Assembly (NCBI GenBank): GCA_030673965.1
Contig: JAUTCN010000002.1
Coordinates: forward strand, 124,001 to 188,000
DNA length: 64,000 nt
Origin: Fusobacterium sp. JB019
GTDB taxonomy: Bacteria; Fusobacteriota; Fusobacteriia; Fusobacteriales; Fusobacteriaceae
Reading direction: 5' to 3'
The translations under genes were made by a program, and so were the position numbers. Below the pieces are notes generated by a model, which was not told the origin of the DNA, did no database searches, and saw only the letters and a list, made by a program, of their open reading frames with translations. This document shows positions 1 through 64,000 of the stretch, one piece after another (the stretch's first letter is position 1; each line of letters begins with the position of its first letter).

Positions 1-1
1 T

Positions 2-310
2 TATACAAGATTTTTTATAATTTCGAAAAAAATGATAAAAAATGAAAAAGCAAATAAAATAACTATGGTGGTAACATTAAAACATGAGCCAGGAAGTCTT
101 TATAAACTTTTAGGATGTTTTTCTAACTATAATATGAATATGGAAAATATAGAATCTCGTCCAATAGCTGAAGAGCCATGGCAATATTTCTTTCATATTG
201 ACGTTACAGGAAACTTAGAGGAAGAAAATGTTAGAGAAGCTTTAGAAAAAATGAAAGAATTTGTTTCAGAATATAAAGTTTTAGGAAATTATATTGGAGA
301 AAAAAAATAA
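2..310 (+). CDS. pheA: Prephenate dehydratase, C-terminal part (cut by window start)
   Basis: The frame is open from the first bases, so this is the end of a gene that begins outside the window. An internal ATG at 32 is not needed. The first residues include TRFF, the Thr-Arg-Phe active-site motif that ends the catalytic domain of prephenate dehydratase. An ACT regulatory domain follows (about residues 18-95 of the visible part) with the ESRP motif that binds phenylalanine in this family; the usual GALV motif reads GSLY. The enzyme converts prephenate to phenylpyruvate and is normally inhibited by phenylalanine. A chorismate mutase domain could precede it but cannot be seen. The next gene starts 15 bp downstream, so this is one aromatic amino-acid operon. 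Confidence 0.9.
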   Translation, partial: YTRFFIISKKMIKNEKANKITMVVTLKHEPGSLYKLLGCFSNYNMNMENIESRPIAEEPWQYFFHIDVTGNLEEENVREALEKMKEFVSEYKVLGNYIGEKK

Positions 311-325
311 AAGAGGGTGAAAATT

Positions 326-1633
326 ATGATTAAACTAGGATTATTAGGAAGACATTTAAGTCATAGTTTATCTCCTAAAATTCATGAATTTCTATTTGAG
401 GAGTTACAGATTCAAGGTAAATATGATTTATTTGAAAAAGAAGAAAAAGATGTAAATGATTTTATTCAAGATATATCTGATGAAAATATTGGAATAAATG
501 TAACAATACCTTATAAAATAAAGGTTATAAAATCTTTAGATTGGATTTCTGAAGAAGCTTCTAAAATAGGAGCGGTTAATACGATTCATTTTAAAAATGG
601 AAAAAAATATGGATATAATACAGATTATTTTGGATTTTCAAGATTGTTAGAACAAAATAGTATAGATGTATCAAATAAAAAAGTTGTTGTTTTAGGAGCT
701 GGTGGTGCAGCTAGGGCAGTAATAACTTGTTTAAGAGATTTAAAAGCTAAAGAAATTATTATTGTTGCAAGAAATTTAGAAAAAGCAACCTCTCAACTAG
801 GAAATTTACTGGGAGAAGATACTAGAATGATAACCTTTAATACTTTAGAAAAAGAAAATCAAAAAGGGTATCTAGTAGTTAATTCTACCCCTGTAGGTAT
901 GTTTCCTAATATTTATGATTGTCCAATAAGTGAAAAAAGTATTAGAAATTATGAGGTTTTTGTAGATTTGATATATAATCCTTTAGAAACTAAATTTTTA
1001 GAAAAAGCAAGACTATGTGGAAAAAAAGCAGTTAATGGAATGTTCATGCTAGTAGCTCAAGGAATAGCTTCGGAGGAAATTTGGCTTAATAAAAAAATAG
1101 GAAATGATGTAATCGAAAAAATAGCGAAAAGATTAGAAAATAATAAGAATATTGTTCTTATAGGTATGCCTGGCTGTGGAAAAACTTATATTGGAAAAAT
1201 ATTGGCTGAAAAATTAAATAAAGAATTTATAGATTCAGATGAATATTTACAAACTTTAGAAAAAAAATCTATTTCAGAACTATTCGTATATGGAGAAGAA
1301 TATTTTAGAGAGGTTGAAACAAAGGCTATTAAAGAAATATCTTTGAACAAAAATAAAGTAATATCAACAGGTGGGGGAGTTATAAAAAAATATGAAAATA
1401 TAGAGCTTCTTAAAAAAAATGGAATTATAATTTTTTTAAACCGTCCTTTAGAAAGAATAATAGAGGATATAGATGTAAGTTCAAGACCTCTTTTATTAAA
1501 GGGGATAGAAGAGATTTATAGTATTTATAATAAAAGAGTAGAATTTTATAAAAAATATTCAGATTATATTATAGAAAATAAAACTGGTATAAATCAAGTG
1601 GTAGATAGTATAATCGATATTATACAAAAATAA
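326..1633 (+). CDS. Bifunctional shikimate dehydrogenase / shikimate kinase (AroE-AroK fusion)
   Basis: 435 aa. Residues 1 to about 265 are shikimate dehydrogenase: HSLSPKIHEF, the catalytic-lysine motif NVTIPYK, GAVNTI, NTDYFGF, the NADP-binding GAGGAARAV and NSTPVGM. Residues from about 275 are shikimate kinase: P-loop GMPGCGKTYIGK, DSDEY, STGGGV and SRPLL. The protein would reduce 3-dehydroshikimate and then phosphorylate the product, two successive cytoplasmic steps. A GTG nine bases upstream (317) is possible, but it lies inside the AGAGGGTG ribosome binding site, so ATG 326 is preferred. It sits between pheA and aroQ. The two activities are usually separate proteins, so the fusion is noteworthy. 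No frameshift or stop separates the halves. Confidence 0.93.
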   Translation: MIKLGLLGRHLSHSLSPKIHEFLFEELQIQGKYDLFEKEEKDVNDFIQDISDENIGINVTIPYKIKVIKSLDWISEEASKIGAVNTIHFKNGKKYGYNTDYFGFSRLLEQNSIDVSNKKVVVLGAGGAARAVITCLRDLKAKEIIIVARNLEKATSQLGNLLGEDTRMITFNTLEKENQKGYLVVNSTPVGMFPNIYDCPISEKSIRNYEVFVDLIYNPLETKFLEKARLCGKKAVNGMFMLVAQGIASEEIWLNKKIGNDVIEKIAKRLENNKNIVLIGMPGCGKTYIGKILAEKLNKEFIDSDEYLQTLEKKSISELFVYGEEYFREVETKAIKEISLNKNKVISTGGGVIKKYENIELLKKNGIIIFLNRPLERIIEDIDVSSRPLLLKGIEEIYSIYNKRVEFYKKYSDYIIENKTGINQVVDSIIDIIQK

Positions 1634-1646
1634 AGGGGTTGATACT

Positions 1647-2090
1647 GTGAAAATATTAGTTATAAATGGTCCAAATATAAATATGCTAGGAGTAAGGGAA
1701 GAAAATATTTATGGAAAAGAAGATTATAATTTTCTTTGTGAATTGATAGAAAAAAAATCAAAAGAATTAAATATAGAAGTTGAAATAAAGCAAAGTAATT
1801 ATGAAGGAGAAATAGTAGAAATTATTCAAAAAGCTTATAATAATGTTGATGGGATAGTTATAAATCCAGCAGCTTATACACATTATAGCATAGCTATATT
1901 AGATGCTTTGAAAGCTGTAAATATTCCTACTATAGAAGTTCATATTAGTAATATTCATAAGAGAGAAAAAATGCGTCATACCTCAATAACAGCGGCAGGA
2001 TGTTTGGGTCAAATCTCAGGACTTGGACTTAAGGGTTACATTTTAGCTATGGAAGGATTAATAGATTTTATTAAAAATCAAAAAAACTAG
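1647..2090 (+). CDS. aroQ: Type II 3-dehydroquinate dehydratase
   Basis: 147 aa, the usual size for the dodecameric type II enzyme that makes 3-dehydroshikimate from 3-dehydroquinate. Family motifs are intact: NGPNINMLGVRE with the following IYG (active-site Tyr), QSNYEGEIVE, INPAAYTHYSIAILDAL, and EVHISNIHKRE with the catalytic His. The start is GTG, placed after the AAGGGG ribosome binding site, 13 bp downstream of the aroE-aroK stop. It supplies the substrate for the fusion enzyme upstream. No clear terminator follows; the next gene has its own promoter. Confidence 0.95.
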   Translation: MKILVINGPNINMLGVREENIYGKEDYNFLCELIEKKSKELNIEVEIKQSNYEGEIVEIIQKAYNNVDGIVINPAAYTHYSIAILDALKAVNIPTIEVHISNIHKREKMRHTSITAAGCLGQISGLGLKGYILAMEGLIDFIKNQKN

Positions 2091-2111
2091 TTATTTTATT
2101 TGAAGATATTG

Positions 2112-2140
2112 TTTACTTTTTTGATATTGTAAGCTATAAT
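2112..2140 (+). promoter_or_regulatory. Promoter of the universal stress protein gene
   Basis: TTTACT (2112-2117), 17 bp, then a perfect TATAAT (2135-2140). It precedes the stress-protein gene by about 50 bp and separates it from the aromatic operon. Confidence 0.7.
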
Positions 2141-2193
2141 CAAAATAGAAGGTACTTTAATTTAAACTAAATATTTAATAGGAGGAGATTTAT

Positions 2194-2643
2194 ATGAGAA
2201 AGATACTTATTCCATTAGATGGTAGTGAAAGAAGTTTACATTCTATTTCTTTAATGAAAGAACTATATGCGCCTACTGAAGTAGAAATAGTTTTAATGTA
2301 TGTTGAAGAGGGAACAGAAGAAATTTACAAAGATTTAGATGAAGCATTAAGAGGAAAAACTTATGAAGAGGGGAAAAGAATATTTGAAAGCCACAATTTA
2401 AAGGACAAAATAGAGAAAAAATTAGATTCTCCTATGGAACTTTTAAAAGATTATTCTGTTAAAAAAGAAGTATCTTTTGATAAAAAAATTGGTAAAGAAA
2501 TATTGAAGGTAGCTAAAGAAAATGAAGTGGATCTTATTATAATGACTAAATCAACTAAAAAAGGATTTGAAAAAATGATTGGTTCAGTTACTACTTATGT
2601 AGTTAAGCATGCTCATTGTATGCTTCTTATTGCTCCAGAATAA
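2194..2643 (+). CDS. Universal stress protein (UspA family)
   Basis: 149 aa, one Usp domain. The N-terminus KILIPLDGSERS forms the first strand and nucleotide-binding start. Near the C-terminus, residues around 130-147 (KGFEKMIGSVTTYVVKHA) match the G-x-GS...V ATP-binding end of the fold. Cytoplasmic; exact role unknown. It begins after a strong AGGAGGAG site and is a single-gene unit with its own promoter and terminator. The long middle segment (about residues 45-95) is charged and variable, as in many Usp proteins. Confidence 0.85.
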   Translation: MRKILIPLDGSERSLHSISLMKELYAPTEVEIVLMYVEEGTEEIYKDLDEALRGKTYEEGKRIFESHNLKDKIEKKLDSPMELLKDYSVKKEVSFDKKIGKEILKVAKENEVDLIIMTKSTKKGFEKMIGSVTTYVVKHAHCMLLIAPE

Positions 2644-2656
2644 AATAAATGAATTT

Positions 2657-2684
2657 AAGAGCCCGTAAAAGGGTTCTTTTTTTT
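2657..2684 (+). terminator. Rho-independent terminator after the usp gene
   Basis: GAGCCC, short loop, GGGTTC (one G-T pair) followed by a run of Ts. Confidence 0.8.
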
Positions 2685-2701
2685 ATTTATATTTATTATA
2701 A

Positions 2702-2730
2702 TTGACATAATTAAAAATATGTAATATAGT
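2702..2730 (+). promoter_or_regulatory. Promoter of the DMT transporter gene
   Basis: TTGACA (2702-2707), 17 bp, TATAGT (2725-2730), about 30 bp before the start codon. Confidence 0.75.
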
Positions 2731-2760
2731 GATATAGAACTAAATAAATAAGGAGAAAAA

Positions 2761-3651
2761 ATGGACAATAAATTATTACAATATTTTATTTTAATTTTAG
2801 GAACTTTTGCCTTGTCAACTTCAGCTATATTTGTTAAATTAAGTGATGCTCCTTCTTCTATAGTAGCTTTCTATAGATTAGGTTTTACTTTTTTAATGTT
2901 ATTTCCCTTTGTGTTTACAAATAAAAAAAATTTAAAACAAGTAAAAGAATTAACAAAAAAACAAATTTTAATAGGGGCTGCTTCTGGGATATTTTTATCA
3001 CTACATTATCTATTATGGTTTGAATCTTTAAAATTTACATCGGTAGCAAGTTCTACAGTTATTGTAACTCTTCAACCTGTTTTTGCCTTTGCAGCAAGTG
3101 CTTTAATATTTAAAGAAAAATTTTCTAAGCAGGCAATTTTAGGAGCTTTTATTTCTATTATAGGTTGCGCTATTATAGGATGGGGAGATTTTCAGATTAG
3201 TGGGACAGCATTAATTGGAGATATAATGGCTTTTGTAGCTGCAGGAGTTATAACAGCTTATTTTTTTGTGGGACAAATTTTAAGGAAAGAAATAGATGTA
3301 GTTCCTTATTCTATTGTAGGATATGGAATGAGCTCTATAATTTTGTTTGTATATTCTATAGTAACAAAAGCTTCTTTTTTTAATTATTCTAAATTAACTT
3401 GGTGGTGTTTTTTAGGATTAGCTCTTATTTCAACAGTTTTAGGTCAGGTTATCTTTAATTGGTTGTTAAAATGGGTTAGTGCTTCAACAGTTTCCATGTC
3501 TATTTTAGGAGAATCTGTAGGAACGTGTATTCTTGCTTATCTTATACTTGGAGAGATTTTAACAATAAAACAATTTATAGGAATATTAATTATTTTAAGT
3601 GGTCTTTTAATGTATTTTATAGATAATAAAAAGAAATCAGATAATAGTTAA
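2761..3651 (+). CDS. DMT-superfamily permease (EamA/RhaT type)
   Basis: 296 aa with about ten hydrophobic helices arranged as two EamA repeats (roughly 10-140 and 155-290). This is the fold of inner-membrane drug/metabolite exporters. Typical motifs are present: FALSTSAIFVKLS in helix 1, the conserved repeat-end segment FKEKFSKQAILGAFISIIG, and its counterpart LGEILTIKQFIGILIILSG near the C-terminus. The substrate cannot be told from sequence. It has its own promoter and AAGGAGA site. It converges with the alkaline phosphatase gene and shares a terminator with it. Confidence 0.85.
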   Translation: MDNKLLQYFILILGTFALSTSAIFVKLSDAPSSIVAFYRLGFTFLMLFPFVFTNKKNLKQVKELTKKQILIGAASGIFLSLHYLLWFESLKFTSVASSTVIVTLQPVFAFAASALIFKEKFSKQAILGAFISIIGCAIIGWGDFQISGTALIGDIMAFVAAGVITAYFFVGQILRKEIDVVPYSIVGYGMSSIILFVYSIVTKASFFNYSKLTWWCFLGLALISTVLGQVIFNWLLKWVSASTVSMSILGESVGTCILAYLILGEILTIKQFIGILIILSGLLMYFIDNKKKSDNS

Positions 3652-3674
3652 GCTCCCTTAAGGGAGCTTTTTTT
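3651..3674. terminator. Bidirectional terminator between converging genes
   Basis: Perfect inverted repeat AGCTCCCTTAAGGGAGCT (3651-3668) followed by Ts on the + strand. It lies between the DMT permease and the alkaline phosphatase. Confidence 0.85.
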
Positions 3675-4740
3675 ATTTCATTAGATTGAAAATAGAAATA
3701 TTTTTAATGATTTTTTTATTTATATTATAATTTCCATTGTATATATAAATTGGAACTAAAGCTTTTGTATGAGAACCATTATTTTTCCAATCAAAACTAG
3801 GAACTTTATTTTTTCCTTTATTAATTAAATTTTTAATTCCACCAGTTTCGTGATCAGCGGTTATAATAACCATAGTATCTTTATTTTTTTTAGCCCATTG
3901 TAAAACATAGTCTACAGTGGAACCAAAATTTTTCATTTCATGGATAGTTCTATCTTTTTCAAGAGCATGGGAAGCATCATCTATTCTACCTCCTTCTACC
4001 ATTAAGAAGAAGCCTTTTTTATTTTTTGAAAGTATATTTAAAGATTTTGCTGTCATTTCTTTTAATGAAGGAGCTATCTTTTCTTGATCAAAGTATGGAA
4101 GATTTGTATTTCCAAAAGTAGCAATTATTGGTTTGTTTTTATAAGATAAAAGTTTAAAATCATCATAAGTATCAATAACTTGAAAGTTATTTTGTTTAAA
4201 AGATAATTTTTTTAAATCTGTAAGCTTAGGATCTCCACCTCCCATTATAATATCTGGCTTTATACTAAGGAAATCATTTAAAATTTCATCATGATTGTGT
4301 CTGTTGTTGCTGTGAGAAGCGAAAACAGCAGGAGTAGCATCTGTTATTGAGGTTGTAGTAATTATTCCAGTTGATTTTCCTTCTGATTTTTTAAGTTCAA
4401 GTATAGTTTTTTCATTCTTGTTAAAAATATTTTCAGATATTTTTCGAGGGTTAGTTTTAATTCCTGTAGCCATTGCTGTTCCAGCAGCAGCAGAATCTGT
4501 AGTTTCAAAAAACATACTTAAATTTTCAACATATCCTTTTGGTAAAGATTCAAATTTAAATTTTTGACCATTTAAATATTCTCCAGCTTTTATATGATTT
4601 TCGCCCATTCCGTCTCCAATTAAAAGAATAACATTTTTAGGTGCTTTTTCTTTAGGGAAAAGAAAAGATGTTGAATGTATAAAGAATATTAAAAATATAA
4701 AAATGATAAAGGTTAAGACGATTTTTGTTAATTTTTTCAT
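3673..4740 (-). CDS. Alkaline phosphatase
   Basis: 355 aa, shorter than E. coli PhoA but with the family core. VILLIGDGMG is the first metal-binding aspartate motif, and TTDSAAAGTAMATG holds the nucleophilic serine. SHSNNRHNH, MVEGGRIDDASH and ITADHETGG supply further metal ligands. An N-terminal hydrophobic stretch (about residues 5-27) is a signal peptide or membrane anchor, so the enzyme acts outside the cytoplasmic membrane and would release phosphate from organic esters. The start is preceded by AAGGAG. Upstream lie three direct TTAANN repeats spaced like a Pho box, suggesting induction by phosphate starvation. Confidence 0.92.
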   Translation of the reverse strand: MKKLTKIVLTFIIFIFLIFFIHSTSFLFPKEKAPKNVILLIGDGMGENHIKAGEYLNGQKFKFESLPKGYVENLSMFFETTDSAAAGTAMATGIKTNPRKISENIFNKNEKTILELKKSEGKSTGIITTTSITDATPAVFASHSNNRHNHDEILNDFLSIKPDIIMGGGDPKLTDLKKLSFKQNNFQVIDTYDDFKLLSYKNKPIIATFGNTNLPYFDQEKIAPSLKEMTAKSLNILSKNKKGFFLMVEGGRIDDASHALEKDRTIHEMKNFGSTVDYVLQWAKKNKDTMVIITADHETGGIKNLINKGKNKVPSFDWKNNGSHTKALVPIYIYNGNYNINKKIIKNISIFNLMK

Positions 4741-4786
4741 TTGAATAACTCCTTTTGTGTATTGTAAAGTTATTATAAATGAAAAA

Positions 4787-4814
4787 TATTAATATTTGGT
4801 TAATATTTCCTTAA
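4787..4814 (-). promoter_or_regulatory. Pho-box-like operator of the alkaline phosphatase gene
   Basis: On the minus strand: TTAAGG, AAATA, TTAACC, AAATA, TTAATA, i.e. three hexamers at an exact 11-bp period. A TATAAT -10 follows at 4777-4772 on that strand, with no recognisable -35. This matches the layout of PhoP/PhoB operators (TTAACA-like repeats with 5-bp spacers) at activator-dependent promoters. Sequence seen; the regulator is inferred. Confidence 0.6.
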
Positions 4815-4826
4815 AGTTTTTTTATT

Positions 4827-4860
4827 ATAAAAAAGAACTATAGATTTTTCTATAGTTCTT
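4827..4860 (-). terminator. Terminator of the 59-aa gene
   Basis: Inverted repeat AAGAACTATAGA / TCTATAGTTCTT (4833-4860), with a T run on the minus strand. Confidence 0.75.
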
Positions 4861-4881
4861 AGTATATTTATTATTTGTTTT

Positions 4882-5061
4882 TTAGATATCATAGGTTAAT
4901 AAATTTCCATTTTTATCATATCGTTTAGGTTTTTTCAAATTTTCTTTCATGGTTTTGAAAAATTCTTTTTTTTCATTTTGGGAAATATTTTTTTTAAAAA
5001 CAATTTCTCCATTTTTTATTTCTACTTTTTTAATTAAATTTTTGGGAAAAGGAACTAGCAT
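4882..5061 (-). CDS. Small hypothetical protein, 59 aa
   Basis: The frame runs from ATG (complement of 5059-5061) to TAA at 4882. A good AGAGGTGAT ribosome binding site precedes it and a terminator follows, so it is probably expressed. The protein is short, very lysine-rich and soluble (starts MLVPFPKNLIKKVEIKNG, ends YDKNGNLLTYDI), with no cysteine and no membrane segment. I do not recognise a family. It stands alone between the alkaline phosphatase and the NSS transporter. Confidence 0.65.
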   Translation of the reverse strand: MLVPFPKNLIKKVEIKNGEIVFKKNISQNEKKEFFKTMKENLKKPKRYDKNGNLLTYDI

Positions 5062-5389
5062 TCTAAATCACCTCTTTCAATCTATAATATTACTTTAAAA
5101 TAAGATTTTTTATAATTTCATACATATCTCCCTACTCAAAGTATACTACTTTTATTTTAGATAATCAATTTTTATATTTTGTTTACGGGCTAAATATAAG
5201 TAATTTTAAAATTAATCCTTCTAAATAAATGTTTTTGATAATAAAATATTAAATAATTATTACTCTTAAAAAAGATTAAGGTGGTATAATATAGATAAGA
5301 ATTCTTTTCAAAATTATCTCAATCATGAAAAACAACTTATAATATGTGCTTGAAGCATTTTTAAAACACGAGGTATAAAAAAAATAGTA
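5062..5389. other. Gene-poor spacer
   Basis: No convincing gene. It holds an extended -10 motif, TGGTATAAT, at 5282-5290. Within about 80 bp downstream is a weak hairpin and T run near 5350-5370. A 17-bp stretch here (5275-5291) recurs before the antiporter gene at 37679-37695. Confidence 0.4.
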
Positions 5390-5417
5390 TTGACATATTA
5401 AAAAAATAGTATATAAT
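5390..5417 (+). promoter_or_regulatory. Promoter of the NSS transporter operon
   Basis: TTGACA (5390-5395), 16 bp, TATAAT (5412-5417). The untranslated leader is about 90 nt. Confidence 0.75.
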
Positions 5418-5515
5418 ATTTTAAAACTATAAATTAAATTTAATTGATTATAAGTTTTTAAAATTATAAACAAAATGTACGGTATTCTTAATGGAAATTA
5501 AGAGAGGAGGAGTTT

Positions 5516-7051
5516 ATGAGTGTAGAGCATAGAGGAGAATGGGGCTCAAGAATGGGATTTATTCTTGCAGCTATAGGTTCAGCAGTAGGATTAGGAAATA
5601 TATGGAGATTTCCATATACGGTAGCAAGTAATGGAGGGGGAGCATTTTTAATTCCTTATTTAGTAGCATTATTAACTGCAGGAATTCCAATTTTAATATT
5701 AGAATTTTCTTTAGGTCATAAAACGAGACATAGTGCTCCAGGAGTATTTGGACATTTAAATAAAAAATATGAAGTTGTTGGATGGTTTCAAACATTGATA
5801 GCTTTTTGTATAACAACTTATTATGTTGTCATTATTGCGTGGGCTGTAAGTTATGCAGGATATGCATTAACTGGAGCTTGGGGGAGTGATCCGAAAGGAT
5901 TTTTATTTGGAAATTATTTACAATTAACTGACTCTCCAATGAAATTAGGAGGATTGAATACAAAGGTATTAATTCCACTTTTAATTGTATGGTTAGTTAA
6001 TTATATTGTTATTAGGTTAGGTATTAAGGGGGGGCTAGAAAAAGCAAATAAAATATTTATGCCTTTACTTGTAATAGCTCTTTTAATTATTGTAGTAAGA
6101 GGAGTAACTTTACCAGGTGCTTTATCAGGTTTAGATTATTTTTTCAAACCAGATTTTAGTAAACTATTAGATCCTCAAGTTTGGTTATCTGCTTATGGTC
6201 AAATTTTCTTTTCTTTAAGTGTTTGTTTTGCAATTATGTATGCTTATTCTAGTTATTTACCAAAGGATTCAGATATAGTAAACAATGCATTTATAACAGG
6301 ACTTGGAAATTGTAGTTTTAGTTTATTATCTGGAATAGGAGTATTTAGTGTGTTAGGGTACATGGCTTATAGTCAAGGTGTAAGTGTAGCAGAAGTATCT
6401 TCAGCTGGAGTAGGGCTTGCTTTTGTAGTTTTTCCTCAAGCTATAAGTGCATTGCCAGGGATGAATGGAATAATCGGAGTAATTTTCTTTGCTTCTTTAA
6501 TATTTGCAGGATTTTCATCTTCAATATCAATAGTGGAAGCTGTAGTGGCATCTATTAGAGATAAATTTAATTTAACAAGAAAACAAGCTTTAAATAGATT
6601 TACATTAATATCAGGTTTATTATCTTTAGTTATAGCTACTAAAGGTGGATTATATATTTTGGATATCGTGGATTATGCAACAAATCAATATGGAATTGTT
6701 ATGGCAGGATTTGCGGAACTAGTTATATTTGGATGGCTTTTTAAAACTGATAGTGTAAGAAGATATGCGAATAGTCTTTCTGATTTTGCAATTGGAAAGT
6801 GGTGGTTAGTTTGTATTAGAGCTACATCATTAATTCTTGGATTAATGTTGTTCTTGAAAATAAAAAATACAATAAATAATCCATATGAAGGATATTCTTG
6901 GCTAGCTTTAGGGATATATGGAATGGGTGTAATTATTGCAGTTATAATTGGAGCGATTATACTGGCTAAGAAAAAAGGTTCAGATAAATTTGAACAAGAT
7001 ATATATCATAATGGTCTTGGAAATGAAATAAAATTAGATGTAGAAGATTAA
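5516..7051 (+). CDS. Sodium-dependent neurotransmitter-symporter family (NSS/SNF) transporter
   Basis: 511 aa, about 11-12 transmembrane helices. The first helix carries the family signature: AAIGSAVGLGNIWRFP, then GGGAFLIPYL, where LeuT-type transporters bind sodium and the substrate amino acid. It sits in the inner membrane and should import an amino acid with sodium. The specificity is not visible, although MetS-associated members carry methionine or alanine. The start follows a strong GAGAGGAGGAG site. A 32-aa membrane peptide gene follows after 15 bp, the known arrangement for MetP-MetS pairs. Confidence 0.92.
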   Translation: MSVEHRGEWGSRMGFILAAIGSAVGLGNIWRFPYTVASNGGGAFLIPYLVALLTAGIPILILEFSLGHKTRHSAPGVFGHLNKKYEVVGWFQTLIAFCITTYYVVIIAWAVSYAGYALTGAWGSDPKGFLFGNYLQLTDSPMKLGGLNTKVLIPLLIVWLVNYIVIRLGIKGGLEKANKIFMPLLVIALLIIVVRGVTLPGALSGLDYFFKPDFSKLLDPQVWLSAYGQIFFSLSVCFAIMYAYSSYLPKDSDIVNNAFITGLGNCSFSLLSGIGVFSVLGYMAYSQGVSVAEVSSAGVGLAFVVFPQAISALPGMNGIIGVIFFASLIFAGFSSSISIVEAVVASIRDKFNLTRKQALNRFTLISGLLSLVIATKGGLYILDIVDYATNQYGIVMAGFAELVIFGWLFKTDSVRRYANSLSDFAIGKWWLVCIRATSLILGLMLFLKIKNTINNPYEGYSWLALGIYGMGVIIAVIIGAIILAKKKGSDKFEQDIYHNGLGNEIKLDVED

Positions 7052-7066
7052 AAGGAGGATGAGTTT

Positions 7067-7165
7067 ATGAGTACAGGAGCAATAATAATGGCTATTTTAA
7101 GTTGTGTCATCCTTTGGGGTGGATTTGCAGTTTGTTTAAGAATTGCTTTAAAGTCAAATAAATAA
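7067..7165 (+). CDS. MetS-like small subunit of the NSS transporter, 32 aa
   Basis: ATG follows an AAAGGAGGATGAG site 15 bp after the transporter stop. The product, starting MSTGAIIMAILSCVILWGGF, is a single membrane helix ending in a short basic tail. Length, start (MSTxAIIM), the central WGG and the position behind an NSS gene all match the MetS small subunits described for methionine/alanine NSS systems. It probably assembles with the permease in the membrane. Confidence 0.8.
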   Translation: MSTGAIIMAILSCVILWGGFAVCLRIALKSNK

Positions 7166-7169
7166 TAAA

Positions 7170-7206
7170 ATGACTCTACTTATTAAAAACTTTAATAGGT
7201 AGAGTC
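7170..7206 (+). terminator. Terminator of the NSS-MetS operon
   Basis: Inverted repeat GACTCTAC ... GTAGAGTC with additional A/T pairs inside. The T run is weak. Confidence 0.6.
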
Positions 7207-7273
7207 TATAAAAATAATTAAAAAATAAATTTTAAGTCTTGACATTTTATAGAATAAAAGGTATTATATTACT

Positions 7274-7348
7274 ACCATGTCAAATATTTAAAATTTTATA
7301 TTTTTAAATATTTACCAAAAGGGCTTAGTTAATTTCTAAGCCCTTTTA
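7274..7348 (+). ncRNA. Short transcription unit A (candidate small RNA, about 75 nt)
   Basis: Promoter TTGACA (7239-7244), 17 bp, TATTAT (7262-7267). The predicted RNA has a long A/T inverted repeat (AAATATTT ... AAATATTT) and ends in hairpin GGGCTTAG-loop-CTAAGCCC with four Ts. No ORF with a ribosome binding site fits. The last 20 nt are antisense to the end of the converging gene. Same design as units B, C, E-H, J and K. Transcription is inferred. Confidence 0.55.
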
Positions 7349-7958
7349 GTTTATCTAAATTATTTATTTCATAAGATAAAACTTCTTTCCAAATTTCTTT
7401 TAGATAAATGTTATTAAAGTATTTTTTTATTGTGCAATATCCAGGTAAATTTTCACATAGTGAAATTTCAGTCATAGATAGTTTGTGATCATTGTTTTTG
7501 TGATATTCTTCTAAAAGTTTAATTGTTAAAATTTCTTTGCTATATGTTTTATAACTATTTGGAACTTTAAGATCATCACATATACTTCCAGCTAAAGCAT
7601 TAATATAACCATATTTTTTTAAATAAGAATCTCTAAATTCTTTTTTATCTGACGGATTATATATTTTTATAAAATTTTCCATTTGTTTTTGATGAGTCAT
7701 TTGTCCAAATAAGAGGTGAGGGCGGGAAATTTTAATATTGTGCAAATAAGGTTTTGTGATTGGCTTTATTGTTAAATTAAAATTATTTTTTTCAAAATAT
7801 TTAGCAATTAAGTCGAATAGATTGTAAAAATCTTTAATATTTAAATCATTCATAAGTTTTAAATTATTATTAAACAATAATTTTGTGGAAATAATTATAT
7901 TTTCTTTTGAATATTTTAGTAAAAGATTTTTTAATAATAATTCTTCCTTTTCTTCCAT
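7329..7958 (-). CDS. Hypothetical protein, 209 aa
   Basis: I do not recognise the protein with confidence. The start at 7958 (MEEKEELLLKN) is preferred over two upstream in-frame ATGs because AAGGAG lies nine bases before it. The protein is soluble and charged, with no signal or membrane helix. The C-terminal part (about 165-200, with LPGYCTIKKYF and then IWKEVL) loosely resembles the short helical repeats associated with HNH/homing endonucleases or DNA binding; this is a weak resemblance. The 3' end overlaps the terminator hairpin of unit A on the other strand. Confidence 0.6.
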   Translation of the reverse strand: MEEKEELLLKNLLLKYSKENIIISTKLLFNNNLKLMNDLNIKDFYNLFDLIAKYFEKNNFNLTIKPITKPYLHNIKISRPHLLFGQMTHQKQMENFIKIYNPSDKKEFRDSYLKKYGYINALAGSICDDLKVPNSYKTYSKEILTIKLLEEYHKNNDHKLSMTEISLCENLPGYCTIKKYFNNIYLKEIWKEVLSYEINNLDKLKGLRN

Positions 7959-8041
7959 AAGAGTCATCTCCTTAAAATACATTCTGTTACTAAATTATAT
8001 TATATGCTTTATTTTGAAAAAATCAAATAAATTTTAAATTT

Positions 8042-8665
8042 TTAGTTGTGGTTAATCATTCCCATATTAACAATTCTGTTTTTTATTAAAGCTGTAACTT
8101 CATCTAAATTTTCATTAATTTTTTCTTTTCTTTTTTGTGAATCTTTGTAAGGGAAACTAACTGCTTTTTTATTAATTAATTTTTCAAGGGCTTGAGCTTC
8201 TAAATTACAAAGACATTTTATTTCTTTTCCTTTAACATATATTTCTTCTAAGTAAAATGGTTTATGTTTATCTAGAGCAACAGACAAACTATTGTAAGTA
8301 GATTTAAAGTTTTCTAATCTCTTTTTCTTTTCAGTAACTGTAATGGGAGAATCTAATTTAGGAGCCAATTTATTTGTTTCGAGATTTAAATTGTAGATCA
8401 AGTCAAAAATTTCAGTGTATATTTTAAATTCTAATTCAAATTGAAGTTTTGCAACTGAGTTTTTACTTGCTAAGAAGTCTTTATACTCTTTTATTTGAGT
8501 TTTCAATATGAAAATAATGAAGAAAGGATTTATAAAAGCTAAAATTGCTATAACGGCTGTCATATTTAAGTTTGTGAAAATACTAAGTCTAATTAAAATA
8601 AATAAAAAAAATACATATGCTAAAACTTTAAAAGCTTGTTTTTCTAAAAGATTTTTCTTTTCCAT
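8042..8665 (-). CDS. Hypothetical membrane protein, 207 aa
   Basis: Two adjacent transmembrane helices (about residues 13-30 and 35-55) form a hairpin at the N-terminus. They are followed by about 150 residues of charged, largely helical cytoplasmic sequence with a likely coiled coil around 60-130. One CLC pair lies near residue 152. Good AAGGAG site before the start. No family recognised. It stands alone on the minus strand, in line with the 209-aa and 121-aa genes around it but separated from them by gaps. Confidence 0.6.
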   Translation of the reverse strand: MEKKNLLEKQAFKVLAYVFFLFILIRLSIFTNLNMTAVIAILAFINPFFIIFILKTQIKEYKDFLASKNSVAKLQFELEFKIYTEIFDLIYNLNLETNKLAPKLDSPITVTEKKKRLENFKSTYNSLSVALDKHKPFYLEEIYVKGKEIKCLCNLEAQALEKLINKKAVSFPYKDSQKRKEKINENLDEVTALIKNRIVNMGMINHN

Positions 8666-8807
8666 ATATTCTCATCTCCTTAAGGTTCTTTTCTATAATT
8701 ATACTATAAGAATATAAAAAAAGGATTAAATACTAGCTTTTAAATTATGTTATAAAAAAATCTTTAATAAAGTTGACAAATTGAAATTATGAGGGTATCC
8801 TTTTAGT

Positions 8808-8873
8808 AACCTCAATATTAAATTATTTGTGTAATATTTTTTACCTAAAGACCTAGTTTTCTAGGTCTTTTTA
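8808..8873 (+). ncRNA. Short transcription unit B (candidate small RNA, about 65 nt)
   Basis: Promoter TTGACA (8773-8778), 17 bp, TATCCT (8796-8801). GAGGG directly precedes the -10. Terminator AAAGACCTAG-TTTT-CTAGGTCTTT (8847-8870) then Ts. The body holds AATATT ... AATATT. No ORF visible. Confidence 0.55.
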
Positions 8874-8875
8874 TA

Positions 8876-9241
8876 TTAACTTTCTAACCAATCCCAAGCT
8901 TCATTTATTTTATTAGCTTCAAATTTAGCTCTATTGATATTAGCTAATTCAAATAGGGGCTGTATTTGTTTGAAAAATATTTCTGCTATTTCAGCATCTG
9001 AAACTAAAGCAACTTTATTGATTCTATTAAAATTTTGAACTATCCACTTTAAATCTTCTAATTCTGCTTTGGTATCCCAAGTGATATTTTTTTCTACTAG
9101 AACAAGAATATTTATTTTTTCATGCTTTTCTAAAATAGAATTTAATTTTCCTAAAAAAGTTAGTTCTTCTTCTAAAGTTACTTTTCCACTAGCATGTATT
9201 CCAAAATTAGCCTTATTGCTTCTTGAAAGTAATTCAATCAT
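8876..9241 (-). CDS. SpoIIAA-like / STAS-fold protein
   Basis: 121 aa, close to the usual size of the SpoIIAA-like (STAS/Sec14-like) family. The N-terminal part (FGIHASGKVTLEEELTF) fits the conserved strand, G-K-[VT]-T and acidic helix start. The alternating strands and helices that follow (INILVLVEKN, VALVSDAEIAEIF) fit the rest of the fold. Cytoplasmic, function unknown; members may bind lipids or act in regulation. Strong GGAGGAAGG site. Single gene; its 3' end abuts the terminator of unit B. Confidence 0.7.
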   Translation of the reverse strand: MIELLSRSNKANFGIHASGKVTLEEELTFLGKLNSILEKHEKINILVLVEKNITWDTKAELEDLKWIVQNFNRINKVALVSDAEIAEIFFKQIQPLFELANINRAKFEANKINEAWDWLES

Positions 9242-9406
9242 ATTATCCTTCCTCCTTCATATAAATGAAACCAATAAAATAAATATCTAATTATTAAAAC
9301 GTATTACTATAAGTACATTGTAGATCTTTTCATGATTCTTTTCAATGGAAAAATATAAAAAATTAAAAGACTTGACATATGAAGATTATAAGAGTATTCT
9401 TAAATT

Positions 9407-9469
9407 AATCTTTTCTTAATATACAAGTGTTATCTTTCTAAAGGCTTAGTTAATTCTAAGCCTTTTTTT
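9407..9469 (+). ncRNA. Short transcription unit C (candidate small RNA, about 60 nt)
   Basis: Promoter TTGACA (9372-9377), 17 bp, TATTCT (9395-9400). Terminator AAGGCTTAG-TTAATT-CTAAGCCTT (9441-9463) followed by seven Ts. No ORF visible. Confidence 0.55.
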
Positions 9470-9532
9470 ATTTAAATAATCATTAAATAACAGTGCCAAA
9501 TTTAACTTTCTTAAATATAATAATTTAAACTG

Positions 9533-9561
9533 TTGACAATTAATACATCTGGAGGTATATT
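9533..9561 (+). promoter_or_regulatory. Promoter of unit D
   Basis: TTGACA (9533-9538), 17 bp ending GGAGG, TATATT (9556-9561). Same design as the small RNA units, but here it drives a small ORF. Confidence 0.65.
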
Positions 9562-9615
9562 TAAAACGTAGTGTTCGCTATAAATTTAAATTATGTAAGG
9601 AAGGAGGTATTTGTT

Positions 9616-9813
9616 ATGATTTTTTATATAAATGAGAATACACACGAAATACATAGACTAACATGTAGTTTTGTTGATCCTGATAAATATCCTAATGTTG
9701 TTTATTTAGGAAATTATAATTCTTCTGAAAAAGCAGTAATAGATGCTTTAGAAAGAAGTTATTATAAAGCAAATGCTTGCACTCATTGCTGCTCTAAAAC
9801 TAATGTTGATTAA
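9616..9813 (+). CDS. Cys-containing microprotein, 65 aa (paralogue of the gene at 62734)
   Basis: ATG 9616 is chosen because AAGGAAGGAGG lies just before it; an upstream ATG at 9571 has no site. The sequence starts MIFYINENTHEIHRLTC and ends with a C-x2-CC cluster (C55, C58, C59). With H13 and C17 this could bind a metal. It aligns along its length with the 64-aa protein at 62734: YIN..T.E, C17, V.LGN[YF], then a helix with SE.AV. Function unknown. It is unit D of the short transcription units. Confidence 0.75.
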   Translation: MIFYINENTHEIHRLTCSFVDPDKYPNVVYLGNYNSSEKAVIDALERSYYKANACTHCCSKTNVD

Positions 9814-9818
9814 TTTTT

Positions 9819-9853
9819 TAGTTAGAGACTAGGGTGAAACTAAGCTTTTTTGT
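9819..9853 (+). terminator. Possible terminator of unit D
   Basis: TTAGTT ... AACTAA stem with a long loop, then GC and six Ts. Weak. Confidence 0.4.
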
Positions 9854-9897
9854 AATTGCTTTTCAGATATTTAATAAAAATAAATAGATTATAAATA

Positions 9898-9941
9898 AAA
9901 AAAGAAAACCTTTTATAATATAAGGCTTTCTTTTTTTATTG
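9898..9941. terminator. Possible bidirectional terminator, likely serving the pentapeptide gene
   Basis: AAAGAAAACCTT / AAGGCTTTCTTT imperfect hairpin with T runs on both strands. A similar element lies at 10738-10778 at the end of CRISPR array 1. Confidence 0.45.
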
Positions 9942-10053
9942 TTTAAAGTTTAGGGTAGGAAACTCATAAACCTGACTAAAGTTTAGGAGTTAATAAAATG
10001 TAAAACATCTACATCACAAGATAATAATACCACAATTAACTTTGAAAGTCAAA

Positions 10054-10617
10054 TCATTTGATTTTAATGTTAAAATCTTTTAATAATCCAATTAAATCAG
10101 GAAGAGAAAATTGTCCTCCTGTGATATTATTTGTTAAAGGATTTATTCTATAATTAGTAGCTTTTTTAAAGTTAGAATTTTCTAAATTGCAATTTTCAAA
10201 ACATGTTCCTTGTAAGTCACAATTTTTAAAAGAGGCTTGTTTAAGATTAGTATTAGAAAATAAACATTCTTTTAAAGTGGAATTTGAAAAATCTATTTTC
10301 TTTAAATCTAATTTGCTAAAATCACAATATTTTAAGTATGATTTAAGAAAGACTACTTCAATTATAAATTGATTGATATTACTTAAAAAAATATTGATAA
10401 GTTCAGAATTTTCAAAATTTAAATCTATAAATTTTGAATGGCAGAAAGTACAGGTATTTAATTGACAAGATTTAAAGGTACAGTTTTCAAAGATAGTATT
10501 ATTAAAGTTTATTTGGTTAAAAGCTATTCCTTCAAATGTGCAACTTAAAAATTCGCTGTTTTCAAAAGTTAATGTTTCCATATCTTTTTTAGTAAAAATT
10601 ATATCTTCGTAGTACAT
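10054..10617 (-). CDS. Pentapeptide-repeat protein
   Basis: 187 aa made almost entirely of A(D/N)LXX-like pentapeptide repeats, e.g. CTFEGIAFNQINFNN, SNSTLKECLFSNTNL and CNLENSNFKKATNYRI. They predict a right-handed quadrilateral beta helix from about residue 15 to 160. No signal peptide, so probably cytoplasmic. Related proteins (Qnr, MfpA) mimic DNA and protect gyrase, but repeat proteins of this kind have many roles and none can be assigned here. The ribosome binding site is weak. Cysteine is unusually common at repeat positions. Confidence 0.8.
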   Translation of the reverse strand: MYYEDIIFTKKDMETLTFENSEFLSCTFEGIAFNQINFNNTIFENCTFKSCQLNTCTFCHSKFIDLNFENSELINIFLSNINQFIIEVVFLKSYLKYCDFSKLDLKKIDFSNSTLKECLFSNTNLKQASFKNCDLQGTCFENCNLENSNFKKATNYRINPLTNNITGGQFSLPDLIGLLKDFNIKIK

Positions 10618-10737
10618 ATTTCACTTTCTTTATAAAAAGTTTAAACTATTTATTTTTTTGTTTTAATATAACATAGAGGTGAGAAGGAGTCAATTTTTAA
10701 TGTGATTAAGGAAGAGATAATAAAATAATTAGAAATC

Positions 10738-10778
10738 AAAAAAAGAAAACCTTTTATATAAAAAGAGATTTTCTTTTT
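10738..10778 (-). terminator. Terminator-like hairpin at the distal end of CRISPR array 1
   Basis: Read on the minus strand, AAAGAAAA ... TTTTCTTT with a 7-T run directly follows the last, degenerate repeat of array 1. It would end the array transcript. Confidence 0.5.
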
Positions 10779-11280
10779 GTTCCACATTGGTTAGATTAAA
10801 ATATGTTAATTCCTGATACACCTTCAGAATATAACATAAAGTTTACATTCCACATTGGTTAGATTAAAATGAAAAAGCTATTATCAATGGTATTAAAGAT
10901 GGTAAAGGTTTACATTCCACATTGGTTAGATTAAAATTAAAAGGAGCTATAATAGGAATCGTTATTTTGATTTGTTTACATTCCACATTGGTTAGATTAA
11001 AATGTTACATACATTTTTGGAAAGTAAGCAAGATTTTACAACTGTTTACATTCCACATTGGTTAGATTAAAATTAGTGTCCATTTCTTTTCTTTGTAATT
11101 TATATTCTTATGGTTTACATTCCACATTGGTTAGATTAAAATTAACCAAATAGAAATCAAAAAAGAAATTGTAGATATGATGGTTTACATTCCACATTGG
11201 TTAGATTAAAATTTTTCTACTATTTTATCTTCTATTTCTTCATAATTTTCGTTTACATTCCACATTGGTTAGATTAAAAT
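10773..11280 (-). CRISPR. CRISPR array 1: 8 repeats, 7 spacers, minus-strand orientation
   Basis: Seven identical 30-bp repeats start at 10841, 10908, 10974, 11044, 11113, 11183 and 11251. An eighth, degenerate copy lies at 10773-10802 and keeps only its 3' part on the + strand. Spacers are 36-40 bp. On the + strand each repeat starts GTTTACATTCCACATTGG and ends GATTAAAAT. The minus-strand form ends GGAATGTAAAC, like clostridial type I-B repeats. The degenerate copy marks the old end on the left, and the conserved flank on the right is the leader, so transcription runs right to left. No matching interference genes lie nearby. Confidence 0.95.
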
Positions 11281-11475
11281 AGGTACCCTTGTAACCTTTT
11301 TAAAATTATAACATAAGAAAGTCGTTTCTGTCGACCCCCTAAATTTTCATGATTTTTGCTATAAGTTTTACTAATTCATCTCTTTAATTTTTATGTAAAA
11401 TATTTATTTTGTTAGCTTTATAAAAAACTGTCGATCTATAGGTAAATTTGTCTTACCGGAGGTCGACAGTTTTTG
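11281..11475 (-). promoter_or_regulatory. Leader of CRISPR array 1
   Basis: The flank after the last repeat closely matches that of array 2. On the minus strand it holds TCGACA, 18 bp, TATAAT (-10 at 11310-11305), about 25 bp before the first repeat. A CTGTCGACCCCC block lies at 11328-11339. Exactly 100 bp further, AAAACTGTCGA ... TCGACAGTTTT (11424-11473) forms a 11-12-bp stem with T runs on both strands. The last element is probably a bidirectional terminator that insulates the leader. Confidence 0.75.
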
Positions 11476-11564
11476 AAGCTTTAAAATATAAAAAATTTAT
11501 ATATTTAACTTTTTAAGATATTTTTAGACTTGATAAATTGAGATTATGAGGGTATCCTCGTAAT

Positions 11565-11612
11565 ACTTAAAGATATTACAGACTAAGGCTTAGTTAATTC
11601 TAAGTCTTTTTT
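11565..11612 (+). ncRNA. Short transcription unit E (candidate small RNA, about 50 nt)
   Basis: Promoter TTGATA (11530-11535), 17 bp, TATCCT (11553-11558) inside the palindrome GAGG-G-TAT-CCTC. The body has a GTAATA ... TATTAC stem, then a terminator with mixed arms (AGACTAAGGCTTAG / CTAAGTCT) and Ts. Near copy of unit J. Confidence 0.55.
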
Positions 11613-11655
11613 ATTCACTGTTGACAAATTTAAAAAACGGGTGTAGTATCAAGTT

Positions 11656-11728
11656 AGATGTAAATATTTCATAGAGTAACTCCTAAAATTTAAATCCTTA
11701 AGACCTGGAATTATTTCTAGGTCTTTTT
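11656..11728 (+). ncRNA. Short transcription unit F (candidate small RNA, about 70 nt)
   Basis: Promoter TTGACA (11621-11626), 17 bp, TAGTAT (11644-11649). Terminator AGACCTGGAA / TTCTAGGTCT (11701-11724) then Ts. No ORF visible. Confidence 0.5.
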
Positions 11729-11769
11729 GGTGTGTTGACAAAGTAGTAATTCAGGAGTATATTATATTT

Positions 11770-11827
11770 AGCATAATCCTTATGCAATGTAATATTGAAA
11801 GGTCTAGATATATATCTAGACCTTTTT
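11770..11827 (+). ncRNA. Short transcription unit G (candidate small RNA, about 57 nt)
   Basis: Promoter TTGACA (11735-11740), 17 bp, TATATT (11758-11763). The body has a perfect GCATAA-TCC-TTATGC hairpin. Terminator AGGTCTAGAT / ATCTAGACCT then five Ts. Confidence 0.55.
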
Positions 11828-11869
11828 GTGTTTGTTGACAAATTAAGAATTTGAAGGTATAACTATAGT

Positions 11870-11931
11870 GCCATTAAAAATATATTAAGCATTACCTTTT
11901 AAGACTTAGATTTTTATCTAAGTCTTTTTTT
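11870..11931 (+). ncRNA. Short transcription unit H (candidate small RNA, about 60 nt)
   Basis: Promoter TTGACA (11835-11840), 17 bp ending GAAGG, TATAAC (11858-11863). Terminator AAGACTTAGAT / ATCTAAGTCTT then Ts. Thirty-six bases from the -10 region onward (11853-11888) are identical to unit K. Confidence 0.55.
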
Positions 11932-11947
11932 ATAGAAAGATTATTGG

Positions 11948-11976
11948 TTGACAATTGATTTGTCTAGGTGTATACA
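11948..11976 (+). promoter_or_regulatory. Promoter of unit I
   Basis: TTGACA (11948-11953), 17 bp, TATACA (11971-11976), then a leader of about 50 nt to the 78-aa ORF. Confidence 0.65.
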
Positions 11977-12028
11977 TAGAATGTAGGAAGCATTAAGTTA
12001 AACTATAAAAGAGAGGAGGTGCTAATAG

Positions 12029-12265
12029 ATGTCAAAGACTAATAAAGAACTAGCTGTTGATGTAGCTTTAAAAATTATTGAAGCACAATTGATAAGTTTT
12101 TATGATCCAAATAGACCTAGTGATAGTAAAAAGAAATATGAAGCTACCCCACTAATAAATATTACTTGTAAGATAATAAAAGATGTTTATAAAACATTGG
12201 AAGAATTAGATGGAAATTCAAACAAAGAGATAGATATAGATATCGAGGCTCTTGATATACCATAG
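12029..12265 (+). CDS. Hypothetical protein, 78 aa
   Basis: The start follows AGAGAGGAGGTG at good spacing. The protein is soluble and mainly helical: MSKTNKELAVDVALKIIEAQ at the start, a charged linker near residues 30-45, a second helix (NITCKIIKDVYKTLEELD), and an acidic tail rich in Ile and Asp. No family recognised. It is the only ORF within the tandem block of short units (unit I) and has its own promoter and terminator. It does not resemble the two Cys microproteins. Confidence 0.7.
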   Translation: MSKTNKELAVDVALKIIEAQLISFYDPNRPSDSKKKYEATPLINITCKIIKDVYKTLEELDGNSNKEIDIDIEALDIP

Positions 12266-12269
12266 TTAA

Positions 12270-12299
12270 ATCTTGGGTTAGTTAACCCAAGATTTTTTT
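12270..12299 (+). terminator. Terminator of unit I
   Basis: ATCTTGGGTTA-GT-TAACCCAAGAT followed by seven Ts. Strong. Confidence 0.85.
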
Positions 12300-12420
12300 A
12301 TTTACTAAATTTATTTTATTTAGTTTTGTTTGTTGGAATTTTTTTATAAAATTGTAGTTAATTATAATTCTTATTAAAGAATTATTTTAGAAAATTTTAG
12401 AGAAAAAGGTATATTTGTTT

Positions 12421-12583
12421 TATTAATTTCCATAGTGGTTAGATTAAAATTTACAGCAGAATTTAATTTTGCTACAGATATGAAAGAATTTACATTCCAT
12501 AGTGGTTAGATTAAAATAAACCCTTTTAGAACGGCGTCCTCTGTAATAAAATTATTTACATTCCATAGTGGTTAGATTAAAAT
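12421..12583 (-). CRISPR. CRISPR array 2: 3 repeats, 2 spacers, minus-strand orientation
   Basis: Repeats at 12421-12450 (degenerate first third), 12488-12517 and 12554-12583. Spacers are 37 and 36 bp. The repeat resembles that of array 1 but begins ATTTACATTCCATAGTGG. The CCA/TGG stem is kept, while the loop and the first base differ. Leader on the right, degenerate copy on the left, as in array 1. Confidence 0.93.
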
Positions 12584-12776
12584 AGGTACCCTTGTAACCT
12601 CCCTAAAATTATAGCATAAGAAAGTAGTTTCTGTCGACCCCCTAAAATTGCATAAATTTTCCCATAAGTTTTTCTTGTTTATTTAATAAATTTCCTGATA
12701 AAGTATTTTTTTTGTTGAAGTTATAAGAAACTGTCGATCTATAGGTATTTTTACCTTACCGGAGGTCGACAGTTTT
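12584..12776 (-). promoter_or_regulatory. Leader of CRISPR array 2
   Basis: Near copy of leader 1. On the minus strand: TCGACA, 18 bp, TATAAT (12613-12608). The CTGTCGACCCCC block is at 12631-12642. The CTGTCGA ... TCGACAG stem is at 12731-12772, again exactly 100 bp from that block. Confidence 0.75.
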
Positions 12777-12925
12777 TGGATTTAAAAAAAGAAATATGAT
12801 AAAAGTTTTCAAAACTAAAAGTTTCTTCAATAGGTTTAACATATAATGGTTTAGTTCAATATTCGAAATGATAAAGTAACTTTTTCAAACAATTTTTAAA
12901 TGTTTTGCTTTTTTTTAATATTTTT
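12777..12925. other. Spacer between leader 2 and unit J
   Basis: AT-rich, with no ORF, hairpin or repeat that I can support. The matching interval after leader 1 is only about 50 bp. Confidence 0.4.
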
Positions 12926-12964
12926 AGACTTGACAAATTAAATTTTTGGGGGTATCCTCATAAT

Positions 12965-13019
12965 ACCTTTAAGTATTATATATTACAGACTAAGGCTTAG
13001 TTCATTCTAAGTCTTTTTT
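12965..13019 (+). ncRNA. Short transcription unit J (candidate small RNA, about 55 nt)
   Basis: Promoter TTGACA (12930-12935), 17 bp, TATCCT (12953-12958), followed by CATAAT. Terminator with the same mixed arms as unit E (AGACTAAGGCTTAG / CTAAGTCT), then Ts. Near copy of unit E. Confidence 0.55.
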
Positions 13020-13068
13020 ATTTTGTTTTACAGTTGACAAAATAAAAATATGAAGGTATAACTATAGT

Positions 13069-13127
13069 GCCATTAAAAATATATTAATCATTAACTTTAA
13101 AGACTTAGATTTTTATCTAAGTCTTTT
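13069..13127 (+). ncRNA. Short transcription unit K (candidate small RNA, about 60 nt)
   Basis: Promoter TTGACA (13034-13039), 17 bp, TATAAC (13057-13062). Terminator AAAGACTTAGAT-loop-ATCTAAGTCTTT, four Ts. Near copy of unit H. Confidence 0.55.
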
Positions 13128-13183
13128 GTTATTTAATAAATAATATTTTCTTTCAAATTGAAATATTAAAAATTTACAAAAAA

Positions 13184-13217
13184 ATAAAAAAAGGTAGAAA
13201 ATAATTCTACCTTTTGT
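13184..13217 (-). terminator. Terminator downstream of tRNA-Leu
   Basis: AAAGGTAGAA / TTCTACCTTT hairpin with a long T run on the minus strand, about 125 bp after the tRNA. Confidence 0.65.
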
Positions 13218-13340
13218 TTGTTTCTTGTTTGTTGTAATTTTGAAAACATATGCAATTGTACACCGACAAAAAGAATTATAAATTACATAAAGCATTGTTT
13301 TTCAACAGTTTTACAACTTTATGCAAAGTTATAAAAAAGA

Positions 13341-13430
13341 TGGTGCCTAAGGCGGGACTTGAACCCGCAAGGTGCAAAGCACCGGGAGATTTTGAGTCTC
13401 CTACGTCTACCAATTCCATCACTCAGGCAC
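13341..13430 (-). tRNA. tRNA-Leu (anticodon CAA)
   Basis: 90 nt including an encoded CCA. Class II tRNA with a long variable arm (CGGTGCTTTGCACCT region). Acceptor stem GTGCCTG/TAGGCAC; T arm GCGGGTTCAAGTCCCGC. The anticodon stem GGAGA/TCTCC encloses the loop CTCAAAA, so the anticodon is CAA and reads UUG. The promoter on the minus strand is TTGACA, 17 bp, TACTAT. Confidence 0.95.
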
Positions 13431-13439
13431 TACCCAAAT

Positions 13440-13468
13440 ATAGTATCTCTTTTTCCAGAATATGTCAA
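13440..13468 (-). promoter_or_regulatory. Promoter of tRNA-Leu
   Basis: Minus strand TTGACA (13468-13463), 17 bp, TACTAT (13445-13440), ten bases before the tRNA. Same architecture as the short units. Confidence 0.75.
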
Positions 13469-13555
13469 TATTTTTTTTAAAAAAATAGATATTTTTTAAA
13501 TTTGTAGTATAATATAATAAGTGAAGATACAAAGAAAAGGTAGGAGGAATATTAC

Positions 13556-14674
13556 ATGAAAATTAAGGTTAATAGTTGCAATAAAATAAAAGATGGTTAT
13601 GAAATAACAGTTGAGTATATTGATATATTTTCATTAAGATTATATCCAGATGGAAAAGGTGGACAATTAGGGGATAGAGGAAATATAGGTGGAATAGAAA
13701 TTTTAAAAGTAACAAGTGATAATGTTGTTTTAAAAGAAAAAATAGAATTAGGTATATATGATTATGAAATAGATATGGAAAGAAGAGAAGATATAGCTAT
13801 TCAACATAGTGCAGAACATTTATTTTCTGGAATAGCAAAGGAAAAATTTAATTTAAATAATGTTGGCTTTAGAATGACTGAAACAGTTACTACAATTGAT
13901 TTAGATTCTAATGATATATCAGAAAATATAGTTAAAGAACTAATGAAGGAAATAAATTTAGCTGTAAAAAAAGGTGGAGCAATAGAAACTAAAATTTGTT
14001 CTATTGAGGAAGCTAAAAGAATAGAATTGAGAAAACCAATTAGTTCAAAGATTAAAAGTGATGAAATTAGAATAGTGAAAATATCAAAATTTGATACTTG
14101 TGCCTGTGCAGGATTTCATATAAATGATTTAAAAGATATAAGAATTGTGAAGTTAGTTTCTAAGGAAATAAAAGGAAAAAATACAAGATTTTCAATAATA
14201 GCAGGACAAAGAGCTATAGATGATTATGAAGTTAAAAGTGAAGTAGTAACTGCTTTAAATCATAAATTTAGTTGTAGAGATAATGAAATAATTTCTTCTA
14301 TTGATAAACAACTTGAACATTACGAAAATTTGAAAAAAGAATTTAATGAACTTAATCAAGAATATACAAAATTATTATATAAAACATTAGATAATAAAAT
14401 AGAAGAAATTAATGGAAATAAAATAGTATTTTTAGAAGAAAAAAAAGAAGTAATTAACGAAATAAAAAAAATATTTGATAAGGAACTAACTTTAGTTGGA
14501 TTAACTGGTGAAAATATAATGTTTGTAAGTAATGTTTTAGACTGTGGATATTTAATAGGAGAAATAAAAAAAATAAATCCAAATTTAAAAGGTGGAGGAA
14601 AAGGAAAGCAAGGAAATCTTAAGGGAAGTTTAGAAAAGAATGAAATTATTGAAATCTTAAAAAAGATTTTATAG
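13556..14674 (+). CDS. Alanyl-tRNA editing protein (AlaX-type, with DHHA1 domain)
   Basis: 372 aa. The N-terminal beta-barrel and editing domain resemble those of alanyl-tRNA synthetase: QHSAEHLFSGIA gives the HxxxH zinc motif, and CACAGFHINDL gives the CxxxH half (near residue 185). The C-terminal DHHA1 domain ends with GGGKGKQGNLKGS. There is no aminoacylation domain, so this is a free-standing enzyme that deacylates mischarged Ser- or Gly-tRNA(Ala). Starts after TAGGAGGAA. A TATAAT-like -10 lies about 40 bp upstream. Confidence 0.9.
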   Translation: MKIKVNSCNKIKDGYEITVEYIDIFSLRLYPDGKGGQLGDRGNIGGIEILKVTSDNVVLKEKIELGIYDYEIDMERREDIAIQHSAEHLFSGIAKEKFNLNNVGFRMTETVTTIDLDSNDISENIVKELMKEINLAVKKGGAIETKICSIEEAKRIELRKPISSKIKSDEIRIVKISKFDTCACAGFHINDLKDIRIVKLVSKEIKGKNTRFSIIAGQRAIDDYEVKSEVVTALNHKFSCRDNEIISSIDKQLEHYENLKKEFNELNQEYTKLLYKTLDNKIEEINGNKIVFLEEKKEVINEIKKIFDKELTLVGLTGENIMFVSNVLDCGYLIGEIKKINPNLKGGGKGKQGNLKGSLEKNEIIEILKKIL

Positions 14675-14742
14675 TATAAATATTGTTATTTTTATGAAAG
14701 TTTGGTATAATTAATCTTAGACTTTATAATTTTGGAGGAAAA

Positions 14743-15795
14743 ATGGAAAACTTAAAAAAAGAGCTTTTAAACTTAAATGAAAAGGAACTTATAGACTTAG
14801 TCGTTTCTTTAGGGATGAAAAAGTTTAACGGTAAACAAATATACGGATGGTTACACAGTAAAATTGCAAGAAGTATACATGATATGAGTAATATCTCGTT
14901 AAAATCAAGAGAGGTATTAGCAGAACATGCATATATCCCATTATTAAACTTAGTAAATCATCAAGTATCAAAAAAAGACGGAACAGAGAAATTTTTATTT
15001 AAATTGCAAGATGCAAATACAATAGAAACAGTTTTATTAAAACACAAAGAAAGAAATACACTTTGTATTTCAAGTCAAGTTGGATGTCCAATAAAATGTG
15101 CTTTCTGTGCAACTGGAGCTTCTGGTTTTGAAAGAAACTTAGATGTACATGAAATATTAAATCAAGTTTACACAGTTGAAAGAAGACTTAGAAACAAGGG
15201 AGAAACAATAAATAATATAGTATTTATGGGGATGGGAGAACCATTCTTAAATATTGAAAATTTAATAAAATCAATTAGAATTTTATCTGATGAAAACGGA
15301 TTAAATATTTCTAAAAGAAAAATAACAGTTTCAACTTGTGGAATAGTTACAGGAATAGAAAGATTATTAGAAGAAAAATTACCAGTAGGACTAGCAATTT
15401 CATTACATGCTGTTGATAATGAAAAAAGAAACATTCTTGTTCCAGTAAATAAAAAATATCCTTTAGAAGATTTATTCAGTTCTTTAGTTCAGTATCAAAG
15501 AGTAACTAATAGAAGAATAACTTTTGAATATATATTAATAAAAGAATTTAACGTTTCTCAAGGAGACGGAGAGGTTTTGGCAAACTTTGTTCATGAATTT
15601 GATCATGTTCTAAATTTAATTCCTTACAACCCAGTTTTAGAAAATGAATTTGAAAGACCTAGTCAAAAGAAAATAGAAAAATTCTATAACTATTTAAAAA
15701 ATGACAGAAAAGTAAATGTAATAATCAGAGGAGAAAAAGGAACAGATATAGATGGTGCTTGTGGTCAGTTAAGAAGAAGAAACCTTAGTAAGTAA
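14743..15795 (+). CDS. rlmN: 23S rRNA/tRNA adenine-C2 methyltransferase RlmN (radical SAM)
   Basis: 350 aa, full length. The radical-SAM cluster motif CPIKCAFC (CxxxCxxC, about residues 118-125) and MGMGEPFLN are intact. The second catalytic cysteine lies in the C-terminal GACGQL (C340), as expected for the double-SAM mechanism. It methylates A2503 of 23S rRNA and A37 of some tRNAs. GGAGG precedes the ATG. The PBP gene starts 20 bp after the stop, so rlmN, the PBP and the aminotransferase form one operon ending at the hairpin near 19100. Confidence 0.95.
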
Positions 15796-15815
15796 TTTTA
15801 TTTATGGAGATATTT

Positions 15816-17855
15816 ATGAAAAAATTTTTTAGAATAATATTAGCAGTTTGTATTTTAAGCTTTTTAGTAGGAGTGATAGGAATATTTGGAGTTGTTAATC
15901 ATTATAAAAAAGAACTTCCAAATATATCAGAATTAATAGAATCTTACTCACCTTCAATTCCAACTAGAGTTTATGATATTAATGGAAAACAAATAGATGA
16001 ATTATACAAAGAAATAAGAGTTCCAGTTAGAATAGAAGAAGTACCAAAAGCTTCAAAAGATGCTTTTTTAGCCATAGAAGATAGAAGATTTTATACACAT
16101 TATGGTATAGATCCAATAGGGATTCTAAGAGCTATAGCTATAAATATAAGATACAAAAGTGCAAAACAAGGAGCTAGTACATTTACTCAGCAACTTGCAA
16201 GAAATGCTTTTTTAAGTCATGATAAGAAATTATCAAGAAAAATAAAAGAGGCAATTTTAACAATTGAGATAGAAAAGACTTATACTAAAGATGAAATTTT
16301 TGAAAAATATTTAAATGAAATTTATTTTGGTGAAGGGGATTATGGAATTAAGAGTGCAGCAAAATCTCTTTTTCATAAGGATATTAAGGATATTAATATT
16401 CCAGAAGCAGCAGTTTTAGCAGGAATACCTAATAGACCAAGATATTATAATCCTAGAAGAAATTTAAAAGCTTCTTTAAATAGAATGAAAGTTATTTTAA
16501 GTCAAATGAAAAAATTTAAGATGATAACTAAAGAAGAATATGAAGTAGCTATGAAACATAAATTTATAAAAATAGATGATGTAAAAGATATGAGTAAAGT
16601 AGACTTAGAGAACACTACTATAGTTTATAACAGAGCAGTTATAAATAAATCTTTAGCTCCTAGTTTTACAGATTTAGTTCATGATTATTTAATTGAAAAT
16701 TTTGATGAAGAAGCAATCTATAATGATGGTTTACAAGTTTATACTACATTGAATTTTGATATGCAAAAAATAGCAGAAGAAACATTTAATGATTATAAAC
16801 CTTTACTTGAGGATGAAAAACTACAAGGTGCAATGATAACTATAAATTCTTCTAATGGTTATATCACTTCAATAGTAGGTGGAAAGAATTTTAAACCTAG
16901 AAACTTTAATAGAGCTATTATGGCTAATAGACAAATAGGATCATCATTTAAACCTTTTGTATATTTTACATCTATATTAGATGGAAAAAGTGAAAATACA
17001 ATTGTAGAAGATTCTAGATTTGTACAAGGAAATTGGGCTCCTAGAAATTATGGAATATTATTTAGAAAAAATGTAACTTTAGTAGAAGGACTTAATAGAT
17101 CTATAAATATGGTAGCAATAAAATTATTAAAGGGAACAGGGCTTAATAAACTTTTTGATGTGACTGAAAAACTAGAAGCTAATTTAAATCCACCAAGAGA
17201 TTTAACAGCAGCTTTAGGATCAGTTTCTTCTAGTCCTTTAAATTTAGCAAAAGCTTATTCTGTATTCTCTAATGGAGGATATATAGTGGAGCCTTTAGTT
17301 GTTATAGAAGTTAAAGATAAAAATGGTAATACTTTAGTGAAAAATACACCTAAAATAAAGAAAGTTTTTGAAGCTCAAGATGTAGCATTAACTACTAATT
17401 TATTAGAAAATTCTGTTGAAAGTGGAACAAGTAGAAGAGCTAAAGTAATAACAAAAAGAGGAAAAAGAATTCCTCAAGGTGGAAAAACTGGTACAACAAA
17501 TGATTCAAGAAGTGTTTGGTATGCAGGGATAACACCAGAATATGCAACAACTGTTTATTTAGGTTATGATGACAATACTAAGATGCATAAAAAAACAGGT
17601 GGAGGATTAGCTGCTCCTATTTGGAGACAATATTATAAAAAAATAATAGATGAAGGTTATTATACTCCAAGTAAGTTTGAATTTATAGATAATTTAATTA
17701 TAAATGGAGACTTATATTATCAAGATTTAGGTGCCTTATCAGGTCTTAGAGAAAGTTCAAAAACAAAAAGAAAATTCTTATTGAAAAGTAATAGAATAGA
17801 GTTAGAAAAAGAAAAGAAATATAATAATAATATTCAAGATATTTTATATAAGTAG
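15816..17855 (+). CDS. Penicillin-binding protein 1A (glycosyltransferase/transpeptidase)
   Basis: 679 aa. N-terminal membrane anchor (about 5-25), then a GT51 domain with EDRRFYTHYGIDP and GASTFTQQLARN. The transpeptidase domain follows with GSSFKP (SxxK, active serine), SINMV (SxN) and KTGTTND (KTG). It polymerises and cross-links peptidoglycan on the outer face of the inner membrane. ATG 15816 is preferred over 15804 because the GGAGA ribosome binding site lies between them. Second gene of the rlmN operon. Confidence 0.93.
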   Translation: MKKFFRIILAVCILSFLVGVIGIFGVVNHYKKELPNISELIESYSPSIPTRVYDINGKQIDELYKEIRVPVRIEEVPKASKDAFLAIEDRRFYTHYGIDPIGILRAIAINIRYKSAKQGASTFTQQLARNAFLSHDKKLSRKIKEAILTIEIEKTYTKDEIFEKYLNEIYFGEGDYGIKSAAKSLFHKDIKDINIPEAAVLAGIPNRPRYYNPRRNLKASLNRMKVILSQMKKFKMITKEEYEVAMKHKFIKIDDVKDMSKVDLENTTIVYNRAVINKSLAPSFTDLVHDYLIENFDEEAIYNDGLQVYTTLNFDMQKIAEETFNDYKPLLEDEKLQGAMITINSSNGYITSIVGGKNFKPRNFNRAIMANRQIGSSFKPFVYFTSILDGKSENTIVEDSRFVQGNWAPRNYGILFRKNVTLVEGLNRSINMVAIKLLKGTGLNKLFDVTEKLEANLNPPRDLTAALGSVSSSPLNLAKAYSVFSNGGYIVEPLVVIEVKDKNGNTLVKNTPKIKKVFEAQDVALTTNLLENSVESGTSRRAKVITKRGKRIPQGGKTGTTNDSRSVWYAGITPEYATTVYLGYDDNTKMHKKTGGGLAAPIWRQYYKKIIDEGYYTPSKFEFIDNLIINGDLYYQDLGALSGLRESSKTKRKFLLKSNRIELEKEKKYNNNIQDILYK

Positions 17856-17864
17856 GAGGCTTTT

Positions 17865-19061
17865 ATGAACACATCAAATAGAATTAAAAATGTGGAGTTT
17901 TCTCCAATAAGAAAATTAATTCCCTATGAAGAAGAAGCTTTAAAAAATGGAAAAACTATTTATCATTTAAATATAGGACAACCTGATTTAAAAACTCCAA
18001 AGGAGTTCTTTGAAAGTATACAAGAGTTTCATGAGGATATACTTACTTATGCTCATTCAAGAGGAAGAAATGGGTTAATAGATGAGATGATAAAGTTTTA
18101 TAAAAAACATTTTAATGTTACCTATGAATATGAAGATATTCTTATAACAACTGGCGGGAGTGAAGCAATATTATTCACATTATTAAGTATGTTTGATGAA
18201 GGGGATGAAATTTTAGTTTCAGAACCTTATTATGCTAACTATAATAATTTTTTCGATGTTTTAAACATAAAAGTAAATGCCTTTGCAGCAGATCCCAAAA
18301 CAGGATTTCATTTGCCAAATAAAGATGTTATTATCTCTAAGATAAGTTCTAAGACTAAAGCTATAATGCTTACTAATCCTGGAAATCCAACTGGAGTTGT
18401 TTATACACAAGAAGAAATGAAATTAATAGGAGAAATTGCAAGAGAATATGGATTATATATTATAAGTGATGAAGTATATAAAGTATTTTCATATGGAGAA
18501 AATAGAGCTATTAGTTTTGGAGAAATAGAAGGAATAGATGATAATGTAGTTTTAATAGAATCAATTTCTAAAATATATTCAGCTTGCGGAGCAAGAGTGG
18601 GAGCTGTTATTAGTAAGAATAAAAATTTAATGAATGAAATTTATAAATTATGTCAAGCAAGACTATCAGTTTCAACTTTAGACATGGTTGGAGCTGAAGG
18701 ATTATATAAAAAATTATCAGATGATTATTTTGAAAAAAATAAGATTGAATATGAAAAAAGAAGAGATATAGTTTACAAAGGGATATCTAAAATTTCTGGA
18801 ATAGAAGTAACTAAACCAGAAGGAGCCTTTTATGTTATGGTTACCCTACCTATCGATAATGCTGAAGATTTTTGTATATGGCTATTAACTGATTTTCATT
18901 TAAATAATGAAACTATTATGTTATCTCCAGCAGAAGGTTTTTATGCAAATAAAGAATTAGGTAGAAATAAAATCAGAATTTCATATTGTATTGAAGCTGA
19001 TAAGCTAGAAAAATCTATTAAAATTTTAGAATTAGGACTAAAAGAGTATTTAAGTAAATAA
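17865..19061 (+). CDS. Class I/II PLP-dependent aminotransferase
   Basis: 398 aa. NPGNPTGVVY, SDEVYKVF and the PLP-lysine motif SISKIYSACGARVG place it in fold type I, aspartate aminotransferase-like. It could make aspartate or a related amino acid; the exact amino donor cannot be read from sequence. The start follows TAGGAGG, nine bases after the PBP stop. A strong terminator follows, closing the operon. Confidence 0.88.
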   Translation: MNTSNRIKNVEFSPIRKLIPYEEEALKNGKTIYHLNIGQPDLKTPKEFFESIQEFHEDILTYAHSRGRNGLIDEMIKFYKKHFNVTYEYEDILITTGGSEAILFTLLSMFDEGDEILVSEPYYANYNNFFDVLNIKVNAFAADPKTGFHLPNKDVIISKISSKTKAIMLTNPGNPTGVVYTQEEMKLIGEIAREYGLYIISDEVYKVFSYGENRAISFGEIEGIDDNVVLIESISKIYSACGARVGAVISKNKNLMNEIYKLCQARLSVSTLDMVGAEGLYKKLSDDYFEKNKIEYEKRRDIVYKGISKISGIEVTKPEGAFYVMVTLPIDNAEDFCIWLLTDFHLNNETIMLSPAEGFYANKELGRNKIRISYCIEADKLEKSIKILELGLKEYLSK

Positions 19062-19092
19062 AACAAAAGAATTAATATAAGTAATTGAAATA

Positions 19093-19131
19093 AAAAGCAC
19101 TGTTAGATAATAGATAACAGTGCTTTTTTTT
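19093..19131 (+). terminator. Terminator of the rlmN-PBP-aminotransferase operon
   Basis: AAAGCACTGTTA ... TAACAGTGCTTT followed by eight Ts. Confidence 0.88.
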
Positions 19132-19169
19132 ATTGGTAGAATATAATATATATTTTTTTAATTTAGTTC

Positions 19170-19198
19170 TTGACTTTGATAAATAAAAATGATAGTAT
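19170..19198 (+). promoter_or_regulatory. Promoter of the TAXI-TRAP operon
   Basis: TTGACT (19170-19175), 17 bp, TAGTAT (19193-19198), 50 bp before the first gene. Confidence 0.7.
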
Positions 19199-19247
19199 GT
19201 TTCCTATAAATATATAGAATCAATCATAAAGAAAGGAAGTATATATT

Positions 19248-19727
19248 ATGTTAATCGAAAATAAGTTTAAATATTTTAATATTTTTTTGTTTTTTTTATT
19301 TATCTTTATAGTTTTATGCTTTTATAAAGTTTCAAATTCTGGGAGTTATTTGATTATAAAAGATAGAAAAAGCAATAAAAAATGGGAGTATAAATTAGAT
19401 AATAATCAGTTTTCAATAGGATATAAGCATTCAGTTATGAAAACAGAAGCTGAGGAATTATTTAAGGTTGATAATGAGGGAGATATAATTTTATGGGAAA
19501 CTATATATAAGGATTACGGGGTTGGGCTACCTTTTCTTCCTGAAGATGGAAAGTTAGAAATAAAAGATGGTGATTTTGTTTTAAAAATGAATCGAAGTTT
19601 TAAGGAAATTAATATGACTATTTCTCCATTAGCAAAACATTATTTAAAAATAAATAATAAAAAATATATGTTAAGTAAATTATTAGATGGGAAGGTAAGA
19701 AGTATAAATTTAAAAATTAAAATATAA
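19248..19727 (+). CDS. DUF1850 protein of a TAXI-TRAP transporter
   Basis: 159 aa with an N-terminal membrane helix (about 10-28), the rest outside the membrane. The conserved DUF1850 features are visible: FSIGYKHSVMKTEAEE, followed by WETIYKDYGVGLPF. DUF1850 genes almost always sit next to TAXI-type TRAP transporters, as here, 11 bp before the fused permease. The molecular role is unknown; association with the transporter is inferred from context. Confidence 0.85.
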   Translation: MLIENKFKYFNIFLFFLFIFIVLCFYKVSNSGSYLIIKDRKSNKKWEYKLDNNQFSIGYKHSVMKTEAEELFKVDNEGDIILWETIYKDYGVGLPFLPEDGKLEIKDGDFVLKMNRSFKEINMTISPLAKHYLKINNKKYMLSKLLDGKVRSINLKIKI

Positions 19728-19738
19728 GGGTGAGGTAT

Positions 19739-21718
19739 ATGAAAGAAAAAATAACAAAGTTAGAAGAAGAGGTTAAAGTTGATGAACTTATGGCTAAATA
19801 TGATAAGGGTTCTAGATATAGAGTTCTATCAGGAGTTCAAGGTAAAATTATAACAAGTCTATTGTTTTGTTTTACAATATTTCAATTATACTATGCAATA
19901 AGAGGTGGAATAGATGCCATGATAGCAAGATCTATTCATTTAGCCTTTGGACTTTCAGCAGTATTCTTTTTATATCCAACAAATGGAAAAATGAGCAGAA
20001 AAAAATTACATTGGTTTGATTGTTTATTAGGAATAACAGCTGCAATATGTTGTCTGTATATAGTTGTCTTTTACAAAGATATAGTTATGAGACAGGGGTT
20101 AATAAATAATGTTGATATGATTATTGGAGGAATTGCAATAATTTTAGTTTTAGAAGCAGCAAGAAGAGTTATTGGACTTCCTATGGTTATAATATCATTA
20201 GTATTTATAATTTACGCTCTTATTGGAAGAAGTATTCCAGGTCCTTTAGGTCATAGAGGAGTTAGAATTGGTGGATTAGTTCAACATTTATTCTTTACTA
20301 CTGAAGGAATATTAGGTTTACCTATTCAAGTTTCATCAACATTTATTTTTATGTTCTTATTATTTGGAGCATACTTAGAAAAGACAGGAATGGGAGAATT
20401 TTTTATACAATTAGCTAATTCCATTTCAGGAGATTCTCCAGGTGGACCAGCAAAGGTAGCGGTAATTTCAAGTGCTTGTATGGGAACTTTATCAGGAAGT
20501 TCTGTTGCTAATGTTGTAGGAACAGGAAGTTTTACAATTCCTATGATGAAAAAATTAGGTTATAAGTCAGAATTTGCAGGAGCAGTTGAGGCAACAGCTT
20601 CTACAGGGGGACAATTAATGCCTCCTATAATGGGAGCAGCAGCATTTTTATTAGCAGAAATTACAGGAGCACCTTATTCAAAGGTTATACTAGCAGCTTT
20701 AGTTCCAGCAGCTTTATATTATTTGGGAGTATTTATAGGAGTTCACTTTGAAGCTAAAAAATTAGGATTAAAAGGAATTCCAAAAGATCAGATACCAAAG
20801 ATATCATTTGTTCTAAGACAAAGAGGACAATTAATTATACCTATATTTGTAGTTGTAGCTTTACTAGTAAGTGGATGGTCTCCAATATATGCAGCTTTAG
20901 GGGCAGTTGTTTCAACAATACTTTGTGCAGCTATAAAAAAAGAAACAAGATTATCTTTTCAAGATTTGTTAAATGGAATGGTTCAAGGGGCTAAAAGTGC
21001 ATTAACAGTAATAGCAGCCTGTGCTTGTGCAGGAATTATTATAGGAGTAGTAACTAAAACAGGTTTAGGTTTAAAAATGGGATCTATTTTAGTAGGAATA
21101 GCAAAGGGAAATTTAGTATTAACTTTATTCTTTACAATGTTAACTTCATTAGTACTGGGAATAGGAGTTCCAACAACAGCAAACTATGTAATAACTTCTA
21201 CAATTGCAGCTCCAGCAATATTAATGATAAAAGATGCATCAGGAGCTCAATTAGTTCCAGTATTAGCAGCTCATTTATTCGTTTTCTATTTTGGAATTAT
21301 AGCAGATGTAACTCCTCCAGTTTGTTTGGCGGCAGTTGCAGCTTCAGGAGTTGCAAAATCAGAGCCAATGAAAACAGGTATGCAAGCAACAAGGCTTGCA
21401 ATTGGAGCTTTCTTAATTCCTTATATATTTGTAATTTCTCCAGAACTAATATTAATAAATCCTAATATTAGTATAGTTCCAAAATTAATAACAGCAGTAC
21501 TTGGGATGATTTGTGTGGCAGTTGGATTAACTGGTTATTTTAAAAGAAATATGAATATATTTGAAAGAGTTTTATTAATAGGAGCAGGAGTTTTAGCATT
21601 GAATACAGGATATTTAAGTGATGGAGTAGCTATTGTAATAATGGTTGTAATTTATTTACTTCAAAATAAAGGAAGTAAAAATTTAAAAAATACAAATATT
21701 TTAGAAGGGGGAATTTAA
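19739..21718 (+). CDS. TRAP transporter, fused 4TM/12TM permease (TAXI type)
   Basis: 659 aa and very hydrophobic. The N-terminal 4-helix DctQ-like part (about 35-150) is fused to a 12-helix DctM-like part with typical segments such as GTLSGSSVANVVGTGSFTIP and GGQLMPPIMGAAAFL. It is a sodium- or proton-coupled inner-membrane importer. ATG 19739 is chosen because GGGTGAGG lies just before it. A GTG at 19730 is inside that site. The stop overlaps the start of the binding-protein gene (TAATG). Confidence 0.93.
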   Translation: MKEKITKLEEEVKVDELMAKYDKGSRYRVLSGVQGKIITSLLFCFTIFQLYYAIRGGIDAMIARSIHLAFGLSAVFFLYPTNGKMSRKKLHWFDCLLGITAAICCLYIVVFYKDIVMRQGLINNVDMIIGGIAIILVLEAARRVIGLPMVIISLVFIIYALIGRSIPGPLGHRGVRIGGLVQHLFFTTEGILGLPIQVSSTFIFMFLLFGAYLEKTGMGEFFIQLANSISGDSPGGPAKVAVISSACMGTLSGSSVANVVGTGSFTIPMMKKLGYKSEFAGAVEATASTGGQLMPPIMGAAAFLLAEITGAPYSKVILAALVPAALYYLGVFIGVHFEAKKLGLKGIPKDQIPKISFVLRQRGQLIIPIFVVVALLVSGWSPIYAALGAVVSTILCAAIKKETRLSFQDLLNGMVQGAKSALTVIAACACAGIIIGVVTKTGLGLKMGSILVGIAKGNLVLTLFFTMLTSLVLGIGVPTTANYVITSTIAAPAILMIKDASGAQLVPVLAAHLFVFYFGIIADVTPPVCLAAVAASGVAKSEPMKTGMQATRLAIGAFLIPYIFVISPELILINPNISIVPKLITAVLGMICVAVGLTGYFKRNMNIFERVLLIGAGVLALNTGYLSDGVAIVIMVVIYLLQNKGSKNLKNTNILEGGI

Positions 21719-22644
21719 TGAAGAAATTTATATTATTTTTATTAATGGCATTTAATTTAACAGTTTTTGGGACAACGTATATTAATATAGGGACTGGGGG
21801 AACTGCAGGAACTTATTATCCTTTAGGAGGAGCTTTAGCAGAAATATGGAATGGGAATTTAAAAGGAGTAAATGCTACTGCAGAATCAACTGGAGCTTCA
21901 GTTGCTAACTCACAAATGTTAGGTAAAGGAGATATAGATTTAGCTATAATTCAAAATGACGTTGCTTACTACGCTGAAAATGGAATAGAATTATTTAAAA
22001 ATAAAATAGATGATATTAGAGGAATGGCTACTTTATATTCAGAACCAATCCAATGTATTACTACAGATGGAAGTATTAAGTCTATAAAAGATTTAAAAGG
22101 AAAAAAAGTGGCACTAGGTGCAATAGGAAGTGGAGTTTATTGTAATGCAAAACAAATATTAGATGCTGCAGGGTTAACAGAAAAAGATATAAAACCTCAA
22201 TATTTATCTTTTTCAGAAGCAGCAACAGGATTAAGAGATAGACAAATAGATGCAGCTTTCATAGTTGCAGGTGTTCCTACTTCAGCAATTGTTGATTTAT
22301 CAACTCAAAGAGAAGTTAGAATAGTAAATATAGATAAGGATCTTGCTAAGAAATTAAAAGAAAAATATTCTTATTATACAGATTATGTAATTCCAGGTAA
22401 AACTTATAAAACTCAAAAAGAAGATGTAAATACATTAACTGTTAAATCAATGTTAATTGTTAGTTCTAAAGTTAAAGATGATATGGTTTATGATATGTTG
22501 AAGACAATGTTTGAAAATACTGATAGAATAAAAGCTGCTCATGCTGTTGGAAAATATATTACAAAGGATACAGCATTAGATGGAATGAGTATAAAATTAC
22601 ATCCAGGTGCAAAAAAATATTTTGATGAGAATGGAATAAAATAA
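21718..22644 (+). CDS. TAXI-family solute-binding protein
   Basis: 308 aa with a signal peptide (about 1-18, cleavage after VFG). The mature protein starts TYINIGTGGTAGTYYPLGG, the sequence at the start of TAXI binding proteins (glutamate/glutamine-type folds). ESTGASVANSQMLGKGDIDL also fits. Periplasmic; it delivers substrate to the fused permease, with which it overlaps by one base. Substrate unknown, often a carboxylate or glutamate. Confidence 0.93.
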   Translation: MKKFILFLLMAFNLTVFGTTYINIGTGGTAGTYYPLGGALAEIWNGNLKGVNATAESTGASVANSQMLGKGDIDLAIIQNDVAYYAENGIELFKNKIDDIRGMATLYSEPIQCITTDGSIKSIKDLKGKKVALGAIGSGVYCNAKQILDAAGLTEKDIKPQYLSFSEAATGLRDRQIDAAFIVAGVPTSAIVDLSTQREVRIVNIDKDLAKKLKEKYSYYTDYVIPGKTYKTQKEDVNTLTVKSMLIVSSKVKDDMVYDMLKTMFENTDRIKAAHAVGKYITKDTALDGMSIKLHPGAKKYFDENGIK

Positions 22645-22663
22645 ACTTTTCTCTAATTAGTGT

Positions 22664-22703
22664 AAAAATACTGTGAACTGTTTAGTTTGCAGTATTTTTA
22701 TTT
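22664..22703 (+). terminator. Terminator of the TAXI-TRAP operon
   Basis: AAAAATACTG ... CAGTATTTTT stem, then T-rich sequence. Confidence 0.8.
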
Positions 22704-22771
22704 TATTGAAATTTAGTATTTATTAGGGTATAATTAGTAATATAAAAAACATAATATTTAAGAGGGAAATG

Positions 22772-23440
22772 ATGGAAATTAAAAAGTTTGAAATGTCAGA
22801 AAGATATATTTTAGGAATAGTATTAGCTTTTGTTGGAGGATTTTTAGATTCTTATACCTTTGTTAGTCGTGGTCAGGTTTTTGCCAATGCTCAAACGGGT
22901 AATATGGTGCTTTTAGGAATGGAACTTTCCAATAAAAATTATATAAAGGCAGGAAGTTATTTAGCTCCAATATTAGCCTTTGTTTTAGGAGTTTTGATAT
23001 CAGAATTTGTTAGAACAAATCATCCAAATAAAATGTTGCATTGGAGACAGTCAATTGTTATTTTTGAAATAGGAATGTTATCTTTAGTGGCTTTTATTCC
23101 TATGGGAGATTATGATATAGTTGCTAATGTAATTGTTTCTTTTGTTTGTTCTTTACAGGTAGAAACATTTAGAAAAATGCATGGAAGAAATTATGCAACT
23201 ACAATGTGTACAGGAAATTTAAGAAGTGGAAGTGAATTATTATATAAATTTTTTCTAACTAAAGATGAGTTTTCAGTAAAAATGAGTTTGAAATATTTTG
23301 GAATTATTCTAATTTTTATTTTAGGTGGTATAACTGGATTTGAATTAACAAAAATATATTTAGAAAAAACAATATTTTTAGCTTGTTTTGGTTTGAGTAT
23401 AGTATTTTTATTAATGTTTTATAAGTTAGAAGAGGAATAG
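22772..23440 (+). CDS. YoaK-like membrane protein (DUF1275)
   Basis: 222 aa, about six transmembrane helices. GGFLDSYTFVSRGQVFANAQ, then TGNMVLLGM, is the DUF1275 signature near the N-terminus. A second copy of the TGN motif (TMCTGNLRSG) lies near residue 150. Function unknown; inner membrane. Two ATGs are adjacent (22769 and 22772). The second has the better distance from AGAGGG. The next gene starts 11 bp after the stop. Confidence 0.85.
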   Translation: MEIKKFEMSERYILGIVLAFVGGFLDSYTFVSRGQVFANAQTGNMVLLGMELSNKNYIKAGSYLAPILAFVLGVLISEFVRTNHPNKMLHWRQSIVIFEIGMLSLVAFIPMGDYDIVANVIVSFVCSLQVETFRKMHGRNYATTMCTGNLRSGSELLYKFFLTKDEFSVKMSLKYFGIILIFILGGITGFELTKIYLEKTIFLACFGLSIVFLLMFYKLEEE

Positions 23441-23451
23441 AAAGGATTAAT

Positions 23452-24054
23452 ATGAAAATAATAGATAAAATAAAAGAGGAAAGAGAAAAATACTTTGGAG
23501 ATGAGCTTCCAATTGAGAAGAAATTATATTACACAACTTGTGTATTAGGAATTGTTTCTTCTTTTTCAGGTTTTTTATCTTCTACTTTTGGTGGAACTTT
23601 AAAAATAGGAATAGTTGTAAATTTTTTAATATTTTTATTTGTTACAGGAATGTGTATATACGGATTTATTATAGAAGATTCTTATAAAGGTTCAATTTAT
23701 TTGTGTTTAATTTTAAATTTTTTAATATTTCCTCTTATGTTTTTCTTTACAGGGGGAATGAAAAGTGGGATAGTAATATATTTTGTTTTAGGAACTTTTT
23801 TAAGTGGAATTTTATTAAGAGGTATCATGAGAACAATGATTTCAAGAATAGTTATTGTTTGGTATGTGGTGATAATAAAAATATCATATGATTATCCTAT
23901 CTTAGTTTTCAATGTTTCTGACGAAGTTAAATTAAGATTTATTATTACAAGTTTTGTAATGACATCTTTATTTATATATTATACAACTAAAATTTTTATA
24001 AAAAGTTATATAAAAAATCAAAGAACAATATCCGAGTTAAAGAAAAATTTATAA
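23452..24054 (+). CDS. Six-helix membrane protein resembling a kinase sensor domain without an output
   Basis: 200 aa. After a charged start, about six transmembrane helices cover residues 27-185. The C-terminus (IKSYIKNQRTISELKKNL) looks like the beginning of the coiled coil that joins membrane sensors to a histidine kinase or GGDEF domain. The reading frame stops there, and the next ORF is unrelated. No family is assigned with confidence. It may be a truncated receptor or a stand-alone sensor. A terminator lies directly downstream. Confidence 0.6.
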   Translation: MKIIDKIKEEREKYFGDELPIEKKLYYTTCVLGIVSSFSGFLSSTFGGTLKIGIVVNFLIFLFVTGMCIYGFIIEDSYKGSIYLCLILNFLIFPLMFFFTGGMKSGIVIYFVLGTFLSGILLRGIMRTMISRIVIVWYVVIIKISYDYPILVFNVSDEVKLRFIITSFVMTSLFIYYTTKIFIKSYIKNQRTISELKKNL

Positions 24055-24065
24055 TAAAGAATCAA

Positions 24066-24097
24066 AATACAATCTAATGGAAGGTTGTATTTTTTAT
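24066..24097 (+). terminator. Terminator after the six-helix membrane protein
   Basis: AATACAATCT ... AGGTTGTATT (one G-T pair) and a T run, just before the ribosome binding site of the next gene. Confidence 0.75.
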
Positions 24098-24108
24098 TGG
24101 AGGGAAGA

Positions 24109-24870
24109 ATGAGGGAAAAGGATAGGAAATTTGAATCACAAGTTTTAAGCACAGCTTGTTTAGCTGGTAAAATACTTCTTTTAAATGGTTCAGAAACTGA
24201 TAGGGTAGAAAAATCAATTTGCGATATAGTGGAATATTATGGATATATTCCTCAAAGTTTTGTTATTTTAACCTGTATAATAATTTCATTAAAGGATAAG
24301 GAAGGAGAAATAATTTCCTTAGTTGAAAGAGTTCAAGGAAGAGGGACTAATTTAAGTAAAGTTCATAAGGTTGATACCTTAATAAAAAATATTGATAATT
24401 ATTCCTTAGAAGAAATGACTAGATATTTAGAAAAAATAGAAACTAAAAAATCATATTCTTTTTTAGTTAATATACTAGGAAGTTGTTTAGGTGCTAGTTT
24501 TTTTACAGTTCTTTTTAAGGGAAATATTTGGGATTTTTTCATTGCTTTCATAGGTGGTGGAATAATTGCATGTATTTGTCAAATTCAAAAGATATTTAAA
24601 ATGGGACCAGTTTATACTAATATTTTATGTGGATTAATAACTTCAATATTAGTAATAATATGCTTAAAATTAGGATTTATAAATGATATAAAAGTTCCAA
24701 TAATATCAATTCTTATGATAATGGTACCAGGAGTTCCCTTTATAAATTCAATTAGGGATATTTTTTCTGGAGATTTAGTGACAGGATTATCAAGATTTTC
24801 AGAAGTAATATTAGTAGGATGTTCTCTTGCTATAGGATCAGGAATTGCAGTTAAATTATTAAATTTTTAG
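24109..24870 (+). CDS. Threonine/serine exporter ThrE, N-terminal-domain protein (YjjP-like)
   Basis: 253 aa. The soluble N-terminal half starts with the family pattern LAGKILLLNGSETDRVEK, followed by five transmembrane helices (about 120-250). ATG 24109 follows TTGGAGGGAAGA; an upstream TTG at 24085 lies in the terminator hairpin and is rejected. Together with the next gene it makes a split ThrE transporter, which exports small amino or organic acids across the inner membrane. Confidence 0.88.
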   Translation: MREKDRKFESQVLSTACLAGKILLLNGSETDRVEKSICDIVEYYGYIPQSFVILTCIIISLKDKEGEIISLVERVQGRGTNLSKVHKVDTLIKNIDNYSLEEMTRYLEKIETKKSYSFLVNILGSCLGASFFTVLFKGNIWDFFIAFIGGGIIACICQIQKIFKMGPVYTNILCGLITSILVIICLKLGFINDIKVPIISILMIMVPGVPFINSIRDIFSGDLVTGLSRFSEVILVGCSLAIGSGIAVKLLNF

Positions 24871-24879
24871 GAGATAATT

Positions 24880-25329
24880 ATGTTAAATATTATAATACAA
24901 GTGATATCAGCAGGAATAGTAACTTTTGGTTTTGGACTTTTATTTAATATAGAAGGTAAAAACTTAATTCATACAAGTGTAGCAGGTTGTTTAAGTTGGT
25001 TATGTTATTTATTATGTAAAAAAGCTGGTTTAGCAGAAGAAATGGCTTATTTTTTAGCCTCTGTGATAATAGGTCTTTATTCAGAAATAATAGCCATGCA
25101 ATTAGAAGTGCCGAGTAATAATATTTTAATTGCAGCTCTAATTCCTCTAGCTCCAGGTGGAGGAGTATATTATACTATGCAAAATTTGATTTATAAAAAT
25201 TATTTAGCTTCATTTCAAAATGGAATACAAACATTTTTATTAGCAGGGTCAATGGCTTTAGGAGTTATAACTGCAATAGCTATGTTGAAATTTTATAAAT
25301 ATATGAAGGTTTGGAGAATAAATGGATAA
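24880..25329 (+). CDS. Threonine/serine exporter ThrE, C-terminal-domain protein (YjjB-like)
   Basis: 149 aa, four to five transmembrane helices. IAALIPLAPGGGVYYTMQNL is the conserved loop of this half (ThrE_2/DUF3815). It starts nine bases after the YjjP-like gene and would form the second half of the exporter. Its end overlaps the S4-protein gene by eight bases, so the three genes are translated together. Confidence 0.88.
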   Translation: MLNIIIQVISAGIVTFGFGLLFNIEGKNLIHTSVAGCLSWLCYLLCKKAGLAEEMAYFLASVIIGLYSEIIAMQLEVPSNNILIAALIPLAPGGGVYYTMQNLIYKNYLASFQNGIQTFLLAGSMALGVITAIAMLKFYKYMKVWRING

Positions 25330-26092
25330 GAAAAGTTTTTTAAATTTTATGAAGGAAATGGATCAAGATAAAGTAGTTAAACTTTGGGAAGATATAAAAT
25401 TAAGTGAAGAAATTGATTATCCTATTGAGACTACTGAATTTTACCCTCCAGGAATATGGACAAAATTATTAAAGATTAATGTTAATGGAATGAAGTTTTT
25501 AACTAAGGGATTAACAGAAAATTCAGAAAAAAAGAATATCTTTATAATTCCAAAAGATTATATTGGAGAAGAACCTAAATTTAATTTAACATATTTTAAA
25601 ATTAATGGTAAAAACAAGTTTAAAAATCTTTTACACAAAGATTTTTTAGGGACAATTATGAGTTTAGGAATAAAAAGAGAAATATTAGGGGACTTGATAG
25701 TTGAAGATAATATTTGTTATGGAGTTATTTTTAAAGAAAATTTTAAAATTATCAAAGATATAGATAAAATATCCAATGTACCAGTGAAAATAGAAAATAC
25801 TTTAGAAGAAGAAGTTCCATCTACAAAATATAAAGAGATAGTAATTACAGTAATGTCTTTGAGATTGGATTCAGTTATTTCTAGTATGCTTAATTTATCT
25901 AGACAAAAAGCAGTTGATGAAATAAATAAAGGAAATATAATGTTAAACTATGTGATAAATAAAGAAAAAGCTTCTGAAGTGAAAGAAGGAGACATTATAT
26001 CAGCTAAAAAATTTGGTAAATTTTTAATAGAAAAAGAAATTTCTATAAATAAAAAAGGGAAATTAAGAATAAGGCTAAATAAATATATATAA
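25322..26092 (+). CDS. S4-domain RNA-binding protein (YlmH-like)
   Basis: 256 aa. The C-terminal S4 domain (about 175-240) has LRLDSVISSMLNLSRQKAVD and then INKGNIMLNY. The N-terminal part (about 1-165) matches the layout of YlmH proteins, which bind rRNA or rescue stalled ribosomes. Cytoplasmic. It overlaps the preceding exporter gene by eight bases. The usual division-gene neighbours of ylmH are not here, so the name is given by domain only. Confidence 0.78.
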   Translation: MDKKSFLNFMKEMDQDKVVKLWEDIKLSEEIDYPIETTEFYPPGIWTKLLKINVNGMKFLTKGLTENSEKKNIFIIPKDYIGEEPKFNLTYFKINGKNKFKNLLHKDFLGTIMSLGIKREILGDLIVEDNICYGVIFKENFKIIKDIDKISNVPVKIENTLEEEVPSTKYKEIVITVMSLRLDSVISSMLNLSRQKAVDEINKGNIMLNYVINKEKASEVKEGDIISAKKFGKFLIEKEISINKKGKLRIRLNKYI

Positions 26093-26137
26093 TTATGTTA
26101 TAATTAATTTAAAATCATATGAAAAGTGGGGGGAAAT

Positions 26138-28231
26138 ATGAATAAAAAAAGCATTAAATCAATATTAATAGTTGTTATTTATACTTTTATTGTATTCAAT
26201 TTTTCTTTTGCAAAAAAATATCAAGATATAAAAGTAGGTTTTTATACTATAGAAAATCAAATGGAAGAAGATTTATATGGAAATAAATCTGGATATAATT
26301 ATTATTATCTTCAACAAATGAAAAAATATTCTAACTTTAGATATAAATATATTTATGGGACGTGGTCTCAGTGCTTGGAAAATTTAGAAAATGGGAAAAT
26401 AGATATGTTGGTTGGGATTATAAAAACTAAAAAAAGAAAAGAAAAATTTAGTTTTTCTAAATATAGTATTGGAATGTTAGAGGGGGTTATGGTTGTTCCT
26501 GTAAAAGAAGAACAAGATTTTATATTTGATGATTCTAAAAAAATAGGAGCTCTTAAAGGGGAATTTTTAGGTCAAAAATATAAGGAAATAGCTAATAATA
26601 GAAATTATAAGAATGAAATTAAATATTATAATAGTTATAAAGAATTGTGGAAAGATTTCTATAAGGATAAAATAGATATAGCCTTAACTTATAACTCATC
26701 TATTTTATTAAAAAGAGAAAAAAGCATTAAAGTAGTTGAATACTTTAGTCCTAAGTTTACATATATAGCTGTAAAAAAAGGTAATGAAAAATTATTAAAC
26801 GATATTAATAAATCTATTAAAAATATGAAGATATATAATAAGGATTTAATAAAAAACTATAAATATACAACTTGTGAAGGCAATAACAAAGTGTACTTAT
26901 TTTTTAATGAGGAAGAAAAACAAAAACTTAAAACTATAAAAAAGATTACTTTTATTTCTCCAAATAACAGAGGTTATTATTCATATGGTAAAAATAAAGG
27001 GATAGATTATGATATAGCTAAATTAATTTGTGAGAAGCTTAATGTAGAGTTTCAATATAAAGTTGTACGTAAATATTTAAATCCAGATGAGATTAAAGCT
27101 TTAGATGGAGAAGTTGTTTTTTGTGGAAATTATTTTGATATGAATTGGTCAGAAAAAAATAATTTAAATTTAACATCAGAAATTTTAAAAAGAAGATATT
27201 ATAGAATAAAGAAAGATAATGAACCAGTTTATTCTAAAAATAAATTGAAAATAGCAGCAGTTAAAAATAGTAATTTTACTAATAATTATATTAGAAGAAA
27301 ATATAAACCATCTAATATATATTATTATAATAATACAAAAGAATGTTTAGATGCAGTTTATAATGGAGAATGTGATATAACTTATTGTGACAATTTAGTT
27401 GAGAAATATTATTTTAATAATTATAAATATAATAAATTATTCAAAGAGTTTATTCCTTTTGAAAATATGTCTTCCTTTATATTAAATGAAAATTCTTCTG
27501 TTTTTAATTCTATAATAAATAAGACAATTGCTTCTATAAAAGAAGGAGATATAAATCAAATTATTTTAAATAATTTAGAATATAAGCCGAAAAATAATTG
27601 TATTTTAAAATGGATTTATTTAAATTCAATGGAAGCTTTTTTAATAGGATTAGGATTAATATTTATTATTTTACAATTATTTTATTGTTGTAGAATAAAA
27701 AGAAAAAATAAATTAATTAAAAAAGTAACAGCTTTATCAAAAAAAGATTCAATGACTAAATTGTATAATAGAGAAAACTTTGAAAAAATAGTAACAGAAT
27801 TATTAGCATCTAATATTTTAGTTGCAAAGTCAGCTTTTATTATGATGGATATAGATTCTTTTAAATCAATTAATGATAACTATGGTCATATAATAGGGGA
27901 TAAAGTAATAATTAAAGTTACTAATTTATTGAAATCTAGTTTTAGAAGTTCAGATATTTTAGGAAGAATGGGTGGAGACGAGTTTGCTATATTTGTTCAT
28001 GATTTTGATAAAAGAAATTTTATAAATTCTAAGATTGAAAGATTAATTAAAGATATTAATAATTGCATGATGAATGAAGAGGATGGGGAAAATAGAATAA
28101 CAGTAAAATGTTCCTTTGGAATAGTTTTTATTGATAGTGATACAAGTTTTGAAAAAATTTATAAAGCAGCAGATGACGCTCTATATGAAGCAAAGACAAA
28201 GGGTAAAAATAAATATGTTATTTCAGATTAA
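26138..28231 (+). CDS. Diguanylate cyclase with two periplasmic solute-binding domains
   Basis: 697 aa. Signal peptide (about 1-26), then two bacterial extracellular solute-binding domains (roughly 30-245 and 260-495). A transmembrane helix lies at about 505-525 and a GGDEF domain at about 540-697. The catalytic motif GGDEF is intact in GRMGGDEFAIF. RSSD lies five residues before it, which is the product-inhibition I-site (RxxD). It should make cyclic di-GMP in response to a small ligand. ATG 26138 has a GGGGGG site; GTG 26126 is rejected. A terminator follows. Confidence 0.92.
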   Translation: MNKKSIKSILIVVIYTFIVFNFSFAKKYQDIKVGFYTIENQMEEDLYGNKSGYNYYYLQQMKKYSNFRYKYIYGTWSQCLENLENGKIDMLVGIIKTKKRKEKFSFSKYSIGMLEGVMVVPVKEEQDFIFDDSKKIGALKGEFLGQKYKEIANNRNYKNEIKYYNSYKELWKDFYKDKIDIALTYNSSILLKREKSIKVVEYFSPKFTYIAVKKGNEKLLNDINKSIKNMKIYNKDLIKNYKYTTCEGNNKVYLFFNEEEKQKLKTIKKITFISPNNRGYYSYGKNKGIDYDIAKLICEKLNVEFQYKVVRKYLNPDEIKALDGEVVFCGNYFDMNWSEKNNLNLTSEILKRRYYRIKKDNEPVYSKNKLKIAAVKNSNFTNNYIRRKYKPSNIYYYNNTKECLDAVYNGECDITYCDNLVEKYYFNNYKYNKLFKEFIPFENMSSFILNENSSVFNSIINKTIASIKEGDINQIILNNLEYKPKNNCILKWIYLNSMEAFLIGLGLIFIILQLFYCCRIKRKNKLIKKVTALSKKDSMTKLYNRENFEKIVTELLASNILVAKSAFIMMDIDSFKSINDNYGHIIGDKVIIKVTNLLKSSFRSSDILGRMGGDEFAIFVHDFDKRNFINSKIERLIKDINNCMMNEEDGENRITVKCSFGIVFIDSDTSFEKIYKAADDALYEAKTKGKNKYVISD

Positions 28232-28262
28232 AAAAGTATTCTTTAAAGAATACTTTTTTATT
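28231..28262 (+). terminator. Terminator of the diguanylate cyclase gene
   Basis: AAAAAGTATTCTT-AAAGAATACTTTTT with a T run. Confidence 0.85.
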
Positions 28263-28295
28263 TTGTTTTAAAAAAACAAAAAAATTAAAATATAG

Positions 28296-28324
28296 TTGAC
28301 TTTTATGAATATATAATCTATACC
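28296..28324 (+). promoter_or_regulatory. Promoter of cas6-cas1
   Basis: TTGACT (28296-28301), 17 bp, TATACC (28319-28324), about 50 bp before cas6. Confidence 0.6.
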
Positions 28325-28375
28325 TATACTAGATATAAAAACTTAAAATTAAATAATTTATATAAGGAGAACTAA

Positions 28376-29089
28376 ATGAGATTAATATTTGAACTTGATA
28401 TTCCAAATAAAGAATTAGAATATAATTATAGAGTAATAATTTTATCTTTTTTAAAAAAATCATTGGAAGAATATAATTATGCTTTAAAGGAGATGGTTTA
28501 TGAGATAGGAAATCAAAAAGAAATGACTTTTTCTCCTTTTTTTTCTGTTGAAAAATTAGATGATATACATAAGAAAATAATTTTAAAATCAGAAAAAATG
28601 AAAGTGTATATTTCTTTTAATGATTTTAATTTAGGATTTCATTTTTTTAATGCCTTGAATAAAATGAAAAATAAGAAATATGTTTATAAAGGTAAAGTAT
28701 TAATATTAAAAACTGTCAAAGAAATTAAAGAAAAGAGAATAGAGGTTGATAGAGCTACTTTTAAATTAATGTCTCCAATGATTATAAGAGAAGGGATTGA
28801 AGATCATGAGAATTGTTATCATTTGCTAGATGAAAATGGAATAAATGTTTGGAAATGTAATTTAGTTAATTCTTTGAAAAATATATTTCCTGAAGAAGAG
28901 TTAAAGAAAGTAGAAATTTATCCTTTAGATGTAAAAAAAACAACAATAGATAATTATGGAAATAAAATTCAAGGTACTCTTGGTACAGTGATATTAACAG
29001 GGCATAGAAAAATATTAGAATATTTATATAAGACAGGTTTGTCAACAAGTAAAAACTTTATAGGTTTTGGAATGGCAGAAGTTTTATAA
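28376..29089 (+). CDS. cas6: CRISPR-associated endoribonuclease Cas6
   Basis: 237 aa, typical size. The N-terminus MRLIFELDIPNKELEYNYR and the C-terminal glycine-rich motif GFGMAEVL (from FIGFGMAEVL) mark a Cas6 of the RAMP fold. It cuts pre-crRNA within the repeats. I cannot fix the catalytic residues; a His near residue 62 is one candidate. GGAGAAC precedes the ATG. cas1 follows after 19 bp. No cas3, cas5, cas7, cas8 or cas2 is present, and the two arrays lie about 16-18 kb away. Confidence 0.88.
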   Translation: MRLIFELDIPNKELEYNYRVIILSFLKKSLEEYNYALKEMVYEIGNQKEMTFSPFFSVEKLDDIHKKIILKSEKMKVYISFNDFNLGFHFFNALNKMKNKKYVYKGKVLILKTVKEIKEKRIEVDRATFKLMSPMIIREGIEDHENCYHLLDENGINVWKCNLVNSLKNIFPEEELKKVEIYPLDVKKTTIDNYGNKIQGTLGTVILTGHRKILEYLYKTGLSTSKNFIGFGMAEVL

Positions 29090-29108
29090 AAAATTAGGAG
29101 ATGATTTT

Positions 29109-30095
29109 ATGGGGGAGAAATATTATTTGTTTTCTAGTGGAAGATTAATTAATAATGGAAATATTCTTAAAAATATTAAGTTGAACAATGAAGAAAGAGA
29201 AGTGAATCTTGATGAGATCAAGGATATTTATATAATTGGAAAAGTAAAGATACAAGGGGCGTGTATTGAATACTTAAAAAAATTAAAAATATCTATACAT
29301 TATTTTAATTCATATGGCTATTATAGGGGGTCTATTTATTCTAAAAGAAATAGTCCTTCAGATATTTCCTTAGTAAAGCAAGCCCAAAATTTATTAAATG
29401 AAAAAAAGAGAATTAAAATAATTAAAGAGATTACCAAGGGAATGAGTAATAATCTTTTAAAAAATATAAACTACTATAAATATAAAGGTAGAGATTTAAA
29501 AATGGAATTAATGGAATTAAAGTTTTTGAATGAAAAGATAGATATGTGTGAAAATATTCAAGAATTAATATGGATAGAAAAAAGTATTAGAGGAAGTTAT
29601 TATAAATGTTGGAGTAAAATATTTAATCAAGATATTTATTGTGTTAAAAAAGAAAAAAAATTATCAACAGAATCAGTGAATGCATTAACTTCCTTTGTAA
29701 ATAGTTTAATGTATACTACTATTTTTTCTGAAATTTCAAAGACAGATTTAAATTGTATAATGAATTATTTACATTCTGTTGGAGAAAGACATTTTTCATC
29801 TTACTTAGATATTTCTCAAATATTTAGACCGTTAATCGCAGATAAATTAATATTTTTATTAATAAATAGAGGAATTATAAAAAAAGAAGATTTTCAAAAG
29901 AAAGATGATTTTTGTTATATAAAAGAGTCAGCAAGAGAAAAGATTATTTACGAATATATAAAAAGAATAGAAAAACCATTAAAAAATAAAAAAATAACAA
30001 AGAAGATTAATTATAGGAAACTAGTAAATATTGAATGTTTTAAAATAATAGAATTTTTAAATGGGACTAAAGATTATAAAGCTTTTAAAATATAA
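29109..30095 (+). CDS. cas1: CRISPR-associated integrase Cas1, with an altered metal-site residue
   Basis: 328 aa, similar to type I-B Cas1. ATG 29109 follows TTAGGAG at eight bases; an upstream in-frame ATG (29067) inside cas6 is rejected. E157 (WIEKSIRGSYY), H222 (YLHS) and D234 (LDIS) correspond to conserved active-site positions. At the fourth acidic position of the family motif LDxxExFRP the protein has glutamine (Q237, codon CAA at 29817-29819). Cas1 inserts new spacers together with Cas2, which is absent here. A bidirectional terminator follows. Confidence 0.9.
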   Translation: MGEKYYLFSSGRLINNGNILKNIKLNNEEREVNLDEIKDIYIIGKVKIQGACIEYLKKLKISIHYFNSYGYYRGSIYSKRNSPSDISLVKQAQNLLNEKKRIKIIKEITKGMSNNLLKNINYYKYKGRDLKMELMELKFLNEKIDMCENIQELIWIEKSIRGSYYKCWSKIFNQDIYCVKKEKKLSTESVNALTSFVNSLMYTTIFSEISKTDLNCIMNYLHSVGERHFSSYLDISQIFRPLIADKLIFLLINRGIIKKEDFQKKDDFCYIKESAREKIIYEYIKRIEKPLKNKKITKKINYRKLVNIECFKIIEFLNGTKDYKAFKI

Positions 30096-30100
30096 ATATA

Positions 30101-30134
30101 AAAATGTGTTGATTATTATAATCAACACATTTTT
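30101..30134. terminator. Bidirectional terminator between cas1 and proC
   Basis: AAATGTGTTGATTATTATAATCAACACATTT-type perfect hairpin (stem AAATGTGTTGATTA / TAATCAACACATTT) with T runs on both sides. Confidence 0.88.
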
Positions 30135-30136
30135 CT

Positions 30137-30937
30137 TTACATATTTTTTGCTTTATTTTCACAAGCTTTCATAGCCTGTATTATTGAATTTCTAAATCCA
30201 TGTTTTTCTAACTCTATTACAGCGTCAATAGTTGTTCCTCCAGGAGAGCAAACCATATCCTTTAGTATTCCAGGATGAAGACCAGTTTCAAGAACCATTT
30301 TAGCACTACCTAAAACAGATTGAGCAGCAAATTTATAAGCAGTCTTTCTAGTCATTCCTCCAGACACTGCAGCCTCAGCCATAGCTTCAATTAATATAAA
30401 AATATATGCTGGTGAAGATCCACTTGTAGCAACTACAGTACTCATGATTTTTTCGTTAACTATTTCAACTTCTCCAAAACTATTAAAAATTTCTAAGACA
30501 TAACTTAAATCATCCTTTGTTATATTTTCATTAGGAACAATAGCGCTCATTCCAGCTCCAACAAATGCAGGAGTGTTTGGCATTGATCTAACAATTTTAA
30601 GTTCTCTATTAAACATTTTAGAAATATTATCAAGAGATAAGTTAGGAGCAAGAGTTATAATAAGAGTTTCTTCTTTTATAATATCTTTAATTTCTTCAAT
30701 AACTATACTATATACATTAGGTTTAACTGAAAGAATTAAAATATCAGAATTTTCTGCAATAAACTTATTAGATGTATTTCCCACTATCTTAAATTTATCA
30801 GATATTTCTTTTAATTTATCTTCATCCTTATCTGAAACTAAAATATTTTTACTGGGAACTATTTTAGAAGAAACAATTCCTTTAATCATTGCTTGACCCA
30901 TATTTCCTGTACCAATAAATCCTATTTTTTTATTCAT
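30137..30937 (-). CDS. proC: Pyrroline-5-carboxylate reductase
   Basis: 266 aa, standard length. NAD(P)-binding IGFIGTGNMGQAMIKG, SMPNTPAFVGAGM, and the C-terminal signature regions GSSPAYIFILIEAMAEAAV and CSPGGTTIDAV are intact. It performs the last step of proline synthesis in the cytoplasm. ATG 30937 is preferred to a TTG six bases upstream because of its distance to AGAGG. Single gene on the minus strand. Confidence 0.95.
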   Translation of the reverse strand: MNKKIGFIGTGNMGQAMIKGIVSSKIVPSKNILVSDKDEDKLKEISDKFKIVGNTSNKFIAENSDILILSVKPNVYSIVIEEIKDIIKEETLIITLAPNLSLDNISKMFNRELKIVRSMPNTPAFVGAGMSAIVPNENITKDDLSYVLEIFNSFGEVEIVNEKIMSTVVATSGSSPAYIFILIEAMAEAAVSGGMTRKTAYKFAAQSVLGSAKMVLETGLHPGILKDMVCSPGGTTIDAVIELEKHGFRNSIIQAMKACENKAKNM

Positions 30938-31096
30938 AATCAAGACCTCTTTTATATTATATTTTTCTTAATCATATCAAATATTAGTTATTTAGTCAAT
31001 GGAGCATAGAGGATATAAATTAATTTCATATTTTGACTTTTAAAAGTTTCTAGCGTAGAATAGATAAGGTAATTATAAATTTTAAGGAGATAGGAA

Positions 31097-31690
31097 ATGA
31101 TTAAAATAAAAGAATTAAATTGTAAATTAGGAGGAAAAGAAATATTTAAAGATTTTAATTTAGAAATAAAACCTGGAGAAAAAATTCTTTTAAATGCAGC
31201 TTCTGGAAAAGGAAAGACTACTTTATTTAATATTTTATTAGGTTTTCAAAAAGCTAAAGGAGAAATATATATTGATGATTGTAGATTAAATAAACATACA
31301 ATTTTGGATATTAGAAAAAAAATATCCTATGTTAGTCAGGATATTGATTTTCAAAATAAAAATGTAAAAGAATTAATAATGGAAATTTTAAATTATAATG
31401 TAAATAAAAATAAAATTTTTTATGAAGATATTGAAAAATATCTAAAAGAGTTTAATATTTTAGACTCTTTACATAAAAATGTAAGGGAACTTTCAGGGGG
31501 AGAAAGGCAGAGATTAGGTTTTGCTATTTGTATGGGATTAAATAGAGAAATATGGCTGTTAGATGAGGTTACAGCTTCTTTGGATATGAAAATGAAAAAG
31601 AAAGTAAAAGAATATATTTTAAATACAAAGGCAACAGTTTTAATTATTTCCCATGATGAAATTTGGGATTTCAAGGAGGTGAAATGGTAA
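31097..31690 (+). CDS. ABC transporter ATP-binding protein (FetA/YbbL-like)
   Basis: 197 aa, a short stand-alone ATPase. ASGKGKTTLF is the Walker A motif (the usual first Gly is Ala), LSGGERQRLG the ABC signature, and IWLLDEVTASLD the Walker B. It pairs with the permease gene that overlaps its end. By similarity to FetA-FetB it may export iron or a related ion; that substrate is inferred. Start follows AAGGAG. Confidence 0.85.
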   Translation: MIKIKELNCKLGGKEIFKDFNLEIKPGEKILLNAASGKGKTTLFNILLGFQKAKGEIYIDDCRLNKHTILDIRKKISYVSQDIDFQNKNVKELIMEILNYNVNKNKIFYEDIEKYLKEFNILDSLHKNVRELSGGERQRLGFAICMGLNREIWLLDEVTASLDMKMKKKVKEYILNTKATVLIISHDEIWDFKEVKW

Positions 31691-32460
31691 TGGATATTTC
31701 ATATTATTCTTTATTCTTACTTTTAGTTCTTTTAATTCCGGGGATAGTTTTAGAAAAATATTTTAAATTAGGAATATTAAAAACTTCAACAATTTCAATT
31801 TTGAGAATGTTTCTTCAACTTAGTTTAGTAGGAATATATTTGCAATATATTTTTATTTATAATAACCCTATTGTAAATGCTTTGTATCTATGTATTATGA
31901 TAATTGTAGCTACATTTACAACAATAAAATCTATTAAAGTTAAATTAAGATCTTTTTTAGTTATTTTTTCTCCAATGTTATTTTTAATATTTGGATTTTC
32001 ATTGTTTTTTAATGTGATTATATTAAAGATTGGATTTTTTGAAGCTAAATATTTGATTCCAATATCAGGAATGATCCTTGGAAATTGTTTAAATACCTCA
32101 ATAATATCCATGACTTCCTTTTTATCTATTTTCAAAAATAGAAAGAAAGAATATTTATATACTTTAAGTTTAGGGGCTAGCAAATTAGAAGCATTAAAAC
32201 CATATATGGCAGAAAGTATAAATTTAAGTTTGAAACCAGCAATAGCTACAATGGCAACTCTTGGGATAGTTAAACTTCCAGGAATGATGACAGGTCAAAT
32301 TTTAGCAGGAAATTTACCAATGATAGCTATAAAATATCAAATTGCAGTTATGATACTTATATTTGGGGCACAAATGTATAATGCTTTTTTCATATTAATA
32401 CTAGCATCTAAATTTTTCTTTGATGATTATATGCTCCCAAAGGAAAGTATGCTAAAATAA
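31684..32460 (+). CDS. ABC transporter permease (FetB/YbbM-like, UPF0014)
   Basis: 258 aa, about seven transmembrane helices. ISGMILGNCLNTSIISM and GIVKLPGMMTGQILAGNLP are the family motifs. AAGGAGGT lies at 31673-31680. Both ATG 31684 and ATG 31690 (which overlaps the ATPase stop as TAATG) are possible starts. It forms an inner-membrane exporter with the ATPase. Confidence 0.85.
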   Translation: MVMDISYYSLFLLLVLLIPGIVLEKYFKLGILKTSTISILRMFLQLSLVGIYLQYIFIYNNPIVNALYLCIMIIVATFTTIKSIKVKLRSFLVIFSPMLFLIFGFSLFFNVIILKIGFFEAKYLIPISGMILGNCLNTSIISMTSFLSIFKNRKKEYLYTLSLGASKLEALKPYMAESINLSLKPAIATMATLGIVKLPGMMTGQILAGNLPMIAIKYQIAVMILIFGAQMYNAFFILILASKFFFDDYMLPKESMLK

Positions 32461-32491
32461 AGATAACTTATAATTAAAAGGGAGGACTAAA

Positions 32492-34495
32492 ATGATAAGC
32501 AGTAGATCCATACAAATAATAAATTTATTACTAGAAAAAAAAGAATCAATTTCATTAAGATATTTATCTGAGTATTTCTCCCTTAGCGAAAGAAGTATTA
32601 GATATGAAATAGAAAAGATTAACATATTAGAAATATTAAAGGGGGAATGCATTGTTAATGATTATGATGCACTTGAAGACTTTTTAAAGACAGTGGAAAA
32701 ATATATTCCTTCTTCTGAAGAAAGAGAACTTTATATAATATTAAAAATATCCTTTGAAAGATATATTAATCAAAAAGAGATTGCACAGGACTTAGATTTA
32801 AGTAAAAGTACTATAAAAGTTCATTTAAGAGAAATAAGAAAAAAATTAATAGACTATAATTTAAAGTTAGAGTTACTTCCTAAAAAAGGTCTTGAGATAA
32901 TAGGAGAAGAGGAGCAAATACGACAATTAGCATTAAAAACATTAGTTAGTGCAGAAAAATTAGAAAGTAAATTTTTAAAAGATATTATCGATAAATATAT
33001 AGGAGACATTGATATAAAAGGAATAAAGATTTTTATAAATTATTGCCAAAAATTAATGGATTTAATAATTTCTGATGAAGCTTATTCTGTTATATTGAAA
33101 TATATAGAACTTATGATTTTTTTTAATAAAAACAAATGGGAAATTAAGAGTATAAAAAATAGCAAGTTTTTAGAAAATACTTTTGAATATAAATGTGTTG
33201 ATAAGTCAAAAGCTTTAATTGAAGGATATTATGAGATAGAGGTTTCAAAAGAAGAATATTTAAAAATTACAGATTATTTTTTAGGTAGTCATACATATAA
33301 TATTAATTATTCCTACTATGAAAACTGGGTTGAAATAGAAATAACAGTAAGAAGATTAATTGATTTAGTTAATAAAAAAATTGATGTAGATATTTCAAGG
33401 GATGAAACATTGTTTTTAGAGCTTGTTAATCATATAAAGCCAACAATATATAGAATAAAAAATAAAATTGTTTTAGATAATTCCATATATAAAGAAGTGA
33501 TAGAAAGTTATCCTAAGTTATTTTTAATAGTGAAAGAATCAGTTGAAAATTTAGAAAAATTTATAGACGAAAAGTTTACAGATGATGAGATAGCATTTTT
33601 AACAGTTCATTTTAAATTAGCTATGGATAGAAATGTAAAGAAAAAAAGAGAAAAATTAAAAGTTTTATTAGTTTGTGCTTCAGGGTATGGGAGTTCAAAA
33701 TTGTTAGCTGAGCAACTAAAAGATAGATATAGAATTAAAATAGTGGATACAATTCCTAGATATTTGTTTGAAAAGAAGATAAAAAAAGAGGAAGTGGATC
33801 TTATTCTTACAACAGTTTCCATAGATAATTATATGGGGGTTGAAAAAATAATTAAAGTTAATCCAATTTTAACCGAGGAAGATTTAAAAAAATTAGATGA
33901 ATTTCCCGTTCAAAAGGACAATAAAAAAATTATATTTTCAGAGCTATTAGAAGTTTTAGAGGAAAATAGTGATATAGAAGTAGATGAGAGATTAATAGAA
34001 AGTTTAAGAACTTTTCTAGATAATAAATTAATAGATGATATTTTTCAAAAAAAAGTTACAGGATTAGACTCCATTAATGAAAACATGATTAAAGTTAAAG
34101 GTACAGCTAAAAACTGGAGGGATGCAATAAGGGAAGCTGGGAATATTTTATTAGATTCTAATTGTATAACAAAGGATTATATAGAAGGTATGGTGGAAGT
34201 TGTAGAAGAATATGGAGATTATATAATGCTTGTGCCAGGAGTACTTTTCCCTCATGCACAATCTACAGGAAATGTAAATAAAACAGGTTTTGCCTTTGTA
34301 AGATATAATGATGAAATAGAATTTTTAAATAAAAAGAAAATAAAGTTTGTCATTGCTTTTTGTTCTAAAGATAAAAAGGAACATTTAAATATTTTAAATA
34401 GAATTATAACTGAATTTGAAGAAAATGATTTAGAAAATAAAATAAAAGATACAAATGATACTAAAAAGATTTTAGAATACTTTAAAGGGGATTAA
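32492..34495 (+). CDS. BglG/MtlR-type PTS-regulated transcriptional activator
   Basis: 667 aa. Two N-terminal helix-turn-helix domains (about 1-60, SLRYLSEYFSLSERSIRYEI; and 85-140, IAQDLDLSKSTIKVHLREI). PRD domains follow at about 170-390, then a GatB-like EIIB domain (CASGYGSSKLL near 395) and a C-terminal EIIA-like domain (about 520-667, with PHAQSTGN). Phosphorylation by the PTS on the PRD His and EIIB Cys would control it. It lies directly upstream of a complete PTS operon and probably regulates it. Confidence 0.92.
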   Translation: MISSRSIQIINLLLEKKESISLRYLSEYFSLSERSIRYEIEKINILEILKGECIVNDYDALEDFLKTVEKYIPSSEERELYIILKISFERYINQKEIAQDLDLSKSTIKVHLREIRKKLIDYNLKLELLPKKGLEIIGEEEQIRQLALKTLVSAEKLESKFLKDIIDKYIGDIDIKGIKIFINYCQKLMDLIISDEAYSVILKYIELMIFFNKNKWEIKSIKNSKFLENTFEYKCVDKSKALIEGYYEIEVSKEEYLKITDYFLGSHTYNINYSYYENWVEIEITVRRLIDLVNKKIDVDISRDETLFLELVNHIKPTIYRIKNKIVLDNSIYKEVIESYPKLFLIVKESVENLEKFIDEKFTDDEIAFLTVHFKLAMDRNVKKKREKLKVLLVCASGYGSSKLLAEQLKDRYRIKIVDTIPRYLFEKKIKKEEVDLILTTVSIDNYMGVEKIIKVNPILTEEDLKKLDEFPVQKDNKKIIFSELLEVLEENSDIEVDERLIESLRTFLDNKLIDDIFQKKVTGLDSINENMIKVKGTAKNWRDAIREAGNILLDSNCITKDYIEGMVEVVEEYGDYIMLVPGVLFPHAQSTGNVNKTGFAFVRYNDEIEFLNKKKIKFVIAFCSKDKKEHLNILNRIITEFEENDLENKIKDTNDTKKILEYFKGD

Positions 34496-34512
34496 TATCC
34501 TCTTTTTTTTTT
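34485..34512 (+). terminator. Terminator at the end of the regulator gene
   Basis: GGGGAT-TAAT-ATCCTC (one G-T pair), overlapping the stop codon, then ten Ts. Confidence 0.65.
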
Positions 34513-34588
34513 GAAAAAAATACAATCTTTTAGAAAATAAAAAAAAGAGTTAAAATAAATTAGAATAAAAAGATAGGAGATGGAGACA

Positions 34589-35020
34589 ATGTTGGAAAAA
34601 GAACTTGAAGGAAAAATTGTTGTTGTTGACCAGGTAAAAGACTGGAAAGAAGCAATAAGAAAAGTAGCCGAACCACTTTTGAAGAGGGGAGAAATAGAAA
34701 ATTCCTATGTAGATGCAATTTTTAATAAAATTGAAAAAATGGGAAACTATATTATTATAGAACCTAAAATAGCAATGCCCCATGCAAGACCAGAGGATGG
34801 AGTAAATAAAACTTGTATTTCTTTACTTAAAATAAATGAGGGAGTTTTATTTGATGGTGAAGATGAAAAAGTTTATTTAATATTTATGTTAGCTGCAAGT
34901 GATAATAGTTCTCATATTGATATTTTAAAGGATTTAATGAATATAATTGATGATGAAGATCAAATTGAAAAATTAATTTTAGCTAAATCTATTGAAGAAA
35001 CAAAAAAATTACTTAAATAA
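34589..35020 (+). CDS. PTS EIIA component (fructose/ascorbate type)
   Basis: 143 aa, a PTS_EIIA_2 domain. The phosphorylated His lies in AMPHARPEDGV (about residue 65). It passes phosphate from HPr to the EIIB encoded next. ATG 34589 has proper spacing to AGGAG; ATG 34580 touches the site. First gene of EIIA-EIIB-EIIC-kinase. The substrate is unknown. Confidence 0.92.
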   Translation: MLEKELEGKIVVVDQVKDWKEAIRKVAEPLLKRGEIENSYVDAIFNKIEKMGNYIIIEPKIAMPHARPEDGVNKTCISLLKINEGVLFDGEDEKVYLIFMLAASDNSSHIDILKDLMNIIDDEDQIEKLILAKSIEETKKLLK

Positions 35021-35033
35021 AGGAGAGATAAAA

Positions 35034-35309
35034 ATGATAAAAATAGTTACTGTATGTGGAAACGGAATTGGAAGCAGTCTTATGTGTGCAATGAAAATTG
35101 AAGAAATTTGTAAAGAGGAGGGGATAGAGGCTGATGTAACATCATCAGATTTTAATTCAGTTGCAGGGAAACAAGTTGATTTAATAGTTACTATTAAACA
35201 ATTAGCAGAACAATTAACAAATTATAATGTTGCAGAAATAAGAAGTTACACTAATAAAAGAAAAATAAAAGAAGATGTTTTAGAAAAAATAAAAGAGTTA
35301 ACTAAATAA
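35034..35309 (+). CDS. PTS EIIB component (UlaB/GatB-like)
   Basis: 91 aa. The phosphocysteine sits in TVCGNGIGSSLMCAM near the N-terminus. ATG 35034 follows AAAGGAGAG; a longer frame reaching back into the EIIA gene has no site. The EIIC gene starts 15 bp later. Confidence 0.92.
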   Translation: MIKIVTVCGNGIGSSLMCAMKIEEICKEEGIEADVTSSDFNSVAGKQVDLIVTIKQLAEQLTNYNVAEIRSYTNKRKIKEDVLEKIKELTK

Positions 35310-35324
35310 AATAGGAGGAAAATT

Positions 35325-36692
35325 ATGAATTTACTTAGAATTATAGGAAATGATATTTTAACAAGTCCTGCATTTTTATTAGGGATAATATCATTAATTG
35401 GATTAGTAGCATTGAAAAAGCCATTTAATAAACTTATTACAGGAACATTAAAACCAATTATAGGTTATATTATGTTAGGTGCAGGTGCAGGGGTTATAGT
35501 AAAAAATCTAGATCCTTTAGGGAAAATGATTGAACATGGATTTAATATAACAGGAGTAGTTCCTAATAATGAAGCAATAACTTCAATTGCGCAAGACATT
35601 TTAGGAAAAGAAACAATGTTTATATTATTAGCAGGTTTAATAATAAATGTTTTAATTGCAAGATTTACAAAATATAAATATATATTTTTAACAGGACATC
35701 ATAGTTTCTTTATGGCATGTATGCTTTCAGCAGTTTTATCTACTTCAGGATTAAAAGGAGCAACTCTTATACTAGCTGGTGGATTTTTATTAGGAGCATG
35801 GTCAGCTATTTCTCCTAGTATTGGACAAAAATACACAGATTTAGTTACAGATGATGACGGTATAGCTATGGGACATTTTGGTTCTTTAGGTTATTATATT
35901 TCAGCTTTTATTGGAAGCAAAATAGGAAATAAAGAAAAAAGTACAGAGCATATTGAAATACCAGAAAAATATAATTTCTTAAGAGATTCTACTATTTCAA
36001 CAGCAATTACAATGATTGTTTTTTATTTAATAGCAGCTATAGTAGCAGGACCTAAATATGTTCAAGAATTATCAGGGGGAACAAATTATATTGTTTATGC
36101 ATTAACTGCAGCCTTAAGTTTTGCTGTTGGTGTAACAATAGTGTATAATGGAGTAAGAATGATATTATCAGAACTTATTCCGGCTTTTCAAGGTGTATCA
36201 CAAAAAATTATACCTAAAGCAATTCCAGCAGTTGACTGTGCAGTATTCTTTACATATGCACCAAATGCAGTTTTAATTGGATTTATATCTTCATTCATAG
36301 GTGGTATTATAGGAATGCTTGTATTAGGTGGAATGGGAGCAGTATTAATTATACCAGGACTTGTACCACATTTTTTCTGCGGAGCTACAGCAGGAATTTA
36401 TGGAAATGCAACTGGAGGTAAAAAGGGAGCAGTAGTAGGGGCTTTTGTTAATGGATTATTCCTAGCATTTTTACCAGCCTTCTTATTACCAGTATTAGGT
36501 AACTTAGGTTTCCAAAATACAACATTTGGAGATTTTGATTTTGGAGTAATTGGAATCATTATAGGAAACTTAATTAATAGATTTGGTAACACAGGAATTA
36601 TTTCAATAATTACATTATTCTTAATAGTTTTAATTGTACCAAATTTCATAAAAACAAAGACACATGTTATAAATGCTAAGGATGAATATTAA
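35325..36692 (+). CDS. PTS EIIC component (ascorbate UlaA/SgaT family)
   Basis: 455 aa, about ten to eleven transmembrane helices. TGHHSFFMACMLSAVL and the gly-rich central helices match UlaA-type permeases. It imports and phosphorylates a sugar or sugar acid with the EIIA and EIIB proteins. The ascorbate catabolic genes that normally accompany ulaA are absent, so ascorbate is not assumed. Confidence 0.9.
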   Translation: MNLLRIIGNDILTSPAFLLGIISLIGLVALKKPFNKLITGTLKPIIGYIMLGAGAGVIVKNLDPLGKMIEHGFNITGVVPNNEAITSIAQDILGKETMFILLAGLIINVLIARFTKYKYIFLTGHHSFFMACMLSAVLSTSGLKGATLILAGGFLLGAWSAISPSIGQKYTDLVTDDDGIAMGHFGSLGYYISAFIGSKIGNKEKSTEHIEIPEKYNFLRDSTISTAITMIVFYLIAAIVAGPKYVQELSGGTNYIVYALTAALSFAVGVTIVYNGVRMILSELIPAFQGVSQKIIPKAIPAVDCAVFFTYAPNAVLIGFISSFIGGIIGMLVLGGMGAVLIIPGLVPHFFCGATAGIYGNATGGKKGAVVGAFVNGLFLAFLPAFLLPVLGNLGFQNTTFGDFDFGVIGIIIGNLINRFGNTGIISIITLFLIVLIVPNFIKTKTHVINAKDEY

Positions 36693-36709
36693 AAAGAAGG
36701 AAGATGTTT

Positions 36710-37606
36710 ATGAAAAAAATACTTTGTGTAGGACATTCAGCTTTTGATATTACTTATTTATTAAATGAATTTCCAAAGGAAAACAAAAAATATAAGGCGA
36801 AAGATAGGACTATGGTTAGTGGTGGCCCTGCAGGAAATGCATCATATTTATTAGGTAAATATGGTGAGGAAGTATCTTATATAACTGTTTTAGGAAATGA
36901 TTTTTATGGAAAAAAAATTATAGAAGATTTAGAAAGTGTTGGAGTAGATACAAAAAATATAATAATGAGCGAAAAATATATTACTCCATGCAGTTTAATA
37001 ATAGCAAATGGAAGTACAGGATCGAGGACAATAATAAATTATAGGGAAGAAAAAGAAATTTTAGATTTAGATATTAAATATAAAAATTCTCCGCAGATAA
37101 TTCTTTATGATGGTCATGAACTTGATATAGCACTTGCTACAAATAAATTATTTCCATCGGCTATTTCAGTTTTAGATGCAGGGACTTATAAAAAAGGAAC
37201 TTTAGTATTAGGAAAGTTAGTAGATTATCTTATTTGTTCTGAAGATTTTGCAATGGAATATTGTAAAATAGATAAAATTCAAGAGAAAGATTTTGAATAT
37301 GTTTTAGATAAATTAAAAGAATTAAATAAAAATACTATAATAGTTACTCTAGGTGAAAGAGGATCTATTATGAAAAAAGATGATAAGGTTATAAAATATG
37401 AAACTTTTAAAGCAAATGCAATTGATACAACTGGAGCAGGGGATATATTTCATGGAGCTTTTGTTTATGGTCTAAGCAAAGGATTTACAATAGATGAAAA
37501 TATTAGGTTTGCATCAGCTTGTGCATCTCTTTCTGTTGAAAAACTAGGAGGAAGAAATTCAATTCCAGAACTTGAAGAAGTTTATAAAAAATTAGAAGAG
37601 AAATAA
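36710..37606 (+). CDS. PfkB-family carbohydrate kinase
   Basis: 298 aa, ribokinase fold. The first PfkB signature region is GGPAGNASYLLGKYG (about residue 38). The catalytic signature DTTGAGDIFHGAF (about residue 240) holds the base Asp and anion hole. ATG 36710 is nine bases from AAGG, better than ATG 36704. As the last gene of the PTS operon it probably phosphorylates the imported sugar phosphate or its product. The exact substrate is unknown. A terminator follows. Confidence 0.88.
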   Translation: MKKILCVGHSAFDITYLLNEFPKENKKYKAKDRTMVSGGPAGNASYLLGKYGEEVSYITVLGNDFYGKKIIEDLESVGVDTKNIIMSEKYITPCSLIIANGSTGSRTIINYREEKEILDLDIKYKNSPQIILYDGHELDIALATNKLFPSAISVLDAGTYKKGTLVLGKLVDYLICSEDFAMEYCKIDKIQEKDFEYVLDKLKELNKNTIIVTLGERGSIMKKDDKVIKYETFKANAIDTTGAGDIFHGAFVYGLSKGFTIDENIRFASACASLSVEKLGGRNSIPELEEVYKKLEEK

Positions 37607-37612
37607 AATAAG

Positions 37613-37649
37613 TTGCAGTTTTAAATATTTTTTTAAAGCTGCAATTTTT
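37613..37649 (+). terminator. Terminator of the PTS operon
   Basis: TTGCAGTTTTAAA ... TTTAAAGCTGCAA then five Ts. Confidence 0.85.
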
Positions 37650-37678
37650 ATTTTAATAAAAATTATAACATGATTAAA

Positions 37679-37695
37679 ATTAAGGTGGTATAATA
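37679..37695 (+). promoter_or_regulatory. Extended -10 promoter of the antiporter gene
   Basis: ATTAAGGTGGTATAATA contains TGGTATAAT. The same 17 bases occur at 5275-5291. No good -35 is visible. Confidence 0.5.
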
Positions 37696-37722
37696 ATACT
37701 AGGATATAAAGGGGGGTAAAAT

Positions 37723-39738
37723 ATGTTTAGAATTATTAATTTACAGACAATGGATCCTATTTTAATGTTTACTATTTTTATGGGAATAGTTTTAATTTCT
37801 CCAATATTATCAGTTAAAACTAAAATTCCATCAATAATATATTTATTGTTAGGTGGTATGTTCATAGGACCATATGGTTTTAATATAGTTTCTAGAACTT
37901 TAAAGACGGAACTTCTTGGAGTTATAGGGCTCTTATATATAATGTTTGAAGCCGGATTAGAAATTAATTTAGAAGAAGTTGAAAAAAATAAATCCTATAG
38001 TTTAATATTTGGAACTTTAACTTTTTTAATACCTTTATTTTTAGGATTTTTAGGAGGGGTGTATATATTAAAAATGAGCATGTTAAGTTCTGTATTACTT
38101 GCTAGTTTATTTTCTTCTCATACTTTAATAACCTATCCAATTGTTAGTAAGTTTGGGATAAATAAAAGGAAAAGTATAACAGCTGTAATTGGAGGAACAA
38201 TAATAACAGATGTTCTAGCACTAATAGTTTTAATTATAGTGATTGCAACTTATCAAGGTAACTTAACACTTATGTTTTGGGGTAAATTTATTAGTTTAAC
38301 AGTCATATATGTTATATTTTCAGCTAAATATATTCCTAAAATAGCAAAACATTTTTTTATTAAATATGCTAAGGGAAATGGAAGTGAAGAATATGTATTT
38401 ATAATTACTATTACATTTATACTAGCTCATATATCTCACATGATAGGTCTAGAACCAATAATTGGAGCTTTTTTATCAGGGTTAATTTTAAATAGTTTAA
38501 TTCCAGAAAGAAGTGTGTTAATGGCAAGGGTTAAATTTATAGGAGAAACTTTGTTTATTCCATTTTTCTTGATATCTGTTGGTATGTTAATTGATGTTAG
38601 TCAATTTATAAAAAATGAAAAAACTATAAAGGTAGCTTTAATGATGATTGTTACAGCTATAATATCTAAATTTATTGCAGCTTTTGTTTTTGGTAAAGTT
38701 ATAAAACTAAAAAAAATTGAAAATCTTTTAGTTTTTTCAATGTCGGTAAATCAAGCAGCAGCAACTTTAGCAGCAGTAACTGTAGGTTACAATGTTGGGA
38801 TATTAAGTGAATATATTTTAGCAGGAACAATAACAATGATTATGGTAACTTGTTTTATGGGGACTTTTTTTACAGAATATACTGCTAAAAAGATTGCTTA
38901 CGGAGAAAATAACGATGAGGAATTATCAAACGATTTACATAGAATTTTAGTTCCAGTGAATCAGGAGATAAATTTAGAAAATTTAATGGAATTTAGTTTT
39001 TTGTTACAGAATATAAAAAGACATGATCCAATTTATGTTTTGAAAATAATAAAAGAAAAAGATGATAATGATAAAGAAATTATAGAAAGTGAAAAACTTT
39101 TGGAAAAAGTTATTAAAAGAGCAAGGGAATTGAAAAGAGAAATTATTCCTCTAATAAGGATTCAAGATGATGTGTCTAATGGAATATTAACAACAGCTAA
39201 GGAAAATAGAATTTCAAAGGTAGTTTTTTCTTGGGATAGAAAACATCCTGAAAAAAATAAAATTTTTGGAGCTGTTATAGATAAATATACTGAAGCTAGT
39301 ACATCTCTTGTCTATATATTAAAACTAGAACATACACTAGGAACAGCTTCTAAAACATATATTTTAATCCCTGATTTAATAATGAAACACAGAGGATTTT
39401 TGCAAATGCTTGAAAATACTTTGAAACATTTAAAAGAATTAAATACTAAGATTATATTTGTATGTAAAGATGAGACTAAAGAATATTTAGACAATTTTAT
39501 AAAAGATAATAAGGGAGTTGATTTTTTAACTGTAAATAAATGGGATAAACTAGATGAATTTGTAAAAAATTTAATAAAACCAGGAGATTTAATTATTTTC
39601 TTTTTAGGAAGAAGAGAAGAAAGTACTTGGAGTAATTCTCAAGATGAATCAGCTAAAAGTTTAGTTGAAGATGAGAAGACTAATTTTATAGGAATATATT
39701 TATCTTGTAACAAAGGAAAAGAATGTCATTGTGAATAA
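37723..39738 (+). CDS. Cation:proton antiporter (CPA2/KefB-like) with C-terminal Usp-like domain
   Basis: 671 aa. Twelve or so transmembrane helices in the first 390 residues, with helix patterns of Na+/H+ exchangers such as YLLLGGMFIGPYGFNI and VNQAAATLAAVTVGYN. About 270 cytoplasmic residues follow with a UspA-like arrangement (DLHRILVPVNQEINLENL near residue 405). The end is CNKGKECHCE. It would move Na+ or K+ against protons. GGGGGG site before the ATG. Single gene with its own terminator. Confidence 0.88.
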   Translation: MFRIINLQTMDPILMFTIFMGIVLISPILSVKTKIPSIIYLLLGGMFIGPYGFNIVSRTLKTELLGVIGLLYIMFEAGLEINLEEVEKNKSYSLIFGTLTFLIPLFLGFLGGVYILKMSMLSSVLLASLFSSHTLITYPIVSKFGINKRKSITAVIGGTIITDVLALIVLIIVIATYQGNLTLMFWGKFISLTVIYVIFSAKYIPKIAKHFFIKYAKGNGSEEYVFIITITFILAHISHMIGLEPIIGAFLSGLILNSLIPERSVLMARVKFIGETLFIPFFLISVGMLIDVSQFIKNEKTIKVALMMIVTAIISKFIAAFVFGKVIKLKKIENLLVFSMSVNQAAATLAAVTVGYNVGILSEYILAGTITMIMVTCFMGTFFTEYTAKKIAYGENNDEELSNDLHRILVPVNQEINLENLMEFSFLLQNIKRHDPIYVLKIIKEKDDNDKEIIESEKLLEKVIKRARELKREIIPLIRIQDDVSNGILTTAKENRISKVVFSWDRKHPEKNKIFGAVIDKYTEASTSLVYILKLEHTLGTASKTYILIPDLIMKHRGFLQMLENTLKHLKELNTKIIFVCKDETKEYLDNFIKDNKGVDFLTVNKWDKLDEFVKNLIKPGDLIIFFLGRREESTWSNSQDESAKSLVEDEKTNFIGIYLSCNKGKECHCE

Positions 39739-39755
39739 GTAGTAAATAAAAATAG

Positions 39756-39798
39756 AAAATGTAGACTTACAAGAAAAACTTGTAAGTCCACATTTTTA
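39756..39798. terminator. Bidirectional terminator between antiporter and purine nucleoside phosphorylase genes
   Basis: AAAATGTAGACTTACAAG ... CTTGTAAGTCCACATTTT, long stem with T-rich flanks. Confidence 0.85.
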
Positions 39799-39808
39799 TA
39801 ATTTATAT

Positions 39809-40624
39809 TTATTTTAAATTTTTAACAATGGTCTTAATCCATAAACAAAAATCTTTTTCAACTTTCTTAGCTATTTCCATAACTGATTCATGAGAATGCG
39901 GTTTAGTAGCAATACCAGTTGCCATATTAGTGATACAAGAAATACCTAATATTTCCATACCTAAATAATTTGCCACAATGGCTTCAGGTACAGTTGACAT
40001 ACCAACAGCGTCTCCTCCCATTAAAGAATATGCTTTAATTTCACTAGCAGTTTCATATGATGGACCAGTAGTTCCAAGATATACTCCCTCACTATATTTT
40101 ATATTTAAATTCTTTGCTTCTTTTTTAGCACTTTCAATAAATTTTTTAGAATAGACTTCTGTCATATCAGGAAATCTTGTACCAAATCTATCATCATTTT
40201 TTCCAATTAATGGATTAGTTCCAAAAAAGTTTATATGATCTTTAATTATCATTAAAGTTCCATCTTGAAAATTTGGATTTATTCCTCCTGCAGCATTACT
40301 TAAAATAAGTTTTTCTATTCCAAACATTTTCATAATATAAATAGGATAAGTTACTTCTTTCATAGGATAACCTTCATAAAAATGAATTCTTCCTTTCATG
40401 GCCATAACTTCTGTATCTCCTATTTTTCCAAAAATAAGTTTTCCAGCATGACCTTTAACTGTAGAAATAGGGAAATTTGGAATTTCATGATAATCTATCT
40501 CAACGGTTTCTTTAATTTCATTTGCTAAGCTTCCAAGTCCACTTCCAAGAATAATTGCAATTTTTGGACTATAATTTGTTCTAGATTTTATAAATTTAAT
40601 ACTTTCTAATACTTTATTATACAT
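39809..40624 (-). CDS. Purine nucleoside phosphorylase
   Basis: 271 aa from ATG 40624, which follows AAAGGAG. The frame extends upstream but without a site. ILGSGLGSLANEI, GHAGKLIFGKIG, GRIHFYEGY and SNAAGGINPNF are the conserved segments of the trimeric PNP family; GDAVGMSTVPEA is near the C-terminus. It splits inosine and guanosine with phosphate for purine salvage. Cytoplasmic, single gene, divergent from nrdD. Confidence 0.93.
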   Translation of the reverse strand: MYNKVLESIKFIKSRTNYSPKIAIILGSGLGSLANEIKETVEIDYHEIPNFPISTVKGHAGKLIFGKIGDTEVMAMKGRIHFYEGYPMKEVTYPIYIMKMFGIEKLILSNAAGGINPNFQDGTLMIIKDHINFFGTNPLIGKNDDRFGTRFPDMTEVYSKKFIESAKKEAKNLNIKYSEGVYLGTTGPSYETASEIKAYSLMGGDAVGMSTVPEAIVANYLGMEILGISCITNMATGIATKPHSHESVMEIAKKVEKDFCLWIKTIVKNLK

Positions 40625-40778
40625 AAAAATCTCCTTTCCAAAATAAATAGTTCTATTAATATAATAGTGCCTTATTTGAATAAAGTCAACCCTGTCAATA
40701 GATTTTATCATATAAAAAAAGAATGATTCAAAAAGCTATTGAAAATTAAGGAATAGAAAAGATAAAAAAAATAAATTA

Positions 40779-40828
40779 TCACAATATCTTGTGCGCTAGT
40801 TGAAAAGGAGCACAAGATGTTGTATAAT
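40779..40828 (+). promoter_or_regulatory. nrdD promoter with a pair of NrdR-like boxes
   Basis: Box 1, TCACAATATCTTGTGC (40779-40794), and box 2, GCACAAGATGTTGTAT (40810-40825), start 31 bp apart, three helical turns. Both fit the NrdR consensus (ACACwATATmTwGTGT-like). The promoter TTGAAA (40800-40805), 17 bp, TATAAT (40823-40828) overlaps box 2. This matches NrdR-repressed nrd promoters; the regulator itself is not in the window. Confidence 0.75.
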
Positions 40829-40872
40829 TCCATTAAGGGATACCAAGCAACAGAAAAAAGGAGATGGGGATT

Positions 40873-42957
40873 ATGATCCAAACAATAAGAAAACGTAACG
40901 GAGATTTAGTTGAATTTTGTGGTGATAAAATAACAAGAGCAATATTTAAAGCTGCCACTGCAGTGGGTGGAAATGATTGGGAAAAATCAGAAGAGTTATC
41001 TCAAGAAGTTATAGATATGCTTTTTAAAAAATATAAAGATACAGTGGATGTCGAATATGTTCAAGATACGGTTGAAAAAGTTTTAATAGAAGGTGGGCAT
41101 GCTAAGACAGCTAAGGCTTATATCTTATATAGAGAAAAACGTCGTGGTGCAAGGGAAAAAAATGCTTTAATAGGAGCAACAATTGATTTATTTTCTAAAT
41201 ATTTAGATGATGGAGATTGGAGAATAAAAGAAAATGCAAATACTCAAAAATCAATAAATGGAATGAATAACTATATTCGTGAAAGTTTTACAAAACAATA
41301 TTGGTTACATGAGATTTATCCAGCTGAAATTCGTTCAGCTCATTTATCAGGAGATTTACATTTACATGATTTAGGATTCTTTGGACCTTATTGTGCAGGT
41401 TGGGATTTAAGACAACTTCTTGTTCAAGGTTTTGGAGGAGTAGAAGGAAAAGTAGAATCTAGTCCAGCAAAACATTTACGTAGTTTCTTAGGACAAGTAG
41501 TTAATTCAACTTTTACAACTCAAGGGGAAACAGCAGGTGCTCAAGCATGGAGTAGTTTTGACACATATTGTGCTCCATTTATAAAATACGATAATCTTGA
41601 TTTTAAAGCTGTTAAGCAAATTTTACAAGAGTTTATATTTAATTTGAATGTACCTACAAGAGTTGGATTTCAATGTCCTTTCTCAAATTTAACTTTTGAT
41701 TTAAAAGCTCCATCTACATTAAAAAATCAACCAGTTATAATTGGTGGAAAATTAATGGAAGAAACATATGGGGACTTTCAAAAAGAAATGGATATGCTAA
41801 ATGAAGCATTTTGTGAAGTTATGGAAGAGGGGGATAAAAAAGGTAGAGTATTTACTTTCCCTATCCCTACAATAAATATAACAAATGATTTTGATTGGAA
41901 TAGTAAAGTAACAGATAAATTTATGGAAATAGCTTGTAAATACGGAATTCCTTATTTTTCAAATTATGTAAGTTCAGATTTATCTCCAGAAGACGCTCTA
42001 TCTATGTGTTGTCGTTTAAGATTGGATACTAAAGAACTTCGTAAAAGAGGAGGAGGATTATTTGGATCAAATCCACTTACAGGATCAATAGGAGTTGTAA
42101 CTATAAATCTTCCTAGAATAGCTTATCTATCTTCAACAAAGGAAGAATTTCAAGAAAGACTAAAAAAATTAATGGATATAGCTAAGGAAAGTTTAGAGAT
42201 TAAACGTAAAACTATTGAAAGACAAACTGAACATGGAATGTATCCTTATTCAGAAAATTATTTAAAAGATGTATATAAAAGAACAGGGGAATATTGGTAT
42301 AATCATTTCAATACAATAGGACTTATAGGAATGAATGAAGCTTGTTTAAATTTCTTAGGAGAAGGAAAAGATATAACAACAAAAGAAGGACAAGAATTTT
42401 CTTTAGAAGTTTTAGATTATATGAGAGAAGTTATTGCTAAATATCAAGATGAAACAGGACATGTTTATAACTTAGAAGCTACTCCAGCAGAGGGAACAAG
42501 TTATAACTTAGCTAATAAAGATAAATCAAGATATAAAGATATAATTACTGCAGGAGATGAAGTTTGTTATTATACAAATTCTTCTCAACTTCCAGTTGGT
42601 TATACAGATGATATATTTGAAACACTTGATCTTCAAGATGAATTACAATGTAAATATACAGGTGGAACAGTATTACATTTATATTTAGGAGAGCAAATAA
42701 AAGATATAGAAATAGCTAAGAGTTTATTAAAGAAAGCATTTACTAATTATAAGTTACCATACTTATCACTAACACCAACATTCTCAATTTGTCCAGAGCA
42801 TGGATATATAACTGGTGAAGTTGAAAGATGTCCAGAATGTGGTAAGCTTACAGAAATATGGACTAGAGTAGTTGGATACCTTCGTCCAGTTCAAAACTTT
42901 AATAAGGGTAAAACAGAAGAATATTCAGAAAGAGTAAAATATGTTATAAAAAATTAA
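40873..42957 (+). CDS. nrdD: Anaerobic ribonucleoside-triphosphate reductase
   Basis: 694 aa. N-terminal ATP-cone (about 1-90), catalytic barrel, and C-terminal zinc site CPEHGY ... CPECG. The glycyl radical motif RVVGYLRP (Gly about 668) lies close to the end. It reduces NTPs to dNTPs without oxygen. ATG 40873 is nine bases after AAGGAG; ATG 40864 touches the site. nrdG follows after 15 bp. The promoter carries NrdR-like boxes. Confidence 0.96.
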   Translation: MIQTIRKRNGDLVEFCGDKITRAIFKAATAVGGNDWEKSEELSQEVIDMLFKKYKDTVDVEYVQDTVEKVLIEGGHAKTAKAYILYREKRRGAREKNALIGATIDLFSKYLDDGDWRIKENANTQKSINGMNNYIRESFTKQYWLHEIYPAEIRSAHLSGDLHLHDLGFFGPYCAGWDLRQLLVQGFGGVEGKVESSPAKHLRSFLGQVVNSTFTTQGETAGAQAWSSFDTYCAPFIKYDNLDFKAVKQILQEFIFNLNVPTRVGFQCPFSNLTFDLKAPSTLKNQPVIIGGKLMEETYGDFQKEMDMLNEAFCEVMEEGDKKGRVFTFPIPTINITNDFDWNSKVTDKFMEIACKYGIPYFSNYVSSDLSPEDALSMCCRLRLDTKELRKRGGGLFGSNPLTGSIGVVTINLPRIAYLSSTKEEFQERLKKLMDIAKESLEIKRKTIERQTEHGMYPYSENYLKDVYKRTGEYWYNHFNTIGLIGMNEACLNFLGEGKDITTKEGQEFSLEVLDYMREVIAKYQDETGHVYNLEATPAEGTSYNLANKDKSRYKDIITAGDEVCYYTNSSQLPVGYTDDIFETLDLQDELQCKYTGGTVLHLYLGEQIKDIEIAKSLLKKAFTNYKLPYLSLTPTFSICPEHGYITGEVERCPECGKLTEIWTRVVGYLRPVQNFNKGKTEEYSERVKYVIKN

Positions 42958-42972
42958 GGAGAGGTTGATTCT

Positions 42973-43656
42973 ATGAAGTTTGGAGGAATACAAAAGACTA
43001 GTACTATAGATTTTCCTAAAAAACTAAGTTGTGTAGTCTTTACATTAGGATGTGATTTAGATTGTTTTTATTGTCATAATCGTCAACTTATAGAGACCGG
43101 AGAAGAGATTTCAGAAAAAGAAATAAAAGCATTTTTAGAAAAAAGAAGAGGATTACTTGATGGGGTTGTAGTTAGTGGTGGAGAAGCTACTTTACAAAAA
43201 GATTTACTTAAATTTTTTAAATATTTAAAAAAATTAGGTTATGCAACTAAACTAGATAGTAATGGTCAAAGTTTAGAAGTTATTAAAAAATTAAATGAAG
43301 CTAAAGTTGTTGATTATTTTGCTATAGATCTAAAGGGGGCAAGAGAAAAATATACTCATATATGTGGAGAAAGAGCAGATTACGAAAAGACTGCAGAAAC
43401 TATAAGATATTTATTTGATGCTAAAGCAAATTTTGAAGTAAGAACAACTTTATATCCAGGAATAACTAAAGAAGATTTAATTTCAATTGCAAAGGATTTT
43501 GAAAATTTTCCTTTATGGAGATTTAATTATTTTCATATGCCAGAAAAATTTAAAAAATGTGATTTAAAAAGGCTTAGAGGAAAAGTATTAACCAAGTATG
43601 ATATGATAAAGATAAAAAAAGATTTGAATGAATATCAGAAAAATTTAGAGATTTAA
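42973..43656 (+). CDS. nrdG: Anaerobic ribonucleotide reductase activating enzyme (radical SAM)
   Basis: 227 aa. The radical-SAM cluster motif is CDLDCFYCHN (CxxxCxxC) near residue 26, followed by VVSGGEATL. It uses SAM to create the glycyl radical on NrdD encoded just upstream. This is the longer NrdG form found in many anaerobes. The pair ends in a strong terminator. Confidence 0.93.
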   Translation: MKFGGIQKTSTIDFPKKLSCVVFTLGCDLDCFYCHNRQLIETGEEISEKEIKAFLEKRRGLLDGVVVSGGEATLQKDLLKFFKYLKKLGYATKLDSNGQSLEVIKKLNEAKVVDYFAIDLKGAREKYTHICGERADYEKTAETIRYLFDAKANFEVRTTLYPGITKEDLISIAKDFENFPLWRFNYFHMPEKFKKCDLKRLRGKVLTKYDMIKIKKDLNEYQKNLEI

Positions 43657-43670
43657 AAATAAAATAACAA

Positions 43671-43706
43671 AAAAGATTAGCTTGAATAAAGCTAATCTTT
43701 TTTTAT
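43671..43706 (+). terminator. Terminator of nrdD-nrdG
   Basis: AAAAGATTAGCTT-loop-AAGCTAATCTTTT and a T run. Confidence 0.88.
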
Positions 43707-43799
43707 TTAGGTATTTAAATATTTTAAAAAATACCTATTAATGTTATAATAAACTATAATGGATTAATTGTATTTAAAATAGGACAAAAAGGAGAATTT

Positions 43800-46601
43800 A
43801 TGCCAAATGTAGATAAAATAAAAAATCTCATATTGCTTTTTTTAAAAGAATGTACATCAGTGGAAAACTTAAATAATTTAAAAGAATTTTTATCAGAAAA
43901 TATTATTTATGTTGGAAGCAAGGAAAATGAAATATATTCTGGAAGGAAAAATATAATTGAGAATTTAGAAAAAAAGATTAATGAATTTACAAAAGAGTTT
44001 AAAATTCAATATAAAGAGCCAGTTTTAAATGTTATTAACGAAAATATAAGTATTATTTATATGGAAATTTTAGTGGAAAGCTTAGAAGGAAACACTAAAA
44101 AGTTAAATGTTATTTTTACAGTTACTAAGGAGAATAGTGACTATAAAATATCTATGATTCATAATTCTAAAGTAGAAAATAATAAAGTTGATTATGTGAA
44201 GAAATTAAAAGAGGAAATTGCCATTACAAAATCTTCTATGGATATAGCTATTAATCAAAGTGGAGTTTATTATTATGAATATGATAAGGATAATAATAGA
44301 GTTAGTGTAAATGAAGGAATACAAAAGTTACTTGGAGTAAGTTCTTCTATAGAAAACTATCCTGAAATAATTTTTAAAAGTGGTTTAGTTTTAAAGGAAG
44401 ATATAGATGTATATAGAGAAAATTTAAAAGACATCAAAGAAGGTAAAAAGAAACAAGTTTCCTTTGATGTTAGATTTAAAATGCCCGATGGAGGAATTTG
44501 TTGGTTTAGAAAATATTTTATTTCCATTTATGATTCTCAAGGTAAAGTGGGCAAAATAATTGGTGTAATGTCAAATATAAATCAATTAAAAACTATAGAA
44601 AAAAATATTTCTCTAGAACAAAATAAAAAGTTTAATTCTGAAAAAGCATTAAAATTTTATTATAAGATTAATTTAACTAAAGGACTTGTTTTAGAGCAAA
44701 AGGAAAAAGAAGCAAATGAAGATATAATCATAAAAAAATGTAGAATAAAATATGAAAACTTTTTAGAAGATAAGTTAGAAAATATAATTGATAAGGAAAG
44801 TAAGGAATATTTTAACAAGGAATTAAATATAAAATCTTTTGTTACAGCTTATCGTGAAAATAAAGAAATAGAGTTTGAATATAGAAGGAAAATAGGAGAA
44901 GAAATTTTTTGGGTAAAGCTAAGAATAGTGTTCTTATTAGAACCTCAAAGCAATGATGTGTTAGCTTTTGCATATATATATGATATTTCTAGGGAAAAAG
45001 CAAGTTTACTAATGCTTGATGCAATTATGATGAATCAAAATGAGTATATTTTAAGAAAAGAATTATTATCAGATAAGTGCTATATATATGCTAGTGAAAA
45101 TAATTTTATGAAATTTCCTAAGGGACTAAGTAATTATAGTGTGGAAGAATATAATGAAAAATTAGATAACTATACAAGTAATTTAAAAGTATTAAAAAAT
45201 CAAGATTATTTAAAAATTATAACTGAATATGAAAATATAGAGAAAAACAAATTATATGTTAATTTATGTGAGTTTATAGATAATAATAATAAAAAAACTT
45301 ATAAAAGGGTAATATATTTCTTAGACAATTATTATTCTGTGTATATGTTAGTTTTAGATGTTAGTGATGTTATTTTTAATGAAAGAAAAACAAAACAAGA
45401 ATTAGAAGAAGCATTAAAAAAAGCAGAAGACATTGCAATTAGTGCAGAAAGATCTAAGATAGAAGCAGATAAGGCAAATACAATAAAAACAGATTTTTTA
45501 GCTAGAATGAGTCATGATATGAGAACTCCAATGTCAGCTATAATAGGCCTTACTAATTTTGGATTAGAAGAGAGTATGGATATAAAAGATAGAAAATATT
45601 TTGAAGAAATAAAAAATAGTTCAGAGTATCTACTTCAATTAATTAATGATATTTTAGATATGCAAACTTTAGAAAGGGGTAAAATTATATTAAAGCCTCA
45701 AGTTTTTCAGGTGAAAAATTTTATTAAAAAAATAGAAACCATAATAAAACCTAAGGCAGATAAAAAAGGTATTATTTTAAAGATTAAAGAATATTCTAAT
45801 ATAAAAAATGAATATTTAAATTTAGATGAAAAAAGATTAGCTCAGATTTTAATTAATATATTAAATAATGCTGTAAAATATACTAAAGCAGGGAAGGAAG
45901 TTGTTTGGGAATTATCTTTAAATAAAATAGATGAAAACAAAATTGAATTAATAAATGAAATAAAAGATCAAGGTGTTGGAATAAGTGAGAAGTTTCAAAA
46001 ACATCTTTATGAACCTTTTTCAAAAGAATATAATGAGTTAAGTAAGAACGAAGGTGGGACAGGTTTAGGTCTTGCTATAACTAAGAATTTAGTTGATAAT
46101 ATGGATGGAAAAATTTATTGTAATTCAGTTCTTGGTGAGGGAACAACGTTTAAAATAGAGATTCCTTATGTTTATAAAAAAGGAAACAATGTAGAGTGTG
46201 AGGAAAATCCTTTAAGTAATAAAGAAATTATTACAGATTTTAATGGGAAAAAAGTTTTATTATGTGAAGATGTAGATATTAATGCGAGAATAGTAAATAA
46301 AATTTTAAATTCTAAAGGATTTATAGTTAATCATTTTACTAATGGATTGTTAGGCTTGGAAGAACTTAAGAAAAATAATTATGATATTATTTTAATGGAT
46401 ATAAGAATGCCTGTTATGGATGGAATAACAGCTGTAAAAGAAATAAGAAAATTTAATAAAGATATACCGATAATAGCTTTATCAGCAAATGCTTATATTG
46501 AAGATATAGAAAAGAGCTTAGCAGCAGGAATGAATGCTCATTTGTCAAAGCCAATAGATAAAGCTGAATTATTTAATGTTATAGGAAAATTAATAAAATA
46601 A
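43800..46601 (+). CDS. Cytoplasmic hybrid sensor histidine kinase
   Basis: 933 aa with no signal or clear membrane helix. The N-terminal 130 residues resemble a SnoaL/NTF2-like domain. A PAS/PAC region follows (about 145-265), then a second PAS-like part (about 285-400) and a helical linker. HisKA has the His in FLARMSHDMRTP (about 575). HATPase_c follows (GGTGLGLAI near 760). The C-terminal receiver domain has phospho-Asp in LMDIRMPVMDG. No output domain and no response-regulator gene nearby. A second hybrid kinase follows after 21 bp with a closely similar C-terminus. Confidence 0.9.
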   Translation: MPNVDKIKNLILLFLKECTSVENLNNLKEFLSENIIYVGSKENEIYSGRKNIIENLEKKINEFTKEFKIQYKEPVLNVINENISIIYMEILVESLEGNTKKLNVIFTVTKENSDYKISMIHNSKVENNKVDYVKKLKEEIAITKSSMDIAINQSGVYYYEYDKDNNRVSVNEGIQKLLGVSSSIENYPEIIFKSGLVLKEDIDVYRENLKDIKEGKKKQVSFDVRFKMPDGGICWFRKYFISIYDSQGKVGKIIGVMSNINQLKTIEKNISLEQNKKFNSEKALKFYYKINLTKGLVLEQKEKEANEDIIIKKCRIKYENFLEDKLENIIDKESKEYFNKELNIKSFVTAYRENKEIEFEYRRKIGEEIFWVKLRIVFLLEPQSNDVLAFAYIYDISREKASLLMLDAIMMNQNEYILRKELLSDKCYIYASENNFMKFPKGLSNYSVEEYNEKLDNYTSNLKVLKNQDYLKIITEYENIEKNKLYVNLCEFIDNNNKKTYKRVIYFLDNYYSVYMLVLDVSDVIFNERKTKQELEEALKKAEDIAISAERSKIEADKANTIKTDFLARMSHDMRTPMSAIIGLTNFGLEESMDIKDRKYFEEIKNSSEYLLQLINDILDMQTLERGKIILKPQVFQVKNFIKKIETIIKPKADKKGIILKIKEYSNIKNEYLNLDEKRLAQILINILNNAVKYTKAGKEVVWELSLNKIDENKIELINEIKDQGVGISEKFQKHLYEPFSKEYNELSKNEGGTGLGLAITKNLVDNMDGKIYCNSVLGEGTTFKIEIPYVYKKGNNVECEENPLSNKEIITDFNGKKVLLCEDVDINARIVNKILNSKGFIVNHFTNGLLGLEELKKNNYDIILMDIRMPVMDGITAVKEIRKFNKDIPIIALSANAYIEDIEKSLAAGMNAHLSKPIDKAELFNVIGKLIK

Positions 46602-46622
46602 ACTAATGGGAAGAGGTATACT

Positions 46623-49600
46623 ATGGGGATAATAAATAGTTTTGCAAGAAGTATAAAAAATATATTTACAAGATTGCTATTTATAATAATAATTTTTTCA
46701 AGCATAACTTTAAAAAGTCTTGCTAATAATTATTATCAAGATTATCAGGAAATTATTTATAATAATAATAATGGATTACCTGTTTCAGCTGCAAATGCAA
46801 TAACTCAAACTAAAGATGGATTTATTTGGATAGGAGTTTACGGGGGATTACTTAGATATGATGGAAAAAAGTTTATAAAGATAGGTCATAAAAATGGAAT
46901 AAATAATGTTAAAGATTTATTAGTTGATTCTAGTGGGAAATTATGGGTTTGTACAAGTGATAATGGAGTAATTCTTTATGATAAAGGAGAAACTAAGGTT
47001 ATAAATTCCTACAGAGGCTTGAAATCTAATTCAGTTAGAACTGCTATTGAAGATGAAGATGGTCATATTATAGTGGGTACAACTTCAGGAGTTGCTAGTA
47101 TAGATATTAAAACAATGGAAATTCATAATATACTTGGAAATGATGAAAATTCTAAATATATAGAAAAAATGGATATGTTAAAAGATGGAAGAATAATTTG
47201 TGTGTCTAATGATGGGAAGGTTTTTTTATTAGAAAATCATAAATTATATAAAATAATAAAAAAGAGTTCAAAGAGCAATTTAAAGATTATTTCAGTTTAT
47301 ATTGATAATGAAAGTGATAATATTTATTTTGGTACAGACAGTAATATTATACTTAAAGGACAATTTAATGATAAAAGTTTAAAATTGGAAAAAATAAATT
47401 GTGGAAAATTAAGTTATATAAATGGAATAGAAAAGGATAAAGCAGGAAATTTATTAATCGCTTCAGATACAGGAATAGGATATTTAGATAAAGATTTAAA
47501 TTTACAAGTTTTTTCTGATTTAGAAATGAATAATTCAATAGATAAAATTTTTATAGATTCTGAGGAAAATCTTTGGTTTATTTCTTCAAGACAAGGGGTT
47601 ATGAAATATACTAAAAGTATATTTCTAGATATGAGTAAAAACTTAGGATTAAAAAATGAGGTGGTAAACAGTATATTACCATATAAAAATAGATTTTATA
47701 TAGCTTCTGATAGGGGTCTTACAATAGTTGATAATAAAAGTAATTTGGTAGAGAATGAACTTGCTAAATTTTTAAAGGGAGAAAGGGTTCGTTGTTTATT
47801 AGAGGATAGAGAAGGGAATTTGTTGATTGGAACTTATACTGGAGATAAAGGAATAGTAAAGTATAATAATAATGGTGAAATAAAAATAATAAATGAGAAA
47901 CAAGGTTTAAGTTCATCAAAAATAAGATCAATGATAAATTTAAAGGATGGAAACATTGCAGTAGCTACAAATAATGGTTTAAACATTCTAAAAAATGATA
48001 AGATTATTAAAAAAATTGGAATAAGAGATGGAATGAATAATTCCAAAATTCTAAATTTATGTGAAACACCAGATGGAACATTATTTTTAGGAACAGATGG
48101 TGGTGGGATATCTGTATTTAAAGATGGAAAATTTATAGAAAATATTGATCATGATTTAGGTTTAGATTCAGATATAATATTAAGATTAAAATATGATGAA
48201 AGATATAAGGGAATTTGGATTCTTACAGGAAGTTCCATTAGTTTTTATGATGGTAGTAATTTAAAAAGAATAAAGAATTTTCCTTTTAAAAATAACTATG
48301 ATATATTTTTTTATGGTGGGAAAATATGTATACTAAGTAATGAAGGAATAATTTTTACTACCATTAGAGAGATGCTTTTAGATAATAATATAAAATATAG
48401 ATTTTTAAATTATAAAGAAGAAAGAGCTCCAATGGTAACAGCTAATTCTTTTAGTTATATGGATGAATTAGCAAACTTATATATATGCGGAGTTAGAGGA
48501 GTATTTAAATTAGATGTTGAAAAATTTAATAAAGAATACAAGATACCTAAAATAGCATTAGAAAGTATTATTGTAGACGGGAAAAGGCAGTATTTAAAAA
48601 ATGATAGAATTAAACTTTCAGGAGATGTTAAAACATTAGAGATAGAAGCCTATACTTTAACTTATCAATTATTAAATCCGACAATATCTTATTATTTAGA
48701 AGGCTTTGATGATGAATCTACTGAAATGAATAATTCAGATGCTGAAAAAATTAGATATAGTAATCTTAAGGGCGGAAAATATATATTTCATTATAAGGTG
48801 ATTGATAGAAAAAATAATAGAATTTTAGGACATAAGAAAATATATATAGACAAGGAAATTCGTTTTTTAGAAACTAAATATTTTCCTGTATCTATAGCCT
48901 TTGGAGGAATTCTTTTATTTGGAGCTATCCTTTATTTTATTTTTAAAAGTAAGGCTAAAAGAGAAATACAAAGGCATAAGGAACTTCAGCATAAAGAATT
49001 AGAAGAAGCATTAGAAAAAGCTGAAGTGGCTAACAATTCTAAATCGGAATTTTTATCTCAAATGAGTCATGATATGAGAACTCCTCTAGGTGCAGTTATA
49101 AATTTTGCTGAATTTGGAATAGAAGAAAATGAAGATGGAAATAATAAAAAATATTTTAATCAAATAAAAGAAAGTTCTGTATATTTGTTAGGATTAATGA
49201 ATGATATATTAGATGCTCAAAGAATAGAAAATGGGAAAGTAGATTTAATAGAAACTACCATTGATACAAAAGAATTTATTCAAACAGTAATGAATATAGT
49301 ATTACCAAAGGCTAGAAAGAAAAACATACATTTTATAGAGCCTAATTTAAATGAAGAAGAAAATATTTATAAAAAATATGATGTTCAGCATTATAAACAA
49401 ATATTAGTTAATGTTATAGGAAATGCAATAAAATATACTCATCCTAAAGGGATAGTTAAATGGGAATTAGAATTTTTAGAAGATGAAGAGGGAAGACCGT
49501 TTACAAGAAGTATAATAACTGATAACGGAGTTGGAATTAGTAAAGAATACCAAAAACATATATTTGAAAAGTTTACTAGAGAAAAAAATATTCTTTCTAA

Positions 49601-50162
49601 AAAAGAAGGAGGAACAGGATTAGGTTTAGCAATTACAAAAAAATTAATAGATTTATTACATGGGGATATTATAGTTGAAAGTGAACTTGGCAAGGGATCT
49701 AAATTTACTATAGATTTACCAGTACATAAAATATCTAAAAAAGAATTTGAAAATTTAAGAAAAGAAGAAATTATAAAATCCTTAGATGAATTTAAAGGGA
49801 AAAAGGTACTTTTATGTGAAGATAACGATATCAATGCAAAGATAGTTGAAAAAATATTATCCAGTGTAGGAATAAAAATAACAAGAGTAAATAATGGATT
49901 TTTAGGAATTACTCAAGTAAAAAATGAAAAATATGACGCAGTATTAATGGACATAAAAATGCCTGTTATGGACGGGTTAAAGGCAACTAAAAAAATAAGA
50001 GAATTTAATAAAGATATACCTATAATAGCTTTATCAGCAAATGCTTATGCAGAAGATATAAAAAAATCTTTAAATGCAGGAATGAACGCACATTTATCTA
50101 AACCTATTGATAAAAATAAAATGTTTAAAACTTTACTAGAAGTTATGATTGATTTCAATTAA
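46623..50162 (+). CDS. Membrane hybrid two-component kinase with periplasmic beta-propeller
   Basis: 1179 aa. Signal/anchor helix (about 12-35), then about 12 Reg_prop beta-propeller repeats (e.g. TQTKDGFIWIGVYGGLLRYD, DSSGKLWVCTSDNG). A Y_Y_Y domain lies at about 690-780 and a transmembrane helix at about 795. HisKA (FLSQMSHDMRTP), HATPase_c (GGTGLGLAITKK) and a receiver (LMDIKMPVMDG) follow. Unlike Bacteroides hybrid systems it lacks an AraC-type DNA-binding domain. It should sense a periplasmic ligand. The receiver is nearly the same as in the preceding kinase, so they may share a target. Confidence 0.92.
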   Translation: MGIINSFARSIKNIFTRLLFIIIIFSSITLKSLANNYYQDYQEIIYNNNNGLPVSAANAITQTKDGFIWIGVYGGLLRYDGKKFIKIGHKNGINNVKDLLVDSSGKLWVCTSDNGVILYDKGETKVINSYRGLKSNSVRTAIEDEDGHIIVGTTSGVASIDIKTMEIHNILGNDENSKYIEKMDMLKDGRIICVSNDGKVFLLENHKLYKIIKKSSKSNLKIISVYIDNESDNIYFGTDSNIILKGQFNDKSLKLEKINCGKLSYINGIEKDKAGNLLIASDTGIGYLDKDLNLQVFSDLEMNNSIDKIFIDSEENLWFISSRQGVMKYTKSIFLDMSKNLGLKNEVVNSILPYKNRFYIASDRGLTIVDNKSNLVENELAKFLKGERVRCLLEDREGNLLIGTYTGDKGIVKYNNNGEIKIINEKQGLSSSKIRSMINLKDGNIAVATNNGLNILKNDKIIKKIGIRDGMNNSKILNLCETPDGTLFLGTDGGGISVFKDGKFIENIDHDLGLDSDIILRLKYDERYKGIWILTGSSISFYDGSNLKRIKNFPFKNNYDIFFYGGKICILSNEGIIFTTIREMLLDNNIKYRFLNYKEERAPMVTANSFSYMDELANLYICGVRGVFKLDVEKFNKEYKIPKIALESIIVDGKRQYLKNDRIKLSGDVKTLEIEAYTLTYQLLNPTISYYLEGFDDESTEMNNSDAEKIRYSNLKGGKYIFHYKVIDRKNNRILGHKKIYIDKEIRFLETKYFPVSIAFGGILLFGAILYFIFKSKAKREIQRHKELQHKELEEALEKAEVANNSKSEFLSQMSHDMRTPLGAVINFAEFGIEENEDGNNKKYFNQIKESSVYLLGLMNDILDAQRIENGKVDLIETTIDTKEFIQTVMNIVLPKARKKNIHFIEPNLNEEENIYKKYDVQHYKQILVNVIGNAIKYTHPKGIVKWELEFLEDEEGRPFTRSIITDNGVGISKEYQKHIFEKFTREKNILSKKEGGTGLGLAITKKLIDLLHGDIIVESELGKGSKFTIDLPVHKISKKEFENLRKEEIIKSLDEFKGKKVLLCEDNDINAKIVEKILSSVGIKITRVNNGFLGITQVKNEKYDAVLMDIKMPVMDGLKATKKIREFNKDIPIIALSANAYAEDIKKSLNAGMNAHLSKPIDKNKMFKTLLEVMIDFN

Positions 50163-50191
50163 GATATTTTAAAATTTAAGGGGGAGATGCT

Positions 50192-50281
50192 ATGAGTAGT
50201 GAAACATTAAGTCAAATGTTTTTTGGGGTTTCAATAGGAGCAGTACTAGGAGCATGTTTTGTGTATTTTAAGAATAAATAA
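50192..50281 (+). CDS. Small membrane protein, 29 aa
   Basis: ATG follows AAGGGGGAGATGCT, 29 bp after the hybrid-kinase stop, and a strong terminator follows the ORF. The peptide starts MSSETLSQMFFGVSIGAVLG and ends with a basic tail (YFKNK), forming one transmembrane helix with glycines. It is probably co-transcribed with the kinase genes and could be a small partner of the membrane kinase. Function unknown. Confidence 0.65.
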   Translation: MSSETLSQMFFGVSIGAVLGACFVYFKNK

Positions 50282-50289
50282 TTGAAATA

Positions 50290-50322
50290 AAAAAATCCTT
50301 CGTTTTAACGAAGGATTTTTTA
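50290..50322. terminator. Bidirectional terminator after the kinase operon
   Basis: AAAATCCTTCG-TTTTAA-CGAAGGATTTT with T runs both ways; shared with the desulfoferrodoxin gene. Confidence 0.88.
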
Positions 50323-50325
50323 TTA

Positions 50326-50709
50326 TTATAATTCAGATTTCCATAAACCATGAAGATTACAATTTTCATAAGCTGAGATTACTTTTTCATCTTTAGCTAG
50401 TTTAAAATATGCAATTGGTTCATCTCCAGGATTAAAATAATGGAACTGACCACCATTTGTTGTTTCAAGATATATCCAAACAATATAATGATTATCAAGC
50501 ATTGGATGAAGAGTAGAACCTACAGTTACTTTTACATTTTCTCCATCAACATCAATTAATGGAACATGTTTTTCTCCAGCAGCATCAGCAGTTTGTGGAA
50601 TAAGTTCTTTCATATTTTGTCCACAACAATTAACTGGAACTCCTGAATCATAAAATTTCTTAATAATATTACCACAGTGTTCACATTTAAAAAACTTAGT
50701 TTCTAACAT
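50326..50709 (-). CDS. Desulfoferrodoxin (superoxide reductase, 2Fe type)
   Basis: 127 aa. The N-terminal desulforedoxin domain has all four Cys ligands (C9, C12, C28, C29). The superoxide reductase centre is complete: EKHVP (H48), H68, H74, C117 and H120 (CNLHGLWK). It reduces superoxide to peroxide in the cytoplasm, an oxygen-defence enzyme typical of anaerobes. Good AGGAGGA site; it lies after the TrkA-C protein gene on the minus strand with an 84-bp gap. Confidence 0.96.
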   Translation of the reverse strand: MLETKFFKCEHCGNIIKKFYDSGVPVNCCGQNMKELIPQTADAAGEKHVPLIDVDGENVKVTVGSTLHPMLDNHYIVWIYLETTNGGQFHYFNPGDEPIAYFKLAKDEKVISAYENCNLHGLWKSEL

Positions 50710-50793
50710 AATAATTCCTCCTATCCTTTATAAATTAAACAATAAATTATATACCATCAATCTAATTTTATAACATTTATTGCAACAAATCAA

Positions 50794-51480
50794 CTAAGGA
50801 CAAAGAATTTTTTTTATATCTTTTTTCTTACCCATAACAGTGATGGTAGAATCTTTTTCTAAAATAGTATCAGCTGTAACAGAACAAATTTTATTTTCTC
50901 CTGAAGTTATTGTAAGAACAAGGAGGTTATCTTTATTTTTAATATCAACTTCAGCCAAGGTCTTACCTCGAAGAGGAAGAGGAACTTGATTTAAAAAAAC
51001 TTGAGCAATTATATTGTTACCGAAATTTTCAATAACCATTAAAGAATTAATATTATCCTTTGCAACAAAATAACGATAAAGTTTTTCAGAAAATCTATTA
51101 AAAATAAATCTTATGAAAACAAATTTTCTTAAAAAATAAAATATTATAAACATAATTGAAAGAGTTATAATTTCAACTATTGATAGCTTATCATTTTTGA
51201 AATTATAGGTTACAATTATACTTATAACTCCTGACACAATTGTGGCTGTAAAAGTATATCCAAAAATCATAATGACCTTAGCTATACTTCTTCTTTTTCT
51301 ACTTCTTAATATAAGCTCACTTTCAGAGGTAGTGAAACCAGAATTAGTTAAAAGAGAAATAACTTGGAATCTAGCCTTTTCTTCACTCATTCCAGTTAAT
51401 CTAAACATTACTGTAAATATATCAGCAAGGAAAATATATAGTACAATTAAAAAGAAAAATAATGCAACTATTATATTTAT
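50794..51480 (-). CDS. Membrane protein with TrkA-C domain, probably initiated at AUA
   Basis: The first ATG of the frame (51408) lies within the conserved family sequence (FRLTGMSEEKARFQ, then SGFTTSES) and has no ribosome binding site. The frame is open upstream and encodes the expected first membrane helix (NIIVALFFFLIVLYIF). A perfect AAGGAGGTGATC site (51494-51483) ends so that an in-frame ATA at 51480 is seven bases from GGAGG. No ATG, GTG or TTG is available there in frame. With this start the protein has 228 aa: three transmembrane helices (about 3-20, 66-88, 98-115) and a C-terminal TrkA-C ligand-binding domain (about 155-226). It follows malic enzyme by 22 bp. Confidence 0.7.
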   Translation of the reverse strand: MNIIVALFFFLIVLYIFLADIFTVMFRLTGMSEEKARFQVISLLTNSGFTTSESELILRSRKRRSIAKVIMIFGYTFTATIVSGVISIIVTYNFKNDKLSIVEIITLSIMFIIFYFLRKFVFIRFIFNRFSEKLYRYFVAKDNINSLMVIENFGNNIIAQVFLNQVPLPLRGKTLAEVDIKNKDNLLVLTITSGENKICSVTADTILEKDSTITVMGKKKDIKKILCP

Positions 51481-51502
51481 AAGATCACCTCCTTAATTAT
51501 AA

Positions 51503-52666
51503 TTACTTATGAGTTAAAACAAAATCAGAAACAGATTTTGCAACAACTTTTACAACTCTTTCATCAAAGGCATCTGGAATAATATAGTCAGTTCTTAAAT
51601 CTTTTTCATCAATAACTGCAGCGATTCCCTTAGCAGCAGCAATTTTCATTTCATCAGTTATTTGCTCAGCTCTTGAATCTAAAGCTCCTCTAAATATTCC
51701 AGGGAAGGCAAGAATGTTATTAATTTGGTTAGGATAATCAGAACGTCCAGTACCAACAATTTTAGCTCCTCCAGCCATAGCTTCTTCAGGATAAATTTCA
51801 GGTTCAGGATTTGCCATTGCAAAAACAACTGCATCTTTATTCATTGTTGAAACCATTTCTTTAGTTAATAACTTAGGTGCTGAAACTCCTATAAAAGCAT
51901 CTGCCCCAACAATAGCTTCTTTTAATCCACCTTTTATATTTTTTGGATTTACGAAAGTAACTAAATGTTTTTTAAGATCATTATAAGAATCCACATCATC
52001 TTTAGTTAATACTCCATCAATATCAACAGGAACTATTTCTTTTGCTCCCATTTTATGAAGAAGTTTACAAATTGAAGAACCAGCAGCTCCAGCTCCACTT
52101 ACAACAATCTTTATATCTTCAAATTTCTTTCCTAATAATTTAAAAGAATTTATAAGTGCAGCAGTAACTACAATTGCAGTACCATGTTGATCATCATGGA
52201 AAACAGGTATATTTAATTCTTCTTTTAATCTTGTTTCAATTTCAACACATCTAGGAGCTGAAATATCTTCTAAATTAATTCCTCCAAGGCTTGGAGCAAG
52301 AAGTTTTACAGTTCTTATGATTTCTTCAGGATCTTTAGAATCAAGACAGATTGGGAAAGCATCAATTCCAGCAAATCTTTTGAAAAGAACACATTTTCCT
52401 TCCATAACAGGAAGAGCAGCGTGAGGTCCAATATCTCCAAGTCCAAGCACAGCAGTTCCATCAGTTATAACAGCAACAGTGTTTCCTTTTGTTGTATATT
52501 TATAAACATCCTCTTGATTTTCATTGATTTTTCTACAAGGTTCAGCAACTCCTGGTGTATAGGCTAGAGAAAGGTCTTCTTTAGTGTTAACATCCACCTT
52601 ACAAATCATTTCAATTTTACCTTTTTTCTCTTCATGTAATTTAAGAGCTTTTTCATAAACAGTCAT
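51503..52666 (-). CDS. NAD(P)-dependent malic enzyme
   Basis: 387 aa, the short bacterial form. SLAYTPGVAEPCRKI holds the catalytic Tyr; EGKCVLFKRFAGIDAFP, then NLEDISAPRC and FHDDQHGTA, bind metal and malate. VVSGAGAAGSSICKLL is the nucleotide-binding loop. It decarboxylates malate to pyruvate. Strong AGGGAGG site. It is divergent from the fumarase-aspartase operon, giving a route from aspartate to pyruvate. Confidence 0.95.
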   Translation of the reverse strand: MTVYEKALKLHEEKKGKIEMICKVDVNTKEDLSLAYTPGVAEPCRKINENQEDVYKYTTKGNTVAVITDGTAVLGLGDIGPHAALPVMEGKCVLFKRFAGIDAFPICLDSKDPEEIIRTVKLLAPSLGGINLEDISAPRCVEIETRLKEELNIPVFHDDQHGTAIVVTAALINSFKLLGKKFEDIKIVVSGAGAAGSSICKLLHKMGAKEIVPVDIDGVLTKDDVDSYNDLKKHLVTFVNPKNIKGGLKEAIVGADAFIGVSAPKLLTKEMVSTMNKDAVVFAMANPEPEIYPEEAMAGGAKIVGTGRSDYPNQINNILAFPGIFRGALDSRAEQITDEMKIAAAKGIAAVIDEKDLRTDYIIPDAFDERVVKVVAKSVSDFVLTHK

Positions 52667-52861
52667 TTAAAATCCTCCCTTATTCGTTTAAGTTATTATA
52701 TTATCTCATCAATTTATTATATCATAAGAATAAAAAAAAGATAGTTATATCTATGTATATTTAAGAATATTGAAATATATTCATTTATACCTTTAGGTTT
52801 CAAATTAAATATGTTAGAATCTAGATGTAAAAAAGATAAAAAAGTTTAAAGAGGGGATTAT

Positions 52862-53704
52862 ATGAGAGAGATAAAGTTAGATCTTGTGACACAAGAAGTT
52901 GAAAAATTATGTATTGAATCTAATTATTTCATTTGCCAAGATGTATTTGAAAAATTAGAGGAAGCTTATGAAAAAGAAGAATCTAAAGTAGCTAAAAATA
53001 TATTAGGGCAAATTTTAGAAAATGACAGAATAGCAGCTAGAGAACAAGTGCCAATTTGTCAAGATACTGGACTTGCAGTAATTTTTCTTGAAATAGGAAC
53101 TGAGGTTAAATTAAATGGAGATATTTATGAAGCTATTAATGAAGGAGTTAGAAGAGGATACGAAAAAGGATATTTAAGAAAATCTTCTGTAAGACATCCT
53201 TTAGATAGAGTAAATACAAAGGATAATACTCCTGCAATAATTCATACAAAATTAGTGGCAGGATCAGATAAAATTAAAATAGTAATGGCTCCTAAAGGTG
53301 GAGGTGCTGAGAATATGAGTACTGTAAAAATGTTAAAACCAGCTGATGGGATAGAAGGAGTTAAAAAATTTGTAGTTGATTTTGTTAAAAATGCAAGTGG
53401 AAATCCTTGTCCACCAATATTTGTTGGAATAGGACTTGGTGGAACTTTTGAAAAATCAGCACTACTTGCAAAACAAGCTTTACTTAGAGATGTTAATGAT
53501 GAAAGTGAAGATCCAATTAATGCAAAATTAGAAAAGGATTTATTAGAGCTTATTAATAAAACAGGTGTTGGACCAATGGGACTTGGTGGAATGACTACAG
53601 CTATAGCAGTTAAAGTTGAAAGTTTTCCATGTCATATAGCTTCATTACCATTAGCTATAAATATTAATTGTCATGCTTCTAGACATAAATCAATTGTTTT
53701 ATAG
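52862..53704 (+). CDS. Class I fumarate hydratase, alpha subunit
   Basis: 280 aa. Cluster cysteines lie in VPICQDTGLAVIF, NPCPPIFVGIGLGG and INCHASRHKS. This is the N-terminal half of the class I (4Fe-4S, oxygen-sensitive) fumarase/tartrate dehydratase family, here as a two-subunit enzyme. Fumarase is favoured over tartrate dehydratase by the malic enzyme and aspartase next door. Start follows AGAGGGGAT. The beta-subunit gene starts 30 bp after the stop. Confidence 0.93.
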   Translation: MREIKLDLVTQEVEKLCIESNYFICQDVFEKLEEAYEKEESKVAKNILGQILENDRIAAREQVPICQDTGLAVIFLEIGTEVKLNGDIYEAINEGVRRGYEKGYLRKSSVRHPLDRVNTKDNTPAIIHTKLVAGSDKIKIVMAPKGGGAENMSTVKMLKPADGIEGVKKFVVDFVKNASGNPCPPIFVGIGLGGTFEKSALLAKQALLRDVNDESEDPINAKLEKDLLELINKTGVGPMGLGGMTTAIAVKVESFPCHIASLPLAININCHASRHKSIVL

Positions 53705-53734
53705 AAAAATTAATAAGTTTTAAGGAGGATTATT

Positions 53735-54286
53735 ATGAAATTAACTACACCTTTTAAAGAAGAAGATTTAAAAAAATTAAGAATAGGTGACAGTGTTGAA
53801 ATAACAGGAACATTATATACAGCAAGAGATGCAGCTCATAAAAGATTAGTAGAATTAATAGAGGCAGGAAAAGAGTTACCCTTTGATATAAAAGATCAAG
53901 GAATATTTTATGTAGGACCAACTCCTCCAAAGCCAGGAAAAGTTATAGGAAGTGCGGGACCAACAACTAGTTATAGAATGGATCCATATGCTCCAATTTT
54001 AATGGCAAACGGCTTAAAAGTAATGATTGGAAAGGGTGGAAGATCTAAGGAAGTTAAAGATGCTATAAAAAAATATAATGCAGTATATTTAGGTGCAATT
54101 GGTGGAGCTGGAGCTCTTCTTTCTAAATGTATAAAAAAAGCTGAATTAATAGCTTATGAAGATTTAGGAGCAGAAGCAATTAGAAAATTAGAAGTTGAAA
54201 ATTTTCCAGTTATAGTTGTAAATGATGTTTATGGTGGAGATCTTTACGAAGAGGGTCAAAGCAAATGGAATAGAGAAGAAGATTAA
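53735..54286 (+). CDS. Class I fumarate hydratase, beta subunit
   Basis: 183 aa, the C-terminal half of class I fumarase. GTLYTARDAAHKRL, YVGPTPPKPGKVIGSAGPTT, MIGKGGRSKEV and YLGAIGGAGALLSKCIK are the family motifs. It completes the enzyme with the alpha subunit. AAGGAGG precedes the ATG. The aspartase gene follows after 34 bp. Confidence 0.93.
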   Translation: MKLTTPFKEEDLKKLRIGDSVEITGTLYTARDAAHKRLVELIEAGKELPFDIKDQGIFYVGPTPPKPGKVIGSAGPTTSYRMDPYAPILMANGLKVMIGKGGRSKEVKDAIKKYNAVYLGAIGGAGALLSKCIKKAELIAYEDLGAEAIRKLEVENFPVIVVNDVYGGDLYEEGQSKWNREED

Positions 54287-54320
54287 TTATTATATAAATT
54301 TATTAATAGGGGGATGTATG

Positions 54321-55742
54321 ATGGAATATAGAATAGAAGTAGATTCAATTGGAGAAATAAAGGTTCCAAAGGAGGCGTATTTTGGAGCTCAAACTTGGAG
54401 AGCTGTTCATAATTTTCATATTACGGGATATCATACTCATCCAGCTTTTGTTAGAGGACTAGCTTACGTAAAAAAAGCTACTTCAATGGCAAATGCTCAT
54501 GCAGGGGTTATTTCAAAGGAAATAGCAGATGTAATGGTTCAAGCTTCAGAGGAAATATTAGCAGGAAAATTTGATGATCAATTTATAACTGATGTTATTC
54601 AAGGTGGAGCAGGGACATCTGTTAATATGAATATAAATGAAGTAATTGCAAATAGAGGAAATGAATTACTAGGTGGACAATTAGGAGTTTATGACAAAGT
54701 TCATCCAAATGATCATGTTAACTTTGGACAATCAACTAATGATGATTTCCCAACTGGAGGAAAAATTGCAGTTCAACTTTTAGGAAAAGAACTTTTAGTT
54801 GAGATTAAAAGATTAGATAGAGTTTTAGAAAAAAAAGCTAAAGAATTTGATCATATGATAAAAATGGGAAGAACTCATTTGCAAGATGCAGTACCTATTA
54901 GAGTAGGACAAGAATTTAGAGCCTTTGCAGGACCTATAAAAAGAGATATTAAAAGAATAAAATCAGCTTTAGATGATTTGAAAGTTATAAATATGGGAGC
55001 AACTGCTGTTGGAACAGGAATAAATGCAGATGTTAACTATATGGATTGTGTTGTGAAAATATTATCTGAAATTACTGATATTAAATTTACTCAAGCTACA
55101 GATTTAGTTGATGGAACAAGAAACTTAGATGGATTTGTTTGGTTATCATCAGCTTTAAAAACTTGTGCAACAAATTTATCAAAAACAGCTAATGATTTAA
55201 GATTAATGGCTTCAGGTCCTAAGACAGGATTATTTGAAATTAATTTACCAAAACAACAACCTGGTTCATCAATTATGCCAGGAAAAGTAAATCCTGTTAT
55301 ACCAGAAGTTTTAAATCAAGTTTGTTTCCAAATATTTGGAAATGATTTAACTATAACAAAGGCTGCTGAAGCAGGACAATTTGAATTAAATGTTTTTGAG
55401 CCTGTATTATTCTTTAATTTATTACAATCTCTTGAAATTTTAAAAAATGGAATAAAAACATTTATAGATAATTGCTTAATTGGAATTACAGTAAATGAAG
55501 AAAGATGTAAAGAAATAGTAGAAAATAGTATTGGAATTATTACTGCAATAACACCTCATGTTGGTTATAAGAATGCAGCTAATATTGCCAAAAAATCATT
55601 AAGTACTGGAATTTCTGTTAGAAAACTTATAATAGAAGCAGGACTTTTAAGTGATGAAGAGTTAGACGTTATTTTAAATCCTTTTGAAATGACTAAGCCA
55701 GGAATTTCTGGAAAAGTATTGTTAGAAAAAAGAAAAAAATAA
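54321..55742 (+). CDS. aspA: Aspartate ammonia-lyase
   Basis: 473 aa, aspartase/fumarase superfamily. The signature loop SSIMPGKVNPVIPEV, with PVIPEV after NP, is typical of aspartase rather than class II fumarase. NFGQSTNDDFPT and MGRTHLQDAVPI complete the active site. It releases ammonia from aspartate to give fumarate. ATG 54321 is seven bases from AGGGGG (ATG 54318 also possible). It ends the fumarase operon; a strong terminator follows. Confidence 0.93.
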   Translation: MEYRIEVDSIGEIKVPKEAYFGAQTWRAVHNFHITGYHTHPAFVRGLAYVKKATSMANAHAGVISKEIADVMVQASEEILAGKFDDQFITDVIQGGAGTSVNMNINEVIANRGNELLGGQLGVYDKVHPNDHVNFGQSTNDDFPTGGKIAVQLLGKELLVEIKRLDRVLEKKAKEFDHMIKMGRTHLQDAVPIRVGQEFRAFAGPIKRDIKRIKSALDDLKVINMGATAVGTGINADVNYMDCVVKILSEITDIKFTQATDLVDGTRNLDGFVWLSSALKTCATNLSKTANDLRLMASGPKTGLFEINLPKQQPGSSIMPGKVNPVIPEVLNQVCFQIFGNDLTITKAAEAGQFELNVFEPVLFFNLLQSLEILKNGIKTFIDNCLIGITVNEERCKEIVENSIGIITAITPHVGYKNAANIAKKSLSTGISVRKLIIEAGLLSDEELDVILNPFEMTKPGISGKVLLEKRKK

Positions 55743-55763
55743 AGATGAATTAGATAAATATAT

Positions 55764-55802
55764 AAAAAGGTAATCTTTCATTATAAAGATTACCTTTTTT
55801 AT
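55764..55802 (+). terminator. Terminator of the fumarase-aspartase operon
   Basis: AAAAGGTAATCTTT ... AAAGATTACCTTTT with a T run. Confidence 0.88.
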
Positions 55803-55843
55803 GTTATAATTTAAATAGGACAGATACAGAAGGAGGAAATACT

Positions 55844-56119
55844 TTGGATAAAAAAAAATTAGCTAAATTTTTCAAAGCCTTTGGTGATGAAAATAGATTA
55901 AAAATATTAGATCTTATTAAGGATGAAGAAAAATGTGCATGCAATATATTAGAAGAATTACATATTAGTCAGTCAACATTATCTCACCATATGAAAGTTT
56001 TAGAAGAATCAGAAATAGTAGTTTCTAGAAAAGAAGGGAAATGGACTCATTATTCCATAGATCCAAGAGGAGTGGAAAGATTGGTCCAGGTATTAAATAA
56101 ATTAAATTCTAAGAAATAA
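55844..56119 (+). CDS. ArsR/SmtB-family transcriptional repressor
   Basis: 91 aa, TTG start after AAGGAGGAA. One winged helix. KCACNILEELHISQSTLSHH combines a CxC metal or metalloid site at the start of the recognition helix region with the ArsR helix-turn-helix. It probably senses arsenite or a similar thiophilic ion through the two cysteines and represses the permease operon downstream, which has its own promoter and a candidate operator. Confidence 0.9.
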   Translation: MDKKKLAKFFKAFGDENRLKILDLIKDEEKCACNILEELHISQSTLSHHMKVLEESEIVVSRKEGKWTHYSIDPRGVERLVQVLNKLNSKK

Positions 56120-56125
56120 AACATA

Positions 56126-56154
56126 TTGACAACTATCGATATGAAGTGTATAAT
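56126..56154 (+). promoter_or_regulatory. Consensus promoter of the permease-thioredoxin operon
   Basis: Perfect TTGACA (56126-56131), 17 bp, perfect TATAAT (56149-56154). The spacer contains ATCGATAT. A hairpin with Ts (AAGCCACTT-TAAGTGGTTT, 56162-56187) begins at the expected transcript start. Confidence 0.75.
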
Positions 56155-56194
56155 AAGTTACAAGCCACTTTAAGTGGTTTATTTTTTAAAATTG

Positions 56195-56216
56195 TACATC
56201 GATATATTTAGATGTA
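56195..56216 (+). promoter_or_regulatory. Candidate ArsR operator
   Basis: Perfect inverted repeat TACATC-N10-GATGTA between the promoter and the permease start. The inner ATCGATAT also occurs in the promoter spacer. Binding by the upstream ArsR protein is inferred. Confidence 0.45.
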
Positions 56217-56235
56217 TCTATTTTTAGGAGGGCTT

Positions 56236-57207
56236 ATGTTTAATTGGTTAGATTATTTAGTTACTTTATTAGTTGAAGATGTTTTTGGTATCAGTGTTGC
56301 AAGTTCTTTGGGAGGATCTATTCACTTTTTCATATATGATGTTATAAAGATTTTAATATTATTAGGGATTATGATTTTTTTAATTTCTTATGTTAGAAGT
56401 TATTTTCCACCTGAAAGAACGAAAAAAATATTAGGAAAGTTTTCTGGAATTAAAGGAAATATAATGGCTTCTCTTTTGGGAATTGTTACTCCTTTTTGTT
56501 CTTGTTCTTCAGTTCCTTTGTTCATAGGATTTATTGAAGGGGGGATTCCTTTAAGCGTAACTTTTTCATTTTTAATAACTTCTCCAATAGTAAATGAAGC
56601 AGCCTTTGCAATTTTACTAGCATCATTTGGTTGGAAGATAGCGTTTGTTTATGTTATAACAGGTGTTGTTGTAGGAGTTGTTGGAGGAATACTTATAGGA
56701 ACTTTTAAAATGGAAAGTTATATTGAAGAGTATGTTTTTAAAATGCAATCAGCAGATATAGAACTTGAAAAATTAAGTAGAAATGAAAGAATTAGTTTTG
56801 CTGTTCAGAATGTAAAGGATATTGTAGGAAGAATTTGGATATTTTTATTAATTGGTATAGGAATAGGAGCTCTTATTCATGGTTGGGCCCCATCTGAATT
56901 ATTATTAAAATATGCAGGACCTGATAATCCTCTAGCTGTATTTTTAGCAGTAGGTTTAGGAATTCCTCTATATTCAAATGCTCTTGGAACAATTCCAATT
57001 GCTGAAGCTTTAATTGCAAAGGGAGTAGGAATAGGTACAGCTCTAGCTTTTATGATGGCTACAACAGCTTTATCTTTACCAGAAATGATATTACTTCGTA
57101 AAGTAATTAAGCCAAAATTAATAATGGTGTTTGTTTTAATAACAGGTATTTCAATTATATTTGTTGGATATTTGTTTAATATATTAGCTCCTTGGCTTAT
57201 AGGTTAA
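56236..57207 (+). CDS. Permease of the ArsP/DUF318 family
   Basis: 323 aa, about eight transmembrane helices. TPFCSCSSVPLFIGFIEGG, then SFLITSPIVNE, is the family signature, with the two-cysteine FCSCSS motif. Related ArsP proteins export methylated trivalent arsenicals. The ArsR-type repressor before it and the dithiol protein after it fit a metalloid or organometal exporter. ATG 56236 follows AGGAGGG; the longer frame from 56212 has no site. Confidence 0.85.
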   Translation: MFNWLDYLVTLLVEDVFGISVASSLGGSIHFFIYDVIKILILLGIMIFLISYVRSYFPPERTKKILGKFSGIKGNIMASLLGIVTPFCSCSSVPLFIGFIEGGIPLSVTFSFLITSPIVNEAAFAILLASFGWKIAFVYVITGVVVGVVGGILIGTFKMESYIEEYVFKMQSADIELEKLSRNERISFAVQNVKDIVGRIWIFLLIGIGIGALIHGWAPSELLLKYAGPDNPLAVFLAVGLGIPLYSNALGTIPIAEALIAKGVGIGTALAFMMATTALSLPEMILLRKVIKPKLIMVFVLITGISIIFVGYLFNILAPWLIG

Positions 57208-57231
57208 GGAGAACATAAATAGGAGGATAAT

Positions 57232-57480
57232 ATGGATAATGTAAAAATACTAGGATCAGGATGTAAAAAATGTAGAGCTTTAGAGGAAAATACAAAGAAA
57301 GCTATTGAAGAACTTGAAATTGAAGCTAATGTGGAGCATGTAACTGATATGGCTAAAATAGTAGGATACGGAGTTATGTCAACACCAGCTCTTGTAATTA
57401 ATGATAAGGTAGTATCAACTGGAAAAGTTTTAAAAGTTGAGGAAGCAAAAGAAACAATTAAAAAGAATATAAATAAATAA
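57232..57480 (+). CDS. Thioredoxin-fold dithiol protein (redox-active disulfide protein 2 type)
   Basis: 82 aa. The CKKC motif in GSGCKKCRALEENT (C11, C14) and STPALVINDKV with the cis-Pro are typical of small archaeal-type thioredoxins of the MTH895/TM0996 kind. It is encoded directly behind the DUF318 permease, where it may deliver or reduce the transported metalloid. AGGAGG site. Ends at a terminator whose sequence is repeated at 58251. Confidence 0.88.
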   Translation: MDNVKILGSGCKKCRALEENTKKAIEELEIEANVEHVTDMAKIVGYGVMSTPALVINDKVVSTGKVLKVEEAKETIKKNINK

Positions 57481-57481
57481 A

Positions 57482-57539
57482 TAAATATAAGAAAAGGAGA
57501 GACAAGTGTCTCTCCTTTTTATTATACTAAAATTAAATA
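57482..57539 (+). repeat. 58-bp direct repeat, copy 1 (includes a terminator)
   Basis: Matches 58251-58308 at 56 of 58 positions. It contains hairpin AAAAGGAGAGAC/GTCTCTCCTTTT followed by Ts and the sequence that in copy 2 codes the last residues of FeoB. Copy 1 ends the ArsR-permease operon. Confidence 0.9.
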
Positions 57540-57609
57540 ATTGTATTTTTATAATAAATATAGTATAACTATAATAGAATTAATAAATTAAAGTTAAAGG
57601 GAGAGAAAT

Positions 57610-58248
57610 ATGAAAAAAATATTATTAGGATTATTTGCTTTATCAAGTTTATCTTTTGCTCAAAATATGTATTTTGATAATATGATAGTAAAGGTAGGAT
57701 CTGATTTTTCAGCTAATTATGAATCAGTATATTTTACAGAACAGTCAATAACTAAAGAGGCTCTTCAGGAAGATGCTAAAAGTAATGGTTATGAAATTTC
57801 ACTTGAATTTTTAAAAGATATAAATGATAATTTAAAGGCAGGTATAGGAATAGCTTATCAAAAACATGGAGATAGAAAAAGCAATGGATATTATATTTTT
57901 AATCTTTCAGGTGTAGAATATGATTCTTACCCAGTATATGGAACTATCAGATATGATTTTAATATGAATTCTAATGTAATTCCTTACGTAAAAGCTAACT
58001 TAGGTTATTCTTTTAATAAAAATCCTTCAAAGTTTGAAAGTGAAGGATATTATACATCAGATACTAGTGTTACAGATGGAATATATTATGCTTTTGGTGG
58101 AGGATTAGAATATAATAATCTAATAGTTGAACTTATGTATGGTGTTAATAAGGCTGAATCAGAATGTTTTACTAGAGGTCAAAAAGTTATAGAGGATAAT
58201 GATTATGAAAGATTTACTCTTTCTTTAGGATATAATTTTAATCTTTAA
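57610..58248 (+). CDS. Outer-membrane beta-barrel protein
   Basis: 212 aa with a signal peptide (about 1-17, ending SLSFA). The mature part alternates polar and hydrophobic residues in strands that end in aromatic residues, for example YGTIRYDFNM, PYVKANLGYSF and FTLSLGYNFNL at the C-terminus. This suggests a small eight- to ten-stranded porin-like barrel. Three Tyr-rich loops are visible. Function unknown. It has its own AT-rich promoter region and lies between two copies of a 58-bp repeat, as if inserted. Confidence 0.85.
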   Translation: MKKILLGLFALSSLSFAQNMYFDNMIVKVGSDFSANYESVYFTEQSITKEALQEDAKSNGYEISLEFLKDINDNLKAGIGIAYQKHGDRKSNGYYIFNLSGVEYDSYPVYGTIRYDFNMNSNVIPYVKANLGYSFNKNPSKFESEGYYTSDTSVTDGIYYAFGGGLEYNNLIVELMYGVNKAESECFTRGQKVIEDNDYERFTLSLGYNFNL

Positions 58249-58250
58249 AA

Positions 58251-58308
58251 TAAATAAAAGAAAAGGAGAGAAAAGTGTCTCTCCTTTTTATTATACTAAA
58301 ATTAAATA
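58251..58308. repeat. 58-bp direct repeat, copy 2 (shared terminator and end of feoB)
   Basis: Copy of 57482-57539. It holds the hairpin between the converging outer-membrane protein and feoB genes, plus the last six codons of feoB. Confidence 0.9.
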
Positions 58309-60675
58309 GAAAATAAATGCAATTAGCCAAGCAATAGCACATTGAACAATTACCATTCCAATAGTAAGCCAAGTAGAATTTGTTTCTCTTTTAAATGCAG
58401 CCATTGCAGCAACGCAAGGTGTATAGTATAAAGTGAAAACAAGAAAAACAAATGCTGTAGCAGGTGAAAGTAAACTATGAATAGTTTCATTTGGTCCAAG
58501 TAAAACAGCAATAGTACTAACAACACTTTCTTTTGCCATAAGTCCTGTAATTAAAGCTGTGGATAATCTCCAATCATTTAATCCTAAAGGAGCAAGTAAA
58601 GGAGCAATTAAATTTCCAAGTCCAGCTAATAAACTTTTAGAAGAATCATGAACAACATTTAATCTAACATCAAAATGTTGTAAGAACCAGATAACTACAG
58701 AAGCTACAAAGATTATAGTAAAAGCTTTAGTTATAAAATCCTTTGCTTTTTCCCAAGATAAAAGGATTACACTTTTAAAACTAGGTAATCTATAATTAGG
58801 TAACTCCATAACAAATGGTATTGGTTCTCCTTTAAATCTTGTTTCTTTCATGAAAAGAGCAAAGATGATTCCAAATGCTATTCCAAGTAAATACAATCCT
58901 ATAATTACAAGTCCTTGATGTTTTGGGAAAAATGCAGATGTTAACATAACATATATTGGTAATTTTGCAGAACAACTCATATATGGAATTAAAAACATAG
59001 TCATTCTTCTATCTCTATTTGATGATAAAGTTCTAGTTGACATAATAGCAGGAACTGAACATCCAAATCCAATAAGCATTGGGACAAAACTCTTTCCAGA
59101 TAGTCCTATCTTTCTTAGTAATTTATCCATTATGAAAGCAACTCTTGCCATGTATCCACTGTCTTCCATTAAAGATAGGAAGAAAAATAATACAACGATT
59201 AGTGGTAAGAAACTTAAAACACTTCCAACACCAGCAAATATACCATCTATTACAAGGGAATGAACTACTGGATTTATTTTTAAATTAGTAAGAAGTAAAT
59301 CAACATATTTTGTTAAATCGTTTATAAGATATTCAAGTCCTGTGGATAAAATAGGACCTAAGACTGAAAATGTCATCCAAAACATAAGAGCAATTATTCC
59401 TAAAAATATTGGAATTGCAGTATATTTTCCTGTTAAATATTTATCAATTTTTCTGCTCTTTCTATGAGCTTTACTTTCTTCAGGTTTTTCAACTGTATTT
59501 TCACATAAATTTTCAATAAATGAAAATCTCATATTTACAATTGCAGAAACTCTATCAACTTTTGTTTCTTCTTCTATTTGTTTTACAATATGTTCTATAG
59601 TATCTTTTTCATTTTCATCTAGATTTAATGCTTCAATCATAAGTCTATCTTGTTCAATAGCTTTAGTTGCAGCAAATCTAGGATTGACTCCAATGCTTAG
59701 AGCATGATCTTCAATAATATGTAAAATAGAATGGATACCTCTATGTATTGCTTGCTCTTCCTTAGTTCCTAAATTATTACATAAATCTAAATTTTTAGGA
59801 TTTATTTTAAACTTAGCAACAGTAACAGCGTGATGTACAAGCTCTTGTATACCTTCATTTTTAGAAGCAGATATTGGAATAACAGGTACTCCTAAAATTT
59901 CTTCTAAGTTATTAATTAAGATATTTCCATGATTATCACGAACCTCATCCATCATATTAAGAGCAATAACCATAGGAACTTTAAGTTCAAGTAGTTGCAT
60001 AGTTAGATAAAGATTTCTTTCTAAATTTGTAGCATCTAAAATATTAATAATTGCATTTGGTTTTTCTTTAATAATAAAATCCCTTGTAACAATTTCTTCT
60101 GTTGAATAAGGAGACAAAGAATAAATTCCTGGAAGATCTATAATTTTCACAGAAGGATAACCTCTTAATTGTCCTTCCTTATGCTCAACTGTAACTCCTG
60201 GAAAATTTCCAACATGTTGATTAGCTCCAGTTAATTGATTAAACAAAGTCGTTTTACCACTATTTTGGTTTCCAACTAAAGCAAATCTTAAATGACTTCC
60301 AAGTAAAGAAATTTTTTGTTTATAGTGCTTTTTTTCACAAATTCCATGTTCACAATTTTTTCTTTTAGGATGATGCCATTCTCCAAGTTGAGGATGATCT
60401 ACTAAATTTAATCTCTTGTTTCTTTTTTTTCTACATTTAAATTCAGAAATCTCTGAAATTTCAATTTTAGCAGCGTCACTTTTTCTTAAGGTCAAAGTAT
60501 AATCTCTAACTTTAATTTCTAAAGGATCTCCCATTGGTGCGGTTTTAACTAAGGTGATTGGAGTTCCAGGAGTCAAGCCCATTTCTAAGAAATGATGTCT
60601 TAAATCTTTTTTTCCATCGATGCTAATAATTTCTGCTGAATTTCCTATGTCTAGTTTATCTAATGTTTTAATCAT
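58291..60675 (-). CDS. feoB: Ferrous iron transporter, FeoA-FeoB fusion
   Basis: 794 aa. Residues 1-73 are a FeoA domain (SH3-like; HHFLEMGLTPGTPITL). The FeoB G domain starts at about 135: G1 GNQNSGKTTLFNQL, NFPGVTVEH, G3 DLPGIYSLSPYS, and the G4-like LNMMDE. A membrane domain of about eight to ten helices follows with two Gate motifs (SCSAKLPIY, and TPCVAAMA near the end). It imports Fe2+ across the inner membrane. A palindrome lies upstream, shared with the divergent peptidase. Confidence 0.95.
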   Translation of the reverse strand: MIKTLDKLDIGNSAEIISIDGKKDLRHHFLEMGLTPGTPITLVKTAPMGDPLEIKVRDYTLTLRKSDAAKIEISEISEFKCRKKRNKRLNLVDHPQLGEWHHPKRKNCEHGICEKKHYKQKISLLGSHLRFALVGNQNSGKTTLFNQLTGANQHVGNFPGVTVEHKEGQLRGYPSVKIIDLPGIYSLSPYSTEEIVTRDFIIKEKPNAIINILDATNLERNLYLTMQLLELKVPMVIALNMMDEVRDNHGNILINNLEEILGVPVIPISASKNEGIQELVHHAVTVAKFKINPKNLDLCNNLGTKEEQAIHRGIHSILHIIEDHALSIGVNPRFAATKAIEQDRLMIEALNLDENEKDTIEHIVKQIEEETKVDRVSAIVNMRFSFIENLCENTVEKPEESKAHRKSRKIDKYLTGKYTAIPIFLGIIALMFWMTFSVLGPILSTGLEYLINDLTKYVDLLLTNLKINPVVHSLVIDGIFAGVGSVLSFLPLIVVLFFFLSLMEDSGYMARVAFIMDKLLRKIGLSGKSFVPMLIGFGCSVPAIMSTRTLSSNRDRRMTMFLIPYMSCSAKLPIYVMLTSAFFPKHQGLVIIGLYLLGIAFGIIFALFMKETRFKGEPIPFVMELPNYRLPSFKSVILLSWEKAKDFITKAFTIIFVASVVIWFLQHFDVRLNVVHDSSKSLLAGLGNLIAPLLAPLGLNDWRLSTALITGLMAKESVVSTIAVLLGPNETIHSLLSPATAFVFLVFTLYYTPCVAAMAAFKRETNSTWLTIGMVIVQCAIAWLIAFIFYLILV

Positions 60676-60764
60676 AATTTTCCTAATATATAACTGAATA
60701 TATACATTCCTTTCCCTAAATATTTTATTATAAATTATTTTATATAATTATTGCTTTTATATTA

Positions 60765-60788
60765 TATCATTTTATAATCAAAATGATA
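60765..60788. promoter_or_regulatory. Palindrome between feoB and the M42 peptidase (candidate metal-regulator operator)
   Basis: TATCATTTT-ATAATC-AAAATGATA, perfect 9-bp arms. It lies about 90 bp before feoB and 105 bp before the peptidase. It resembles Fur-type operators (ATCATT/AATGAT), but the identity of the regulator is inferred. Confidence 0.5.
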
Positions 60789-60893
60789 AATAAAATTTAT
60801 AATATATTTTTAAAATAAAAAATGTATAAGTTGACTTTAAGTGTTTAATTATTTATAATTTAATAGACTATAATATTATAATAGGAGGAAATT

Positions 60894-61964
60894 ATGGAAA
60901 GTATAGAACTTATAAAAAAATTAAGTGATGTAGAAGGAATTTCTGGCTTTGAAGATAGGGTAAATAATCTTGCAAAAAAAGAATTAAAAGACATTTATAA
61001 TATAGAAGAAGATTCAATGAGAAATTTATATATAAATAATGTAGAAAAGAGTAAAAGAAAGAAACCTGTTGTTATGTTAGATGCTCACTCAGATGAAGTT
61101 GGTTTCATGGTTCAATCTATAGAACCTAATGGATTTTTAAAATTCATTACAATTGGAGGATGGAGTAATCAACAAATACCAGCTCATAAGGTAAAGGTAT
61201 TAAATAGTGAAGGGGAATATATAGAAGGAATTATCTCTTCAATTCCACCTCATTTTACATCTAGTGAAAATAAAGGAAAGGTTACAGATATTAAGGATAT
61301 GTTCATAGATGTTGGAACAACTTCTTATGAAGAAACTGTAAAAGATTTTAAAATAGAAATAGGAGCTCCAGTTGTTCCTGATGTAGTTTGTACATATAAT
61401 GAAAGATCAAAGATGTTTTTAGGAAAAGCTTTTGATAATAGAGTAGGGTGCGCTGCAGTTATAGAAATAATGAGAGATATTAAAGATGGAGATTTAGATG
61501 TAGATGTAGTTGGGGTTTTCTCTTCTCAAGAGGAAATTGGAACTAGGGGAGCTGTTGTTTCAAGTAGAAGAGTTCTACCAGATGTAGCAATAGTTTTAGA
61601 AGGACCTCCTGCAGATGATAGTTTTAGAAATAAATATAATAGTCAAGGAACTATAAAAAAAGGAGTTCAACTTCGTCATTTTGATCCAACTATGATGGCA
61701 AACCCAAGATTTATAAAATTTATAAAGGAAATATCTAAAAAATATGATGTGAAAATTCAAGAGGCAGTAAGAGAAAGCGGAGGAACAAATGCAAGTAAGA
61801 TTCATTTGGAAAATTTAGGAATTCCAACAGTTGTATTAGGTGTTCCTGTTCGTTATACTCATTCTCATTATAACTTTATAGCTTATAGTGATTATATAGA
61901 AATATGCAAATTAGTTAAGGGAATGTTAGTTGAATTAAATGAAGATGTGATTAATAATTTTTAG
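60894..61964 (+). CDS. M42-family metallo-aminopeptidase
   Basis: 356 aa, full length for M42 (FrvX/YsdC/glutamyl aminopeptidase). Metal ligands lie in LDAHSDEVGFMVQ, FDNRVGC, SSQEEIGTRGA (catalytic Glu pair) and VLEGPPADD. A His close to the end (RYTHSHY) completes the site. A cytoplasmic dinuclear enzyme that trims peptides. AGGAGG site. The next gene follows after 41 bp. Confidence 0.93.
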   Translation: MESIELIKKLSDVEGISGFEDRVNNLAKKELKDIYNIEEDSMRNLYINNVEKSKRKKPVVMLDAHSDEVGFMVQSIEPNGFLKFITIGGWSNQQIPAHKVKVLNSEGEYIEGIISSIPPHFTSSENKGKVTDIKDMFIDVGTTSYEETVKDFKIEIGAPVVPDVVCTYNERSKMFLGKAFDNRVGCAAVIEIMRDIKDGDLDVDVVGVFSSQEEIGTRGAVVSSRRVLPDVAIVLEGPPADDSFRNKYNSQGTIKKGVQLRHFDPTMMANPRFIKFIKEISKKYDVKIQEAVRESGGTNASKIHLENLGIPTVVLGVPVRYTHSHYNFIAYSDYIEICKLVKGMLVELNEDVINNF

Positions 61965-62005
61965 GTTTTTATGATATGATTAAGTGTGTGCGAGGGTGTG
62001 AATTT

Positions 62006-62254
62006 ATGAAAAATGAAAATATTGCCAGCTTAAAGAAAATAACAGCTGACTATTTGGATATAGATAGTAATATAATAAGGGAAGAATCAAATTACTATAA
62101 AGATTTAGACGCTGATTCCTTTGATTTAGCCAATATAATAATAGAATATGAAATATATTTTAATATAAATATTCCTTATTTATATGCTAAAGATATGCTT
62201 GAAATTAAAGATGTTATAAAATATATTGATAAAAATTATGAAAATAAATTTTAA
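62006..62254 (+). CDS. Acyl-carrier-protein-like protein
   Basis: 82 aa, acidic and helical like ACP. The phosphopantetheine site reads DLDADSFDLANIIIEYE, i.e. D-S-F-D where standard ACPs have D-S-L. ATG 62006 is preferred because GAGGGTG lies before it. No fatty-acid or polyketide genes are nearby, so this is probably a specialised carrier rather than the housekeeping ACP. The 108-aa gene follows after 22 bp. Confidence 0.82.
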   Translation: MKNENIASLKKITADYLDIDSNIIREESNYYKDLDADSFDLANIIIEYEIYFNINIPYLYAKDMLEIKDVIKYIDKNYENKF

Positions 62255-62276
62255 AATAAAATATTAGAGGAGATGT

Positions 62277-62603
62277 ATGAAAAAACAAGATAGTATTAGG
62301 ACAGAATTTGAAGAATTTAAAAAGGAAGCTTTACTTGGAACAAAGGAAAATATATTTAATGAGGCAAGTAAAATATCTTTTTATAAAGAAGTGTGTAAAT
62401 ATATTTTAGATTTAAATGAAAATGAAGAAATGTTAAAGGGAGATTTTAGTTTAGGGTTACTTCATGATTTTTATAAAAAAAATGATAACTTAAGTATAAA
62501 TGGAAAAGAAAATATAAAAGAATTAATAATTTCTTTTAATCAAAGATTTAAAGTTTCTTTGAATAAAATGATGGCAGAATATTATTTAGGTTCAGACAAG
62601 TAG
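62277..62603 (+). CDS. Hypothetical protein, 108 aa
   Basis: Soluble, helical and charged; starts MKKQDSIRTEFEEFKKEALL. The pattern (EEF...L..KENIF..ASKI, then LL.DFY) loosely recalls DUF3848, a small family of unknown function; I am not sure. Good GGAGATG site, and a strong terminator follows. Likely in one transcript with the carrier-like protein. Confidence 0.6.
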   Translation: MKKQDSIRTEFEEFKKEALLGTKENIFNEASKISFYKEVCKYILDLNENEEMLKGDFSLGLLHDFYKKNDNLSINGKENIKELIISFNQRFKVSLNKMMAEYYLGSDK

Positions 62604-62608
62604 TTTAG

Positions 62609-62641
62609 AGGTATGTTGCAAAGGCAGCATACCTTTTTTTA
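62609..62641 (+). terminator. Terminator after the 108-aa gene
   Basis: AGGTATGTTGC-AAAG-GCAGCATACCT followed by seven Ts. Confidence 0.88.
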
Positions 62642-62651
62642 AATTTAACTA

Positions 62652-62680
62652 TTGACAATTGAAAGTTTTGGAGGTATCCT
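62652..62680 (+). promoter_or_regulatory. Promoter of unit L
   Basis: TTGACA (62652-62657), 17 bp, TATCCT (62675-62680) inside GGAGGTATCCTC. Same type as units B, E and J, 50 kb away. Confidence 0.65.
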
Positions 62681-62733
62681 CATATTAGATAAGGAATTAT
62701 CTTACTACATGTATTTTCAGAAAGGAGAACATT

Positions 62734-62928
62734 ATGAAATATTATATTAACAAAAAAACTCAAGAAGTATTTAAGGAATCTTGTAACGAGTGTGGTTGTA
62801 CTGATGATATGGTTCTTTTAGGAAATTTTGAATATGTTAGCGAAGCTGTGGAAGCAGCTAAAGCAAAAGGATATCCTAAAGCTGATGGTTCTGCTTACGA
62901 TAGTTTAAATTGTCATACCAAAGATTAG
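62734..62928 (+). CDS. Cys-containing microprotein, 64 aa (paralogue of the gene at 9616)
   Basis: Starts MKYYINKKTQEVFKESC; C17, C20, C22 and C60-H61 could form a metal site. It shares the frame of the 9616 protein: YIN..T.E[IV], C17, a V.LGN[YF] strand, and a helix with SEAVEAA. AAGGAG precedes the ATG. A terminator follows. Function unknown. Confidence 0.75.
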   Translation: MKYYINKKTQEVFKESCNECGCTDDMVLLGNFEYVSEAVEAAKAKGYPKADGSAYDSLNCHTKD

Positions 62929-62948
62929 TTTATTTATAAATTCTTTTT

Positions 62949-62975
62949 AAGGTCTAGTTATCTAGACCTTTTTTG
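62949..62975 (+). terminator. Terminator of unit L
   Basis: AAGGTCTAG-TTAT-CTAGACCTT followed by Ts; closely like the hairpins of units B, F and G. Confidence 0.85.
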
Positions 62976-63022
62976 TTTAAATTGATGCGTTATTTAATAT
63001 ACTTGAATAGGAGATGAGCTTC

Positions 63023-64000
63023 ATGAAAAAGATTGCTTTTTTTGATTTTAAGCCTTATGATAAGGAATGGTTTGGGAAACTTAATAAAAATTATGAATTT
63101 ATATTTATTGAAGGAAAATTAAATTCTAGAACAGCTTTATTAGCTAAAGGATGTGAAGCTATTTGTGGATTTGCCCATGATGATATAGGAAAAGAAACTA
63201 TTGATGCTTTATATGACGTTGGTGTTAGAGCAATTGCCTTAAGATGTGCAGGATTTAATAATGTAGATTTCAAAGCAGCTTACGGAAAAATAAATATAAT
63301 GAGAGTTCCAGCTTATTCACCTTATTCAGTGGCAGAACATGCTATGGCATTATTACTTACTTTAAATAGAAAAATACATAAATCATATAACAGAACAAGA
63401 GATTTTAATTTCAGTCTTTCTGGACTTATGGGAATGGATCTTCACGGGAAGACAGTTGGAGTAATAGGAACTGGTAAAATTGGAAAAATATTTATAAATA
63501 TTTGCAAAGGATTTGGAATGAAGGTGCTTGCCTATGATTTATATCCTGATAAAAAAGTGGACATAAATTATGTTGATTTGGATACTATATTTAAAGAAAG
63601 TGATGTTATATCTTTACATTGTCCATTAACAGAGGAAACAAAATATTTATTATCAGAAGAAGCCTTTAATAAAATGAAAGAAGGAGTATATATTATAAAT
63701 ACATCTAGAGGAGGACTTCTTGAAAGTGAAGCTTTACTAAAAGCTTTAACAAGTAAAAAAGTTGCAGGGGCAGGACTTGATGTGTATGAAGAAGAAGGAG
63801 ACTTATTCTATGAAGATTTTTCAAATACAATAATAGATGATGATACTCTATCTCTACTAGTTTCTAAACCAAATGTACTTATGACCTCTCATCAAGGATT
63901 CTTTACTAAGGAAGCTTTAAAAAATATAGCAAAAGTAACAATAGAAAACTTTGATGAATATTTTGCTGGTGGAAAACTAACTAATGAAATTTGTTATCAC
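63023..64000 (+). CDS. D-lactate dehydrogenase (NAD-dependent), last residues outside window
   Basis: 326 codons are visible with no stop; E. coli LdhA has 329, so only the very end is missing. ALRCAGFNNVD, VPAYSPYSVAEHAMALLL, the NAD loop GVIGTGKIGKIF and INTSRGGLLES (active-site Arg region) are present. EEEGD and the catalytic-His motif MTSHQGFFT follow, matching the LdhA subfamily of D-2-hydroxyacid dehydrogenases. It reduces pyruvate to D-lactate. ATG 63023 is nine bases from AGGAG; ATG 63014 touches that site. Confidence 0.92.
   Translation, partial: MKKIAFFDFKPYDKEWFGKLNKNYEFIFIEGKLNSRTALLAKGCEAICGFAHDDIGKETIDALYDVGVRAIALRCAGFNNVDFKAAYGKINIMRVPAYSPYSVAEHAMALLLTLNRKIHKSYNRTRDFNFSLSGLMGMDLHGKTVGVIGTGKIGKIFINICKGFGMKVLAYDLYPDKKVDINYVDLDTIFKESDVISLHCPLTEETKYLLSEEAFNKMKEGVYIINTSRGGLLESEALLKALTSKKVAGAGLDVYEEEGDLFYEDFSNTIIDDDTLSLLVSKPNVLMTSHQGFFTKEALKNIAKVTIENFDEYFAGGKLTNEICYH

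Follow-up and report, generated by a model that had tools for sequence, protein, structure and literature searches.

Nine short promoter-terminator units without an ORF (A, B, C, E, F, G, H, J and K), all on the plus strand within about 6.2 kb of Fusobacterium sp. JB019 DNA, are best explained as a lineage-specific array of small noncoding RNA genes that are each transcribed independently, a reading drawn from sequence in which our confidence stands near the halfway mark. The window (the whole 64,000-nucleotide stretch that was analysed) is part of a 549-kb contig in an assembly of 2.27 Mb and 22 contigs, order Fusobacteriales. The locus at 7.2-13.2 kb is flanked by a sodium symporter operon and tRNA-Leu. 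Its minus strand carries four ORFs (two without a Pfam match, one SpoIIAA-like and one encoding a pentapeptide-repeat protein), and two CRISPR arrays are read from that strand, with the units on the plus strand. An integron-type cassette array would have attC sites and an integrase in cis; the annotated ORFs here include no integrase family.

The original prediction described a tandem series of very short promoter-terminator units, and all nine were confirmed at their positions and strand, each with a -10 hexamer set off by a promoter spacer of exactly 17 bp, and with an intrinsic terminator (8- to 13-bp stem plus T-run). The -35 box was TTGACA-like throughout, as predicted, being TTGACA in eight of the nine and TTGATA in E; the -10 form TATNNT was not universal (TATAAC in H and K, TAGTAT in F). 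Short RNAs were again predicted, their range moving from the 50-75 nt first given to 48-76 nt. Bodies of 26-52 nt lie between the -10 box and the terminator, and structure besides the terminator was seen only in A and perhaps G. A G stood directly before the -10 hexamer in every unit, compared with 31 of 86 other promoters of the genome. No ORF preceded by a Shine-Dalgarno sequence was found in the nine units, and the ORF check in the window gave only unit M. Each of the nine has the makeup of an independent intergenic sRNA gene, with a promoter and an intrinsic terminator of its own enclosing no ORF. A leaderless mini-ORF (GTG CCA TTA AAA ATA TAT TAA), conserved between H and K, was considered and rejected as a coding reading: E and J lack any start codon, and the three body differences are too few to judge.

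Features of the locus and related units (positions in the window; RNAs and their lengths are predicted)
Feature	Position	Strand	Description
Unit A	7239..7349	+	TTGACA-17-TATTAT; predicted 76-nt RNA; internal 12-bp A/T hairpin; terminator 7317-7347
Unit B	8773..8873	+	TTGACA-17-TATCCT; predicted 66-nt RNA; terminator 8847-8870; spacer 16/17 identical to E
Unit C	9372..9469	+	TTGACA-17-TATTCT; predicted 63-nt RNA; terminator 9440-9465
Unit D	9533..9813	+	TTGACA-17-TATATT; Shine-Dalgarno; 65-aa ORF 9616-9813; phrog_4298 match
CRISPR array 1	10779-11280 (about)	-	I-B-like repeat; crRNA sense on minus strand; interleaved with units
CRISPR leader 1	11281..11480	-	common to the genome's other arrays; ends before unit E
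Unit E	11530..11612	+	TTGATA-17-TATCCT; predicted 48-nt RNA; terminator 11585-11608; paralogue of J
Unit F	11621..11728	+	TTGACA-17-TAGTAT; predicted 73-nt RNA; terminator 11700-11725
Unit G	11735..11829	+	TTGACA-17-TATATT; predicted 60-nt RNA; 6-bp 5' hairpin; terminator 11797-11826
Unit H	11835..11930	+	TTGACA-17-TATAAC; predicted 61-nt RNA; terminator 11901-11926; paralogue of K (93%)
Unit I	11948..12295	+	same promoter type; Shine-Dalgarno; 78-aa ORF 12029-12265; terminator 12268-12295
CRISPR array 2	12428-12583	-	followed by leader, 12584 to about 12785
Unit J	12930..13019	+	TTGACA-17-TATCCT; predicted 55-nt RNA; terminator 12992-13015; paralogue of E
Unit K	13034..13127	+	TTGACA-17-TATAAC; predicted 59-nt RNA; terminator 13099-13126; paralogue of H
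Unit M	62652..62975	+	promoter GGAGGTATCCTC, same type; 64-aa ORF 62734-62928 (phrog_4298); CTAG-type terminator

The clustering of these units is real and far beyond chance. A neutral scan, not tuned on the unit alignment, required a -35 box with at least 5/6 matches, a spacer of 16-18, a -10 box starting TA with at least 4/6 matches and, 20-100 nt downstream, a stem of at least 8 with a T-run. At the 6.2-kb locus it returned the nine units on the plus strand, together with two weaker promoter-like starts that overlap units E and K, and nothing on the other strand. The remainder of the window gave one match; a 400-kb sample of the same genome, taken as background and scanned on both strands, gave seven, mostly weak promoter-like and spurious. 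Terminator-like sites between 5000 and 15000 numbered 14, against 1.4 ± 1.1 in shuffles, and the tandem pattern promoter-terminator-promoter had four occurrences in the window and none in 100 shuffles. Promoter-like matches alone were not enriched (85 versus 71 ± 9). It is thus the pairing of promoter with terminator, and the clustering of the pairs, that the scan and shuffle excess establishes.

Promoter spacers of the seven non-duplicate units agreed at a mean of 9.0 of 17 positions. For sets drawn at random from 85 further consensus promoters in the genome the mean was 6.5 of 17, and 0.1% of draws reached the observed value; by this comparison the unit promoters share ancestry. The bodies between -10 box and terminator could be aligned only within the pairs E/J and H/K; what the units share is thus the frame and not the RNA. 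Outside the pairs, the units have promoter and terminator in common and neither RNA sequence nor fold beyond the terminator, whose stem is maintained through two-sided changes at 5 of 12 pairs. The idea of a small RNA family consequently holds for the promoters, which are related, and the terminators, which are alike, but not for the bodies, which outside E/J and H/K are unrelated. Judged by these alignments, the units are a family of promoter-terminator frames with differing contents.

E/J and H/K resemble copies of one block that includes the CRISPR leader (82% identity). In these two pairs, with stem positions counted by hand, differences fell at 8 of 34 promoter spacer positions and at 1 of 64 positions in hexamers and terminator stems (Fisher p = 0.0008). 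Because the changes sit in the spacer and spare hexamers and stems, the frames look selected, this comparison being the one line of evidence on selection. The same drift of the spacer around retained hexamers and stems speaks against the possibility, raised with the original prediction, that the units are unrelated terminator debris.

Among the genomes searched, the units were restricted to this one. A covariance model built from the nine units scored them at 76-93 bits and everything else in the genome at 36 bits or less, a result in which only the absence of others is informative. The same model, run with stricter filters in 60 other genomes of the family, found no cluster; the best match in relatives reached 50 bits, and those listed were ordinary terminators or single promoters. 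This search had been proposed beforehand as a check on conservation; it found no comparable units in relatives, and cross-species conservation therefore gives no functional support either way. A simpler pattern (promoter, 42-72 nt, CTANNNCTTTT) had seven matches in the genome itself, each of them forward and at the locus. In 95 further genomes of the order it had no more than three per genome, close to the count from a reversed-pattern control. Pattern matches of the form GACAGTTC...CCATCCTGTC(T/A)ATAAATAAAA at G001:C44:10152, G004:C5:6797 and G025:C10:3145 resemble preQ1-I riboswitches.

Wider searches gave a similar picture. Contigs of about 85,000 species genomes, scanned for the layout, contained six isolated single matches in unrelated organisms, and viral contigs three isolated matches; no clusters were found in either. 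DNA homologues of the units in phages and plasmids were not convincing, and the H/K body and the C/E terminator were absent from viral contigs. No unit reached the gathering score of an Rfam covariance model; only tRNA-Leu did so, with CRISPR repeats below threshold. A literature search for such tandem layouts returned nothing relevant.

As a small-RNA array, each unit would be a complete, insulated transcription unit, with transcription starting from a near-consensus promoter of the housekeeping-sigma type and stopping, after about 48-76 nt of RNA, at an intrinsic terminator ahead of the next promoter. The array would have grown by local duplication of frames, with E/J and H/K copied as one block and the B promoter lying close to that of E. 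After duplication the RNA bodies would diverge or be replaced, while hexamers and terminator stems were retained. The products would most likely be short trans-acting RNAs, in which different single-stranded bodies stand upstream of a common terminator-type 3' hairpin. Promoter quality makes it likely that the predicted RNAs are made; whether they act as RNAs we judge to be about even. Target predictions for 394 gene starts and the CRISPR repeat did not go beyond chance, and pairing with local genes and the leader yielded nothing convincing. Unit F ranked gene M 7th of 394 in pairing, which is not beyond the expectation of 27 unit-gene tests. The complement of the H/K 5' end was found exactly only in H and K, and with two mismatches at six places in the genome.

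Three further units carry genes. Unit I had been set apart from the start, and its promoter proved to be that of an ordinary gene, with a Shine-Dalgarno sequence, an ORF and a terminator downstream. The proposal of expression slots for microgenes has some basis in fact, in that the similar promoters at 9533, 11948 and 62652 do drive microgenes. The D and M proteins, which are related (33% identity when aligned), both match phrog_4298. This phage family has no known function, and its relatives in the bacterial family are scattered and often multicopy. These small proteins (L088-L117) share conserved YIN/YID, (H)EIH and Cys residues and are encoded in single-gene units; some relatives (G070, G074) carry as many as 11 copies per genome. 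The unit I protein has relatives in four viral contigs that start MSKTNKELAV; its family (L128-L131) starts MSKTNKELAV(D/E) and has no PHROGs match, and one member (L129) has minus-strand start regions on its flanks whose ribosome-binding sequences are nearly identical.

The alternative that survives best, possible though on the doubtful side, is that the nine units are emptied cassettes. A moron-like frame of promoter, small phage-type ORF and terminator would have lost its ORF by deletion or replacement, and the frames would have been multiplied by recombination; the remnants may be transcribed without RNA function, or may serve as landing slots. D, I and M share the promoter type and carry genes of 64-78 aa (with links to phrog_4298, IMG/VR loci and Streptococcus prophages), and bodies vary among the units as slot contents would. 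The main support comes from the closest relative, G005, which has an M orthologue (L081:4669-4980; 79%) with the same promoter type. Its terminator repeats those of units C and E almost letter for letter, and it lies downstream of the symporter gene that here precedes unit A; promoter, terminator and position together tie the frame to phage-type microgenes. Decay, however, would hardly leave a perfect -35 box in eight of nine units, uniform 17-bp spacing and intact terminators, and the hexamers and stems of E/J and H/K look constrained. Nine clean losses of ORF and ribosome site are unlikely unless one empty frame was copied, and ORF remnants were not recognised in the bodies. Phage morons, in which a single gene has its own promoter and terminator, show the same promoter-content-terminator frame, and an ORF between promoter and terminator is present in D, I and M; the nine units, by contrast, are ORF-less and form a chromosomal array around which no phage structural genes were recognised.

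A cassette system, in which fixed promoter-terminator frames hold exchangeable contents beside CRISPR arrays, mostly noncoding bodies and in other cases phage-derived microgenes, seems improbable to us. If it were true, a short acquired sequence would become at once a strongly transcribed, insulated gene.

We find it harder still to credit that the units are transcription barriers, whose terminators insulate genes and CRISPR arrays and whose promoters are secondary. The terminators of units A and B do coincide exactly with the 3' ends of minus-strand ORFs (7329-7982, with overlap, and the ORF ending at 8876), but for a barrier neither a consensus promoter ahead of every terminator nor a run of four units is needed, and the T-runs serve the plus strand only.

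The two CRISPR arrays interleaved with the units, absent from the original prediction, raised the possibility that the units are leader parts or CreTA-like toxic or guide RNAs. E and J begin 50-150 bp past the leaders of the two arrays and point away from them, and the genome has an I-B-type cas operon (Cas6, Cas7/DevR-like, Cas5, Cas3, Cas4, Cas1 and Cas2; L134, G000:C2:186500-199500, at 3170-11251) with an array on each side. At least seven arrays on one contig share the leader, yet only the two at this locus adjoin units, which makes the units CRISPR neighbours and not CRISPR parts. In the seven arrays compared, five had no unit after the leader, and the leader before E ended at about 11480; an origin from the leader was rejected. 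The other shared-leader arrays lie on G000:C2 near 32.2, 188.3, 197.7, 207.5 and 353.2 kb. At its end the shared leader, about 200 bp long, has a conserved hairpin (CTGTCGATCTATAGG...CCGGAGGTCGACAG) with T5 after it; a different type of array near 31 kb, with repeat GTTTAAATCTCACATTAGTGAGTTTAGTCT, has only the leader hairpin in common.

Like the units, CreTA modules are very small RNA genes linked to type I CRISPR loci (PMC8501985, PMC9458426), but neither an ectopic repeat nor a matching spacer seed was found at the units. The best candidate for a CreTA degenerate repeat in the units matched at 19 of 30 positions, and a seed of at least 10 at a unit promoter was found in none of 70 spacers. 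Two spacer seed matches fell inside units, both in the T-runs of the E and J terminators; matches at the locus numbered 14, compared with 6.6 in simple shuffles, all in AT-rich runs. A conserved start codon or mini-ORF as in CreT was also absent. By these comparisons a CRISPR-linked reading is largely refuted, and we hold it very improbable.

Chance, in the form of an AT-rich genome with abundant promoter-like sites and ordinary CTAG-type terminators, is scarcely credible: lone promoter-like sites are unenriched and CTAG/CTTAG-type terminators also occur in relatives, but the paired units, about two orders of magnitude above genome background, all lie in one place on one strand, and the neutral scan, the tandem-pattern shuffles and the cross-genome pattern counts refute it.

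For the small-RNA array that we favour, the nearest known systems agree in part. Fusobacterium sRNAs with housekeeping promoters and poly-U terminators are established, about 24 being annotated, among them FoxI and FoxJ (PMC11005410). They come from the same order as the units and are likewise intergenic with intrinsic terminators, but they are conserved across fusobacterial species (FoxJ, of about 156 nt, in synteny), whereas the units occur in one genome only. A term search of that paper found no mention of a tandem sRNA cluster. Sibling or multicopy sRNAs such as OmrA/OmrB, AbcR1/AbcR2, PrrF1/PrrF2 and the streptococcal csRNAs are also short tandem genes with their own promoter and terminator that arose by duplication. 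The two PrrF genes lie side by side, as do the two Omr genes, and OmrA and OmrB have shared ends and divergent middles (PMC4211561). Copying by duplication is seen here in E/J and H/K, and for the other units through the relatedness of their promoter spacers. Sibling sRNAs share RNA sequence in two to six copies; the nine units compared here share only promoter and terminator type, with no homologous RNA in all copies, and none was conserved in related species.

If transcribed, the units would form the densest run of independent sub-80-nt RNA genes among the genomes searched here, in a phylum in which RNA regulation has received little study. As emptied microgene slots, they would instead record the turnover of phage-type microgenes beside CRISPR arrays. 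If the small RNAs are made, the array would be an unusual, lineage-specific small-RNA locus. Transcription of the units would show sRNA genes arising by the copying of a promoter-terminator frame while the RNA body changes, and would give a direct view of the origin of new sRNA genes, which is usually argued from single examples.
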